NCBI GenBank assembly: GCA_026392035.1
Contig: JAPLCX010000042.1
Coordinates: 1-51,825, forward strand
Origin: Candidatus Auribacterota bacterium
Lineage (GTDB): Bacteria; Auribacterota; Tritonobacteria; UBA1439
DNA: 51,825 nucleotides
Direction: 5' to 3'
Positions 1 to 51,825 of the stretch are shown piece after piece; position 1 is the first letter of the stretch, and every line of letters starts with the position of its first letter. Made by a program: the position numbers and the translations under genes. The notes under the pieces are model-generated. The model was not told where the DNA came from. It did no database searches and saw nothing but the letters and a program-made list of their open reading frames with translations.

Positions 1-199
1 CTCCTTGTCTAAACGTGCTTTTTTGCACGACGGAGCCTTCCTTTTATGGTGTGTATTCCCCCCACATCCAATACCCATAGCTTTGCGCTAATCCAACGTC
101 AGGCTTTCGCCATAAATCCTTCCCCACTGTCTGAATCACAGTACTTCATACATGAAATGTTGCCTTCACCCATCCCCTGCCGTATAATCATTCATCTCC
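1..199. other. Left-edge intergenic sequence
   Basis: No coding region could be supported here. It holds a small hairpin at 14-29 (CGTGC, six T, GCACG) and, at its right end, the trxB promoter. The rest has no feature I recognise. Confidence 0.6.
160..188 (+). promoter_or_regulatory. Sigma-70-type promoter of trxB, near-leaderless
   Basis: TTGCCT at 160-165 and TATAAT at 183-188 are separated by 17 bases. Transcription would start near 195, only about five bases before the ATG at 200. No Shine-Dalgarno-like sequence lies before that ATG, so the message may be translated as a leaderless or nearly leaderless mRNA. The assignment is by eye only. Confidence 0.55.
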
Positions 200-1168
200 A
201 TGACTGACCACCTGTACGAGCTGATCATCATCGGGGGCGGCCCGGCGGGGCTCGCCGCCGGCATCTACGCGGCGCGCGACAGCCTTGACTGTCTCCTTTT
301 TGAAAAAGATACCGCCGGCGGGCAGCTCATCCTGGCGACGGAGGTCGCCAACTATCCCGGCTTCTCAGCCCCCCTCACCGGCCACGAACTGGCTGAGAGG
401 ATGCGCGAGCACGCCCGCCGTTTCGGTCTCACGGTGCAGGGAGAAGCGGTGGTTGCGCTCGATGTCCAAGAGAACGCGATTTCAATCACGACGGATACGC
501 GCCGGTACAGCGCGCGGTCCGTCATTGTCGCCACCGGATCCTCTTACAGGATGCTGGGAGTCCCCGGCGAAGAGCCCCTCAGGGGACGCGGGGTATCGTA
601 CTGCGGGAGCTGCGACGGCCCTCTTTTCCGTGGCAGGTCGCTCATCGTGGTCGGGGGCGGCGATACCGCGCTTGAGGAAGCGCTTCTCCTTACCCGCTTC
701 GCGGCTGAAATCAGGATCGTCCACAGGAGGAATGAGCTGAGGGCGAAGCGCTACCTGCAGAAACTCGCGTTGACCCATAAAAAGATAGAGTTTATACTGG
801 ATTCGGTTGTCAGAGAAATTCGCGGCCAGGAGCGGGTGACGGGCGTCCTGATCGAAAATGTGCGCGAGGGGAGTACGCGCGAGCTCACCTGCGACGGCGT
901 CTTTATCTTCATCGGCGCGCATCCGAACAGCGGTTTCCTGGGGGGATGCTGCGCGCGGGACGAGGCGGGGCACGTGGTCACTGATCGCAACATGTGCACA
1001 TCTGCCCCCGGCGTCTTCGCCGCGGGCGACGTGCGAAAGGATTCAGTGAGGCAGATTGCCTCCGCAGTCGGTGACGGGGTGACCGCCCTCATCTGCGCCG
1101 AGCAGTTCCTCAGCGCCCATAACCAGCCCGGGGAGCGCGGTCGCGCGGCTGCGGAAGGTAAATATTAG
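200..1168 (+). CDS. trxB: Thioredoxin reductase-like FAD/NAD(P)H disulfide oxidoreductase
   Basis: This 322-residue protein has the length and layout of bacterial thioredoxin reductase, which passes electrons from NADPH through FAD and a redox-active disulfide to thioredoxin. The FAD-binding GGGPAG is at residues 12-17. The redox pair is CGSC at 135-138, where the classical enzyme usually has CATC. A second dinucleotide-binding motif starts at GGGDTALEE (152-160), and ATG and GD motifs are present near 111 and in the C-terminal third. The odd middle of the CxxC and lack of knowledge of its partner leave room for a ferredoxin- or NADH-dependent member of the family. It is a single gene with its own promoter; the next gene has a separate promoter. 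Confidence 0.9.
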   Translation: MTDHLYELIIIGGGPAGLAAGIYAARDSLDCLLFEKDTAGGQLILATEVANYPGFSAPLTGHELAERMREHARRFGLTVQGEAVVALDVQENAISITTDTRRYSARSVIVATGSSYRMLGVPGEEPLRGRGVSYCGSCDGPLFRGRSLIVVGGGDTALEEALLLTRFAAEIRIVHRRNELRAKRYLQKLALTHKKIEFILDSVVREIRGQERVTGVLIENVREGSTRELTCDGVFIFIGAHPNSGFLGGCCARDEAGHVVTDRNMCTSAPGVFAAGDVRKDSVRQIASAVGDGVTALICAEQFLSAHNQPGERGRAAAEGKY

Positions 1169-1188
1169 ACTTGCGTGTGAAAGGGATA

Positions 1189-1197
1189 TGCTATAAT
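1189..1197 (+). promoter_or_regulatory. Extended -10 promoter for the HhH protein gene
   Basis: TGCTATAAT is a perfect extended -10 element (TGnTATAAT) 61 bases before the ATG at 1258. A weak -35 (TTGCGT, 1171-1176) sits 15 bases upstream of the hexamer. The same TGCTATAAT appears before two other genes in this window. Confidence 0.55.
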
Positions 1198-1257
1198 GAT
1201 TTTTAAAAGAAGTCCGGGTTGCGTAACACCATGGCGGGCAATCAGGGGAGGTGAGGC

Positions 1258-1788
1258 ATGAGAGGTATCGTGGTAAGCGTTGGCGCGCTTCTCGCACTCC
1301 TGTCGTGCGGCGGGGGGGCCCAGGCTGGCGTTGCCGGAGGGGATTCAGCGCTCTCGCGTGCGGCGCTCCTGGGGAAACAGGGTTTTGTTCAGGAGTTTAT
1401 CAGCGCGGGGACCGTTCAGGAGAACGCCCCTATTATCCTCGCGAAAAGGAAAAAGAGCAAGAAGAAGAGCGTCACGAGTAGCGATGTTTCAGCAGGCGGC
1501 GGAGGGACGATTCAGATAGACCCTAATACGGCCGAGCCTGATAAGCTCATGATGCTGCCCCTCCTCGATCGCGAAGAGGCAGAGGCAATCATCGAGTATC
1601 GAAAGACCAACCGGATTGATACCCCTGAAGAGATGATGGAGATCAAAGGGGTGCAGCCGACCCACTATCGCATCTTCAAGCATCTGATCGTGATTCGTGA
1701 AGAAGAAAAGCCGCCGGCCAAGAGCCGGGAGGAAGAACACGCTCCGCCTCCCCCGCAGGAAAAACAGGAACCGCAGAAGGAACATTAA
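1258..1788 (+). CDS. Exported helix-hairpin-helix (ComEA-like) protein
   Basis: The 176-residue product begins with a hydrophobic export signal that ends in a lipobox-like LLSC near residue 17, so it is probably a lipoprotein. Residues about 83-130 form a ComEA-type helix-hairpin-helix module: it starts IQIDPNTAEPDKLMMLP, contains a paired helix rich in Glu and Ala, and has IKGVQPTHYRIFKHL as the second hairpin. Such modules bind DNA non-specifically in ComEA and also occur in other exported proteins. The C-terminal tail is rich in Lys, Glu and Pro. The start is set by GGGGAGGTGAGGC just before the ATG. It converges on the LysM lipoprotein gene. A role in DNA uptake is possible but unsupported by the neighbours. 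Confidence 0.7.
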   Translation: MRGIVVSVGALLALLSCGGGAQAGVAGGDSALSRAALLGKQGFVQEFISAGTVQENAPIILAKRKKSKKKSVTSSDVSAGGGGTIQIDPNTAEPDKLMMLPLLDREEAEAIIEYRKTNRIDTPEEMMEIKGVQPTHYRIFKHLIVIREEEKPPAKSREEEHAPPPPQEKQEPQKEH

Positions 1789-1841
1789 ATACCGCTGCGG
1801 GGGACGGGTGGCGAAGAAAAGCGTGCGAAGCGCCGAGATGA

Positions 1842-2441
1842 TCAGCGCGAGGGGCGGGGGATGATGAGTTTTTGACCGGCGGTGATCCGGTCGGCGTCCT
1901 TGAGCCCATTGGCCTCAATGATGTCCTGTGCGCGCACGCCGTATTTCTTCGCGATATCCGCAATGGTATCACCCGGGCTCACCGTGTGCTTAACGCCCCG
2001 TGAGCCGGGGGGCGCGTATCTTTTTTCGATTGCTCCCCGGAGCTGGGCGTTCTCGCTCTTCACCACCTCAATGACGGCCTTCATCTTCTTGTCCCATGTT
2101 CCTCGCTCCGCGTCGAACGACTTTTCGACCGCCGCCACTCTCCTCTCCAGTTCGTTTAGCCTGTCCGTGATGCGGCTGATCGATTCCTGGAGCGGCTGCC
2201 TGGGGCTTTCCTCCTGAGCTGACCTGAGGGAGCGCAGCTCTTCGCGTATCGTTTTTATGTCTTCGAGGATTTGCGCCTGCCGTGAGAGGGAGGGCTCGGA
2301 ATTCGCCGGGCCGCTGCCGGGGCCGGCGCAGCCGCAGAGGAGGAGCGCGGAGAAGAGCGCGGTGGTCGCCGCGAGGAACGGTAGGGACGGGATGCGCCCC
2401 GTCGGGCGAAGGCGCGATGATGTGCGCTGACGGTCATGCAT
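1842..2441 (-). CDS. LysM-domain lipoprotein with coiled coil
   Basis: The predicted 199-residue lipoprotein has a positively charged start, a hydrophobic segment and a lipobox ending LLCGC. A heptad-like region (QILEDIKTIREEL through ERRVAAVEKS) suggests a trimeric or dimeric coiled coil, as in the YbgF/CpoB N-terminus. The C-terminal 50 residues form one LysM domain (VKHTVSPGDTIADIAKKYGV to AGQKLIIPR), which binds peptidoglycan. I chose the ATG at 2441 rather than the upstream in-frame ATG at 2498, because the codons between them fall on the terminator hairpin that follows pal. It lies directly downstream of pal on the same strand, consistent with an envelope function. Confidence 0.8.
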   Translation of the reverse strand: MHDRQRTSSRLRPTGRIPSLPFLAATTALFSALLLCGCAGPGSGPANSEPSLSRQAQILEDIKTIREELRSLRSAQEESPRQPLQESISRITDRLNELERRVAAVEKSFDAERGTWDKKMKAVIEVVKSENAQLRGAIEKRYAPPGSRGVKHTVSPGDTIADIAKKYGVRAQDIIEANGLKDADRITAGQKLIIPRPSR

Positions 2442-2460
2442 GTGCGATCCCCGCGTAGTG

Positions 2461-2489
2461 AAAAGGCCCGGGCGTGAAGCCCGGGCCTT
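2461..2489 (-). terminator. Intrinsic terminator after pal
   Basis: A perfect 11-bp stem (AAGGCCCGGGC at 2463-2473 and its complement at 2479-2489) with a 5-base loop is followed on the minus strand by TTTT. It sits between the pal stop codon and the start of the LysM gene, so the two genes probably form separate or partly attenuated transcripts. Confidence 0.75.
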
Positions 2490-2517
2490 GGTTCTCATCC
2501 GACATCAGGGGTGCACG

Positions 2518-3066
2518 CTAGCGCTGCTGAGCGGCCAGCAGGAAATGCCCCCTGCGGTTCCGCGCCCAGCATGATTCAGTCGATTCGGTGCACAGTGGGC
2601 GTTCCTCGCCATAGCTGATGGTGTAGATCTTCTCAGGCGCGATCCCGAGATTGGCGAGGTAGCTCCGGATGCTCAGGGCCCTCCTCTCTCCGAGGGCCAT
2701 GTTGTATTCGTTCGAGCCCCGCTCGTCGCAGTGCCCCTCCACCTTGATCACGAGCTGAGGGTGTCCTTTCATATACCCCGCGACCTTTTCCAGAATGGGC
2801 CGTTCGCCGGGGCGGATGTCGGACTTGTTGTAGTCGAAGTGGACATCCACGAAAATTTCCTTGGCAGCGGGATCAGGATAGTTCTCGGGTTCGGAAAAGG
2901 GCCCCTCCGGCGTCTCGGTGAGCGGAATGCCACCGGGCCCGGCGCCCTCCGCGCCGAAGAGTCCCGCTCCCGGCGCGGGAATAGTCACCTTCGCCTTTTT
3001 GGCGCAGCCGGCGCCGGCGAGGCTCACCGCAACTGCGATCCCGGCGAGAAACATCAACCGTCTCAT
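2518..3066 (-). CDS. pal: Peptidoglycan-associated lipoprotein Pal
   Basis: This 182-residue protein is a Pal/OmpA-family lipoprotein, anchored in the outer membrane and holding it to peptidoglycan. The signal peptide ends at the lipobox LAGAGC (Cys21). A Pro/Gly-rich linker of about 45 residues follows. The OmpA-like domain covers roughly residues 70-182, with VHFDYNKSDIRP, VEGHCDERGSNEYNMALGERRA and YGEERPLCTESTESCWARNRR as the standard peptidoglycan-binding motifs. Tol genes (tolQRAB) are not in the window, so pal is detached from the usual tol-pal operon. The start ATG is preceded on the minus strand by AGGAGGAT. Confidence 0.93.
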   Translation of the reverse strand: MRRLMFLAGIAVAVSLAGAGCAKKAKVTIPAPGAGLFGAEGAGPGGIPLTETPEGPFSEPENYPDPAAKEIFVDVHFDYNKSDIRPGERPILEKVAGYMKGHPQLVIKVEGHCDERGSNEYNMALGERRALSIRSYLANLGIAPEKIYTISYGEERPLCTESTESCWARNRRGHFLLAAQQR

Positions 3067-3277
3067 CGTTCATCCTCCTTGTGTTAATTGTTCACTGCGC
3101 GCAACCGGTTTCCCGGCGCCGCATGATCCTTCACCCGACGGCCGTTTATGGGACGACGGGCGCTCGATCCACCGAACAGATAATCTCGCTATCCTCACAC
3201 GAGGAACCAATACTACACTAATACGCATCCGGGCTCAAGCATTTTTAGAGGGCGGGAGGTCCCGCGGATGCCGGAGG

Positions 3278-4336
3278 TCAGTACTTATAGACACTGCCTC
3301 CAATGAACTCGCGAAGGAGAGAAGTGCCGGGGACGCAGGAATCATCCTCCACAACCTCGATCTCGCTGAGTATCTTCTGAACGCGCGTCGCCCGGATAAA
3401 GGCATCTTCACGCCGTTTGCGGTGCTTGAACTCCTCGATGGCCTTTCCCAGGTAGGGGAACATATACTTTTTGTGTATCGGCAGCTCGTAGGGGAGCGCC
3501 CCGTTGAGGACGAAATCCACGCTCGTGATGAAGGGCACGATATACCGCATCTCGCTCTTGCGCACATAGTGCCAGTGGCCGATCGTGCGTACCGGGTCGT
3601 AGCTGCGGTGCCAGCTGTCCCGCACCATGCGCCGCAGCAGCCGGATGTCCGTCCAGCGCACCCAATTGTCCTCGTTGTCTTTTAGCTGGCTCAGGGTTTC
3701 AATATAGAGGCGGAACTTCAATTCGCCCGGAACGCTGTGGGTCATCTTCTCGTAGAGGCCATGGAGGCTGTCAATGAGGAGGAGCTGGTTCCGCTCGAGC
3801 CTGAGGGGATCTGTCTCCTTCTCCCGCTTTCCCGTTTTGAAGTTGTAGCGCGGGATCTGGATTGTCTTGTGGTCGATGAGCGCGGCGAGGTGCTCGTTGA
3901 TCAGCTCTAGGTCGAGCGCCTCGGGGACCTCGAAATCATAATCTCCAAACTCGTCCTTCGGGTGCATCTCGAGGTCAAAAAAGTAATTATCCAGGTTGAT
4001 GGGGACGATGCTCAAACCGGCCTTCTTGAGGCGCTCGTTGAGCTTGATGGTGGTCGTCGTTTTGCCCGATGAGGAGGGGCCGGCGATAATCACGATGCGT
4101 ATCTTGTCTCTGTGTGTGATGATCTCCGCGGCGGCATTGGCGACGTTCTGACTGTAGGCGTTATCCCCCTCGCGGACGAGGTCGGGGAATGTTCCATCGA
4201 GCACACGCTTATTCAATCCGGCGACACTGTTGACACCGTGGGCGATGTTCCATTCCAGCACGCCGCGAATCACCATCTTCGGAATGTACTGCCGCTCGTT
4301 ATCCTCGGCTGCCAGTTTCATGTTCTTGTGCTGCAT
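3278..4336 (-). CDS. Uridine kinase-like P-loop kinase
   Basis: The 352-residue product has a Walker A motif GPSSSGKT at about residues 86-93, followed by a phosphoribulokinase/uridine kinase core: NLDNYFFD, then DYDFEVPEALDLELIN, PRYNFKTGKR and LLIDSLHGLYE (Walker B-like). This family includes stand-alone and TGS-fused uridine kinase-like enzymes whose substrate is often unproven. The N-terminal 85 residues lack a recognisable domain. The start is the ATG at 4336, since GGGGGGGAGAGAG lies 5-10 bases before it; a longer in-frame ORF to 4402 has no such site. It precedes no obvious pathway partner. Pyrimidine salvage is the default inference. Confidence 0.75.
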   Translation of the reverse strand: MQHKNMKLAAEDNERQYIPKMVIRGVLEWNIAHGVNSVAGLNKRVLDGTFPDLVREGDNAYSQNVANAAAEIITHRDKIRIVIIAGPSSSGKTTTTIKLNERLKKAGLSIVPINLDNYFFDLEMHPKDEFGDYDFEVPEALDLELINEHLAALIDHKTIQIPRYNFKTGKREKETDPLRLERNQLLLIDSLHGLYEKMTHSVPGELKFRLYIETLSQLKDNEDNWVRWTDIRLLRRMVRDSWHRSYDPVRTIGHWHYVRKSEMRYIVPFITSVDFVLNGALPYELPIHKKYMFPYLGKAIEEFKHRKRREDAFIRATRVQKILSEIEVVEDDSCVPGTSLLREFIGGSVYKY

Positions 4337-4489
4337 CGAGCTCTCTCTCCCCCCCCGGGCCCGTGGAACGCGGCCTGGAGAGGTCTTCTCGGGACCAGTC
4401 AATAGGTGAGAAACATTCTAGCCGCCATTTTACTGTTGTCAAGACCATTCTTGCTTGAGTTTCCCAATTTTCGCCAGGAACCCTTCTTT

Positions 4490-5230
4490 TCAAGAGGAGA
4501 GCCCGGCCCACATGCCGCGCCCGAGGTTCTTTGCGTACTTCTCGAGTGAAATAAACGCTTCTCTGTAGGGGTGCTTCTCGGGGAGAGGGGCGGCGCACGA
4601 CCAGCCGTTCTCGATCATCTCGGCGTTGAGGAACTTATTATCTACCATGATATATGCTTCAGCAATCGCCCGAGACTCAGAACTTTGAGGGCCCGGAAAG
4701 AGGAGCGCGGTCTTGCCTTTGACGCGGGCGGAAAGATAGTTCGCGGCCAGGCGCTTCATTCTATTTCCCACCGACCTCGGGGGCGGAGCGACGCCGAGGA
4801 GGCGCACCCGAGTCCCGCCTGCAAGTGTAATGGTCGTGGCATCCTCCGCGCCCACGCAGGCAACCTCCACCGCATCCCCCCGGGGAGGGACGAGATAGGG
4901 GCTTGGAGCGATTTTCTTCTTGCTCGGGAGGATTATTTTGGTCAGAGGGAACAGGCTGAAATGGACCTTCTTGTCCGGCCGCGCCCCCCGGGGCATGAGG
5001 TAGTAGAGCATGCCGTCTTTTGTGGATATCCGGCTCACTTCATCGTACGCGTAGTAGCGACCCGGCGCGTCGGGTTTTTCTCGGAACTGGATTCCCCTGT
5101 CATATGAGATGAGGATATCACCCTCGAGCTTCTCGCCTGTTTTGAGGAGCACCGTTTCGGCAGGCGCCCACCCTGTCGAGAAAATTGCCAGGGGGATGAA
5201 GAGCGCAACCGCCTCGAGTGGTAATCTCAC
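4490..5230 (-). CDS. Exported SNase-like protein with degenerate active site
   Basis: The 246-residue product begins with a signal-like hydrophobic stretch (LEAVALFIPLAIFS). A short N-terminal beta module follows (VLLKTGEKLEGDILISYDRG) that resembles the small exported domains built around LKTGxxxxG. The C-terminal half resembles staphylococcal nuclease: TITLAGGTRVRLLGV, ANYLSARVKGK, AYIMVDNKFLNAEMIENGWS and SLEKYAKNLGRGMWAG. The usual acidic calcium and catalytic residues after RLLGV are replaced by APPP, so nuclease activity is doubtful and a binding role is more likely. I chose the GTG at 5230 because GGGGAGG lies six bases upstream; an in-frame ATG seven codons earlier lacks a site. Confidence 0.6.
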   Translation of the reverse strand: MRLPLEAVALFIPLAIFSTGWAPAETVLLKTGEKLEGDILISYDRGIQFREKPDAPGRYYAYDEVSRISTKDGMLYYLMPRGARPDKKVHFSLFPLTKIILPSKKKIAPSPYLVPPRGDAVEVACVGAEDATTITLAGGTRVRLLGVAPPPRSVGNRMKRLAANYLSARVKGKTALLFPGPQSSESRAIAEAYIMVDNKFLNAEMIENGWSCAAPLPEKHPYREAFISLEKYAKNLGRGMWAGLSS

Positions 5231-5442
5231 ATGTGCCTCCCCGTTCCTCACCGCGAAACGCCATTATACAGGAGTGGGGCTGCTACGACTACGAGTACTT
5301 TTCTCTTTGACGCAACAGGGGGGGGCGCATGCGCGGAAGGCCATTTTTAATTTGCCGTGTGAAGCCGGGGTGACTACAATAGTGTGCGTCGGGGGAGGCG
5401 GGAAAACAGCATACAGTCAAAAGCGGAAGGGGGCGGAATCTC

Positions 5443-6000
5443 ATGAAAATTCTCATGATGCTCATCGCATTTTCTTCGGGCATGCGCATCCTCGCCGCGC
5501 AGGAGCTGAGCTTCAGGGAGCTACGCAGCGGCCATGACGCGGTCTACGGCGTCAGAAAGACGATGAGCACTCCGGAGGTCGTCATGGCGCGGGACGACGG
5601 AGAGCTTGGCCGCATCTGGGCGGAGGATCTTACCGGATCGCACAGGGACACGACCGGCCTCCCGGCGGTCAACTGGGAGGCGGAGTTTGTCGTCGCGATA
5701 TTTCTAGGAACTGCGCCATCCGCTGGGTACACTATTCGTGTACAAAAGGTAGTGCGCCAGGGCTCCTGCATCGAGGTAACGGTGAAGGAGCGGAAACCGG
5801 CAGCGGACGACCTCTCCGCGCAGGTGCTCACGTCTCCCTATACGGTGATCGCGTGCCCCCGCGCGGGCATCCCGCTGGAGAAGGTCCTCATGCTCAAACT
5901 GATCAGCGTGGATGGTGGGGTGCTCATTGAGCGCCCGGCATGGTCGTATCGGCTCATGAATGTCTCGCCGGCGGTGCAGGTGGGGAAAGCGCAGAAGTAA
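5443..6000 (+). CDS. PrcB C-terminal-like exported protein
   Basis: The 185-residue product has a probable signal peptide (KILMMLIAFSSGMRILAAQ). Its second half matches the PrcB C-terminal pattern: a strand ending VVAIFLGTAPSAGYTIRVQKV, then IEVTVKERKPAADDL, then TSPYTVIACP. PrcB proteins are accessory to a treponemal protease complex, and the isolated domain is widespread in exported proteins of unknown role. It ends where the UDG gene begins (TAA at 5998-6000, ATG at 6001), so the two are almost certainly co-transcribed. There is no known functional link between them. Confidence 0.6.
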   Translation: MKILMMLIAFSSGMRILAAQELSFRELRSGHDAVYGVRKTMSTPEVVMARDDGELGRIWAEDLTGSHRDTTGLPAVNWEAEFVVAIFLGTAPSAGYTIRVQKVVRQGSCIEVTVKERKPAADDLSAQVLTSPYTVIACPRAGIPLEKVLMLKLISVDGGVLIERPAWSYRLMNVSPAVQVGKAQK

Positions 6001-6669
6001 ATGCAGTTCGATCTTTTCGACCAGGATCTCAATCGCATACTGGAGGCGGCGGATTACGCAGCGTTTAAAAAACTCCTCCAGAGATACAATTGCACCGCAT
6101 GTGAGCTCCATAAGCACCGGCACCAGATTGTCGTTGACCGGGGGAACCCGGCCGCGGCGGTCATGGTGATCAGCGAACGCCCCGGTGAAAACGAGGACCG
6201 GACCGGTCAGGCCTTTGTCGGAAGATCGGGCGAAATGCTGGATAGGATATTCGCCTCGATCGGGCTTGATTCGAACCGTGATATGCTCATATGCAACGTG
6301 GTCAAGTGCATGCCGGTGAGCACGCGGGAAGATATGGCCCTCGAAGACAGGGCGCCCCAGGCGGAGGAGGTCAAGGCATGCCTGCCGTTTCTCCGGAAGC
6401 AGATCTCGCTCATGGAGCCGAAGGTCATTCTCCTGCTAGGGGCCGTGGCGCTCAAGCACATTGCGAGAACCGGGGGCGAGTTCACGATGGAAAAGGAGGC
6501 GGGCAAATTTTTCACACTGCCCGAGTATCCGCGCATCCAGTTCATGGTGCTCTATCATCCCGCGTTTCTCCTCAGGGACCCGCGCAGGAAGAAGGAGATG
6601 TGGGAGCACGTCAAGAAGCTGCGCGATTATTTAAAGAAAGAGAATATAATGTCGCGCAATGACAAATGA
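6001..6669 (+). CDS. Family 4 uracil-DNA glycosylase
   Basis: This 222-residue enzyme should excise uracil from DNA and carries an iron-sulfur cluster. Four candidate cluster cysteines are at 31, 34, 103 and 127, with the spacing of family 4 enzymes. Active-site motif 1 reads SERPGENEDRTGQAFVG (58-74); most relatives have GEAPG, so the Gly and Ala are replaced here. NVVKCMP (99-105) and the C-terminal YHPAFLLR (185-192) match the remaining motifs. The stop codon lies inside a short intergenic repeat (6658-6703), so the last residues NDK are repeat-encoded. It overlaps the start of the next ORF by 11 bases. Confidence 0.88.
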   Translation: MQFDLFDQDLNRILEAADYAAFKKLLQRYNCTACELHKHRHQIVVDRGNPAAAVMVISERPGENEDRTGQAFVGRSGEMLDRIFASIGLDSNRDMLICNVVKCMPVSTREDMALEDRAPQAEEVKACLPFLRKQISLMEPKVILLLGAVALKHIARTGGEFTMEKEAGKFFTLPEYPRIQFMVLYHPAFLLRDPRRKKEMWEHVKKLRDYLKKENIMSRNDK

Positions 6670-6703
6670 CAAAGAACAAATGACAAATCCCAAATCCCAA
6701 AGG
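6658..6703. repeat. ACAAATGACAAAT/CCCAAATCCCAAA intergenic repeat
   Basis: A low-complexity unit built from AATGACAA and ATCCCAAA. It contains the stop codon of the UDG gene and the first codons of the next lipoprotein ORF. A related copy in the opposite sense (TTTGGGATTTTGGATTTTGACA) lies at 23008-23036. Confidence 0.7.
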
Positions 6704-8551
6704 TGTAGCGGGGCTGCTATCCGCAGTGGCATACTGTGTGCCGCCCTCGTCGGCCTCTGCGCCGGCTGCGCGACTATTTCCGTCGGCCCCGTGCGGTCGC
6801 AGGAGGGCGTGCATCCTGCCGCCACGGCGCCCGATGCGCCGCTCGTCCTCGCCATCCCGGGCCTCAGGATCCCCGCCCTCCCCGTGACGCAGGAACAGCA
6901 TTTCGGGCATCTCGTGGAGATGCTCGCGGCCGAAGGGATCCCCTGCCGCATCCTCACCTATGATACCCGTGAAAATCCGCTTTCTCGCGATGCGGCGCTC
7001 TTCTCCCCTGATCTTGCCATCGCGTGGACGCGGGTCGGCCCGGCTGCCGTCCACGAACTCCAGAGAGAAAACGAACGCCGGGATTCTCTCGGGCTGCCGC
7101 CCGTGAAGAAGATTGTCCTCTTCGGCTACAGCCAGGGGGCGGTCATCATGGAGCAGATCGCCACGAAAATCTTCTATGGCTTCAGGAGGGGGTATGAGGA
7201 GATGCAGCGGCAGTTCGGCGGCGAGTGGGAGGCGCTCCAGAATGATCCCGAGTTCAACTATTTCATGAACGCGCTCGAAGACTTTCTGGTTCTCCGGAAC
7301 ATCAAGGTTCAGCGGGAGAAGGAGTTCGACCGCGACCCCGATATGAAGTTATTCTACCGCAGGTCCGAGATGAAGGCGGGTCGGCAGTTCGATGAGTTCA
7401 TCGAGTACCTCATTGATCCCTCAGTCAAGTACCCGAATGTGACGCACTTCGAGGAGCCCGAGTCTCCGATGTACCCGAAGAGGTACCGCAAGGTGAAGCT
7501 CTGCGCGGAGTACGGGCAGCACTGCTCGCTGGAGCAACGAGAGAAAATTAAGAACTTCTTCATGGACTACGCTGAGTACCGCTACTTTCTGGATGTGAAG
7601 CCCTCGTTCATCACTGCAGCGGGCTCCTTCTTCGGCTCGCCCCGCGCCACGGAGAGTATCGTTCTCTTCAAATGGTTCCCCTTCCTGAAGCTCTTCGCGA
7701 GGCGCGAACTCAATCAGATAATTCAGACGCAGCTCGGTACGAAATATCAGTGGAAGAGCATGGAGAACCTCGTGCGGATGAACAGGGACGAGGCGTACCC
7801 GATCGACCCCGACAACACCCTGTTCATCGTCGGCGCGAACGGGAAGAGGGGGGACGGCCTCGTGGACCAGTCGAGCGCCCATCTGAGCGACCACTCATTC
7901 CGGCTCGTCAGGGTGAACGTGCGCGGGGGTGCGCGCGGGGAAGCGAAGGTGCTCGAACAGGACCGCCTGCCGGACCTTGTCGTGGTCCCCCTTCGGGTCA
8001 TGCACTTTCCCGAGAAAGTGATGTGGGGCCTGGGGGGCAGGCGCTACGGGGCGGCGTATATGGAGGAGGGGAATCCGGCGTGGCCCTACGTACTGAGCTT
8101 TGTGCGGGGTGATTGGGTTGGAATCGGCAGCCGGCTCTCCCGCGGCGAGAAGAGGCTGGCGGAGGAGATGCTCGATCTCGTTCCCCTCGCCAGTCTCGGT
8201 GAGGCATTGACGCACGGGGGACTCAGGCAGTTCATGCTGGAGGTCGCGCTCCCCGGAGAAGATCTGCAGACGTCGAGCGTGAGCCGAGGCGGCACCTCGC
8301 GGAATGTGCACATAGACGGGCGCTACCATAACCCCAGGGGCCATACCTGGGTATGGACAGGCCACTTTGACGGGCCGGGACAGGAGATGAATCTGCTGGG
8401 CCCTGAGACGGTTCAGGGCGCTGTTGATCTCACGGTGCATCTGCCCCGCGGGATGAGGGTGCCGTTCAGCTGCGCCGTCTATCCCGGCTGTAACAGTTTC
8501 ATAAAGCTTGAGGCGGGAGAGGGCGCGGTTCCGGGGGGCGCGCGTCAGTGA
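6659..8551 (+). CDS. Large alpha/beta-hydrolase-like lipoprotein
   Basis: The 630-residue product appears to be an exported lipoprotein: a hydrophobic segment ends at GLCAGC (Cys37). Residues about 62-165 look like the core of an alpha/beta hydrolase: LVLAIPGLRIP, then a nucleophile elbow GYSQG with candidate Ser158. The catalytic acid and His cannot be placed with confidence, though several Asp and His occur later. The remaining 450 residues show no recognisable domain. Substrate is unknown; esterase or lipase is the broad expectation. The first codons come from an intergenic repeat and there is no clear Shine-Dalgarno before 6659, so the true start may be the ATG at 6680 or later. Confidence 0.6.
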   Translation: MTNDKEQMTNPKSQRCSGAAIRSGILCAALVGLCAGCATISVGPVRSQEGVHPAATAPDAPLVLAIPGLRIPALPVTQEQHFGHLVEMLAAEGIPCRILTYDTRENPLSRDAALFSPDLAIAWTRVGPAAVHELQRENERRDSLGLPPVKKIVLFGYSQGAVIMEQIATKIFYGFRRGYEEMQRQFGGEWEALQNDPEFNYFMNALEDFLVLRNIKVQREKEFDRDPDMKLFYRRSEMKAGRQFDEFIEYLIDPSVKYPNVTHFEEPESPMYPKRYRKVKLCAEYGQHCSLEQREKIKNFFMDYAEYRYFLDVKPSFITAAGSFFGSPRATESIVLFKWFPFLKLFARRELNQIIQTQLGTKYQWKSMENLVRMNRDEAYPIDPDNTLFIVGANGKRGDGLVDQSSAHLSDHSFRLVRVNVRGGARGEAKVLEQDRLPDLVVVPLRVMHFPEKVMWGLGGRRYGAAYMEEGNPAWPYVLSFVRGDWVGIGSRLSRGEKRLAEEMLDLVPLASLGEALTHGGLRQFMLEVALPGEDLQTSSVSRGGTSRNVHIDGRYHNPRGHTWVWTGHFDGPGQEMNLLGPETVQGAVDLTVHLPRGMRVPFSCAVYPGCNSFIKLEAGEGAVPGGARQ

Positions 8552-8627
8552 GCGGTGTGTTATTTCCACGAATTCACCGCCGTCGAGGGAGCGAGCGGTA
8601 TATCCTTCACTGCGCCAGGGATCGCTG

Positions 8628-8636
8628 TGGTACAAT
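8628..8636 (+). promoter_or_regulatory. Extended -10 promoter for coiled-coil lipoprotein
   Basis: TGGTACAAT fits the extended -10 pattern TGnTAnAAT and lies 59 bases before the ATG at 8695. No convincing -35 element is visible. Confidence 0.4.
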
Positions 8637-8694
8637 GGTGTCGGGCCCTGTTCAGTTGAGGGCGAACACGACAGGCGGTTTATCGGGAGACAAG

Positions 8695-9351
8695 ATGATG
8701 AGAATCAGATGGATATTGATCGCGGTGTTGGCGTGTGCGGGGTGCGTGGTGCCGAGGCATAAGTTTGACGCGGTTGAGAGGGAGAAGCGGCTGCTGGAGA
8801 ACACGCGCGGGAATCTTGAGCGCGACAAAGAGAAACTGGCTGCGGAAAAGGCATCACTCGAGGCGCAGCTCGCTAAAAGCAACGTCGATGTTGCCAAGTG
8901 GGGGCAGCGGATCAGTGACCTCAAGGAAAGTAATGACCAGTTCAATACGATCATCAAGGAAATGACGGAGAAGTCTGCCGAGCTCGGCAAGAAGTGGAGT
9001 GAGTGCCAGGCGGAGCGGGAGAAGGTTGATGAGGAGCGCATGACGATTGAGGGAAAGTACGAGTCGATCGAAAAGGAGAAGAAGGAGGTCCAGGGGCAAT
9101 ACGGCGCGCTCCAGAAGCAGCACCGCGATCTCCAGGAGAAGCTCGCTGAACTGGAAAAGGCGAAAGCGGCGGCAGAGGCGCGGGCTGTCGCCGCAGCCGG
9201 GGAAGGGGAGTCGGCGGCGGGAGGTGGAGTCACGGGGTCAGGACCGGCGGGTGCGCCGGGCGGGGAGATGAAAAAGGGGAGCGGGGGTGAGCAGCAGGGA
9301 TCTGATACCGCGCTTGATATTTCCGGCACTGATGAAGATAAGGGACCTTGA
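8695..9351 (+). CDS. Coiled-coil lipoprotein
   Basis: The 218-residue product has a compact lipoprotein signal (MMRIRWILIAVLACAGC). It then has about 130 residues of nearly unbroken charged heptads rich in Glu, Lys and Gln (for example ENTRGNLERDKEKL and QKQHRDLQEKLAELEK), followed by a Gly/Ala-rich low-complexity tail. This is the architecture of a periplasmic spacer or tether, but no known family is recognisable. An in-frame upstream ATG at 8548 would put the signal at residue 50, so I chose 8695, preceded by GGGAGACAAG. It stands before thrC with a 60-base gap. Confidence 0.7.
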   Translation: MMRIRWILIAVLACAGCVVPRHKFDAVEREKRLLENTRGNLERDKEKLAAEKASLEAQLAKSNVDVAKWGQRISDLKESNDQFNTIIKEMTEKSAELGKKWSECQAEREKVDEERMTIEGKYESIEKEKKEVQGQYGALQKQHRDLQEKLAELEKAKAAAEARAVAAAGEGESAAGGGVTGSGPAGAPGGEMKKGSGGEQQGSDTALDISGTDEDKGP

Positions 9352-9411
9352 TACAGTTGAAAGCGTAGCGAGCGTAAAGACAGATTGCAAGGGGCTGAAC
9401 GAGGATTGCGT

Positions 9412-10743
9412 ATGGCCTACCGGGCATGGTTTCAATGCATAGGGGAGTGCGGTGAGCGGTATCCCCTCAATGAGATCATCTATGAGTGCCGCAGGTGCGG
9501 GGAGCTCCTCGAGGTGCGGCACGACATGGATGAGCTGCGCAAAAAGTCGGGGAGCGAGTGGAGGCGGCTCTGGGATAAACGATACCGCCGCCCGGAGTGG
9601 CCCTATGGGAGTTCCGTATGGGGGAAGAAGGAGCTCGTGTGCCCCCACGTCAAAAACGAGAACATCATTTCACTCTATGAGGGGGGGAGCAATCTCTTCA
9701 GGGCGTGTCGGCTGGGGAGGGAGATCGGCGTTGAGGACCTCTGGGTAAAACTCTGCGGCAATGAGCACACCGGCTCGTTCAAGGATCTCGGCATGACCGT
9801 CCTGGTCTCAATGGTCAACCAGATGATCGCGGACGGCACGAAGATCATCGGCGTCGCGTGCGCCTCGACCGGGGACACCTCAGCGGCCCTTGCCGCCTAC
9901 TGCGCCGCGGCGGGCATCCAGTCGATCGTGTTCCTCCCGAGAGGGAAGGTCTCCACCGCGCAGTTGATCCAGCCGATCGCCAATGGCGCGCTCACGCTTT
10001 CGCTGGATACCGATTTCGACGGGTGCATGGAGTTGATCAGGCAGATCTGCGCGCGGGAGAATATCTACCTCGCGAACTCGATGAATTCGCTGCGCATCGA
10101 GGGACAGAAAACAGTCGCGATCGAGATCGTGCAGCAGCTCGATTGGGAGGTCCCCGACTGGATTGTGATCCCCGGGGGAAACCTCGGGAATGTGAGCGCC
10201 CTGGGGAAGGGGCTGCGGGAGATGAGAGAGCTCGGGATCATCCGGAAGCTCCCCCGGATCGTCTGCGCGCAGGCCGCGCACGCCAACCCCCTCTACCTGA
10301 GCTACCTGAAGGGGTTCAAGGAATTCCATCCGGTCAGGGCGGAGAAGACCGCTGCGAGCGCCATACAGATAGGGAATCCGGTGAGCGTTAAGAAAGCGAT
10401 CAGTGTCCTCAAGGCCTTCAACGGCGTCGTCGAGCAGGCGACGGAGGATGAGCTCGCGAATGCCTGCGCCCTCGCCGACCGGACCGGCCTCTACACGTGC
10501 CCCCACACGGGGGTCGCGCTCACCGCCCTCACCAAGCTCGTGAAGCGGGGGATGATAAAGTCATCGGACAAGGTGGTGGTGATTTCCACGGCTCATGGCC
10601 TCAAGTTCTCGGAATTCAAAACGCGGTACCACAAGGGGAAACTCCCGGAGGTCACGCCCCGGCACGCCAACCTCCCCCTCGAACTGCCGGCGCGGTACGA
10701 GGCGGTGCGGGCAGCCGTCTTTAAGGCTATCCGGAAGCGTTAG
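9412..10743 (+). CDS. thrC: Threonine synthase
   Basis: This 443-residue PLP enzyme converts O-phosphohomoserine to threonine. It belongs to the shorter, archaeal-type subclass with an N-terminal zinc-ribbon-like segment (Cys 9, 13, 26 and 29). The PLP lysine is in HTGSFKDLG (Lys124), and the phosphate-binding and substrate motifs [16 protein letters not shown] and [15 protein letters not shown] are intact. I chose the ATG at 9412, with GAGG eight bases upstream, over a TTG nine codons earlier. The related cystathionine synthases and threonine dehydratases lack this zinc segment. No other threonine gene is nearby. Confidence 0.9.
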
Positions 10744-10773
10744 CAAAAGAGGATGTGAAATCCACAGGGAACA

Positions 10774-11553
10774 TCACGCGCCCGCGTGTGCGTGCGGGGG
10801 TGGAGCGTTGCCCCGCATCCCCTGTGCCGAGGAAACAAGGATCAGGCGCGGGGCATCAAAGCCGGGGCGCGCCCGGTTGAGATCGCCGAAGCGTTCGGTG
10901 ACCCCGAAGCCCGCGTTCGCGAGCACCGCCTCGATCTCGTGGAGGCCGTAGAGCCTCATGTCGGACTGCTTCCTGGTGATCCGCCCCTCGCCGGCGAAGT
11001 ACCACGTCGTGACCATGCGGCTCGTCTCGGTGTAGTAGACCCTCTTCTCCATGATATATCCCCTCCCCGCCTTGGTCCAATCACGCGGGCGGAAGTGGCG
11101 CAGGACGAAGTCGCGGTTGACGATGTCGAGGAGGAAGCGCCCGCGCGGCTTGAGGGCCTTGACCAGGCCCTTGAGAATCCCGAGGTCGGTTTCATCGCTG
11201 TAGAAGCCGAAGCTCGACCAGATGCAGATCGCGGCGTCAAATTTGTTCGCAAACGGGATCTTGCGCATGTCTCCCTGGATGAGCGTGGGACGGACGTGCA
11301 GGGTGAGCGAGAGACTCTGGGCTCTTTTGATGTAGTCGGGGTTGAAGTCCATGCCGGTCACCGTGTAGCCCTTCCGCGCGAGGGCGATGCTGTGCCGGCC
11401 GATGCCGCAGCAGAGATCGAGCACCGTTTCGCCCTTTCTCAGGTTGAGCGCCTTCTCGATAAAATCAACCTCCCGCTGGGTGTCCTCGGCAGAAACCAGT
11501 TCAAAGCCGTAGTCGAGCCATGTCTTGTCGAAAAACTGCTGTGTCCATTCCAT
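10774..11553 (-). CDS. Class I SAM-dependent methyltransferase
   Basis: The 259-residue product has the Rossmann-like methyltransferase core: motif I VLDLCCGIGRHSIALA, motif II GMDFN, then GDMRKIPFANKFDAAICIWSSFGFY for motifs III-IV, and a later LKPRGRFLLDIVN. This pattern resembles UbiE/small-molecule methyltransferases. The substrate cannot be deduced. The start is the ATG at 11553, because GGAGG lies six bases before it. A longer frame to 11688 has low-complexity codons and no site. It converges on thrC with 30 bases between the stop codons, leaving little space for separate terminators. Confidence 0.78.
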   Translation of the reverse strand: MEWTQQFFDKTWLDYGFELVSAEDTQREVDFIEKALNLRKGETVLDLCCGIGRHSIALARKGYTVTGMDFNPDYIKRAQSLSLTLHVRPTLIQGDMRKIPFANKFDAAICIWSSFGFYSDETDLGILKGLVKALKPRGRFLLDIVNRDFVLRHFRPRDWTKAGRGYIMEKRVYYTETSRMVTTWYFAGEGRITRKQSDMRLYGLHEIEAVLANAGFGVTERFGDLNRARPGFDAPRLILVSSAQGMRGNAPPPHAHAGA

Positions 11554-11721
11554 GAGTATGCCTCCAGAATTGTGTACGTTGAGAAAGCCCCCTCCTGCTG
11601 CGCCATCCCAAGAACCCTCCGCACGATTTATATTCCCTCCGCCCATGCATGTTATCGTCGGGGGCGGCTGAATGCATCGGACGAGCATGTGTATTCCTCG
11701 TCCATTCCATTGCGCGGTCTC

Positions 11722-12285
11722 CTAAAAGCTGAAGAGGCGGTACAGTTTCCGATGCCAGGTAATGAACCTCACGTATCTCCTGGTGGCGGGGTAGGTGATG
11801 GCGGCCATGAATTCCCGTACGTTCCCCCTCTGCCGTGTCGCCGTGAGCCAGCGGTCAACGTTGCTGGCCCCCGCGTTGTAGTGGGCGAGGGCGAAGGGGA
11901 CGGGGTCGCAGAAGTTGCGATAGCGCCTCATGGCCTTCGCCAGGTACCAGCACCCGACCTCGATGTTGAGCGCGGGATCATAGAGCGCCGAGGGGGTGAA
12001 GTTTCTCGGGCCCCTTGATCTCGCATATTCACACCCGACCGCGGGGGTCACCTGCATAAGGCCGATTTCCCCCTTGTTCCCTCGAGCGCGGGGCCTGAAG
12101 TTGCTCTCCCGCCGGATGATCGCTTTCACGAGGAACGGGTCATGGCCGTAGGTGAGACTGGTTGACTTAATGAGCGTGGCGTATCGGTTCTCGAGCCAGA
12201 ACCGATGGCTGATCATGGCCGCGGATATCACCGTGAGCATGACCACCGTCAACACGGGTAGGGAAAAGAATTTTTTTACGGACAT
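11722..12285 (-). CDS. SLT-family lytic transglycosylase
   Basis: The 187-residue protein has one N-terminal transmembrane or signal segment (residues about 8-24), then a compact soluble-lytic-transglycosylase fold: IIRRESNFRP with the catalytic Glu, GEIGLMQVTP, NIEVGCWYL and FALAHYNAGASNV. It cleaves the MurNAc-GlcNAc bond of peptidoglycan to form 1,6-anhydro ends. At this size it is just the catalytic domain, similar to the small EmtA or MltC-type enzymes. It is transcribed divergently from cca, with an extended -10 at 12327-12335. Confidence 0.85.
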   Translation of the reverse strand: MSVKKFFSLPVLTVVMLTVISAAMISHRFWLENRYATLIKSTSLTYGHDPFLVKAIIRRESNFRPRARGNKGEIGLMQVTPAVGCEYARSRGPRNFTPSALYDPALNIEVGCWYLAKAMRRYRNFCDPVPFALAHYNAGASNVDRWLTATRQRGNVREFMAAITYPATRRYVRFITWHRKLYRLFSF

Positions 12286-12326
12286 GACTATGTGTTAAAA
12301 TTGGGCGCGGCCCGCGACGTGAGGGC

Positions 12327-12335
12327 AGTATAGCA
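12327..12335 (-). promoter_or_regulatory. Extended -10 promoter of the lytic transglycosylase gene
   Basis: TGCTATACT on the minus strand, 42 bases upstream of the ATG at 12285. It lies in the divergent region shared with cca, whose own promoter is not obvious. Confidence 0.4.
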
Positions 12336-12383
12336 AAGTGGGGGAGGCAGTATCCAGTATCCAGTTGCCGCGCGGAAACCACA

Positions 12384-13703
12384 ATGAGAAAAACAGAGAA
12401 AGAGGTGGCACTGGCCCTGGTGGAACGCCTGAAGCGGCAGGGCTTCGACGCGTACTTCGTGGGGGGGTGCGTCCGCGATATGCTCATGGGGAAGGAGCCG
12501 CTCGACCACGACATCGCCACGAGCGCCCGCCCCGCGGAGATCGCCGGGATGTTTGCCCACGTGGTGCCCGTCGGGGAACAGTTCGGCGTCATGCTGGTGC
12601 TCGAAGAGGGGCACGGTTTCCAGGTGGCGACCTTCCGCGCGGATCTGGAGTACCGCGACGGCCGCAAGCCGTCAGGGGTGCGGTTCTCTTCTGCCCGCGA
12701 GGACGTCCTCAGGCGTGATTTCACCGTGAACGGCCTCCTGTATGACCCGCTGGAGGAGCGCCTGCTGGACTACGTCGGCGGCGAAAAGGATATCCGTGAG
12801 AAAGTGATCCGCACCATCGGGGATCCACTGGAGCGCTTCACTGAGGACAAGCTCCGGCTGCTGAGGGCCATGCGATTTTCATCGACGCTCGGCTTCGAGA
12901 TAGAAGAAAAGACCTTTGCAGCGATCAGGGAGCTCGTCCATGAGATCACGGTGGTGAGCCAGGAGCGCATCAGGGACGAGCTGGTGAAAATGATGATCGG
13001 GCCGCGCGCGGGCGAGGGCATCGGGCTCCTCGACCGGGCGGGTCTGCTCCAGGTCCTCCTCCCCGAGGTGCACGCCATGAAGGGGGTCCCGCAGCCGGAG
13101 GGGTTTCATCCCGAGGGGGACGTCTTCGCGCACACGAGGAAGATGCTCGACGCGATGGCCGAACCGTCAGTGGTGCTCGCGTTCTCGGTGCTCCTCCACG
13201 ATGCCGGCAAACCGCCCACCTTCTCCGTCAGCGACCGCATCCACTTCATGAGGCATCAGACGGTGGGGGCGGAGATTGCGGGAAAGGTGTGCGGCCGGCT
13301 CCGGTTCCCCAACCATGTGCGGGACAGAATCGTGGCCTGTGTGGAGAACCACATGGTGTTCATGGACATCAGGAGGATGAGGGAGAGCACGGTCAAGCGC
13401 CTGGTGAGCAGGCCGACGTTCCTGGACGAGCTCGAGCTGCACCGCCTGGACTGCCTCGCGAGCGACCGCGACCTCTCCGCCTGGGAACTCCTGAAGCGGA
13501 AGCTCGACGAGTACGGCCGGGAGGTGCGTGAACCGGCCCCGCTCCTGAGCGGCCGCGACCTGCTCACGCTCGGCTATGCCGAGGGGCCGGTCATCGGGAG
13601 AATCCTCCGGCAAATAGAGGAGCTGAACCTCGAGGGCGTGCTCAAAACGAGAGACGACGCACTCAACTGGGTGGAGGAGCACTACAAAGGGGTCAAGTCT
13701 TGA
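12384..13703 (+). CDS. cca: CCA-adding tRNA nucleotidyltransferase with HD domain
   Basis: The 439-residue protein is a class II tRNA nucleotidyltransferase/poly(A) polymerase family member. The N-terminal palm carries YFVGGCVRDMLMG and PLDHDIATSA with the paired acidic metal ligands, then RRDFTVNGLLYDP. A neck and body with EDKLRLLRAMRFSSTLGF follows. A C-terminal HD phosphohydrolase domain has LLHDAGKP and repeated His/Asp motifs, seen in many bacterial members with 2',3'-cyclic phosphodiesterase activity. Length and order match the family. The final GVKS and stop codon are encoded by the left inverted repeat of the neighbouring transposase element (13687-13708), so the native C-terminus may have been altered. 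Confidence 0.87.
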   Translation: MRKTEKEVALALVERLKRQGFDAYFVGGCVRDMLMGKEPLDHDIATSARPAEIAGMFAHVVPVGEQFGVMLVLEEGHGFQVATFRADLEYRDGRKPSGVRFSSAREDVLRRDFTVNGLLYDPLEERLLDYVGGEKDIREKVIRTIGDPLERFTEDKLRLLRAMRFSSTLGFEIEEKTFAAIRELVHEITVVSQERIRDELVKMMIGPRAGEGIGLLDRAGLLQVLLPEVHAMKGVPQPEGFHPEGDVFAHTRKMLDAMAEPSVVLAFSVLLHDAGKPPTFSVSDRIHFMRHQTVGAEIAGKVCGRLRFPNHVRDRIVACVENHMVFMDIRRMRESTVKRLVSRPTFLDELELHRLDCLASDRDLSAWELLKRKLDEYGREVREPAPLLSGRDLLTLGYAEGPVIGRILRQIEELNLEGVLKTRDDALNWVEEHYKGVKS

Positions 13704-14750
13704 TTTTCTACTATTCAGAAAATGCGAGCTCACGGACTTGTGAAATATGAGCAGGCCGCTACGGATAGAATTTCCAGGCGCATGGTACCATGTCATGAAT
13801 AAAGGAGCTGCGGGGCGCGTCATATTTTCCGATGACGGCGGGAAGCGGGCATTTCTCAAGCTGCTTGGAGAAGCGGTGCAGATATGGAATATCAGAATCC
13901 ACTCATATAGCCTGCGTGACACGCACTATCATTTATTGACGGAGACGCCCGAGGGAAATCTGTCTCGGGCGATGCGCCACATTGACGGGGTATACACGCA
14001 GAGATTTAACAGGGCACATCACCGCGATGGAGCTTTGTTTCGCGGACGATATAAGGCAATTCTCATTGAGGAAGAAAGCTACTTGATGGAGATTGCGCGC
14101 TATATACATAATCAGAGCGTAAAATCCGGTGAGTTGACCGATCCAGCCGATGACAGATGGACAAGTCACCGCGCGTACGTGCGGGAGGAGGATCGGCCTT
14201 TATGTTTGACGACTGATCTTATCCTCTCCAGATTTTCCAGGAATATAGGAGCGGCAAAACGTGCGTTCGACAGATATGTCAAACAGGGAGTCCCTCAAAA
14301 AATTGAGGAGCAGTTGAGCGGAAAACGTTGGCCGAGCATGCTTGGCAGCCAGAAATTCAAAAATTGGGTACTCGAGAATTGGATAGATAAGGATAGTTTT
14401 GATTCAGAAATAAGTAGAGTAAAAGTGGAAAAGAGGGTGCATACGATGGATGATATTGTGGACGTCGTGTGCAGCTTATGCAGTTGCCCAAGAGATGCGC
14501 TCTTGTCGGGCCGAGTGGGACGAGGTCATATCGGAAGGAAGGTTGCGATGTATCTATGCAGGTCCGAACTTGGATACACGCATAAGGAAATAGGACAAAT
14601 GTTCTACGGGTTGGGATATGCGGCTGTGGCTAAGATATATAGAGAGATTGCGGATCGGATTGAGGGCGGAGAAGATATTGACCTTATATATCGCGCAAAG
14701 AGAGAACTAAAAAGCCTGCTAAAAAGTTGAAATTCAAGACTTGACCCCTT
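13687..14750. mobile_element. RAYT-type element bounded by inverted repeats
   Basis: Two 22-base inverted repeats, 13687-13708 and 14729-14750, match at 21 of 22 positions (core GGGGTCAAGTCTTGA). They enclose a single transposase gene. The left repeat holds the stop codon of cca and the right repeat holds the stop codons of the transposase itself and of the convergent DUF72 gene. The enclosed DNA is AT-richer than its neighbours. No target-site duplication is visible. Confidence 0.75.
13747..14730 (+). CDS. REP-associated (RAYT/IS200-like) transposase
   Basis: The 327-residue protein belongs to the Y1 HUH transposase family. The N-terminal domain has RPLRIEFPGAWYHVMNKG, the HUH motif within RDTHYHLLTETPEGNL, an FRGRYKAILIE segment, and the likely nucleophile Tyr in ARYIHNQSV, all standard for the RAYT (TnpA_REP) branch. 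The C-terminal third resembles the DnaA C-terminal helix-turn-helix (SELGYTHKEIGQMFYG). Such enzymes mobilise short palindromic repeats, and here the gene is flanked by matching inverted repeats. Codon use is AT-richer than the flanking genes, a sign of transfer. A Shine-Dalgarno sequence is not evident, so translation may be weak. Confidence 0.88.
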   Translation: MSRPLRIEFPGAWYHVMNKGAAGRVIFSDDGGKRAFLKLLGEAVQIWNIRIHSYSLRDTHYHLLTETPEGNLSRAMRHIDGVYTQRFNRAHHRDGALFRGRYKAILIEEESYLMEIARYIHNQSVKSGELTDPADDRWTSHRAYVREEDRPLCLTTDLILSRFSRNIGAAKRAFDRYVKQGVPQKIEEQLSGKRWPSMLGSQKFKNWVLENWIDKDSFDSEISRVKVEKRVHTMDDIVDVVCSLCSCPRDALLSGRVGRGHIGRKVAMYLCRSELGYTHKEIGQMFYGLGYAAVAKIYREIADRIEGGEDIDLIYRAKRELKSLLKS

Positions 14751-15480
14751 CGCGCAGGAGCAGGGCGTTCTTCACAGCGTATCCCTGGGCGTCGTTGTTG
14801 AAGTACGCATACACGTCATTCCCCTCCTTCATCCAGGCGCGGGCCTTCGCCGCCCACTTCCTGAGCTCTCCCTCAGAGTAGTTCGAGCCATAGAGTCGCT
14901 CACCGCCGTGGAAGCGGAGATAGACGAAGTCGGCGGTCACTATCTCGGGCCTGGGCCAGTGCGGGGAGTGAGCGATGCAGAGGGCGCAGTCGTGCTCACG
15001 CAGGAGCTCGTATACCTCCTCGCGGAACCAGCTCTCGTGGCGAAACTCGAAGGCGTGGCGAACACGCCTCGCCGCCGCCGACGACTTGAGCAGATCGCAG
15101 AACGCAGCGAGCCGTTCTGTGTCCACCTTCATCCCCGGATGGAGCTGCCAGAGGACGACACGGAGCTTCTCCCTGAGCGCCGAGGCATGGCGCATGAAGC
15201 GTGCGAGCGGTCCCCGGCAATCCTTCAGCCGCTTGATGTGCGTGAGGTATCGGCTCCCCTTGAGCGCGAACGTGAACGACCGCGGCGTGCGCTCGCGCCA
15301 GGATCGGAAGACGGACGTGTCGGGCAGGCGGTAAAAGGTTACGTTCAGCTCCACGCTCGTGAGGTGGCGGGCGTAGTATTCCAGCCACTGCTTCTGTGGC
15401 GTCTCGCCAGGGTAGAATACCCCGTCTCCCCAGTGCCCATAGGCGTATCCGCTCGTCCCGATGTGAATATGCGCTGTCAT
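14734..15480 (-). CDS. DUF72 (YecE-like) TIM-barrel protein
   Basis: The 248-residue protein has the DUF72 signatures: HIGTSGYAYGHWGDGVFYP, YYARHLTSVELNVTFYRLP, FTFALKGSRYLTHIKRL, FEFRHESW and a C-terminal VYAYFNNDAQGYAVKNA. The family adopts a TIM barrel and has no established activity. Length is standard. Its final residues GVKS and stop codon come from the right inverted repeat of the adjacent transposase element, mirroring the end of cca. A sigma-70-type promoter (TTGTCG, 17 bases, TACAAT) lies upstream on the minus strand. Confidence 0.85.
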   Translation of the reverse strand: MTAHIHIGTSGYAYGHWGDGVFYPGETPQKQWLEYYARHLTSVELNVTFYRLPDTSVFRSWRERTPRSFTFALKGSRYLTHIKRLKDCRGPLARFMRHASALREKLRVVLWQLHPGMKVDTERLAAFCDLLKSSAAARRVRHAFEFRHESWFREEVYELLREHDCALCIAHSPHWPRPEIVTADFVYLRFHGGERLYGSNYSEGELRKWAAKARAWMKEGNDVYAYFNNDAQGYAVKNALLLREGVKS

Positions 15481-15880
15481 TTACATATTCCAGCCGTTGA
15501 TGGTGCGTCTATTGTATCGCTTCAGCCCTGTTTCGACAATGCGTGCTATGATTCTCTCATGTACACAGGGAGCCCCATAGCGGCTCAACTATGGGACACA
15601 GACGAAATAGGGCTAAGAATAATTTTCACCACGGAGGCACGGAGTGCACAGAGTGGAGTACATACTTCAGTGTACTCAATGACTTCAGTGGTAAAAACAC
15701 TTAACCACTGAAGACACTGAACCCACTGAAAATCCACGAGGTTTCTCCGTGCTCTCCGTGTCTCCGTGGTGAATACTACGCGGTATTCTCGGCACGACTG
15801 AGGGATTACTGCATGGCATGTTTTGCGCTTGCAATATGCCTCCATTGATGATACATAGCATGTACATTCAGAGGGAAATC
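15481..15880. repeat. Intergenic region with inverted CCACGGAGGCACGGAG repeats
   Basis: This 400-base gap has no gene. It holds a forward copy of TTCACCACGGAGGCACGGAG (15625-15644) and an inverted, longer copy at 15742-15773, enclosing a hairpin (GAGTACA at 15656-15662, TGTACTC at 15671-15677) and several CCACTGA units. Related copies occur at 16998-17025, 21131-21161, 21268-21288 and near 29385-29414. A +strand TGCTATGAT at 15544-15552 is a weak candidate promoter. Confidence 0.7.
15511..15539 (-). promoter_or_regulatory. Promoter of the DUF72 gene
   Basis: On the minus strand TTGTCG (15534-15539) and TACAAT (15511-15516) are 17 bases apart. The -10 ends 30 bases before the ATG at 15480. 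Confidence 0.45.
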
Positions 15881-16984
15881 ATGGACGACATAATGACGAG
15901 AATGAAACGCCACGAAAAGTTCAGCGATTTTTTCGTCCCCATTGACGAGCAGACCGAATTCAGGGATGCCACGTATTTTTTGCGCGGCGATGCGGCGTTC
16001 ATTTTTTCAGAGGGGTACTGTCATGCCCCCGACCGGCCGCTCAAGGAGCGGCGGGTGGTTTCGCACATCGTCTTTGTCCCGCAGAGGGGCGAGGTGCCAG
16101 CGTACACAAAGAAGAAACTCTTCGGCCAGGAGTACGAAAATATCACCAAGGGCATTATGAACACGCAGCCGCTCCACATGTTCTATCCGTTGCAATTGAA
16201 GAGGTATCTGGAGATTGATCCCTCCCTCGATGTGGAGAAGCCCGCGTACGCGCGCTACAAGGCCCTGATACCAGTGGACTCCCTTCTCGGCTACTTCCCG
16301 CACCGCAATTCCCTCCAGGCCATATTCGCCCGCGCCGGGGGAGATGACAGCGCCCGGCGCATCAAGGGAGCGATTGAGGCCTCCGCCGGTCTCCTGGGAA
16401 TATCCCCGGAACAGTTCGGCATATCGGGATCGTTGTCGCTCGGCACATACGAGAATCCACACGACCTCGACGTGGTCATCTATGCGAGCGTCAAGGAGGT
16501 GAGGCGCATCGTGGACTTTCTCTACAGGCTCACCGCCACAGACGAGAAGAGGAAGGTATTCGAGTTCGGCAAATACTGGCCGATCCGTTACTGGGAGTGG
16601 GTGGGCGGGGACAAACTCATGTTCTGCCCGTTTTTCTCATACATTGATCTCGATGAGTGCCCCTTGCGTGATTTTACCTGCGAGGAGATCGGCGGAGTGA
16701 CGCTCGAGGGGCGCGTGGCGGATCACACGCACAACGCATACAACCCGACCGTACTGGGCCTCGAGAAAGTCGCACTGGATGGCAAAAACCGTTCCGGCCA
16801 GCTCAGGCTGATTCTCTACCACGGAGGGGAGAGGGGCGATTACGTGGAGGGCGACCGGATTGCCGGCAAGGGGACGCATGTCCTCATACGAACGTTCAAG
16901 GGGACGGGCGCCGCGCGGCGGCAGTCGGATGAGTACGAAGCGGTACTCACGACGAACATCGGCGATGTGCACAAGGCAGAGTAA
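15881..16984 (+). CDS. Unrecognised protein with nucleotidyltransferase-like motif (paralog 1)
   Basis: The 367-residue product belongs to no family I recognise. Residues 183-200 read GSLSLGTYENPHDLDVVI, which fits the GS-x(9-13)-[DE]h[DE]h signature of the polymerase-beta-like nucleotidyltransferase fold, with Asp195 and Asp197 as candidate metal ligands. A conserved CPFFSYIDLDE segment downstream might carry the third acidic residue. The N-terminus has an IR/FRDAxxFLRxD-SEGYCH block, and the C-terminus an ILYHGGERGDYVEGD block; all three recur in the next gene. The start at 15881 is preceded by GAGGG. No helicase, toxin or antitoxin partner is evident. Confidence 0.6.
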   Translation: MDDIMTRMKRHEKFSDFFVPIDEQTEFRDATYFLRGDAAFIFSEGYCHAPDRPLKERRVVSHIVFVPQRGEVPAYTKKKLFGQEYENITKGIMNTQPLHMFYPLQLKRYLEIDPSLDVEKPAYARYKALIPVDSLLGYFPHRNSLQAIFARAGGDDSARRIKGAIEASAGLLGISPEQFGISGSLSLGTYENPHDLDVVIYASVKEVRRIVDFLYRLTATDEKRKVFEFGKYWPIRYWEWVGGDKLMFCPFFSYIDLDECPLRDFTCEEIGGVTLEGRVADHTHNAYNPTVLGLEKVALDGKNRSGQLRLILYHGGERGDYVEGDRIAGKGTHVLIRTFKGTGAARRQSDEYEAVLTTNIGDVHKAE

Positions 16985-16997
16985 TATTGTTAAGTTT

Positions 16998-17025
16998 TTA
17001 CCACGGAGGCACGGAGGACACGGAG
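16998..17025 (+). repeat. CCACGGAGGCACGGAG repeat between the two paralogs
   Basis: One forward copy of the family that also appears at 15625-15773, 21131-21288 and 29385-29414. It begins just after the stop codon of the first paralog. Confidence 0.7.
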
Positions 17026-17146
17026 CAAAGAGATGCATAAGAAAAATATGTTTTTCCAAAGAGGGGAAAAGGCTCTTTCCCACTTTGTGTAAACCACCGT
17101 TAATCCTAGATTCGTGGTCAGAAGCATAACGTAAAAAGAAAACAAT

Positions 17147-18187
17147 ATGATCTACGGAAAAGACAACAGGGAACTGATGGATGCGGTCAGGCGCCACCCC
17201 GATTTCAGGGACTTCGTCGTCCCCATCTCGACACTCAACGAGATCAGGGATGCGAACTTCTTCCTGCGCCGCGACGGCCTCCTTGCGTTCTCAGAGGGAT
17301 ACTGCCATCCCCCCGGCAAACTCATCGGGAATATCATCTATATACCCAGCCCGATGGGGACAAAAAGATTTTTCGGGGTCCCGTACGCGAGCATCATCAA
17401 GCACTATGGCGGAGAAGAGGAGAAGTGGGTCACCTTCAAGGAGCAATTGAAGATTTACCGCGAGATCGATCCCTCGACTCAGACGGGGAAACCGATATTC
17501 GCTGAGAACAAGTGCGTTTTTAACCTCGATGATTTTCTTGGTTACATCCCGCCGCTCCGCTCGCTCGAGATCGTGCGCAGCCGCATGCCGCAGATTGATG
17601 CGACAATCAGAGAAATCGGCGCCCTCCTCGGCATCGACCATGGGAAGATCGGCTGCACGGGCTCGATGTCGTTCGGGAACATCGGGGAGGCACACGACTT
17701 CGATCTCGTCTTCTACGGGGAGGTCGGCTTACTACGGGAGGTTCTCTCGGCGATCTACGAGATCGTCAAGGATCCCGCGAGGCAGGTATTCGAACTGGGG
17801 ATGCTCTGGGCGATCCGATTCTATGACACCGCGGGGAACATGATCTGCCCCTTCTTCTCGTATGACGATCCGTCGGAGATCCCGCTCCCGAAATTCGAGA
17901 TGGAGCTGCACGCAGGCGACATCGAGGCTACCATGACCATCGGCAATGACGACCACACGGGGTTCATGCCGTCTTTTCTCCCCCTCTCTGGAGCGAGTGC
18001 GGGAGGGGAGAGCCTGGGGGAGAATTCCGTGCTCATTATCTACCACGGGGGGAAGAGGGGAGAATACCGCAAGGGCGACCACGTCAGAGCGAGGGGCCAT
18101 CGCGTCCGGGTGAGTACGGCGCGAAGGGAGTTTGACGCCATCCTCGTCACCGACATGGGCAATACGGAGAAGCTGGTTAAGTGTTGA
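17147..18187 (+). CDS. Unrecognised protein with nucleotidyltransferase-like motif (paralog 2)
   Basis: This 346-residue protein is clearly related to its upstream neighbour over the full length. Shared blocks include VVPISTLNEIRDANFFLRRD with SEGYCHPP, LGYIPPLRSLE, the motif GSMSFGNIGEAHDFDLVF (172-189, Asp184 and Asp186), ICPFFSYDD, and IIYHGGKRGEYRKGD. Sequence has diverged well beyond a recent duplication, so the pair has probably been maintained together. The final VKC and stop codon fall within a GTTGAGGG-type repeat. No Shine-Dalgarno is obvious before the ATG. Function is unknown; nucleotide transfer to RNA, protein or a small molecule is possible from the fold alone. Confidence 0.6.
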   Translation: MIYGKDNRELMDAVRRHPDFRDFVVPISTLNEIRDANFFLRRDGLLAFSEGYCHPPGKLIGNIIYIPSPMGTKRFFGVPYASIIKHYGGEEEKWVTFKEQLKIYREIDPSTQTGKPIFAENKCVFNLDDFLGYIPPLRSLEIVRSRMPQIDATIREIGALLGIDHGKIGCTGSMSFGNIGEAHDFDLVFYGEVGLLREVLSAIYEIVKDPARQVFELGMLWAIRFYDTAGNMICPFFSYDDPSEIPLPKFEMELHAGDIEATMTIGNDDHTGFMPSFLPLSGASAGGESLGENSVLIIYHGGKRGEYRKGDHVRARGHRVRVSTARREFDAILVTDMGNTEKLVKC

Positions 18188-18246
18188 GGGTTGAGCGTCT
18201 GAAGTTTTGATGTATTCGCCATTGCGCTCATCCCTCAACCCTCAAC
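18183..18246. repeat. GTTGAGGG inverted repeat upstream of the Lrp gene
   Basis: GTTGAGGGTTGA then GCG at 18183-18197 is mirrored by CGCTCATCCCTCAACCCTCAAC at 18225-18246 with a seven-base insertion in the right arm. It contains the stop codon region of paralog 2. A shorter inverted pair of GTTGAGGG and CCCTCAAC flanks the other side of the same Lrp gene at 18778-18811. Confidence 0.6.
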
Positions 18247-18272
18247 GGTTCTTTAACAGAGGAGATTTCACC

Positions 18273-18761
18273 ATGATCAATGACATACTGGAAATTCTTC
18301 AAAGGGACGCCCGCACCACGCCCGAGGAGATAAGCTCCATGCTGGGGAAGAGCGCCGACTCGGTAAAAAAGGCGATCAAGAAACTGGAGCGCGACGGAGT
18401 CATTCTCAAATATAAGGCCATTGTGAACAGGGAGCTCCTATCCCCGGCCGAGCGCTGCGTCCGTGCGCTCATCGAGGTAAAGATCATGCCGCAGAAGAAC
18501 GTCGGCTTCGATCGGATCGCGGAACGTATCTATCGATTCCCGGAGGTGAAGAGCTGCCTGCTGCTCTCCGGCGGCTACGACCTGCTGCTCACCGTCGAGG
18601 GGAGCGATATCCAGAGCATCAGCAACTTCGTCGCCGAGAAGCTTGCCCCGATGGAGAATGTTCAGGGGACGGTGACGCATTTCCTGTTGAAGAAGTACAA
18701 GGAGGATGGGGATATCCTGTTCGCGAAGCACAGGGAGAAGCGCCTCGCGATTACCTTTTAA
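18273..18761 (+). CDS. Lrp/AsnC-family transcriptional regulator
   Basis: The 162-residue product has the two-part Lrp layout: an N-terminal winged helix-turn-helix (residues about 1-50, with ILEILQRDARTTPEEISSMLG and KKAIKKLERDGVILKYKAIVN) and a C-terminal ligand-binding RAM domain with LIEVKI, ERIYRFPEVKSCLLLSGGYDLLLTVEG. The start at 18273 is supported by GAGGAG eight bases upstream; a longer frame from 18207 runs over the repeat. Such regulators often sense amino acids, and here the next gene is an aminotransferase, so it probably controls amino-acid use. GTTGAGGG inverted repeats flank it on both sides. Confidence 0.83.
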   Translation: MINDILEILQRDARTTPEEISSMLGKSADSVKKAIKKLERDGVILKYKAIVNRELLSPAERCVRALIEVKIMPQKNVGFDRIAERIYRFPEVKSCLLLSGGYDLLLTVEGSDIQSISNFVAEKLAPMENVQGTVTHFLLKKYKEDGDILFAKHREKRLAITF

Positions 18762-18777
18762 TGGTTAAGGGTTGAGT

Positions 18778-18811
18778 GTTGAGGGATAAGTGGCTTCAGC
18801 ATACCCTCAAC
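18778..18811. repeat. GTTGAGGG/CCCTCAAC inverted repeat
   Basis: GTTGAGGG at 18778-18785 pairs with CCCTCAAC at 18804-18811 over an 18-base loop, in the gap between the Lrp and aminotransferase genes. It is related to the larger copy at 18183-18246. Confidence 0.55.
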
Positions 18812-18842
18812 CGTGCATTATGATAGCGTCAAGGAGTTAGGC

Positions 18843-20012
18843 GTGAAGATAAAAATAGCCAGGCGCGTGAGAGAGCTGGCTCCCTCGGGCATCAGGGCGT
18901 TTTTCGACCTCGTGCTCGGGATGGATGATGTCATTTCGCTCGGCGTCGGAGAGCCGGATTTCGACACGCCGTGGCATATCAGGGAAACCGGGATTTACTC
19001 GCTTGAGCGGGGATACACGTCGTACACCTCGAACAAGGGGTTGCGGGAGCTCCGGGTGGCGATCGCTGATTTTCTCAAGTCTCGCCACGGGCTCGAGTAC
19101 GATCCCGACGACGAGATCCTCGTCACCGTGGGGGTGAGCGAGGCGCTGGATCTCTCAATGAGGACCATTCTTGAGAGGAATGATCAGTTCCTTGTCCCCC
19201 AGCCGAGTTTTGTCTGCTACGCGCCGCTGGTGAGCCTGGCGGGGGGAAAGCCCGTCTGCATCGAAGTTTCTGAGAAACAGGGGTTCAAGCTGACCCCGGC
19301 GGTGCTGCGTGAGAATCTCGGGCGATCAGTCCGCGGCGTCATTCTCAACTATCCGTCCAACCCCACCGGCGTGTCTTACAGGGCTCAAGAGCTCGAGGCC
19401 CTGGCGGCCGTCCTCCGCCGCAGTGAGCTGATTGTGTTGAGCGATGAGATATATGACGAACTCACCTACGAGTTCACCCACACGGCTTTTCCCACGCTTC
19501 CCGGGATGAAGGAGAGAACGATCTATCTCAACGGCTTCTCCAAGGCCTATGCCATGACGGGGTGGAGGATCGGCTACGCCGCGGGCCCCAGAGACGTCAT
19601 CGCGGCGATGACAAAAATTCATCAGTACACAATCATGAGCGCGCCCACGACCGGTCAGGTCGCTGCCTGCGAAGCCCTTCGTCGGGGGCAGAAGGACGTT
19701 GAGGAGATGAAGCGGGAGTACGCGAGGAGGAGGAGCCTCGTGTATCGCCGATTGAATGAAATGGGGCTCGCCTGTGTCAAGCCTGACGGGGCATTCTATA
19801 TATTCCCCTGCATCCGATCGACGGGGCTCGACTCGATGGGCTTCTCGCAGCGGCTGCTCAAGCAGGAGAAGGTTGCCGTGGTGCCCGGCACCGCATTCGG
19901 CAGGGTCGGTGAGGGATTTATCAGGATATCATACGCCTCGAGCTACGACAGCCTCAAGGAAGCCCTTGACCGAATTGAGAAATTTATCAGTGGGCTGAAG
20001 GCCTCGCATTGA
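18843..20012 (+). CDS. Class I/II PLP-dependent aminotransferase
   Basis: This 389-residue enzyme has the aspartate aminotransferase-superfamily plan: GVGEPDFDTPWHI, GYTSYTSNKGLRELR, NYPSNPTG, SDEIYDELTYE, the PLP lysine in NGFSKAYAMTGWRIGY and the C-terminal RISYASSYDSLKEALDRI. Substrate could be aspartate, alanine, branched-chain or aromatic amino acids; sequence alone does not tell. I chose the GTG at 18843, which has AAGGAG six bases upstream, over an earlier in-frame GTG at 18813. Its Lrp neighbour and the downstream electron-transfer genes suggest amino-acid fermentation linked to redox balance, which is an inference. Confidence 0.85.
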   Translation: MKIKIARRVRELAPSGIRAFFDLVLGMDDVISLGVGEPDFDTPWHIRETGIYSLERGYTSYTSNKGLRELRVAIADFLKSRHGLEYDPDDEILVTVGVSEALDLSMRTILERNDQFLVPQPSFVCYAPLVSLAGGKPVCIEVSEKQGFKLTPAVLRENLGRSVRGVILNYPSNPTGVSYRAQELEALAAVLRRSELIVLSDEIYDELTYEFTHTAFPTLPGMKERTIYLNGFSKAYAMTGWRIGYAAGPRDVIAAMTKIHQYTIMSAPTTGQVAACEALRRGQKDVEEMKREYARRRSLVYRRLNEMGLACVKPDGAFYIFPCIRSTGLDSMGFSQRLLKQEKVAVVPGTAFGRVGEGFIRISYASSYDSLKEALDRIEKFISGLKASH

Positions 20013-20098
20013 GCGTGGAGGGCAATCGCCTGCTCCCTCAGCCCTCACCAATAGTTCTCGAAGCCTCGTCCAACGTGAGCCCTCAGGGGCCGGCAATA

Positions 20099-21127
20099 GT
20101 GAGCACATACTTCATCTCAGAAAATAGCTGGCAGAAGTTCATTCAGTCGCTGTCCCGGACCGTCTCGGTGTACTATCCCGAAGCGGCGGGCGAGGATTAT
20201 CATCTCGCGCCCGCCTTGCAGGGAGCGCCACCCCCTCTCTTATTCAACCGATACCGCACTGTCCAGCCGCTCAAATCGCTCTTCTTTGAATTCCGTCGCG
20301 GCGTGGGGAGCTATTTCGGTGGGAGTGGCGAGGAGGAGCGCGGAGGAGAGCAGGTGGTTGTGGGGATGAAGGGCTGCGACCTCAAGGCGATGGCGGTGCT
20401 CGATTTCGTGTTTGCGGGTGAGGTGCCCGATCCTTTCTACCTGAGGAACAGGGAACGGACACTCATCATCTCGTCAGACTGCACGGGGTTCAAGAAGGTC
20501 TGCTTTTGCGTCCTGGTGGGAGGGAAGCCGCACCCGGAGGAGGGCTACGATCTCAACTACACGCCCCTCCCGGAGGGCTCCGTCGTTGAGGTCGGCACCC
20601 CGAAGGGGATGGCGCTTGTGGATCGTTTCAAGGACTACTTCGCTCCCGCGACGCAGGAGCAGCTGGAACAGCGCGCGGAGGCGCGTGAGCGCGTGGCGGC
20701 CCTGCTCACAGAGCACCAGAAGGGGTATGGATATCTGTGGGGAGGGGTGACGAGGGAGCTCATGGAGCGGGTGTTCGAATCGCCGGTATGGGAGGAGGAG
20801 GCGGAGCGCTGTGTGGAGTGCGGGGCGTGCAATTTCGTGTGCCCCTCGTGCCATTGCTTTTTTCTCTCGGATCATGGCCGGGAAAATTTCAGGCGGGTGA
20901 GAAATTGGGACGCGTGTCAGTATAAGGGATTTGCGAGGGTCGGTGGCGGCGCCAATCCGAGGCCGGAGCTCTACCAGCGCCTCCGCACCCGCTACGAGAA
21001 GAAATTCTGCTTCTGCCCGGCCGTGATGGGCGTGAACGGGTGTACCGGCTGTGGCCGCTGCGTGGAGGCCTGCATCGGAAAGATCGATATGCGGGAGGTT
21101 CTGAAGAGGCTCAGCGGTTGTAAATAA
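20099..21127 (+). CDS. Sulfhydrogenase beta-like 4Fe-4S protein (HydB/AsrA family)
   Basis: This 342-residue iron-sulfur protein belongs to the HydB/AsrA group, which carries electrons between an FAD/NAD(P)H subunit and a catalytic partner. It has MKGCDLKAMAVLDFVF, then LIISSDCTGFKKVCFC and VEVGTPKGMALVD in the family order. Two 4Fe-4S motifs follow: CVECGACNFVCPSCHC and, near the end, CTGCGRCVEAC. The first 30 codons of the longest frame (from a TTG at 20009) look non-conserved, so I prefer the GTG at 20099 with AGGGG nine bases upstream. It lies before the HydG-like gene, its usual partner, across a repeat at 21131-21288. Confidence 0.75.
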   Translation: MSTYFISENSWQKFIQSLSRTVSVYYPEAAGEDYHLAPALQGAPPPLLFNRYRTVQPLKSLFFEFRRGVGSYFGGSGEEERGGEQVVVGMKGCDLKAMAVLDFVFAGEVPDPFYLRNRERTLIISSDCTGFKKVCFCVLVGGKPHPEEGYDLNYTPLPEGSVVEVGTPKGMALVDRFKDYFAPATQEQLEQRAEARERVAALLTEHQKGYGYLWGGVTRELMERVFESPVWEEEAERCVECGACNFVCPSCHCFFLSDHGRENFRRVRNWDACQYKGFARVGGGANPRPELYQRLRTRYEKKFCFCPAVMGVNGCTGCGRCVEACIGKIDMREVLKRLSGCK

Positions 21128-21130
21128 GTG

Positions 21131-21288
21131 TTCACCACGGAGACACGGAGGGCACGGAGAAAAACAACAAGGTAGTAACCGCGGATTAGGCGGATTGCGC
21201 GGATTTTCTTCGCATTGATCTTTGAACCTTAAACTTTACACTTTCACCTGTAACAGCGCTCCGCGACCTCCGTGTCTCCGTGGTGGAA
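21131..21288. repeat. Composite three-module intergenic repeat, copy A
   Basis: CCACGGAGACACGGAG begins the unit (21131-21161). Next come an AACCGCGGATTAGGCGGATT module (21178 onward) and a CTTTAAACTTTACACTTTC-like module, and an inverted CTCCGTGTCTCCGTGGTG copy closes it (21268-21288). The same module order, reversed, recurs at 29270-29414. It separates the HydB- and HydG-like genes. Confidence 0.65.
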
Positions 21289-21298
21289 AATCAAATCA

Positions 21299-22114
21299 AT
21301 GAAGAACATATATCTTCCCCTCAGGGGCACAATTGAAAAGGTCATCGAAGAGAACTCGACGATCAAGAGTTTCCTCATCGTGCCGGACGAGCTGGTGTCC
21401 TTCTGCGCGGGTCAATTTATCGAGCTCACCGTGCCGGGAATCGGCGAGGGGCCATTCACGCCCTGCTCGTCGCACTATGCGACCGGTACGCTGGAGTTCA
21501 CCGTCATGAAGGTGGGGAAGGTGACCACCGCCCTCCACGGCATGGGGGCCGGTCAATGCGTCGGCCTGAGGGGGCCGTATGGACGCGGTTATCCCCTGGA
21601 GAAATTCGAGGGCAGAGCGATCCTTATCTGCGGCGGCGGCGTCGGCCTCGCGCCCTTGCGGTCGCTCCTCCTCACGCTGCGCCATGACATCGAGCGCTAC
21701 CGTGGGGTGTTGCTGCGCTACGGGGCTCGCACGCCCGCGGATATTATCTACAAGGCCCAGCTCGCGAAGTGGCAGAAGGATGAGAAGTTAGATGTGAAGG
21801 TGACGGTGGACAGGAGCGATGCGGGCTGGACCGGACAGGTGGGTCTCGTGACCACGCTGCTCGAAGACCCGGTCATCGATCCGGAGAATTCGGTTGCGGT
21901 CGTCTGCGGCCCTCCGGTCATGATGAAGTTCACCACCTTCAAGCTCCTCGATGTCGGATTCGCCCCCGGAGATATCTACCTCTCCATGGAGAAGAACATG
22001 AGTTGCGGGTTCGGCAAGTGCGGCCATTGCCGGCTCGGCAGCTACTATGTGTGCAAGGATGGCCCCGTGTTTACCTACGAGCAGGTGAAGGATTTGAGAG
22101 AGGTGTGGGAATAA
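21299..22114 (+). CDS. Sulfhydrogenase gamma-like FAD/NAD(P)-binding subunit (HydG/AsrB family)
   Basis: The 271-residue protein matches the gamma subunit of cytosolic sulfhydrogenases and AsrB. The ferredoxin-reductase fold holds an FAD/NAD core: GGGVGLAPLRSLLLTL for dinucleotide binding and AVVCGPPVMMKFT. The C-terminal CGFGKCGHCRLGSYYVC supplies a 2Fe-2S cluster. In relatives it oxidises NAD(P)H and passes electrons to the beta subunit. The start at 21299 is the second in-frame ATG and has only a weak ribosome site (GGTGGAAAA); the first at 21272 lies within the repeat. No HydA/HydD cytosolic catalytic pair is seen downstream; the next genes encode a membrane hydrogenase. Confidence 0.82.
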   Translation: MKNIYLPLRGTIEKVIEENSTIKSFLIVPDELVSFCAGQFIELTVPGIGEGPFTPCSSHYATGTLEFTVMKVGKVTTALHGMGAGQCVGLRGPYGRGYPLEKFEGRAILICGGGVGLAPLRSLLLTLRHDIERYRGVLLRYGARTPADIIYKAQLAKWQKDEKLDVKVTVDRSDAGWTGQVGLVTTLLEDPVIDPENSVAVVCGPPVMMKFTTFKLLDVGFAPGDIYLSMEKNMSCGFGKCGHCRLGSYYVCKDGPVFTYEQVKDLREVWE

Positions 22115-22220
22115 AGCAGGGAGAAGAGGGAAGGGAGAAGGGGGAAGCGGAAACGTTAAAGACAGTTGCTGCCCCCTACGCCCTGCTCTCTTCACCCTGT
22201 AGTTCCAAGGAGGAACTACA

Positions 22221-22976
22221 ATGACCAAATGCGCCGGTTGCGGAACAGACAACCCGCAGAAGAGTAAGTTCTGCGGCGAATGCGGCATGAAGCTCAAAGA
22301 AACCTCTGCCGAAGTTCACATGGATCGTGGGTACGCCGCCCTCCGACGGGGTGCGGTGGAGCAGGCCATAGAAGAGTATAAGGAAGCGCTCAGGCTCGAC
22401 CCATCTGCCTCGCGTGCCCACAGGGAGCTCGCCTCGATCTACTACCACCGTAACATGCTCAAGGAGGCGCTGGAGGAAAACAAGGAGGCAGTGGCGCTCG
22501 ACCCTGATTTCGGCATCGCGCACTACGAGCTGGGGACGGCGTATTACCGGCTCGGGCGGTTCGATGAGGCGATTGAAGCATACAAGAACGCGGTCAGGGC
22601 GCACCCCTCGCTCTACCTCGCGTACTTCAGGCTCGGCTTGATCTACTATTACCGGGGGCACCCCGACAAGGCGATCGAGATGTACGAGAAGGCGCTTGAA
22701 CTCAATCCCTCTTTCAAGGTCATACACTATCACCTCGCGATCGCATACGCGCGGCGGGGGCTGCTCAAGGAGACGATAGAACAGTTCAAGATCGTGCTCC
22801 AGATGGATCCGAAGATGGCCGCCGCCCACTATCACATCGGCTGCGCCTACTACTACAAGGGCGATCTGGATAAGGCGATGGCGCACTTTGAAAAGTCACT
22901 CGAACTCGATCCTCAGGATGAGCGGTCGGCGCGTAACCTGAGGACACTGAAAGATTTGAGGGGAAAATTCTTTTAA
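22221..22976 (+). CDS. Zinc-ribbon TPR protein
   Basis: This 251-residue protein starts with a zinc-ribbon CAGCGTDNPQKSKFCGECG (Cys 4, 7, 18 and 21). At least five tetratricopeptide repeats of 34 residues follow, each with the pattern x-A-x-x-x-L-G/A-x-x-x-Y, visible as AHRELASIYYHRNMLKEALE and four more. Such proteins act as scaffolds or assembly factors. AAGGAGG lies eight bases before the ATG. It sits between the HydG-like and hydrogenase genes, so it may help assemble that complex; this is inference. The stop codon overlaps the start of an intergenic repeat. Confidence 0.8.
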   Translation: MTKCAGCGTDNPQKSKFCGECGMKLKETSAEVHMDRGYAALRRGAVEQAIEEYKEALRLDPSASRAHRELASIYYHRNMLKEALEENKEAVALDPDFGIAHYELGTAYYRLGRFDEAIEAYKNAVRAHPSLYLAYFRLGLIYYYRGHPDKAIEMYEKALELNPSFKVIHYHLAIAYARRGLLKETIEQFKIVLQMDPKMAAAHYHIGCAYYYKGDLDKAMAHFEKSLELDPQDERSARNLRTLKDLRGKFF

Positions 22977-23036
22977 ATCCCAGGTTATAGAAGCTGACAT
23001 TATTTGGGATTTTGGATTTTGACATTGGGATTTCCG
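22974..23036. repeat. ATCCCAAA-type intergenic repeat
   Basis: AAATCCCA at 22974-22981 is followed by TTTGGGATTTTGGATTTTGACA in inverse sense (23008-23036). It matches the unit found at 6658-6703 in the opposite orientation. It lies between the TPR gene and the ferredoxin gene. Confidence 0.6.
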
Positions 23037-23037
23037 T

Positions 23038-23529
23038 ATGAAGCCTCTGCTCATCAACCTCGACATCTGCAGCGCGTGCCCGCAGTGCGTCATCGAATGC
23101 AGCTACTATTATCATCCGGGAAACAGGGGGATCGACCGGCTGCGGGAGCTCGTGACCTACGCCCTGGTGTGCCGGCGTTGTGAATACGGCACCTGCGTCC
23201 AGGCGTGTCCGGTCGAGGCGCTGGAGAGGGATAGCGCTGGTGTGCTGAGCAGGTATAGCATGCGCTGTATCGGCTGCGGGTCCTGCTCCCATGCATGCCC
23301 CTTCGGGACGATCTATCTCGACCTGCTGCCCTACCAGCTTTCCGGCTGCGACCTCTGCCGCGACAGGGCGCTGCGGTCGCCGCCGCTGTGCGTGCGGACA
23401 TGTCCCTACGGGGCGTTGGGCTACCTGGAGGTTGAAGAGGATAAAGAAAAGGGAGTCTATCTGGTTGACGATGGCATCGCGGTCATTTCACACCACTGGG
23501 CGCGACATGGAAAAACAGTTCAAGGTTGA
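23038..23529 (+). CDS. HycB-like 4Fe-4S electron-transfer protein
   Basis: This 163-residue protein carries four CxxCxxCxxxC-type cysteine clusters, with CSACPQCVIEC, CEYGTCVQACP, CIGCGSCSHACP and the partial CDLCRDRA..CVRTCP. This is the multi-cluster layout of HycB, CooF and similar hydrogenase electron carriers. It begins a run of membrane-hydrogenase genes and probably brings electrons to or from the complex. Its last residues (KTVQG) and stop codon lie in a GTTCAAGGTTGAAAG-type repeat. Confidence 0.83.
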   Translation: MKPLLINLDICSACPQCVIECSYYYHPGNRGIDRLRELVTYALVCRRCEYGTCVQACPVEALERDSAGVLSRYSMRCIGCGSCSHACPFGTIYLDLLPYQLSGCDLCRDRALRSPPLCVRTCPYGALGYLEVEEDKEKGVYLVDDGIAVISHHWARHGKTVQG

Positions 23530-23550
23530 AAGTGTAACGCGTAAAGAATA

Positions 23551-24477
23551 ATGGAAACTTTCCTGATCTACCTTATATTCCCGGGGTTCATCTTTACCGC
23601 GGCACTCGGCATGATGGCGCGCTGGCTGGACAGGAAGGTCACCGCAAGGCTCCAGTGGCGTGTCGGCCCCCCCTGGTATCAGTCATTCGCGGATATCGTC
23701 AAGCTCCTCGGGAAGCAGACAATCGTCCCCCCCGAGTGCCGGAAGCCGGCCTTTCTCCTCGCGCCGGTCCTGGGCCTTGCCGGTATGATTGCTGTCTCCG
23801 GCATGCTCGGTGCGGTCAGCCTGAATCCCGCGCGCGGCTTCGCGGGCGATCTCATCGCGGTGATCTGCATCCTCGCCGTGCCGTCGCTCGCGCTGTTCAT
23901 CGGCGGGCGAGCGTCGGGGAACCCGCTCGCCGAGATTGGCGCGAGCCGGGAGATGAAGCTCATGGCGGCATATGGAATCCCGTTCATCCTCGCGGCGTTC
24001 ACGCCCGCCGCGAAGGCAGGATTGACGGTGGCGCTCGGGGACATTCTCGCGTGCCAGCACGTGCGGGGAGCTCTCCTCTGGAGCCCCTCCGGCATCCTGG
24101 CGTTCATCGTCGGGCTCGTGTGCATGCAGGCCAGGCTGGGATTTGTCCCGTTCGATAGCCCCGAAGCGGAGACGGAAATCGAGGCCGGCCCGCTCACGGA
24201 GTATTCGGGAACCTTGCTCGCGATCTTCACCCTGATGAAAATGATGCTGGTGGTCATCGTGCCGTGGTTTCTGCTCATCCTTTTTGCCGGCGGCGTCCAA
24301 TTTCAGGGGTGGGGGATCGCACGCTCGATGCTGCGGTATCTGCTCATGCTTATCATAGCGATCCTCGTCAAGAATACGAACCCGCGCATCCGTATTGACC
24401 AGGCGCTCAGGTTCTTCCGGGGGCCGGTGACCGTTGCCGCGGCGGCGGGCGTCGTGCTCGCGTTGCTTGGCTACTGA
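23551..24477 (+). CDS. echB: Group 4 hydrogenase membrane subunit (NuoH/EchB family)
   Basis: This 308-residue protein is the quinone-site-type membrane subunit of complex I-related hydrogenases. About eight hydrophobic segments are visible. The family signature DRKVTARLQWRVGPPWYQSFADIVKLLGKQ comes early, and the loop FVPFDSPEAETEIEAGPLTEYSG with the conserved acidic cluster comes midway. In Ech hydrogenases it couples H2 chemistry to ion movement. It is followed by the small, NuoC-like and large subunits. The spacing after the ferredoxin gene is only 21 bases. Confidence 0.86.
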   Translation: METFLIYLIFPGFIFTAALGMMARWLDRKVTARLQWRVGPPWYQSFADIVKLLGKQTIVPPECRKPAFLLAPVLGLAGMIAVSGMLGAVSLNPARGFAGDLIAVICILAVPSLALFIGGRASGNPLAEIGASREMKLMAAYGIPFILAAFTPAAKAGLTVALGDILACQHVRGALLWSPSGILAFIVGLVCMQARLGFVPFDSPEAETEIEAGPLTEYSGTLLAIFTLMKMMLVVIVPWFLLILFAGGVQFQGWGIARSMLRYLLMLIIAILVKNTNPRIRIDQALRFFRGPVTVAAAAGVVLALLGY

Positions 24478-24490
24478 CATGAAACGCATT

Positions 24491-24572
24491 GCACGTGAAG
24501 AGTGAAGCGTGGAACGTGAAGCGTATGATGTCGTATATTCGCTTCACGCTTCACGAACGACGATTCACGTGC
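24491..24572. repeat. Imperfect palindrome between echB and echC
   Basis: Two 33-base arms, 24491-24523 and 24540-24572, share an outer GCACGTGAA and an inner ACGTGAAGCG-like block with mismatches between. It lies in the intercistronic mRNA, before the echC ribosome-binding site, so it could form a stem in the transcript. Confidence 0.6.
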
Positions 24573-24582
24573 ACGAGGTGTT

Positions 24583-25002
24583 ATGAGTCTAAAATCGTGG
24601 GCCTTCAAAAAGTCTCCGTGGGTCTTCCATCTCTCCGCGGGCTCATGCAATAACTGCGACATTGAGATTCTGGACTGCCTCACGCCGCGTTACGATGTGG
24701 AGCGCTTCGGCATTCTCCTCGTCGGGAGCATCCGCCACGCCGACATCCTCCTCGTGACCGGCGCCGTCAACAGGAAGGTCGCGCCCAGGATCCGTGAGCT
24801 CTATGACATGGCCCCAAGGCCGTGCCTCGTGGTTGCGTGTGGAACATGCGCCTGCGGGCAGCACATGTTCAAAGAGAGCTACCATACGATGGAGCCGCTC
24901 GACGCCCGTGTGCCGGTGAGTGTATATGTCCCCGGCTGCCCCCCGAAGCCGGAGGCGCTCATCAGCGGTATTGTGAGAGCGTTGCAACAGTTCAAGGTGT
25001 AA
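24583..25002 (+). CDS. echC: Group 4 hydrogenase small subunit (NuoB/EchC family)
   Basis: The 139-residue protein holds the cluster nearest the active site: GSCNNCDIE (Cys22 and Cys25), CGTCACGQH and the closing VPGCPPKPEALI, which together supply the cysteines of the N2-type 4Fe-4S cluster. Length and motifs match EchC and NuoB. GAGGTG sits a few bases before the ATG. The last residues QFKV and stop codon lie in a GTTCAAGGTGTAAAG repeat. It is followed by a NuoC-like gene with a 26-base gap. Confidence 0.9.
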   Translation: MSLKSWAFKKSPWVFHLSAGSCNNCDIEILDCLTPRYDVERFGILLVGSIRHADILLVTGAVNRKVAPRIRELYDMAPRPCLVVACGTCACGQHMFKESYHTMEPLDARVPVSVYVPGCPPKPEALISGIVRALQQFKV

Positions 25003-25028
25003 AGTCTAAAGTATAAGGTTAAAGAAGT

Positions 25029-25493
25029 ATGAACGCCATGCTGGAAGTGATCAGGGAAGGCCTCAAGGACGACGTCGCCAACTGGGATGAGCGCCGCGGC
25101 CGGCGGGTCTACTGCGATGTGCCCCGGGATAAAATTGCCGAGGTTGCCCGCGCGCTCGTCGAGACGTACCGTCTGCGCTTCATCACAGCCTCGGGGACCG
25201 ATACGCGATTCGCCGTGGAGATCCTCTATCATTTTTCAGTGGATGAAGAGGGCGCGGTCCTGTCGTTGCGCGTTGCCCTGCCGAAGGATGCTGCGCTGAG
25301 TTCCCCGAATGAGCATCTCGAGGTTGACTCACTCGCACCTTTCCTGAAGGCGGCCGAGTGGATCGAGCGAGAGATGCAGGAGATGCTCGGCGTGACCTTC
25401 AGGGGCCACCCGGATCCGAAGCGGTTGTTGCTCGCATCCGACTGGCCCGCGGGGAGCTATCCGCTGAGGAGGGAGAGTGAGGTGCCGGAGTGA
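25029..25493 (+). CDS. echD: Group 4 hydrogenase NuoC-like subunit (EchD family)
   Basis: This 154-residue protein matches the 30-kDa NuoC family at its C-terminus: AEWIEREMQEMLGVTFRGHP, then KRLLLASDWPAGSYPLRRE, the conserved helix and strand. In the complex it bridges the small and large subunits and lacks a metal centre. It precedes the large subunit with a gap of 118 bases that holds a short GCCCTTCAGGG hairpin-type repeat (25496-25519). Confidence 0.82.
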   Translation: MNAMLEVIREGLKDDVANWDERRGRRVYCDVPRDKIAEVARALVETYRLRFITASGTDTRFAVEILYHFSVDEEGAVLSLRVALPKDAALSSPNEHLEVDSLAPFLKAAEWIEREMQEMLGVTFRGHPDPKRLLLASDWPAGSYPLRRESEVPE

Positions 25494-25495
25494 CT

Positions 25496-25519
25496 ATAGC
25501 GCGCCCTTCAGGGAGCGGA
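25496..25519. repeat. CCTTCAGG-centred palindromic repeat
   Basis: TAGCGCGCCCTTCAGGGAGCGG is a degenerate member of the GTAGC...CTTCAG family at 32810, 32984, 35956 and 36005. It lies just after the echD stop codon. Confidence 0.4.
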
Positions 25520-25611
25520 TGCGTGGATCGTATCGGCGTGGGGGCGTGTCGGCGTTTCGGGGAACAGTAGTGCAGCGCATCCTTCGGGATTCGAGATAGA
25601 GATTATATGTT

Positions 25612-26808
25612 ATGACAGAGAGAATAATATCCATAGGGCCGTACCATCCCCTCCAGGAGGAACCCGCGTGCTTTAAGCTCCACGTTGAGGGCGAGCGGGT
25701 GGTGAAACTCGACATCGAGCTCGGCTACAACCACAGGGGGATTGAGAAACTGGTTGAGTCGAAGTCGTATGATCAGGGCATCTTTCTCGTGGAGAGGATC
25801 TGCGGCATATGTTCCACGAGCCATCCGTTCGCGAGCGTCAACGCGCTGGAGAACCTCATCGGCGTCGAGATCCCCGAGCGCGCGCGGTATATCAGGAGCG
25901 TCGTCGGGGAACTCGAACGAATCCATTCCCACCTCCTCTGGCTCGGCCTGGCGGGCCACTTCCTGGGATACAACACCCTGTTCATGTGGGCCTGGAAGGC
26001 GCGGGAGATCGTCCTCAACCTGTTCGAGCGCATCAGCGGGAACCGGCAGAACTACGCGATGTTCAAGGCTGGCGGCGTGCGGCGTGACATCAGGGATGAA
26101 GAGATCCCCGACTATCTCAGGGAGCTCGCGCAGCTGACCCCCGCCCTGGACAGGTTCAGGGGGGCGGTGACGGACGATCCGGTATTTCACGCGCGGACGA
26201 AAGGCGTGGGGGTCCTCACCGCGGAGGATGTGCGCCGCTTCGGGGCGGTGGGGCCGCTGGCCAGGGCGTCAGGCGTTGACCATGATGTCAGGCGCGATGA
26301 TCCCTACGCAGCCTATGACCGCGTTGAGTGGAAGGTGATCACTGCTCGCCACGGGGATGTGTATGACAAGGTGCTGGTGCGGATCCTCGAGATGTACGAA
26401 TCGCTCGCCATCATCACGCAGTGCCTGAAGAAGCTTCCGCCGGGGGAAATTGACGCGAGGGTGAAGGATGTGCCGCCGGGAGAAGGGATCGGCCGGCACG
26501 AGGCGCCGCGCGGCGAGGTCTTCCACTACGTGAGGAGCGATGGCACGAACAGGCCGGCGCGCTACAAGATTCGCGCCCCGAGCTACATGAATGTCGCCAC
26601 AAACGCCAAGGCGGTCGTCGGCGGAACGATAGCGGACGCGACGATCATCCTCGCCGCCGTGGACCCCTGCTACTGCTGCACGGAGCGGGCGGTCGCGGTC
26701 GATGTCGAGACGGGGAAAAAAATCTGGAGCGGGGAGGATCTCATCCGCATGTCACAGGAGAAGACGGCGCGATTGCGCGGCAACAGATCAATAGTTAGTA
26801 GTCAGTAG
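25612..26808 (+). CDS. echE: Group 4 [NiFe] hydrogenase large subunit (NuoD/EchE family)
   Basis: This 398-residue protein is the catalytic large subunit. Both nickel-ligand motifs are intact: ERICGICSTSH with Cys64 and Cys67, and DPCYCCTER with Cys353 and Cys356. This separates it from NuoD, which lost these cysteines. The Ech/Coo group normally ends soon after the second motif, as here, with a short C-terminal tail for protease processing. The final residues SIVSSQ and the stop codon come from a TAGTCAGTAGTT repeat that flanks the broken gene downstream, so the processed tail may differ from the ancestral one. Confidence 0.92.
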   Translation: MTERIISIGPYHPLQEEPACFKLHVEGERVVKLDIELGYNHRGIEKLVESKSYDQGIFLVERICGICSTSHPFASVNALENLIGVEIPERARYIRSVVGELERIHSHLLWLGLAGHFLGYNTLFMWAWKAREIVLNLFERISGNRQNYAMFKAGGVRRDIRDEEIPDYLRELAQLTPALDRFRGAVTDDPVFHARTKGVGVLTAEDVRRFGAVGPLARASGVDHDVRRDDPYAAYDRVEWKVITARHGDVYDKVLVRILEMYESLAIITQCLKKLPPGEIDARVKDVPPGEGIGRHEAPRGEVFHYVRSDGTNRPARYKIRAPSYMNVATNAKAVVGGTIADATIILAAVDPCYCCTERAVAVDVETGKKIWSGEDLIRMSQEKTARLRGNRSIVSSQ

Positions 26809-27250
26809 TTGGTAGTCAGGGGATAATGGTCAGAAGATGGGGAATAGGGGATGGAAAAGGCAGTCAGGTTTGAGGATCTGGGTGTATGGAGGAAAGCACA
26901 TCAGCTCGTGATCTTAATCTACGATTTAACAAAACAGTTCCCGGCGGATGAGAAGTTTTGACTGGTTTCACAGATGAGGCGAGCTGCCGTTTCAATACCT
27001 GCAAACATTGCGGAGGGATTTAATAAGAGAGGGAAGAAAGACAAAATCAACTTCTATAATATTTCTCAAGGTTCTCTCGGCGAGCTGAGATACTATCTGC
27101 TGTTGGCAAGAGATCTTAAATATATGGGTGATATCTCTGAGAATGAGGTACTCATAGAAGAAATAGGGAGAATGCTGAATGGCTTGATCAGCAGGATACA
27201 GGGCTCCGTTTAACATTGACCCTAACTACTAGCTACTAACTACTGACTAC
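26792..27250. mobile_element. Inverted-repeat unit around a broken four-helix-bundle gene
   Basis: The arms share a perfect 13-base core, GTAGTCAGTAGTT at 26798-26810 and its complement at 27238-27250, within longer TAGTAGT tracts. They enclose one pseudogene and split the hydrogenase operon between the large subunit and the EchF-like gene. The left arm supplies the echE stop codon. Confidence 0.6.
26851..27213 (+). pseudogene. Four-helix-bundle (S23/IVS-type) protein gene with in-frame TGA
   Basis: Reading from the ATG at 26851 gives MEKAVRFEDLGVWRKAHQL and, after a TGA at 26959-26961 (codon 37), continues in frame as LVSQMRRAAVSIPANIAEG to a TAA at 27211. The whole frame matches the four-helix-bundle proteins related to the 23S rRNA intervening-sequence protein. 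Relatives often have Gly at the position of the TGA (GGA to TGA would suffice). Length (120 codons with the stop bridged) is standard. The downstream part alone, from the ATG at 26974, is 79 residues and could still be translated. Function is unknown. Confidence 0.72.
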
Positions 27251-27255
27251 TTGTT

Positions 27256-27870
27256 ATGAGATTGCCCAAAATCCGCGAATTGGCCGCAGCGCTCCGCGCC
27301 CTCTTCGGCCGGCGGTATACCAGCGCGTTCCCCGCTGAAAAGGCGGTGGTCCCTCCCGGATTCCGCGGAGTGCCGCGCTTTGACGAAAAGGAGTGCATCG
27401 GGTGCGGCGCGTGCGCCATCGTCTGCCCCGCCAAGGACATCGAGGTTGCCGATGAGATACGTGAGGGGAAGGGAGTGAGGCGGCTCACCATTCACTACGA
27501 CGACTGCATCTTCTGCGCCCAGTGCCACAGGAGCTGCCCCACGGAGAAGGGAGTGGTGATGACGGAGGAGTTTGATCTCGCCACCGTCAATCGCCACGGC
27601 CTGCGCCAGTCGGTTGAGAAGGAGCTCGTCCTCTGCGAGCGGTGCGGCGAGCAGGTGGCCGCGAGGGATCACCTCCTCTGGATTGCGCGGCGGGTCGGGG
27701 CGTCCGCCTATTCCAACCCCACGCTCATGCTCACGCTGCTCCAGCAGCTCTCGCCCGGGACGACGGCTCCGGCTGAAAGGGGCGGGCCCTCCGGGCGAAG
27801 TGACCGGGTGCGGGTGCTCTGCCCCCGATGCAGGAGGGCCTCGACGCTTGAGTTCTCACTGGAAAAATGA
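27256..27870 (+). CDS. echF: Group 4 hydrogenase 4Fe-4S subunit (EchF/NuoI-like)
   Basis: The 204-residue protein has two ferredoxin motifs: CIGCGACAIVCP and CIFCAQCHRSCP, typical of the EchF/NuoI electron-input subunit. The C-terminal 100 residues add two CxxC pairs (CERCGEQ and LCPRCRRAS) that may bind zinc; this extension is longer than in standard EchF. It is separated from echE by the mobile unit. The next gene overlaps it by 23 bases, indicating translational coupling. Confidence 0.8.
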   Translation: MRLPKIRELAAALRALFGRRYTSAFPAEKAVVPPGFRGVPRFDEKECIGCGACAIVCPAKDIEVADEIREGKGVRRLTIHYDDCIFCAQCHRSCPTEKGVVMTEEFDLATVNRHGLRQSVEKELVLCERCGEQVAARDHLLWIARRVGASAYSNPTLMLTLLQQLSPGTTAPAERGGPSGRSDRVRVLCPRCRRASTLEFSLEK

Positions 27871-28336
27871 ACTGGAGCGCCTCCTGCATCCGCGCATCGG
27901 GAAGCGCCTTGTCCTGGTCGGTGTGGGGAATCCGCTCAGGGGCGATGACGGCGTGGGGAGCCTCCTCGCACGGAGGATGCGCGAGCGGGGCAAGCCATTT
28001 GTGCTCGACGGGGGAACCGCGCCGGAGAACTGCGGCGAGCCTATCGCGGCGCTCGCACCCGAGACGGTGCTCGTGGTTGACGCGGCCCGCTGCGGCGGGG
28101 ATGCGGGCGCGGTGAGAATCTTCAGGAGCGGGGAGATCGCCGGCGGGGCGCTCTCCACGCACGATCAGTCCCTGCGCGTCCTCGCGCACTACCTGAAGCG
28201 CCGGTGCGGATGCGAGATGCTCATCCTCGGCGTCGAGCCCGCGAGCGTTGGAATCGGTGAGGGGCTCAGCGCCCCCGTGCGGGCGGCACTGGATGAGATG
28301 GAGGCAGTACTGCTGGAGATCCTCCCCGACAAGTAG
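27848..28336 (+). CDS. hycI: Hydrogenase maturation endopeptidase (HycI/HyaD family)
   Basis: The 162-residue product has the hydrogenase-specific protease motifs: GVGNPLRGDDGVGSLL, VVDAARCGG and STHDQSL, with the conserved Asp and His for nickel-dependent cleavage of the large-subunit tail. No ATG exists near the conserved start. I propose a TTG at 27848, with AGGAGGG nine bases upstream (27832-27838), overlapping the echF end. The frame is open much farther upstream but in the echF coding sequence. Finding its protease beside echE supports a functional [NiFe] enzyme. Confidence 0.78.
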   Translation: MSSHWKNELERLLHPRIGKRLVLVGVGNPLRGDDGVGSLLARRMRERGKPFVLDGGTAPENCGEPIAALAPETVLVVDAARCGGDAGAVRIFRSGEIAGGALSTHDQSLRVLAHYLKRRCGCEMLILGVEPASVGIGEGLSAPVRAALDEMEAVLLEILPDK

Positions 28337-28345
28337 ATATAGCCT

Positions 28346-29260
28346 TCATGGCAATCTGAGCAGCGCGTACGCACCCCGCGCGATCAATTCACCCGCGAGT
28401 CTTATCCCGAGTTCCAGCGGTTCCCGCATATTCCCTTCCATGCCTCCCCGCACCGCCTGCCTGCCGTCGGGGGAGAGCACGCACGCGAGCAGCGTGAGCC
28501 TGTCCTCCCCAATGGGTTCTGCGTATGCCCCGATGGGGATATGACATCCCCCTCCCAGCGCCTTCAGGAATGATTTCTCCACAGTGATTGCCGCATGGGA
28601 TTGCGGATGGTTTATTGAGCGGGCGATCCGGAGCGCGTCGCTGTCGCCTTCCCTGACCTCGATCGCCAGGCAGCCCTGTCCCGGGGCGGGGATAAACGCC
28701 GGCGGCGTGAGTCGCTGCGTGATGACGCCGCTCATGCCGAGCCTCTGGAAGCCTGCTGCCGCCAGGATGATCGCCTCGCACGTCCCGTCTCGCAATTTCC
28801 CGAGCCGCGTGTCAATGTTGCCGCTCATGGGGACGACGCGCAGGTCCGGCCGCATGTTGAGTACCTGCGCCGCGCGCCTCGGGCTCGATGTCCCCACGCG
28901 CGCCCCGGTCTCGAGGTCGTAGAGGTCCTCTCCCTCTGGAGAGATGAACGCGTCGAACGGGTCTGCCCGTCGCGGCGCAGCGGCGATGATGAGGCCGGCG
29001 GGGTGCTCGGTGGGGAGGTCTTTCATGCTGTGCACGGCGAGATCACATCCTCCCCGGAGGAGCTCCTCCTCGATTTCCTTGACGAAGAGGCCCGTGGCGC
29101 CTTTCCCGCGTGCAGCGTGGCGGTCGCCCGCAGTGCGGATCGGCTTTATCTGGAATTCTATATTGGGATAGTTGAGCCGCAGCGCGCTGATGACCTCCTG
29201 CGCCTGGGCGAGCGCGAGTCTACTCCCCCGCGTACCGATGGTGATGACGCGTGTTTCCAT
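28346..29260 (-). CDS. hemC: Porphobilinogen deaminase
   Basis: This 304-residue enzyme (hydroxymethylbilane synthase) joins four porphobilinogen units. It starts TIGTRGSRLALAQAQ and has SMKDLPTEHP, GTSSPRRAAQVLNMRPDL, RGNIDTRLGKL-like PMSGNIDTRLGKL and, near 242, the dipyrromethane cofactor region around LGGGCHIPIGAYA (cofactor Cys). The cofactor Cys and neighbouring Gly residues are intact. It lies convergent-free and divergent from the ahb genes, the next steps of the same heme route via uroporphyrinogen III and siroheme. Confidence 0.93.
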   Translation of the reverse strand: METRVITIGTRGSRLALAQAQEVISALRLNYPNIEFQIKPIRTAGDRHAARGKGATGLFVKEIEEELLRGGCDLAVHSMKDLPTEHPAGLIIAAAPRRADPFDAFISPEGEDLYDLETGARVGTSSPRRAAQVLNMRPDLRVVPMSGNIDTRLGKLRDGTCEAIILAAAGFQRLGMSGVITQRLTPPAFIPAPGQGCLAIEVREGDSDALRIARSINHPQSHAAITVEKSFLKALGGGCHIPIGAYAEPIGEDRLTLLACVLSPDGRQAVRGGMEGNMREPLELGIRLAGELIARGAYALLRLP

Positions 29261-29269
29261 AATGTGTGA

Positions 29270-29414
29270 ACCACTGAGGGCACTACTGCAGACGAAAGTG
29301 TAAAGTTAAAGGTGTAAAGATCAATGTGGAGAAAATCCGCCTCATCCGCTCAATTCGCGGTTAATCTCTTAAGAATATTCTCTGCGGCCTCCATGTCCTC
29401 CGTGGTTTGGTTTG
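29270..29414. repeat. Composite three-module intergenic repeat, copy B (reversed)
   Basis: Read on the minus strand, this unit has CCACGGAGG, then TTAACCGCGAATTGAGCGG and TTTACACCTTTAACTTTACACTTTC, in the same order as copy A at 21131-21288. It ends near CTCAGTGGTTCAC. It fills the hemC-ahbC divergent region. Confidence 0.6.
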
Positions 29415-29477
29415 ATCTTTAAACCTCTTCAGTATATCCCCTGGTAGCTGATGGTCAATGAGATTTCTCACCGCGAA

Positions 29478-29486
29478 TGGTATAAT
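29478..29486 (+). promoter_or_regulatory. Extended -10 promoter of the ahb operon
   Basis: TGGTATAAT fits TGnTATAAT and ends 16 bases before the ATG at 29503, so the leader would be only about ten bases. The -35 region has no clear consensus. Confidence 0.45.
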
Positions 29487-29502
29487 CAGGCGGTCAGACG
29501 CC

Positions 29503-30648
29503 ATGATTAACGTGACCAAACTCTACTGCGGGGGAACATTCGCGGGTGATCGCCTGCGCTATGCCGCCGGCGGCCGGACGGCCCCGGTGGTTGCGTGGAA
29601 CTGCACGGCGCGCTGCAACCTGTGCTGCCGTCACTGCTACAGCGATGCGGGAGTGCGTGACTCAGGGGATGAGCTGAACGGGGCCGAGGCGAGAAGGATG
29701 ATCGCGGATCTCGCGCGGTACGGCGTTCCCGTCCTCCTCTTTTCGGGAGGTGAGCCGCTCCTCAGGCCCGACCTCATGGAGCTCGGCGCGTGGGCGGCGG
29801 CGAAGGGTATCCGGACTGTCCTCTCGACAAACGGAACCCTCATCGGGAAGGAAGAGGCGGCGGCCATCCGCGGGAGCGGATTCTCCTACGTGGGGATAAG
29901 CCTTGATGGCGTGGGGAGCGACAATGACCGTTTCCGCGGGATGCCGGGCGCTTTTCAGAAAGCGGTGGAGGGTATGAGACGGTGTCTGAACGCGGGCATT
30001 AAAACAGGACTGCGCGTGACGCTGACCAGGCAGAACCGTGCGAGCCTTGAACCGCTCCTGGACCTCGCGCAGACCGAGGGGCTCGCGCGCGTGTGCGTGT
30101 ATCACCTTGTCTATTGCGGGCGGGGTATGGCCGAGGACGATCTGGCCGCTGGCGAGGTGCGCGGCGTCATGGACATTATCCTTCGCAGGGCACGAGAGTT
30201 CCACTCGGTTGACAGGGAGTTCGAGATACTGACCGTTGATAATCATGCCGACGGAGTGTACCTCTATCTCAGGCTGCGCGCGGAGGAGCCGGCGCGTGCG
30301 GTCGCCGCCCGCGCCCTTCTTGAAAACGCGGGAGGGAACCGCTCCGCCATCGGGATCGCGTGCGTCGATGCGTCTGGTGCGGTGTATCCCGACCAGTTCA
30401 TGCGGCAGTCCCCCGTGGGGAGTGTGAGAGAGAGGTTGTTTTCGGAGATATGGAGCGACGCGGGGAATGCCCTGCTCGCCGCCCTCAGGGATCGGAAGGG
30501 ATTGCTCCGGGGGAAATGCGGACGCTGCTCATGGAAGGAAATATGCAACGGCAACATGCGGGCGAGGGCGCTCGCCGTGCATGGCGACCTCTGGGCTGAA
30601 GATCCTGCCTGTTATCTGACGGAAGAGGAAATCGCGGGGGCCCGGTAA
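29503..30648 (+). CDS. ahbC: Radical SAM AhbC-like (12,18-didecarboxysiroheme deacetylase)
   Basis: The 381-residue protein has the radical SAM motif CNLCCRHC at 38-45 (cluster cysteines 38, 42 and 45). It starts MINVTKLYCGG and has DRLRYAAGG, a start typical of AhbC. The C-terminal SPASM-like region has CxxCxxxxxC-type cysteines: CGRCSWKEICNGN and ACVDASG. AhbC removes two acetate-derived groups from didecarboxysiroheme to give Fe-coproporphyrin III. I chose the ATG at 29503 over an earlier one at 29458. NirJ of the heme d1 route is related, but the ahbD and ahbA-B neighbours favour AhbC. Confidence 0.83.
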   Translation: MINVTKLYCGGTFAGDRLRYAAGGRTAPVVAWNCTARCNLCCRHCYSDAGVRDSGDELNGAEARRMIADLARYGVPVLLFSGGEPLLRPDLMELGAWAAAKGIRTVLSTNGTLIGKEEAAAIRGSGFSYVGISLDGVGSDNDRFRGMPGAFQKAVEGMRRCLNAGIKTGLRVTLTRQNRASLEPLLDLAQTEGLARVCVYHLVYCGRGMAEDDLAAGEVRGVMDIILRRAREFHSVDREFEILTVDNHADGVYLYLRLRAEEPARAVAARALLENAGGNRSAIGIACVDASGAVYPDQFMRQSPVGSVRERLFSEIWSDAGNALLAALRDRKGLLRGKCGRCSWKEICNGNMRARALAVHGDLWAEDPACYLTEEEIAGAR

Positions 30649-30672
30649 AAGACCACGCAGCATGAAGGGGGA

Positions 30673-31755
30673 ATGAGAGCGTCCATGGAGCAGCATCCGC
30701 TGAAGGTGCTTTTCTGGGAGGCGACGTCGGCGTGCAATCTCCGCTGCCGCCACTGCCGGCGGATGCCCGCAGGTGCGGGGGCCGGCGCGCGCGAGCTTAC
30801 GACAGATGAGGCGAAGAGCTGGATCAAAGATGTCGCCGCCTGGTGCCGTCCGCTCCTTATCCTGAGCGGCGGTGAACCGCTGATGAGAGCCGATATAGTT
30901 GAGCTCGCTGCGTACGCGGGGAGGCGGGGATTGGCTGTCGCGCTCGCGACGAACGGCGTGCTGATGACGGGTGAGATCGCGGGGGAGCTCCGTCGCGCGG
31001 GGGTGCGGCGGGTGAGCGTCAGCCTGGATGGTGCGAGGGCGGGGACGCACGATGGAATGCGAGGGGTAGGAGGTGCGTTTGACGCAGCGCTGAACGCCCT
31101 CAGGATCCTCAGGGCGGCGGCCGTGAGCGCGCAGATAAACATGACGGTGTGCAGGGGGAATCGGGGTGAGATTGAGCAAATCTTTATTCTTGCCGAAAGG
31201 GAAGGGCTCCAGGCGGTCCACTTTTTTGTTTTTGTCCCCGTGGGATGCGGCCTCACATTCGAAAAAGACCAGGCCCTCTCCGCGGTCGAGTGCGAAGAGC
31301 TGCTGCGCTGGTTCCGGACGCATGCGCATCCCCAGGGACTCGAGGTGAGGCTGACCTGCGCCCCTCAGTACCAGCGGATTCTCGCGGAACACGGCGTGTG
31401 GCCCGAGGAGAGTGCGCCACGTAGAGTGGGGGAGCCTGCCCGGAGAAGCGCGGCGAGGCCGGCCGGATGCCTCGGGGGAAAGAGCGTCTGTTTCGTTTCT
31501 CATGCGGGGGAGGTTTTCCCATGCGGTTATCTGCCCGTCGCAGCGGGCAGTATACGCGAGCGGAGTTTGAGAGAGATATGGGAAAGGTCGGCCCTCTTCC
31601 TTGAGCTCAGGGATGAGGATAGGCTCGGAGCCCCCTGTGGGACGTGCGCATATAAGGTGACGTGCGGGGGGTGCCGCGCCCGCGCGTATGCGGCGACTGG
31701 AAATTATCTGGGGGGAGACAGGTTGTGTATAAATCCTCCACCTCCCGAAGCGTAA
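30673..31755 (+). CDS. ahbD: Radical SAM AhbD-like heme synthase
   Basis: This 360-residue protein has the radical SAM motif CNLRCRHC at 21-28. Family features include LSGGEPLMRADIVELAAYA, VSLDGARAGTHDGMRG, FVFVPVGCGLTFEKDQ, EVRLTCAPQYQRI and GCLGGKSVCFVSHAGEVFPCGYLPVAAG, which together match AhbD, the enzyme that oxidatively decarboxylates Fe-coproporphyrin III propionates to vinyl groups and yields heme b. A further C-terminal cluster set is present in CGTCAYKVTCGGC. It follows ahbC with a 24-base gap and precedes the fused ahbA-B gene. Confidence 0.87.
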   Translation: MRASMEQHPLKVLFWEATSACNLRCRHCRRMPAGAGAGARELTTDEAKSWIKDVAAWCRPLLILSGGEPLMRADIVELAAYAGRRGLAVALATNGVLMTGEIAGELRRAGVRRVSVSLDGARAGTHDGMRGVGGAFDAALNALRILRAAAVSAQINMTVCRGNRGEIEQIFILAEREGLQAVHFFVFVPVGCGLTFEKDQALSAVECEELLRWFRTHAHPQGLEVRLTCAPQYQRILAEHGVWPEESAPRRVGEPARRSAARPAGCLGGKSVCFVSHAGEVFPCGYLPVAAGSIRERSLREIWERSALFLELRDEDRLGAPCGTCAYKVTCGGCRARAYAATGNYLGGDRLCINPPPPEA

Positions 31756-31846
31756 GCGCAGGGAAATAAATCCCCCGACTGCGCCAAGGCTCCGTCGGGC
31801 AGGCAAATCCCAAAAAGGAATAAATAGGCTGAACATCCCGGACAAA

Positions 31847-32779
31847 GTGCTCCTTGACGAAATTCAGCGCCGGTTCCCCCTCTGCGCGCGGCCATACGCT
31901 CAATTGGGCGAAAGGCTGAATCTCAGCGAGGCCGGGGTATTGCGCCGGCTGCGGATACACAAGGGGAATGGTCTCATTCGCCGGATCGGGCCCGTGTATG
32001 ATGTGGGGGCATGTGGACTCACCACTGTCCTCATCGCGCTCTCCGTGCCGCCCTCGCGGGTGATTCGGGCCGCCGCCTGCATAAACTCATATGAAGGTGT
32101 CACTCACAATTATCTAAGGCGACATCCGCTCAACATCTGGTTCACGCTCACCTGCCGTGATCGGGCCGCCCAGAGGGCTGTTCTCAGGGAGATAAAAAGA
32201 AAGGTCTCACCCCTGCGTTATCTCGAGCTGCCTTCGAAGAAGGTGTTTAAGCTCGGCGTCGTGGTTGATCTCGGCGTGCCGGCGGGGAGGCGGTTGAAAA
32301 CAGGAGGAGAATATCCCTATCGCGCAAGGATGAAGTCGCGCCCGGCGCCATGGGGGCGCTCATCTATCGGGAAGATTTCATCTGATCTCCCCCTTGTATC
32401 CACACCATTCCCGAGGGGAGCGCTGAAGGCGATACGGCTTCTGGCCGCATCCGGGCGCATCCGGCGGTTCGGCGCCATACTGGACGGGCGCCGCCTCGGC
32501 TTCCGCTTCAATGCCCTCGTGGCATGGAAAGCCGGTCCCCGGCGGATCGAAGAAGCGGGACGGCGGCTGGCCTCGTTCCCCCAGGTGAGCCATTGTTATG
32601 CGCGGGCGAAGCCGCCGTCATGGCCCTATGACCTCTACACGATGATCCACGCGAGGGACGGCACGCGCGGGGGGGAGCTGATTGCGGATATGTCGCGCGC
32701 CGCGGGGACCGCCGACTATGTCGTGCTGGAGACGGTGCGCCAGCTGAAACGCTCGTCCGTCGCACCGCCCGTGCGGTGA
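31847..32779 (+). CDS. ahbAB: Siroheme decarboxylase, fused AhbA-AhbB
   Basis: Two Lrp/AsnC-like halves in one 310-residue chain resemble AhbA and AhbB, which together remove two acetate carboxylates from siroheme. The first half has RPYAQLGERLNLSEAGVLRRL, RRIGPVYDVGACG and THNYLRRHPLNIWFTL. The second has RRFGAILDGRRLGFRFNALVAWKA, FPQVSHCY and WPYDLYTMIHAR. The second helix-turn-helix is shorter than usual. AhbA and AhbB are separate genes in several organisms, while fused forms exist. The start is a GTG; an in-frame CTG at 31829 would add LNIPDK, which also looks conserved, so the real start may be there. Confidence 0.75.
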   Translation: MLLDEIQRRFPLCARPYAQLGERLNLSEAGVLRRLRIHKGNGLIRRIGPVYDVGACGLTTVLIALSVPPSRVIRAAACINSYEGVTHNYLRRHPLNIWFTLTCRDRAAQRAVLREIKRKVSPLRYLELPSKKVFKLGVVVDLGVPAGRRLKTGGEYPYRARMKSRPAPWGRSSIGKISSDLPLVSTPFPRGALKAIRLLAASGRIRRFGAILDGRRLGFRFNALVAWKAGPRRIEEAGRRLASFPQVSHCYARAKPPSWPYDLYTMIHARDGTRGGELIADMSRAAGTADYVVLETVRQLKRSSVAPPVR

Positions 32780-32809
32780 GGTGTCTAATTTCTGCCCTCA
32801 TCTGCTGCA

Positions 32810-32829
32810 GCCGACACTTCAGTGTCGGC
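32810..32829. repeat. GCCGACACTTCAGTGTCGGC palindrome, copy 1
   Basis: A 9-bp stem around TC, just after the ahbAB stop codon. An identical copy lies at 32984-33003, and related hairpins with a different stem lie at 35956-35973 and 36005-36018. Confidence 0.75.
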
Positions 32830-32915
32830 GCTGCAAATCAGTTGAACCCCCCGTTGAGAATCCATGGTCACAACGAATGCGTTATAAACTTTCTCAGCGC
32901 TTCCGGGGTGCGGTG

Positions 32916-32924
32916 TGCTATAAT
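32916..32924 (+). promoter_or_regulatory. Extended -10 promoter of the carD gene
   Basis: TGCTATAAT, identical to the elements before 1258 and 50538. It lies 163 bases before the start codon, with a palindrome in the leader between. Confidence 0.5.
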
Positions 32925-32983
32925 CAACGCTTCTGATTTAAAAAGGCGACGTGCCCGACAGTTTGCATTCTACATCTTTCGTA

Positions 32984-33003
32984 GCCGACACTTCAGTGTC
33001 GGC
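32984..33003. repeat. GCCGACACTTCAGTGTCGGC palindrome, copy 2
   Basis: Identical to copy 1 and preceded by GTA, as in the other family members (GTAGC core). It sits in the leader of the carD-family gene. Confidence 0.75.
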
Positions 33004-33086
33004 GAGCAATATATTCTTGGAAATCGAGAAGGACGTGAACGTTCCGACGTATCATTTCAAAAGGGGAGAGGAATAGGAGGGGGGCG

Positions 33087-33578
33087 ATGTTCAATATCGG
33101 CGATACGGTGGTGTACAAGGGCCACGGCCTTGTGAAAGTTGTCGGCATTCCGAAGAGCAGGCTCGAGGGAGCCGGTGCGGGAGAGGAGGCCTACTACATG
33201 CTCAAGTCGGCGCGCACGCCGCTGAGCGGGACCAAACTCCTGGTCAAGGTGAGCGGGGCGGAGAAGGTCCTCCGCTATCCGATGAGCAGTGAGGGAGCGA
33301 AAGAGCTCGTCGCGCTGCTCGATGAAGAGGCCGCCGAGCTCCCCGAAGACCACATGGAACGGATGCGCATCCTGGATGAGATTGCGGACAGGAACGACTG
33401 GAAAGAGCTCGCGGCGCTCGTGCGAGATTATCGGGAGAGCAAGCTCCTGAATCTGGATCGGGTGGAAATTAAGAGAATCAAGGCTATCTCGCGCAATCTC
33501 GCGGAGGAAATCTGCTACGTCCTCAAGATGAACCGCCCCGCCCTCAAGGGCAAGTTATCCATCAGGTCGGTAGCGTGA
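33087..33578 (+). CDS. CarD/CdnL-family transcription regulator
   Basis: The 163-residue protein is of standard CarD length. The N-terminal Tudor-like RNAP-interacting domain has MFNIGDTVVYKGHGLVKVVGI, and the C-terminal helical DNA-binding domain runs from about residue 70, with LRYPMSSEGAKELVALLDE, RNDWKELAALVRDYRESKLLN and RIKAISRNLAEEICYVLKM. CarD proteins stabilise open promoter complexes and commonly act at extended -10-type promoters; this window shows several of those. AGGAGGGGGGCG before the ATG is a strong ribosome site. Confidence 0.87.
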   Translation: MFNIGDTVVYKGHGLVKVVGIPKSRLEGAGAGEEAYYMLKSARTPLSGTKLLVKVSGAEKVLRYPMSSEGAKELVALLDEEAAELPEDHMERMRILDEIADRNDWKELAALVRDYRESKLLNLDRVEIKRIKAISRNLAEEICYVLKMNRPALKGKLSIRSVA

Positions 33579-33633
33579 TGGTGGCGGGGTGCCGTATCGC
33601 CCCCGACACACCCCTGATTGTCCCGGTTGCGGC

Positions 33634-34269
33634 CTACATGCTGCCCTTTGTCTCCCTGCCTTTTTCCGTTGTTTCTGAGAATCCCTGAAGTGCGGCTGAC
33701 TTCTCCATGTCAGCGATCGCGTCATTGATCCCTTTGGAGACGGCCGCGCTCATCGCCTCGACAAATTTACCTTTGTCTTTCTGCGCCACGCGAGCCTTCG
33801 CGTCGTAGGACCACACCGGCTGCCCGCTGTTGCCCCGGAGCAGCTCCAGGGTCAACTCGCATTCGGCGGAGTTGCCCGCCTTGGTGACAACCTGGTCAAA
33901 ATTCACGATCGCACTCTGAAGGATGAGGTCGGGATTTACCACGATGTCGATGGGGTCGACCCGCTGGAACAGGCCCGAATCCTTGAGCGCATCAAGGAGC
34001 GCCCTCCGCACCATCTCCGCCGGTTGCTCGACCCACTGGCTGTACTCATAGAAGCCGACTTCGTATTCGGAGGTGCGGTATACCATCTGGTCCTGGTATC
34101 GCGAGGGGGCGCGGACGTTGTTGACCGCGACCGTCAGCGGGAGTTGTTTTTCAGACCTGGGAACGACGAGGTCCGTCTCGATGAGGTAGTAATATGTCCG
34201 CACCGATCTGCACGACGAGAGGCAGAGGAGAATGCTAAAGAGCGCGAGAATATTTATGATAGTTTTCAT
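33634..34269 (-). CDS. Mla-type auxiliary lipoprotein (PqiC/DUF330-like)
   Basis: The 211-residue product has a lipoprotein signal (IINILALFSILLCLSSC). It has the DUF330/ABC auxiliary-component features: YYYLIETD, LTVAVNNVRAPSRYQDQMVYRTSEYEVGFYEYSQWVEQPAEMVRRAL and GLFQRVDP. Such lipoproteins accompany MCE transporters in the outer membrane. GGAGG lies five bases before the ATG at 34269, while an earlier ATG at 34281 has none. It is the last gene of the minus-strand Mla operon. Confidence 0.82.
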   Translation of the reverse strand: MKTIINILALFSILLCLSSCRSVRTYYYLIETDLVVPRSEKQLPLTVAVNNVRAPSRYQDQMVYRTSEYEVGFYEYSQWVEQPAEMVRRALLDALKDSGLFQRVDPIDIVVNPDLILQSAIVNFDQVVTKAGNSAECELTLELLRGNSGQPVWSYDAKARVAQKDKGKFVEAMSAAVSKGINDAIADMEKSAALQGFSETTEKGRETKGSM

Positions 34270-34331
34270 CATAACCTCCATTCATTTTCACATTTAAATT
34301 TTGACTTTACACTTTCTGCCTTAGGCTGTTG

Positions 34332-35075
34332 TTAACGCGCATGCGGGTGTTCAGGCATCGGTATCCCCCAGAAAACGGATGCGGGGTTCTGGTTCAGGCG
34401 CATGAACACCCTGTTCGCCTGGACGATCGCCTCTCGGAGGGCTCTCATGGTCTGGGTTATTTCGTATTCACTGTTGAGCATCGTCCCCCGTGTGGTCTGG
34501 AGAAACGTGGTGACCTCTGCGAAGGTCTTATTGGCCGTTTGTATCGTCGTATCGGCATTGCGCACGAGCGCGCCGAGACGGTCAGCCTTTACATCCCCGA
34601 TCGACTGGTCAATCTTGGTGAGGATTTGCGAAATGTTCTCGAGTATCTTGGGCAGGTCCGACGCCATATTTTCCAGGATGGAAGGCTGGGAGGCGATAAA
34701 AGACCCCGCCGGCAGCACCGGCTCGCTCGGCTCGCCTCCCGCGAGCTCGATCTGCATGCCTCCCATGAGGTTTCCCATGGCGAGCGTGGCGATCGTGCCC
34801 TCCCTCAGGGTGACTTTATTGGCCGCGATCCCCACGGTCACAAGTGTTTCATTTTCTTCCGTCACGCGGATATCCTGGACCTTCCCGACGGGGACGCCCC
34901 GGTAGAGGACGTCGCAGTCTTTGCCGAGGCCCCGCACGCTCTCGATGAACTTGATGTAGTACGTTTCCATCGGCTGCCTGTTTTTCACCGACACGGTTGC
35001 AAAGAGCGCGATGATCAGCCCCAGCCCCGTAATGAGGAAGACGCCCACCTTTACCTTCTGTGCCCTTGTTGCCAC
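34332..35075 (-). CDS. mlaD: MCE/MlaD-family substrate-binding protein
   Basis: The 247-residue protein has one N-terminal transmembrane helix (VGVFLITGLGLIIALFATVSV) and an MCE domain: YYIKFIESVRGLGKDCDVLYRGVPVGKVQDI, then VGIAANKVTL and TLAMGNLMGGMQIEL. The C-terminus has an extended helical stretch with EPVLPAGSFIASQPS and helices that may thread the periplasm. It forms the hexameric ring that passes lipid to or from the outer membrane. It lies after mlaF and before the auxiliary lipoprotein. Confidence 0.9.
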   Translation of the reverse strand: MATRAQKVKVGVFLITGLGLIIALFATVSVKNRQPMETYYIKFIESVRGLGKDCDVLYRGVPVGKVQDIRVTEENETLVTVGIAANKVTLREGTIATLAMGNLMGGMQIELAGGEPSEPVLPAGSFIASQPSILENMASDLPKILENISQILTKIDQSIGDVKADRLGALVRNADTTIQTANKTFAEVTTFLQTTRGTMLNSEYEITQTMRALREAIVQANRVFMRLNQNPASVFWGIPMPEHPHAR

Positions 35076-35141
35076 GTCACATCTCCTTTTTTATGGTACG
35101 TTACACTTTATACCTTAGGCCTTCAACTATCTTTCCACTTT

Positions 35142-35921
35142 TCAGTGTTCATTGTCGTTCCGCGCCTCGATTGCCTTGTCCGGCTGCCTGTCGAAGAACT
35201 GGCGCACGCGGGGTACATCGCTCTTCTCTGCGCCATCGAGAGTTCCCATGAAGATGATGCGTCCACGGTCGAGCATGAGGACCCTGTCGGCGACCGTGCG
35301 TATGGATTCGAGCTCGTGTGTGATGACAACCATCGTCACCCCCGTCAGCCGCCGCATGTCGAGGATGAGCTTGTCGAGCCCCGCGGCCATGATCGGGTCG
35401 AGCCCCGCGGACGGCTCGTCAAAGAACACGATCTCCGGGTCCATGGCGATGGAGCGCGCGAACCCGACCCTTTTCTTCATCCCCCCGGAGAGCTCGTCCG
35501 GCATCCGATCGCCGTAGTTCCCCAGTCCGACGAGGCTGAGTTTCATCCGCACCAGGGTGTCTCGCAACTCCGCGTCCGTGGCGCCGTATTCTTCTATCGG
35601 GAGCCCCACGTTCTCCGCGACGCTCATGGAGTTGAAGAGCGCCCCTGATTGGAACGTGATGCCGATCCTCTGCAGCAGCCGTGCGCGCTCGTCATCGTCC
35701 ATCTTCGTGAGATCTTTGCCCCAGTACAGAATCTCGCCGGCGGCGGGCGCGAGCAGCCCCACCATGTGCCTGAGGAGGGTGGTTTTCCCGCATCCCGACC
35801 CCCCGATCACGACGAGTATCTCCCCCTCGCAGACGCCGAACGAGATCCCGTCGAGCACGAGCTGCTCATCATAGCGCGCCACGAGATTGCGCACCTCAAT
35901 TATCGGCGTGCCCTTATTCAT
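35142..35921 (-). CDS. mlaF: MlaF-family ABC transporter ATPase
   Basis: The 259-residue ATPase has Walker A GGSGCGKTTLLRHM, the Q-loop QSGALFNSMSVAENV, signature LSGGMKKRVGFARSIAM and Walker B IVFFDEPSAGLDPIM. It is close to MlaF in its SGGMKKR signature and DEPSAGLDP. It powers the permease MlaE. Its GTG/ATG start is well defined as MNKGTPIIEV. A 116-base spacer with two hairpins separates it from mlaE upstream. Confidence 0.93.
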   Translation of the reverse strand: MNKGTPIIEVRNLVARYDEQLVLDGISFGVCEGEILVVIGGSGCGKTTLLRHMVGLLAPAAGEILYWGKDLTKMDDDERARLLQRIGITFQSGALFNSMSVAENVGLPIEEYGATDAELRDTLVRMKLSLVGLGNYGDRMPDELSGGMKKRVGFARSIAMDPEIVFFDEPSAGLDPIMAAGLDKLILDMRRLTGVTMVVITHELESIRTVADRVLMLDRGRIIFMGTLDGAEKSDVPRVRQFFDRQPDKAIEARNDNEH

Positions 35922-35955
35922 TCCCCATCGCCATATTCTGTAGCCGACACTTTAG

Positions 35956-35973
35956 CGCACCCTTTAGGGTGCG
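35956..35973. repeat. CGCACCCTTTAGGGTGCG palindrome
   Basis: An 8-bp stem around TT. It follows GTAGCCGACACTTTAGCG (35940 on), so part of the neighbouring GCCGACACTT unit is fused to it. It lies between mlaF and mlaE. Confidence 0.7.
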
Positions 35974-36004
35974 GATTGCCTTCCCTGTAGCGCGACCCGT
36001 AGCA

Positions 36005-36018
36005 CACCCTTCAGGGTG
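36005..36018. repeat. CACCCTTCAGGGTG palindrome
   Basis: A 6-bp stem around TC, again preceded by GTAGCA (35999 on). It is the neighbour of the 35956-35973 hairpin, so two related copies are in tandem in the mlaF-mlaE gap. Confidence 0.7.
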
Positions 36019-36037
36019 CGGCGCTCGGCGCCATTTT

Positions 36038-37135
36038 CTACAAAAAGAAATAAAATATCAAAGCGAATATCAGATCGGCGACCACGATGAAGAAGACATC
36101 CATGACTACCGCGCGCGTCGTCGCGAGACCTACGCCCCTCGCCCCGCCGGTCACCCTGAGGCCGTTGTGGCATCCCACGAGGACGATGATTATGGCGAAG
36201 ACGAATGATTTTACCCCGCCCTGGGCGAGGTCGCGCACCGTCGCCGCGAGGAGCGTCTGGGCCCACCAGCTTTGGAAGGTGAAACCCAGGGAGAATACAC
36301 CGAGGACGAAGCCGCCCGCCACGCCCGTGACGAACCCTATCGCCGTCAGTATCGGCATCGCGATGAGTATGGCGATCACTTTCGGTGCGATCAGGAACTT
36401 CGCCACGCTGAGCCCCATCCCCTTCAGCGCATCGATCTCCTCATACACCTTCATCGTGGCGAGCTCAGCGGCAATGGCGGAACCAGTGCGCGCGGAGACC
36501 ACGATGCCGGTCATCACCACCGCGAGCTCCTTGGCGAAGCCGATCACGACGAGGTTCGCAACAAAGATCTGGACGCCGAAGGTGCCGGCCTGGGCTGCCG
36601 AGAGCATCGCGATGACGAGGCCGAGGAGGAAGTTGAGCAGCGAGACGATGCCGATCGCCTTCACCCCTGTCTCATTGAGCTCGGTGAGCAGCGATTTCCA
36701 CTTGAGGCCGCGCCCTTCGAACGGGGCGATGAACGACCAGTAGACCGCGTCAATGACCAGGCGGCATGCGTCCTTGAGCTCTTCCAGTGCCGCGAACGCC
36801 TTTTCACCGATGGTTTCAAGGAAAAGTTTGCGTTGCGGCGCCGGTTCGGTTCCGGTCTTGAAGCCTTCCCAGACAAGGTTGATAAAATCCGCCACCTCGC
36901 CGCTCGCGCCGTCCACGGTGACCGTCAGCCCCGCTCGCTCCGCGGTGCGCGCGGCGCGCATGAGCCAGGCGGCGCCCCTGCTGCCGATATCCGCCGCGTC
37001 TTTGAGGTTTATCGAGAGATGGTCGCTCCCCTCCGAGATGATGCGCGACACTTCTTGTAGAATGCGCGCTCCATCCTCATCGGTGATCCGGCCGCGGACA
37101 TACACTGTGTGCTTAGAGGAAACTGGATTTCCCAT
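36038..37135 (-). CDS. mlaE: MlaE-family permease with N-terminal STAS-like domain
   Basis: The 365-residue protein has an N-terminal STAS-like domain (residues about 5-110, VYVRGRITDEDGARILQEVS to ADFINLVWEGF) and a five- to six-helix MlaE permease core with LLNFLLGLVIAMLSAAQAGTFGVQIFVANLVVIGFAKELAVVMTGIVVSARTGSAIAAELATMKVYEEIDALKGMG. Fusion of MlaB-type STAS to MlaE is common outside the Enterobacteria. It is the first gene of the operon mlaE-mlaF-mlaD-lipoprotein. An extended -10 lies at 37169-37177. Confidence 0.9.
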   Translation of the reverse strand: MGNPVSSKHTVYVRGRITDEDGARILQEVSRIISEGSDHLSINLKDAADIGSRGAAWLMRAARTAERAGLTVTVDGASGEVADFINLVWEGFKTGTEPAPQRKLFLETIGEKAFAALEELKDACRLVIDAVYWSFIAPFEGRGLKWKSLLTELNETGVKAIGIVSLLNFLLGLVIAMLSAAQAGTFGVQIFVANLVVIGFAKELAVVMTGIVVSARTGSAIAAELATMKVYEEIDALKGMGLSVAKFLIAPKVIAILIAMPILTAIGFVTGVAGGFVLGVFSLGFTFQSWWAQTLLAATVRDLAQGGVKSFVFAIIIVLVGCHNGLRVTGGARGVGLATTRAVVMDVFFIVVADLIFALIFYFFL

Positions 37136-37168
37136 GATCAGCCACGTGGTTGGCTCTTGTCGAGATAG

Positions 37169-37177
37169 AGTATATCA
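37169..37177 (-). promoter_or_regulatory. Extended -10 promoter of the mla operon
   Basis: TGATATACT on the minus strand, about 34 bases upstream of the mlaE ATG. No convincing -35. Confidence 0.4.
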
Positions 37178-37272
37178 GAAAAAGAGATATCAGTGTCCCG
37201 AGGTAAGGCCTCAGTTACGCGGGGGCAGGGAATCCGTGCATATAGTAGTAATCACTACGGCCATTCACGATT

Positions 37273-38445
37273 CTATCGATTCCTGCGCCCGCGCGGAACC
37301 ATCACACCGGATTGCTGCAACTCGCTGCGGGGTATGCCGTACTTCTCGGAGAGGTCCCGGATCCCCCTCGCCTTTTCCATTTGCACCCTCTGCCGTAGGT
37401 TATCGAGGTCTGTCTCTTCGAGCCCCTGCATGCGCCTTTGTATTCGTTGCTTCTCGTTCTCGGGGGCTGCGGCTAATTGTGCCTCAAGCTCTCCCATCAT
37501 CTGGTTTTTTCTCTGAATCACCTGCTCATCGGTGGGCCTTGTCGACATATTTGAGATTGCATCGTTGAAGTCTTTCCGGTACTGCTCCCGCTGCCCCTCC
37601 GGGACGAGCGGCGCGTAATCCTGCACGAAGGCGTTCAGGTTATTCGTGATCTCTTTTATCTCCGGCCCCCACCTGGTTCGGGGGGGAGGGGTTATCCCGT
37701 AGTCACTCAGCTCATCGCGTGAAATGTTGTATTCAGCCATCAGTCGGCCCAGCTCCTCGTTGTTGTCAAGTTGCTGGTAATGGTTGAGAATCCCCTCTAG
37801 GTCCTCGCCGCTCGCGTTCTTTATCTTCTCCATGCGGTTTCCAAGCTCTTCCTTCTCGTCCTCGTCGGTCTCCGCCGCGATTTTATCGCGCAGATCTCCG
37901 AGCGTTCTCTCTTTTCTCTGGAGCGCCGGTTCTTTCTGTGCCTGCGCCCTCAGTGATGCCAGGAAGGCGCCGAATTCCTTCTGGTACTTATCTTGTCGCC
38001 CCTCTGCAATGGAATTCTCATACTCGCTCACGAATTGCTCGAGCATGGAGATGTTTCCCGGTATGGCGGAAATTCCGGTGGGGGAAGTCTCCGCGGTGCC
38101 TTCCGGTTGGGCCCCGGGCTGCACCGCTGTCGCCAGTGCCTTTTTTTGCCCCAGCTCGCGAGCGGAGAGTGCGGACGCCGCGGGGCGTATCTTCTTTTCA
38201 ACAGACCGCCTCTTTGCCTCGGCGAGCTCAGTGCCGCGCGCGCGGAGTTCCCTTTCGCGGGCGGCGAGTTTCTGCTTGTAGGTATCGATCTGGGCAGTGT
38301 ACATGGCCTCCAGTTTCACGATCTCTTTTCTGTTCTGCTCCTGGAGCTTGATGAAACGCTCCCGATAATCATCCCTCTTCCCGCAGCCCGCGCTCGTGAG
38401 GAGCGCTGTGGAAATTCCTATGCATACTATAGTTCTCGCGAGCAT
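37273..38445 (-). CDS. Coiled-coil lipoprotein with an internal duplication
   Basis: The 390-residue product is a predicted lipoprotein (signal ends TSAGC). A charged coiled coil (DDYRERFIKLQEQNRKEIV to AEAKRRSVEKK) is followed by two related helical segments of roughly 110 residues. Each starts FV[SD]EY (or FVQDY), has a QRK block, EKxxxxxRM and ends with YxIxRxEL and xPPRTR/VPRGRR. I know no family with this plan. GGGGAGG lies eight bases before the ATG at 38445; the earlier ATG at 38451 is closer than usual. Confidence 0.65.
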   Translation of the reverse strand: MLARTIVCIGISTALLTSAGCGKRDDYRERFIKLQEQNRKEIVKLEAMYTAQIDTYKQKLAARERELRARGTELAEAKRRSVEKKIRPAASALSARELGQKKALATAVQPGAQPEGTAETSPTGISAIPGNISMLEQFVSEYENSIAEGRQDKYQKEFGAFLASLRAQAQKEPALQRKERTLGDLRDKIAAETDEDEKEELGNRMEKIKNASGEDLEGILNHYQQLDNNEELGRLMAEYNISRDELSDYGITPPPRTRWGPEIKEITNNLNAFVQDYAPLVPEGQREQYRKDFNDAISNMSTRPTDEQVIQRKNQMMGELEAQLAAAPENEKQRIQRRMQGLEETDLDNLRQRVQMEKARGIRDLSEKYGIPRSELQQSGVMVPRGRRNR

Positions 38446-38728
38446 AATCATTGCCTCCCCGGTTGCCCCCTTTGCGCATACGGAATAACAAGTATTCCGG
38501 ATCGTGTGTTCGAACACACATTTTATCACGGGAGGGCCGCCTGTATCAACGAACATTACCGGTTCTCCCTCGCCCTGTGCGGGTAAGCTCAAAATCAAAT
38601 CCCCTCGTCGAAGGCGAGCGTGTCGGGAGCCTGTCCGCATGAGGCGGAGGAAAAATGCGGGGGGAGAAGATCGCCCGCACGTAGGCCGTGAGGGTGTCCC
38701 GTGCGCGATCTTTTAGCCGCGCCGTTCA
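38446..38728. other. Gap upstream of the duplicated lipoprotein gene
   Basis: No gene is supported here. A long hairpin with an AAGATCGC stem (38667-38674 and 38705-38712), with GCAC/GTGC inside and a 20-base loop, lies just after the GH17 gene stop. It may act as its terminator, but the T-run is poor on the minus strand. Confidence 0.45.
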
Positions 38729-40102
38729 CTACTGCACGGTCACCGTCTGCGTGTCAAAAAGGATCATGTTCGGGCTGCTCTGGGAAAGCTGGTCGAGCGG
38801 GACGCCGGGAGACTTCCCGGCCGCAACCGCTCCGCAGTAGAACGTCATCTCCTTCCCGGCAAAAGCGTTTGGCAAGACACCCCGCAGTGTCACGGTCGAA
38901 TTGATGGATGTGCTGAGGCTCGGCACCCGCCGATACAGCGGAACCACGCCCCTGGCGATGTCACCGTTGAGGAAGAGTGTGTAGATGCCGGAGGGAGCGC
39001 TCGCAATGAGATAGAAGTCGAACGGCTGTGTGATCTGTCCAGAAAAATCCACGACGTAGCTGAGTCCCTGCCCCGCGGTCATCAACCCCGGCAGGATCGA
39101 TAGCTGCGTCGCGGATTTAATGCTCGGGATCACGTACTTTTGCCTGTTGTGATTCCATCCCTCGAAGATGCCAAAGTGGGATTCCTGTTTCTGGTTCGGG
39201 GTATACTTCCACGGCTCGTCGAACATTTCGAATAGGTATGCCTCCACCTGATGGCTCGTGAGCCAGTTGGAAATCCCGTCGAAGTATGTCTTCGCGTTCG
39301 GCTCGCTTGGTTTCACCGTCCCGTTCCACCACGTGCTCCCTCCCGCCGTGGCCCATCCGGTTTCGCCGACGACGACGCGCTTGCCCTTCGCGATGCCGAC
39401 CACCTGGCCGTACATGTTCTGGAAGTAGCTGATCGCCGCCCCCCCGGGATCATCCCCGTGCCAGAATGGATAGATGGTGCACCATATCTCATCGCACCCG
39501 GGGCAGTCCGCGAGGCTGGCGTGACCGATCCACACCCCGTCGGTCTGGCATGTCGTCACCTTGACGCCCGTGAGGCCATTGGCGTTGAGCTGCGCGCGCG
39601 CGTAGTTCATCAGGAGCTGGATTTTTTCTTTTGTCAGGCCGTTGGGGTTCGGGGAGTCCTGGAGATTCTCATTCCCGCAGATGATCGTGGCGACCGTCCC
39701 CTGATAGTGCTTCGCCTGGGCGACGATTGAATCAATCTCCGCCTTTGATTTCGCCTCGTCGAAGTAATCGGGCCCGCTCGTGCTCGGGAAGCCCCATGCC
39801 CCCATGGCGACCTTCACGCCGCACGCGTGCGCGGCGGGGATAACGTGCTGGTTGCTGTACTGTATCGTCCAGGTACGGAGTGCGGTGAAATGTGTGTTGA
39901 TCAACTGCATCTGCCCGAGCACATCCTGGTAGGAATAGGAATCCCACGCGGGATTCGTGCCGGTATTGGGATCCCCTTTTGTATATGGCTGATATCCCAC
40001 GTGGACGTAATCCTGTTGGGCCGCGCCGGCGCTTATGATTGTGAAAGACGCAAGAATCAGTGCTGCGGCAGAGCTGATTGTGCGCTGATGCACGACTTTC
40101 AT
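38729..40102 (-). CDS. GH17-like glycoside hydrolase, secreted
   Basis: The 457-residue protein has a signal peptide ending at about AGAAQQ. Residues to about 320 form a TIM barrel of the glycoside hydrolase 17 type, with VHVGYQPYTKGDPNTGTNP, AALRTWT-like HFTALRTWTIQY, the acid/base Glu in IICGNENLQ and the likely nucleophile in VVVGETGWATAGG, then YLFEMFDEPWKY. GH17 enzymes act on beta-1,3-glucans. The C-terminal 130 residues are a beta-rich domain with no name. GGAGGTGCGGA marks the start at 40102. It is not far from the cyclic beta-glucan synthase, which suggests shared glucan use. Confidence 0.78.
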   Translation of the reverse strand: MKVVHQRTISSAAALILASFTIISAGAAQQDYVHVGYQPYTKGDPNTGTNPAWDSYSYQDVLGQMQLINTHFTALRTWTIQYSNQHVIPAAHACGVKVAMGAWGFPSTSGPDYFDEAKSKAEIDSIVAQAKHYQGTVATIICGNENLQDSPNPNGLTKEKIQLLMNYARAQLNANGLTGVKVTTCQTDGVWIGHASLADCPGCDEIWCTIYPFWHGDDPGGAAISYFQNMYGQVVGIAKGKRVVVGETGWATAGGSTWWNGTVKPSEPNAKTYFDGISNWLTSHQVEAYLFEMFDEPWKYTPNQKQESHFGIFEGWNHNRQKYVIPSIKSATQLSILPGLMTAGQGLSYVVDFSGQITQPFDFYLIASAPSGIYTLFLNGDIARGVVPLYRRVPSLSTSINSTVTLRGVLPNAFAGKEMTFYCGAVAAGKSPGVPLDQLSQSSPNMILFDTQTVTVQ

Positions 40103-40287
40103 TCCGCACCTCCTCACTGGCTCCTCGGCAAAGGTTCTCTTATTTCACTGAATCGCTGCTATCTGGCTGCCCATGGTATGCCTGGCGGAGCATGGCTACA
40201 CTACCATAATCTCGTTCTTGCAGATATGTTAAAAATGTCGGTACAGGCGAAGCTACACTCGATACCAAATTTTAATCTTTCCCCCCC

Positions 40288-40316
40288 TTGACATGAGCGC
40301 AAAAGCAGGGTAAGTT
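40288..40316 (+). promoter_or_regulatory. Consensus -35 promoter of the Hint-like protein gene
   Basis: TTGACA (40288-40293), a 17-base spacer and TAAGTT (40311-40316) precede the ATG at 40338. The -35 is perfect; the -10 is weak. Confidence 0.5.
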
Positions 40317-40337
40317 GAAATCGAAGGAGGTGCGCTG

Positions 40338-40925
40338 ATGGATCAAACCACTCTTCGCTGCATGATTCTGGCAGGGAGCTGTAGTATCCTTATCAGCGCA
40401 TTCCCTTCAACATTATTTGCCAACTGTGCCTATGGGACGAAGGTGGCTCTGGTCGATGGCGAATGGTATGAGCTCCGGGCAATCGAGGAGATTGGGTTCA
40501 GGGATAGCGTGCATGCGCTCGTGCGGGGTGGAGAAGGTCCGGAGTGGAGGTCAAGAGGGGTCAGGTACAGCTATGGCACAGGCCCGGCAGCCACCGACCC
40601 CGGCATGATAAGGGTTTCATTCGGTCCGATAGAATCAAATAGCGACATCACGGTGACGGACAGGCATATTTTCCTGGTGATGAACAATTCCCCCGCCAGG
40701 GTGATGCTCAAGAGGGCAATAGATCTGATCCCCGGCGCTGATATGCTCGTGGATTTCCATGGGAAGCCGGTCCCGGTACGCAGCATCGCGTTTATCACGT
40801 ACCGGGGAGGGATCCATCATATCGCCACCGGCACGAATCTGGACGATGGCTGGGAAGGGCACCTGATCATCACCAACGGGATCGTCTCCGCCGATTACCT
40901 GCTCCAGCTGGTCTATCAGGAATAG
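40338..40925 (+). CDS. Small secreted Hint-like (hedgehog/intein fold) protein
   Basis: The 195-residue product starts with a signal peptide ending near LFA-NC. The mature chain would begin close to Cys30, in CAYGTKVALVDGEWYELRAIEEIG, which resembles the first block of Hint domains. A later segment ITVTDRHIFLV, then LKRAIDLIPGADMLVDFHGKPVPVRSIA, resembles the second (T-x-x-H) block. The C-terminus (GHLIITNGIVSADYLLQL) resembles the last block but lacks the usual terminal His-Asn. AAGGAGGTG precedes the ATG. If real, this is a stand-alone exported Hint fold with no attached toxin domain. The match is my reading only. Confidence 0.5.
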   Translation: MDQTTLRCMILAGSCSILISAFPSTLFANCAYGTKVALVDGEWYELRAIEEIGFRDSVHALVRGGEGPEWRSRGVRYSYGTGPAATDPGMIRVSFGPIESNSDITVTDRHIFLVMNNSPARVMLKRAIDLIPGADMLVDFHGKPVPVRSIAFITYRGGIHHIATGTNLDDGWEGHLIITNGIVSADYLLQLVYQE

Positions 40926-41198
40926 CTGCACTGTAGCCTCTCACGAGTATGCCTCCTTCTTTTATGTCCAAAACCATGCGGTGAGATCATCTCCCCCGGA
41001 AGCGCCGGAAGTAAATACCTGATCCTCATCCTCGCGCAGATTACCGTGAGGATGTTTCCCGGGAGGAAACCGAGGCCTGAAAAGTATAATAAGGTATCGT
41101 GGCCCCGGCATCACCAGTTATAATGCTAAACATAATCTGCTCAACCGGTACAAAGCGCTTCATACAATCGCCGGTTCACACGGGCTGAGACGGAAGAT
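40926..41198. other. Gap between the Hint-like gene and the glucan synthase gene
   Basis: No gene. It holds two TATAAT hexamers (41085-41090 and 41119-41124) without clear -35 partners, and hairpin arms CATCCTC (41025 on) and GAGGATG. Confidence 0.45.
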
Positions 41199-44100
41199 AT
41201 GACGGAACAGGTTATTCTGCTCAGTTTTTATTTGAGCGAACAGGACGCGATCAGGGCATTGCAGCAGTTGCGCCATAAGCGATTCCGTCGCTCCGTATTG
41301 ATCAATAAGTCCGCAGAGGGCCGCATCCGGACGGACGGCATCTCTCCGCGGCATGGCGTCTTCAGGGGAGTTGTCGGCGGACTGTTGTGTGGCGCCCTCG
41401 CCGGCTCGATCGCGATATTGTTGCGGGGGATCTACAGCATCGCGTGGGGTTGTTGCGCCCTGATCATGGCGCCGCTGCTCGGAGGGCTGACCGGATTTAT
41501 CGCCACCCGCCGGCTCGCCATTGGCCTCTCCAGGGAACTGGTGGAACATTATGCACGCTGGCTGGTGGCTGACGAGACCGTCATAATCGTACAGAACTCA
41601 CCGGAGGCGATAGGCAGTGCCATCCCCATGCTCCGGGGCATCGGAGAAAGCCAGCCCTCCATCTTCGCCATGCACGAGCTACGAAGGATCATGGTCGTCG
41701 GCGAACCGGTCCAGACTGAGACCATGGCCGCCGCTCGGCTCCAGCGGTTCGCCCGCCGCCTTGCATCCATCCACCGTGTCAGGGCTGATGTCAGACACGG
41801 AGAGCCCCTCCTGCATCAGCTTGATGTGTGCGAAAAGGTTATCGAGCAGGTCCGCCAGGAACTTGCCGAGTCTTCTCATCTGGAACAAACCATCTCAGCC
41901 ACTGCGGAGTGGATCCTCGATAATGCCTACATCATACAGGGTCAGATCGATGACGTCAGGCTGTACTTGCCGAAAAAGTATTATCATGAGCTCCCGGTGC
42001 TCGCGGCTGAGCCGGGCATGGGCGAACCCCGGATCTACAACCTTGCCACGGCGCTGATCCAGCATACCGACGGCCGGCTCGACCGCAACAATATCAATGA
42101 CTTCCTGACGGCCTATCAATCGGTTTCGGCGCTGACGATCGGTGAACTCTGGGCGGTTCCGCTGATGCTGCGCATCGGGCTGCTGGACATTCTTCGACGG
42201 TTGACCGAACAGATTGATCAGCGGCTGCGCGAGCGCGAAAGTGCGGACTTCTGGGCCAACCGCCTGCTCACCGCCGCCCGCCGCGACCCCAACCAGTTGT
42301 TCTTTATCCTGGCTGAGCTGGCACGCGAGCAAACCGCACCGAGCGCGCATTTCGCCTTCCAAATCACCGAGCATCTGTACGATGAGGAGGTCGCGTTGGC
42401 CCCGGTGCAGGGCTGGCTGGAGCGCAAGCTGGGTAGTGCGCTCGGTGACATCATCATCCGGGAACAGGCCCGGCAGGCCGCCGACCAGGTCTCCATCGCC
42501 AACGCGATCACCAGCCTCCGGCAACTCACGCGGTTGGAATGGCGTGAGACCTTCGAGCGCCAGAGCCGGGTCGAGGCGATGCTGTGCAATGACCCTGCGG
42601 GCATCTATCATCGCATGGACTTTCCCACCAAAGACAGGTATCGCCATGCGGTTGAGGCGCTCTCGCGCGGCTCAACGACGTCCGAGGAGGGTGTCGCCCA
42701 GGCAGCCATTGAAATGGCTTCCGCCCACACCGATGATGCCACTCCTGATCCGCGCCGGCGGCATGCGGGCTATTATCTGATTGATGAAGGGCGCCGGGAG
42801 CTTGTCTCACGGCTGCAGGGCCGCGAGCGGCGCCGCGAGCGGGTGCTGCAATGGGTGTATCGGCATCACACCGCGCTTTATCTGTCAGCCGGTGGACTGA
42901 TGACCACCTCGATCACCGGCATCATCCTTGGAGCTGTCCTCCGGGAACACGGGCGGCTGGCGTTGCTGCCGGTGGTTGCAGCCCTCGCGCTTCTGCCGGC
43001 CAGCGAGCTCGGCATCCAGCTCGTCAATTACCTGGTGACCCGCTGTGTCCCACCCCGGACGCTGCCGAAGATGTCGTTCGAAAAGGGAGGGATCTCCGAT
43101 GAATTCCGGACCCTGGTCGTCGTACCGGTGCTCCTCTTCCATCCCCGGACCATCAGCGAGGATCTGTACAAGCTGGAGGTTCGCTATCTTGCCAATCCGG
43201 AATCGAATATCCTGTTTGGCCTCTTCAGCGACTACCCCGATGCGAATGAGCTGCACAAGGACACCGATGCCGGCCTGCTGCGCCAGATCACTGAGGGGAT
43301 TGCCGACCTCAACAGGCGATATGGCGAGGGCCGCTTTTATCTTTTTCATCGCGAGCGCGAATGGGTTGAGTCCGAGGGCCGCTTCATAGGCTGGGAGCGC
43401 AAACGCGGCAAGCTCGAGGAACTGAACCGGCTGCTGACCGGCGCCCCTCCCCGCGGCGGCCGGGAGATCGTGCAGGTGGGGGATCCGCACCAGCTCGAAA
43501 ACGTCCGCTATGTCATTACCCTTGATAGCGACACACAGTTGCCGCGTGGGAGCGCCCGGCGCATGATCGAGACAATTTCACATCCGCTGAATCAGGCGAG
43601 GCTCGGGCCGGATGGTTCCACCGTTATCAGCGGGTACACCATCATCCAGCCGCGCGTCGGCATCTCCCTCCCCAGCGCGATGGCAACCCCCTTCAGCCGC
43701 CTGTGCACCGACCCTGTCGGCACTGACCCGTATACCCGGGCGGTATCCGACGTGTACCAGGATCTGGCGGGCGAAGCCTCCTACCTCGGGAAGGGTATTT
43801 ATAACCCGCGGGTGTTTCACCGGGTGCTCGCCGACCGGTTCCCCGAGCAGCTGCTCCTGAGCCACGACCTGATCGAGGGCGCGCATCTGCGGGTCGGCCT
43901 GGCGAGCGATATCGAACTGTATGAGGAGTTTCCCCAGGATTATATTTGCTATACGAGCCGGCAGCATCGCTGGATCTGCGGTGATTGGCAGATCGCCGGC
44001 TGGTGCATGCCGCGCGTGCCGACGCCCGAGGGTCCGCGCGTGCCCAACCCGCTCTCGATGCTGAACCGGTGGAAGATATTCGACAATCTCAGGCGCAGCC

Positions 44101-47100
44101 TCATGCCGATCGCGTCGGCGCTGTTTCTTGTCGCGGCCTGGCTGTTCCTGCCGGCTGCGGTGGCCGCAGCCGGAACGCTCGTCGGGCTGCTGGTGTTCGC
44201 CCCGCCGCTCGCACGACTGCTCACGTGGGTGACGACGGCGCCGGGATCGGGCAAAATCTCATGGCGCGAACTGGGGCATTGTCTCTTCCGGTCGGTCGTG
44301 GAGGCGGCGCTCATCCCGCACCAGGCCAGCCTTGCCCTGGATGCGATTGTACGGGTCTGGTATCGCCGCCTCATCAGCAAGCGCAAGCTGCTGGAGTGGA
44401 CCACGGCGCAGCTCGCCCAGTGGAAGACGCGAGGCCTCATCCGTCCCTTCCTGGCGCGGATGGCGTGCATCAGTCTTTTCTCGCTCGGCATGGGGATTGC
44501 GCTGGCGCGGCGTGCGCCGGCGGAGCTGTATTTCGCGGGGCCGTTTCTGGCGCTGTGGCTGATCAGCCCCGTGATCATGTGGCGGCTGTGCGTCAAGCCT
44601 CGCCCCACGCCGCAGCGCGCGCTGATCCCGCCGTCAGACGCGCAACTGCTGCGAACACTCGCCCGGCAATCCTGGCGTTTATTTGACGACTTCGTCGGCC
44701 CCGCGACATCATGGCTCCCGCCGGACAACTACCAGGTATCCCACCGCAATACAATTACCCTCCGCACGAGCCCTACCAACATAGGACTCTGGCTGCTGAG
44801 CGCGGTCGCGGCATACGATTTCGGATATCTGACCGGCGATGAGGTGATCCGCCGCATCGGAGAGACCTTCAAAACGCTTGGCGAGCTCGAACGGCATGAG
44901 GGGCACCTTCTCAACTGGTATGATCTCCAGACGCGCACGCCCCATGAGCCGCGCTATGTCTCCATGGTGGACAGCGGCAACCTGCTCGCCTGCCTGTGGA
45001 CGCTGGAGCATGGCCTCACCGATCTGACCGCCAGGCCGCTGATCGGCCCGCAGTCCATCCGCGGATTGTATGATACGCTCCAGATCCTGCGCGGCAATAT
45101 ATCGCCGGCTCACCAGAATGAGCCGCTCATCAAGGCGATGAGAGTTCTCGACGATCTTTTCAACAATCCCCCCCCGCAGCTCGACGAGCTTATCCGCCGG
45201 ATCCGCCTGGCGAAAGCGCCGGCTGAGATACTCGCTCATCAACTTCTGCAGGACGCCAGCGCGGACAGCGAACTTGCCTACTGGGCAGGGCAGATCGATC
45301 GGCAGGTGTCATCGTGGGGGATGATCATCGACCGCTACCTGTCCTGGATGGAGATACTCTCCGCCGAGCCGGAAGAGGTCCTGAGCACGCTCGGGCAGGA
45401 GGTATGTGACGCCCGCCGCCAGGCGCTGACCGAGACTCCCTCCGCCCGCTCTCTCGCCGGCGGGAGCGTGGCCGTTATTGCGCTGCTCCAGAATGCGCGG
45501 GGGAAGGTGGGCGGGTCATCCACGCAGCTCGGGGAATGGATCGACCGGCTCGGCGATGCCTTTTCCCGATCGCGGGGGCTTGCCGATGAATTACTTTCCC
45601 GGGCCGAGGATCTCCGCCGGCGCAGCACCGCCCTCGCCAATGGTATGAATATGACATTCCTCTACGACCCCGATCGGCGATTATTCAGGATCGGCTTTAA
45701 TGCGAGCGAGCAGAAGCTCGATTCCTCCTACTACGATCTTTTTGCCAGCGAGGCCAGGCTGGGTAGTTTCGTGGCGATCGCGCGCGGGGACGTCCCGAGC
45801 GCGCACTGGCTGGCGATGGCAAGGCCGTTCGGTTCGGTGGGGAGACGCCGGGTGCTCCTCAGCTGGGGCGGGACCATGTTCGAATATCTGATGCCGCTGC
45901 TGCTGCAGCGCGTCTTCGATAACTCGTTATTGGCCATGGCCTGCCGGGAAGCGGTGAGCGTGCAGATCGCCTATGCGCGCCGTCGCGGAGTGCCGTGGGG
46001 GATGTCTGAGTCCGCATACAGCGATCTTGATGCCAATAAAATGTATCAGTATCAGGCATTCGGCGTGCCGGGTCTGGGACTGAAACGCGGACTCGAGGAC
46101 GACCTGGTGGTGGCGCCCTATGCATCACTGCTGGGGCTGCTGGTAGATCCGGCGGCGGCGGTGCGTAACCTGAAGTGGCTGGTGCAGCTGGGGTTGCATG
46201 GCAACTATGGATTTTATGAGGCGATCGATTTCACCCGGCAGCGTCGCCGCGAGGGCGGCCGGGGCGTGATCGTGCGCACCTATATGGCGCACCACCAGGC
46301 GATGGGATTCCTGGCGATTGACAATTTCATCAACGATCAGGCGATGCAACGGCGGTTCCACGCAGATGCGCGCGTCAGGGCGAACGAGCCGCTGCTGTAT
46401 GAGCGCATCCCGGTTTCACCGCCACTCCATCAGGTGTCCCTCCGCGAACGCGCCCCGTCGCGCGTGATGCCCTCGGAGATTGTCCCGGCGGCCGGCAGGT
46501 TTGAATCCCCTCACTCGCACACACCCAAGACGCAACTGTTCTCCAACGGTCGCTACAGCCTGATGGTGACCAGCGCCGGCGGGGGATACAGCCGGTGGCG
46601 CGATTTTGATATCACTCGCTGGCGGGCGGATGCCACCTCCGACCCCTGGGGCGCGTTCTGCTACATCCGTGACGTGCGGCAGAGTCGGCTATGGTGCAAC
46701 ACCTATCAGCCCGTCGGAGGCACGCCGGACAAGTATGCCGTCAGCTTCACCATGGATCGGGCCGAGTTCCGCCGCTCCGATGGTGACATCGACACGGAGA
46801 CCGAGATTGTTGTCTCTCCCGAAGACGACGCTGAAATCCGCCGCGTCGCCCTCACCAACCGCTCCGGCCGCAGGAGGAAGCTGGAGGTGACCAGCTACAT
46901 AGAGCTTGCCCTTGCCCCCCACAACACCGACCGCCAGCACCCCGCCTTCAACAAGATGTTTGTGTGCACCGAGGCGATCCCCACACGCGGCGCGCTGCTG
47001 GCATTCCGGCGGCCGCGAGACAAGGACGACCCGCCGGTCTACGCGGCCCACCTCCTTGCCTTCGAGGATGGGGTGAAAGGCACGATGCAGTTTGAAACCG

Positions 47101-50100
47101 ACCGGTGGCGGTTCATCGGGCGCGGTAATACCACCGCCCGCCCCGCGGCGCTGTCCGGTGCGCTGTCGAAAAGCGCCGGCCATGTGCTGGACCCGATCTT
47201 CAGTCTGCGCCGCACGATCGTGCTGGAGGCCGGCCAGCGCGTCTATTTTTCACTGGTGCTCTGTGCCGCCGAGTCACGCAAGGATGTCCTGGCGCTGGTC
47301 GAGAAATATAGTGATCCGCAGGCGGTCAGGAGGGTGCTCGAACTCGCCTGGACCTATGCCCAGGTGGAGCTTCGCCGGTTGCGCATTCAGCCTGATGAGG
47401 CACGCCGCTTTCAACAGCTCGCCAGCTACATGCTGTATCCCAGCGCCAAGTTCAGGCCGCCCGGGGATCGGATCCGTCAGAACAGGCTGGGTCAGTCGCG
47501 CCTGTGGGCCTACGGCATCTCGGGCGATCTTCCAATCGCCGTGGTCAGCATCGGGGAGTCGGACGATATCAGTCTGGTCCGCCAGGTGCTCCAGGCGCAT
47601 ACCTACTGGCGCCTCCACGGCCTGAAGGCTGACCTGGTTATCCTCAATGAGGAATCCAGCGGCTATGATCAGCCGTTGCATGAGCAGTTGAAGCGGCTTG
47701 TCCATGCGCACTCGATGCACATCGGCGTCGATCAGCCCGGTGGTATCTACCTGCGGAATGTTGACCAGATTCCCGCTGAGGATCTGACGCTGATACTCTC
47801 CGCCGCGCGGGTGGCGCTGGTTGCTGCCAGGGGCCCGCTGCCGCAGCAACTGGGGGCGCCGACAGAGTTATCAGAGCTCACCGCCGCGCTGCGCGTGCGG
47901 CAGCTCCCTGAAGAGCCCTCCCCGCCGCTGCCGTTCATGGATCTCACGTATTTCAACGGCCTGGGCGGCTTCACCGCCGGCGGCAGGGAATACGCGATCT
48001 ATCTGGACCCCGGCTCTCGGACGCCGGCGCCGTGGGTCAATGTGATCGCCAACCAGAATTTTGGCACGCTGGTGAGCGAGTCCGGCTCCGGTTTTGCCTG
48101 GTACGGCAATAGCCAGCAGAACCGTCTGACGAGCTGGTCCAATGACCCGGTGACCGACACGCCGTCCGAGGCGATCTATATCCGGGACGAGGAAACCGGG
48201 AAGTTCTGGACGCCCACGCCGTTGCCGATCCGGGAACAGGACGCCTACCGGGCGCGGCACGGCACGGGCTACAGCGTCTTTGAGCACAACAGCCATGCCA
48301 TCCAGCAGGAGCTGACCACCTTCGTGCCGATGGATGAGAGCGGCGGCGAGCCGATTCGCGTGCAACGGCTCCGCTTGCGCAACGACTCATCACGGAGGCG
48401 GAAGCTGTCGGTCACCTTCTACGTCGAGTGGACGCTGGGCGAGAACCGTGAGGAGAGCCAGATGCACGTGGTCAGCCAGTGGGACAGCGAGATGCGGACA
48501 CTGCTGGCGCGCAACCGGTACCACGCGAGTTACGGCGAGCGCATCGCATTCGCCACGCTCAGCCCAGCCCCCCAGAGCTATACCGCCGACCGCACCGGCT
48601 TCCTGGGGCGCAATCAGACAGTGGCCTCGCCCGTCGCCATGAAACGGATCCGCCTCTCCGGGCGCGTCTGGCCGGGGCTGGACCCATGCGCGGCCGTACA
48701 GGTTGCGCTGAATCTGCCTCCGGGTGAGAGCGCGGAGGTGACGTGCCTGCTCGGGCAGGCAGGGTCGGTTGAAGAGGTCGACCGCCTCGTCCAGAAATAT
48801 CGGGATGCCGTTGAGGTGGAGGAATCGCTGAAGCGCACGATCGCATGGTGGGACCAGCTCCTGGGACGCATCCAGGTCACCACGCCGGAGCCGTCGATGA
48901 ATTTTCTGGTGAACCGCTGGCTGCTGTACCAGGCGTTGAGCTGCCGGATCTGGGGACGGACAGGTTTCTACCAGTCAGGCGGGGCGTTCGGATTCCGCGA
49001 CCAGCTCCAGGACGTCATGGCGCTGTTCTACGCGGCGTCTCCCCTGTCATGGAAGCACATCCTTCTGGCGGCGAGCCGCCAGTTCAGGGAGGGAGACGTG
49101 CAGCACTGGTGGCAGCCGCCGTCCGGCGCGGGTATCCGTTCGCGCTGTTCCGACGACATGCTCTGGCTGCCGTACGTGGTGGCCCACTATGTCCGTTTCT
49201 CGGGCGATACGGCGATCCTGAATGAGCGCGTCCCTTTTATCGAAGACCGCCCGCTCGAAGAAAAAGAGGATGTGGCCTACCTCACGCCGCGAGAATCAAT
49301 GGAGAGCGCCACGCTCTACGAGCACTGCCGCCGGGCGATCGAGCGCGGTTTGAAAACGGGACCCCACGGGTTGCCGCTGATCGGCAGCGGCGACTGGAAT
49401 GACGCCATGAACCGGGTAGGCATCGCGGGGAGCGGCGAGAGTGTCTGGCTGGCATGGTTCCTGATCGAGGTGCTCAATGAGTTTGCCGGGGTTTCGGAGT
49501 TATACGGGAAACCGGAGCAGGTGGCCGCGTATCGCGAGCGCGCCCGTCAACTGGCCGAAGCCGTCGAGCGGCACGCCTGGGATGGAGGATGGTACCTGCG
49601 GGCCTTTTTTGACGACGGGACGCCGCTTGGATCCGCCGCGAGCGAGGAAGCCCGCATTTTCTCGCTGCCTCAATCATGGACAGTGATCAGCGCTGCGGCC
49701 GACCCCGAGCGGGCGGCGCGGGCGCTTGAGTCTGCCTGCGAGCAACTGGTGCTCAAAGACGAGAACCTGATCGTGCTGCTCACGCCCCCGTTCGACAGGT
49801 CTGACATGAACCCGGGCTATATCAAGGGGTATCCGCCCGGCGTCCGGGAGAACGGCGGCCAATACACCCATGCCGCGTTATGGCTGGCGATGGCCCTGTG
49901 CCGCCGGGGTGAGGGGGACCGCGCGGTTTCACTGCTGCGCATGCTCAACCCGATCGAGCGCGCGCGCGAACCGAAGGCCGTTGAGCGCTACCGGGTCGAG
50001 CCATATGTGGTGGCGGGCGACGTCTGCAGGATGGCGGGCCGGGTGGGGCAGGGGGGATGGACATGGTATACCGGATCCGCGGCTTGGATGTATCGCATCT

Positions 50101-50363
50101 GGATCGAGGAGGTGATCGGCATGAAGGTCTGCGGGCGAACCCTCCTGATCGATCCGGTCATCCCGTCCGGCTGGAAGCAATTCAGCATCCGTTATCAGCG
50201 GGGCGAGGCCATATACGAGATCGCCGTCGAAAACCCGGACGGCGTGAGCCGCGGCGTGGCGTGGGTGGAGATGGACGGCCGCCGTCTGGAGAAGCCGGCC
50301 ATCCCCCTGGAAGAGGTCTCAATCAAACACAAGGTGGTCGTGCGGATGGGCACGGGGGCTTGA
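41199..50363 (+). CDS. ndvB: Cyclic beta-1,2-glucan synthase-like protein (GT84-GH94)
   Basis: This 3054-residue protein has the NdvB/ChvB architecture: a glucosyltransferase and a C-terminal phosphorylase in one chain, which synthesises cyclic beta-glucans and sets ring size. An N-terminal segment has about two Gly-rich membrane hairpins (residues about 50-105). The GT core has LDSDTQLPRG (D776, D778), LSHDLIEGAHLRVG (D890) and RQHRWICGDWQ (W925), flanked by membrane segments near 600 and 970-1010. The GH94 part has RENGGQYTHAALW and GSGDWNDAM (catalytic Asp region 2732-2735). The length is slightly above the usual 2800-2900 because of the N-terminal extension. It is a stand-alone gene. Confidence 0.9.
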   Translation: MTEQVILLSFYLSEQDAIRALQQLRHKRFRRSVLINKSAEGRIRTDGISPRHGVFRGVVGGLLCGALAGSIAILLRGIYSIAWGCCALIMAPLLGGLTGFIATRRLAIGLSRELVEHYARWLVADETVIIVQNSPEAIGSAIPMLRGIGESQPSIFAMHELRRIMVVGEPVQTETMAAARLQRFARRLASIHRVRADVRHGEPLLHQLDVCEKVIEQVRQELAESSHLEQTISATAEWILDNAYIIQGQIDDVRLYLPKKYYHELPVLAAEPGMGEPRIYNLATALIQHTDGRLDRNNINDFLTAYQSVSALTIGELWAVPLMLRIGLLDILRRLTEQIDQRLRERESADFWANRLLTAARRDPNQLFFILAELAREQTAPSAHFAFQITEHLYDEEVALAPVQGWLERKLGSALGDIIIREQARQAADQVSIANAITSLRQLTRLEWRETFERQSRVEAMLCNDPAGIYHRMDFPTKDRYRHAVEALSRGSTTSEEGVAQAAIEMASAHTDDATPDPRRRHAGYYLIDEGRRELVSRLQGRERRRERVLQWVYRHHTALYLSAGGLMTTSITGIILGAVLREHGRLALLPVVAALALLPASELGIQLVNYLVTRCVPPRTLPKMSFEKGGISDEFRTLVVVPVLLFHPRTISEDLYKLEVRYLANPESNILFGLFSDYPDANELHKDTDAGLLRQITEGIADLNRRYGEGRFYLFHREREWVESEGRFIGWERKRGKLEELNRLLTGAPPRGGREIVQVGDPHQLENVRYVITLDSDTQLPRGSARRMIETISHPLNQARLGPDGSTVISGYTIIQPRVGISLPSAMATPFSRLCTDPVGTDPYTRAVSDVYQDLAGEASYLGKGIYNPRVFHRVLADRFPEQLLLSHDLIEGAHLRVGLASDIELYEEFPQDYICYTSRQHRWICGDWQIAGWCMPRVPTPEGPRVPNPLSMLNRWKIFDNLRRSLMPIASALFLVAAWLFLPAAVAAAGTLVGLLVFAPPLARLLTWVTTAPGSGKISWRELGHCLFRSVVEAALIPHQASLALDAIVRVWYRRLISKRKLLEWTTAQLAQWKTRGLIRPFLARMACISLFSLGMGIALARRAPAELYFAGPFLALWLISPVIMWRLCVKPRPTPQRALIPPSDAQLLRTLARQSWRLFDDFVGPATSWLPPDNYQVSHRNTITLRTSPTNIGLWLLSAVAAYDFGYLTGDEVIRRIGETFKTLGELERHEGHLLNWYDLQTRTPHEPRYVSMVDSGNLLACLWTLEHGLTDLTARPLIGPQSIRGLYDTLQILRGNISPAHQNEPLIKAMRVLDDLFNNPPPQLDELIRRIRLAKAPAEILAHQLLQDASADSELAYWAGQIDRQVSSWGMIIDRYLSWMEILSAEPEEVLSTLGQEVCDARRQALTETPSARSLAGGSVAVIALLQNARGKVGGSSTQLGEWIDRLGDAFSRSRGLADELLSRAEDLRRRSTALANGMNMTFLYDPDRRLFRIGFNASEQKLDSSYYDLFASEARLGSFVAIARGDVPSAHWLAMARPFGSVGRRRVLLSWGGTMFEYLMPLLLQRVFDNSLLAMACREAVSVQIAYARRRGVPWGMSESAYSDLDANKMYQYQAFGVPGLGLKRGLEDDLVVAPYASLLGLLVDPAAAVRNLKWLVQLGLHGNYGFYEAIDFTRQRRREGGRGVIVRTYMAHHQAMGFLAIDNFINDQAMQRRFHADARVRANEPLLYERIPVSPPLHQVSLRERAPSRVMPSEIVPAAGRFESPHSHTPKTQLFSNGRYSLMVTSAGGGYSRWRDFDITRWRADATSDPWGAFCYIRDVRQSRLWCNTYQPVGGTPDKYAVSFTMDRAEFRRSDGDIDTETEIVVSPEDDAEIRRVALTNRSGRRRKLEVTSYIELALAPHNTDRQHPAFNKMFVCTEAIPTRGALLAFRRPRDKDDPPVYAAHLLAFEDGVKGTMQFETDRWRFIGRGNTTARPAALSGALSKSAGHVLDPIFSLRRTIVLEAGQRVYFSLVLCAAESRKDVLALVEKYSDPQAVRRVLELAWTYAQVELRRLRIQPDEARRFQQLASYMLYPSAKFRPPGDRIRQNRLGQSRLWAYGISGDLPIAVVSIGESDDISLVRQVLQAHTYWRLHGLKADLVILNEESSGYDQPLHEQLKRLVHAHSMHIGVDQPGGIYLRNVDQIPAEDLTLILSAARVALVAARGPLPQQLGAPTELSELTAALRVRQLPEEPSPPLPFMDLTYFNGLGGFTAGGREYAIYLDPGSRTPAPWVNVIANQNFGTLVSESGSGFAWYGNSQQNRLTSWSNDPVTDTPSEAIYIRDEETGKFWTPTPLPIREQDAYRARHGTGYSVFEHNSHAIQQELTTFVPMDESGGEPIRVQRLRLRNDSSRRRKLSVTFYVEWTLGENREESQMHVVSQWDSEMRTLLARNRYHASYGERIAFATLSPAPQSYTADRTGFLGRNQTVASPVAMKRIRLSGRVWPGLDPCAAVQVALNLPPGESAEVTCLLGQAGSVEEVDRLVQKYRDAVEVEESLKRTIAWWDQLLGRIQVTTPEPSMNFLVNRWLLYQALSCRIWGRTGFYQSGGAFGFRDQLQDVMALFYAASPLSWKHILLAASRQFREGDVQHWWQPPSGAGIRSRCSDDMLWLPYVVAHYVRFSGDTAILNERVPFIEDRPLEEKEDVAYLTPRESMESATLYEHCRRAIERGLKTGPHGLPLIGSGDWNDAMNRVGIAGSGESVWLAWFLIEVLNEFAGVSELYGKPEQVAAYRERARQLAEAVERHAWDGGWYLRAFFDDGTPLGSAASEEARIFSLPQSWTVISAAADPERAARALESACEQLVLKDENLIVLLTPPFDRSDMNPGYIKGYPPGVRENGGQYTHAALWLAMALCRRGEGDRAVSLLRMLNPIERAREPKAVERYRVEPYVVAGDVCRMAGRVGQGGWTWYTGSAAWMYRIWIEEVIGMKVCGRTLLIDPVIPSGWKQFSIRYQRGEAIYEIAVENPDGVSRGVAWVEMDGRRLEKPAIPLEEVSIKHKVVVRMGTGA

Positions 50364-50463
50364 TGGCGGAGGAGGCCAGCGTCCCCGCATCCGGGTCGCA
50401 TTCCTGCGCGGCATCCTGCATGACACGCCATGCCGTAAATGCTTTTTTCCCCCGCCTCCACTG

Positions 50464-50472
50464 TGCTATAAT
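50464..50472 (+). promoter_or_regulatory. Extended -10 promoter of the HdeD-like gene
   Basis: TGCTATAAT, again a perfect match to TGnTATAAT, lies 66 bases before the ATG at 50538. Confidence 0.55.
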
Positions 50473-50537
50473 ACCCACGTTCTTTGACGGTTACTATGTA
50501 TGAAAAAGTCGATGACCAAAAAAGAAAGGAGGGGCCT

Positions 50538-51089
50538 ATGGTTCCGATGGAAGGGGTGAGCAGGGGTTGGCTGGTTTTTTTAGGCGTCATTCTCGTCATC
50601 GCGGGGATTGCGGCAATCGGCATGCCGCTCGTCGCGTCACTCGCGGTGGAGCTTCTCATCGGCTGGATTCTGATAGTGAGCGGGATCATGCAGAGCATTT
50701 ACTCGTTCTCATCCCGCAGGTGGGGAAAATTCTTCATGCGCCTGCTCGCGGGGCTCCTCTACTTCCTTGCCGGCATCATGCTGGTGGCGCACCCGCTCAG
50801 GGGCGTGCTCACGCTGACGCTCCTGCTGGGAATCCTCTTCGTGCTCGAGGGAATCTGCAAGATCATCGGCTCATTTCAGATCCGCCATGTGCAGAATTGG
50901 GGATGGCTGTTTTTTAGCGGCATCCTGGCCCTCCTCATCGGCATTCTCATCTGGAAAGGGTGGCCGTCCAGCTCGGCATGGGCGATCGGACTCCTGGTGG
51001 GGATAAACATCCTCTTCAGGGGCTGGGCGCTCATCGCGCTGGCCCTCGCGATTCCGTCCGGGAGCGCCGGTCAGAGCCGGGCATTCTGA
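50538..51089 (+). CDS. HdeD-like (DUF308) membrane protein
   Basis: The 183-residue protein has about six membrane helices in three pairs, for example GWLVFLGVILVIAGIAAIGMP and LLAGLLYFLAGIMLVAHPLRG, the pattern of the DUF308/HdeD family. In Enterobacteria HdeD helps acid resistance; in other phyla its role is unknown. I chose the ATG at 50538 because AAAGGAGGGG lies about five bases upstream, rather than a TTG 18 codons earlier. It is a single-gene transcript with its own promoter. Confidence 0.85.
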   Translation: MVPMEGVSRGWLVFLGVILVIAGIAAIGMPLVASLAVELLIGWILIVSGIMQSIYSFSSRRWGKFFMRLLAGLLYFLAGIMLVAHPLRGVLTLTLLLGILFVLEGICKIIGSFQIRHVQNWGWLFFSGILALLIGILIWKGWPSSSAWAIGLLVGINILFRGWALIALALAIPSGSAGQSRAF

Positions 51090-51244
51090 ATCGCGCGGTG
51101 CGGTTGAAAATATCATAGCTGGGCTGGGTGCGCGCAAGCTCTCTTCTGCTGTCTTTCGCTGCCCTGCTATGCTATCGCCGTTCTTTGACAACAATGCAGT
51201 GAATCGGATTATCACTTTTCACTTTCCACTATTCACTGCGTTAT

Positions 51245-51825
<581 letters not shown>

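Follow-up and report, generated by a model that had tools for sequence, protein, structure and literature searches.

An old set of about nine paralogous proteins with a likely nucleotidyltransferase core in one clade of the Auribacterota

Two adjacent genes of a Candidatus Auribacterota bacterium (assembly GCA_026392035.1, contig JAPLCX010000042.1) raise the question of what kind of protein they encode and on what such proteins would act. The window, i.e. the whole stretch of DNA analysed, comprises 51,825 nucleotides. The initial annotation had described the genes as an adjacent, diverged pair, and this is what they are: both open reading frames are intact, and their products are homologous end to end with 35% identity (BLASTP, E 3e-70). 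For ORF 1, the ATG at 15881 is the preferred start, as AGAGGG is located immediately 5' of it; an alternative in-frame ATG is present at 15818. The ORF 1 protein is composed of a small N-terminal beta domain, a putative nucleotidyltransferase (NTase) core containing GSLSLG...HDLD, and a C-terminal OB-like domain containing YHGGERGDYVEGD. The features of the two genes are as follows.

15881-16984, plus strand: ORF 1, family member of group 1 (OG1), 367 aa, start ATG at 15881, stop at 16984
16463-16465 and 16469-16471, plus strand: Asp codons of GSLSLG...HDLD in ORF 1
17147-18187, plus strand: ORF 2, family member of group 2 (OG2), 346 aa, architecture as in ORF 1
17246-17311, plus strand: ORF 2 N-terminal block RDANFFLRRDGLLAFSEGYCHP, residues 34-55, from residue conservation
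17522-17902, plus strand: putative NTase core in ORF 2, residues 126-252, from the core model and Foldseek
17696-17704, plus strand: D184-x-D186 of ORF 2 on beta2, presumed metal-binding pair, kept in 96 of 97 members
17846-17848, plus strand: codon of the invariant C234 of ORF 2 on beta5, from conservation, core model and alignment
17897-18184, plus strand: OB-like domain at the C-terminus of ORF 2, about residues 251-346, with YHGGKRGEYRKGD, from AlphaFold2 and Foldseek

Three sequence blocks had been proposed to be common to both proteins. All three are present in both, although the 'IRDA' given for the first one is FRDA in ORF 1. The N-terminal block reads FRDATYFLRGD..FSEGYCH in ORF 1 and IRDANFFLRRD..FSEGYCH in ORF 2, the middle block GSLSLGTYENPHDLDVVIY and GSMSFGNIGEAHDFDLVFY, respectively, and the C-terminal block YHGGERGDYVEGD and YHGGKRGEYRKGD. 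In an alignment of 97 family members (ORF 2 numbering), D35, G51, Y52, G169, G172, W221, C234, P246, and P275 are invariant, S173, G177, D184, D186, R304, and G305 are retained in 96, and H54 of the N-terminal block in 89. The likeness in the three blocks is thus far beyond chance, and the two aspartates seen at fixed spacing in both genes form a pair that recurs in all members except one.

Searches of Pfam and NCBIfam assigned neither protein to a named family. The only Pfam trace in ORF 1 is NTP_transf_2 (E 0.16, residues 180-225); for this profile, one window protein scores 12.8 bits and the other none, the Pfam cut-off being 21. Among 35 relatives, 20 match NTP_transf_2 at E <= 1 (best value 1.3e-6), and one member encoded in the same genome (C36) exceeds the cut-off with 29.4 bits. 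Profile searches of PDB sequences rank NTases first, namely 2rff and MNT, with none of the matches being significant. The statement that no known family has this combination of motifs stands to the extent that no curated Pfam or NCBIfam family covers both genes; to call the family unrecognised was an overstatement, since full-length distant homologues exist outside the phylum. One of them (L129; G140, G384), a 373-aa protein of a bacterium outside the phylum, was detected with the family profile at E 6.9e-8, and its relatives are located on 21 Streptomyces plasmids, where they are annotated as hypothetical or nucleotidyltransferase domain-containing proteins (e.g. WP_168723234.1 and WP_331764056.1). 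When the profile of the Auribacterota proteins was aligned with that of L129 and the Streptomyces proteins (hhalign, 98.2%, E 5.8e-14), all three blocks aligned in the same order, the counterparts being RDxxYLLDRxGVIFKVIGDVHPxTH, GVTGSFLVGxxxxRSDIDLVCYG, and SYxGxxxGxxRxGDxVxxxGxL, at an identity of about 23%. The wider family, which probably corresponds to COG1665, a 'predicted nucleotidyltransferase' known from archaea, has one copy per record among the matches seen, in contrast to about nine per Auribacterota genome. Judged from these alignments, the Auribacterota proteins have diverged and expanded as one branch of an uncharacterised three-domain family of sparse distribution.

That the proteins have an NTase-like fold had been proposed from the motif, and the confident structure prediction, together with the NTP_transf_2 matches of the relatives, supports this proposal. 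The AlphaFold2 model of ORF 2, built from 35 sequences, has a pLDDT of 94.5 and a pTM of 0.92, and the core modelled alone a pLDDT of 93.6. Its secondary structure delimits three parts, namely a small beta domain at about residues 38-82, the core at about 126-252, and a second beta domain at the C-terminus (about 251-346). The elements of the core follow in the order beta1-GS helix-beta2(DxD)-helix-beta3-beta4-beta5, with E216 on beta3 and C234 on beta5. In a Foldseek search of the PDB with the core, NTases made up the majority of the best 50 matches, including TM1012, cGAS, ANT(2''), Pol beta, PolX, a CCA-adding enzyme, Cid1, and CdnG, all at E > 0.1 and a probability of at most 0.47. As no NTase match is significant alone, the fold class rests on the agreement of motif, profiles, element order, and fold matches. 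The pair likely has a DNA-polymerase-beta-type NTase fold, an assignment which is well supported by these lines together, not proven. For the C-terminal domain, the best PDB matches were SSB proteins (probability 0.97, E 0.016), and a search of a viral fold library gave weak SSB-like OB matches only; in the model, the C-terminus thus resembles an OB fold. The family shares the GS...DxD core and the Asp pair on beta2 with NTP_transf_2 (PF01909) and the MNT-type minimal NTases (2rff, TM1012), which differ from it in having only about 100-160 aa and neither an OB nor an N-terminal domain. CCA-adding enzymes, TUTases (Cid1), Pol X, and CD-NTases probably belong to the same fold class as the core, judging from the Foldseek matches, but carry other accessory domains and three carboxylates; a separate gene of the CCA type, named by reading only, is present in the window at 12384-13703.

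The two genes had been regarded as a pair, which is incomplete as a description of the unit, because the genome from which they come (2.8 Mb, 122 contigs) holds nine family members. In a scan of 44 genomes of the phylum, 12 yielded six to ten matches each and the other 32 none. According to the named records, which are metagenome-assembled genomes, the carriers are Candidatus Auribacterota including Tritonobacter lacicola, Erginobacter occultus, and Euphemobacter frigidus. In 384 genomes searched, about 340 of them from the rest of Bacteria, no comparable set was found outside the phylum, and the matches there were weak and, with the exception of L129, confined to the NTase core. A tree of 97 members resolves about nine groups, an approximate count because the deep nodes are weakly supported, and groups 4, 5, and 7/7b were assigned partly from gene order. 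Most groups have one member per genome (genomes G006 and G013 hold additional members in groups 1 and 3), and each mirrors the relationships of the genomes. Mean identity is 57% within groups versus 36% between them, and dN/dS values of 0.08-0.40 in close pairs indicate that every group tested is under purifying selection. Groups 1 and 2, which contain the window pair, form a single clade with a support of 1.0, which points to an old duplication still in tandem. The conserved tandem order whose search had been recommended does exist, OG1 and OG2 being adjacent in 10 genomes; in genome G031, both are located at contig ends. A second array is also retained, in the form OG5-OG4-OG6, OG5-OG6, or OG5-OG6-OG7b. 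The presumed paired function may fit the old and conserved tandem, but the remaining paralogues occur singly or in threes. A recent expansion or a mobile origin was rejected, since tree and gene order are old and vertical: the family has been inherited vertically.

The reading that we hold, with moderate confidence, to be the correct one is that these proteins are active metal-dependent NTases, an old set of paralogues which have their chemistry in common and act on acceptors that have diverged and may be RNA. A rival reading would place them among the NTases of toxin-antitoxin and defence systems (MNT/HEPN, AbiE, CD-NTase), MNT-type NTases being usually paired with HEPN partners; MNT was among the closest PDB profile matches, with CdnG and cGAS appearing in the fold search. 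A role of this kind is already largely refuted and hardly credible for the present family, given that PADLOC returned no match for it, that no HEPN-like or effector partner was seen by reading in the neighbourhoods listed, that no family homologue was found in phages, and that each group is vertically inherited as a single copy per genome.

In NTases, two acids are located on strand 2 and a third one on strand 5 (PMC11646218). The GxGS...DxD motif, present in 96 of the 97 members, maps to the GS helix and beta2 of the ORF 2 model, and beta5 of ORF 2 (MICPFFSY) is free of acids and contains the Cys 234 common to all members. On the basis of sequence, the third catalytic carboxylate is apparently replaced by this cysteine, and E216 on beta3, retained in 96 of 97 members, might substitute for it. 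The position aligned to C234 lies in LDF in L129, with an Asp in place of the Auribacterota Cys, and in INC in the Streptomyces proteins, the alignment being uncertain in this region; L129 also has an insertion before beta5. One group 8 member in a single genome (G003:C37:140627-141637; L049:8604-9632, minus strand) has ALN instead of DxD, has also lost the Ser of the GS motif, and sits on a long branch; with both aspartates lost, it is probably an inactive, dead copy. The apparent Cys at the third carboxylate position and this member without both aspartates weigh against active enzymes. They would suit catalytically dead NTase scaffolds, for example a single hetero-oligomer assembled from about nine distinct subunits, and a complex of fixed stoichiometry would fit old single-copy paralogues. 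We give this interpretation very little credence, as 96 of the 97 members, across deep paralogues, have retained an Asp pair and a GS motif for which dead scaffolds would have no need, and as most of the family genes are scattered.

When neighbourhoods were compared, with most neighbour names read from sequence starts, no neighbour gene was retained across the families of the phylum, so that nothing independent names the acceptor; the initial annotation had likewise seen no partner gene suggesting a substrate. In the genome under study, the arrays adjoin Lrp/aminotransferase or PCMT genes, and a partnership with the former was rejected because the aminotransferase is retained only in the genome's own family. 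In Erginobacteria-type genomes, the arrays are located in polysaccharide regions, whereas in the window's own family they lie elsewhere (names by reading). In the Erginobacteria-type genomes, genes for an initiating sugar transferase, NDP-sugar dehydratases, and glycosyltransferases are found around the OG5-OG6-OG7b array, and OG1 is preceded by genes for glycosyltransferases and a flippase. These locations suggest a possible, if rather unlikely, modification of small molecules or surface glycans, in which a sugar, lipid carrier, or cofactor would receive a nucleotide or phospho-group, in the manner of aminoglycoside NTases or LicD-type enzymes. LicD-type phosphotransferases are NTase-fold enzymes acting on glycans, and some members of the present family are located beside glycan genes; the present family differs in its standard GS...DxD motif, and no LicD Pfam match was obtained for the window proteins or the 35 relatives scanned. 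The distant homologues also offer some support for such substrates, one being located among FolB, DUF1464, DUF447, and beta-RFAP-synthase-like genes and the Streptomyces ones adjoining an APH-type phosphotransferase. Against it, glycan neighbours are absent in other families, including that of the window with its Lrp/aminotransferase and PCMT neighbours, and the tetrahydromethanopterin (H4MPT) context of the distant homologue does not carry over to a phylum without MCH.

The gene run of this distant homologue (L129:3-3545) suggests an H4MPT-type cluster and makes its product a candidate for an as yet unassigned step of tetrahydromethanopterin metabolism. An extension of this link to the Auribacterota was rejected, MCH being absent from all 43 genomes of the phylum searched. 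On the Streptomyces plasmids (L146:7076-9029, L147:7067-9023, L148:7055-9020), the genes of the APH-type phosphotransferase and the family homologue overlap or are adjacent, and are sometimes followed by a methyltransferase gene.

Regulatory protein nucleotidylation of the GlnD or GlnE type is very unlikely in our view: by inspection, some members (OG8, OG2/OG9, and OG3) have a gene for glutamine synthetase, glutamate dehydrogenase, or a glutamate-synthase-like protein not more than a few kb away, but the distances often amount to several kb, the association is missing in other families, and Pfam scans of the window proteins and 35 relatives detected no HD, ACT, or GlnE-type domain. Two further observations concern the surroundings of family genes. 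A contig with a triple array carries RnfC/PduS-, aldehyde dehydrogenase-, and microcompartment shell-like genes (L027:240-4681, minus strand; named from sequence starts). Just 5' of the gene pair in the window, a RAYT-like transposase gene is located (13747-14730, plus strand), with Y1_Tnp and a DnaA-C-like domain slightly under the Pfam cut-off, and intergenic CTCCGTG-NN-CTCCGTG repeats are present before and between the two genes, the window as a whole containing six of them versus 0.55 expected (15638-15653, 15745-15760, 17010-17025, 21144-21159, 21259-21274, and 29389-29404); together, these elements likely constitute a REP/RAYT system.

For the active NTases that we favour, we propose the following scheme. 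Repeated duplication in the ancestor of one Auribacterota clade (Tritonobacteria, Erginobacteria, and relatives) would have produced the set of about nine paralogues, within it the window pair by a single old tandem duplication, and the descendants would have retained one of each paralogue per genome. The GS helix and D184/D186 would bind an NTP with a divalent metal, and the NMP would be passed to an acceptor that the OB-like domain and the N-terminal domain hold in place. That the proteins are catalytically active, use a metal, and transfer an NMP is what we infer for the family, as is the acceptor. The chemistry would be shared, because the core motifs are identical in all groups, and the acceptors would probably differ by paralogue, because the remainder of the proteins has diverged. 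The likeliest acceptors would be RNA 3' ends or another oligonucleotide, which are favoured because of the OB fold; RNA is a guess guided by this domain, and OB folds bind proteins and sugars, too. A more specific version, in which about nine dedicated OB-fold NTases with a two-Asp-plus-Cys site each tail their own class of RNA, e.g. separate tRNAs or small RNAs, appears improbable to us; if true, it would represent an RNA-tailing or editing system without a described bacterial precedent.

The two genes belong to an old set, fixed in one bacterial clade, of about nine OB-containing proteins of the likely NTase class. About nine diverged and intact copies in genomes of 2-4 Mb point to an important, as yet unnamed process in these uncultured bacteria, and the family may show that NTase chemistry can dispense with the third carboxylate that is usually present. 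With the parent family being uncharacterised, the paralogues provide a natural series, presumably of the same chemistry and with different acceptors, for finding its substrate.
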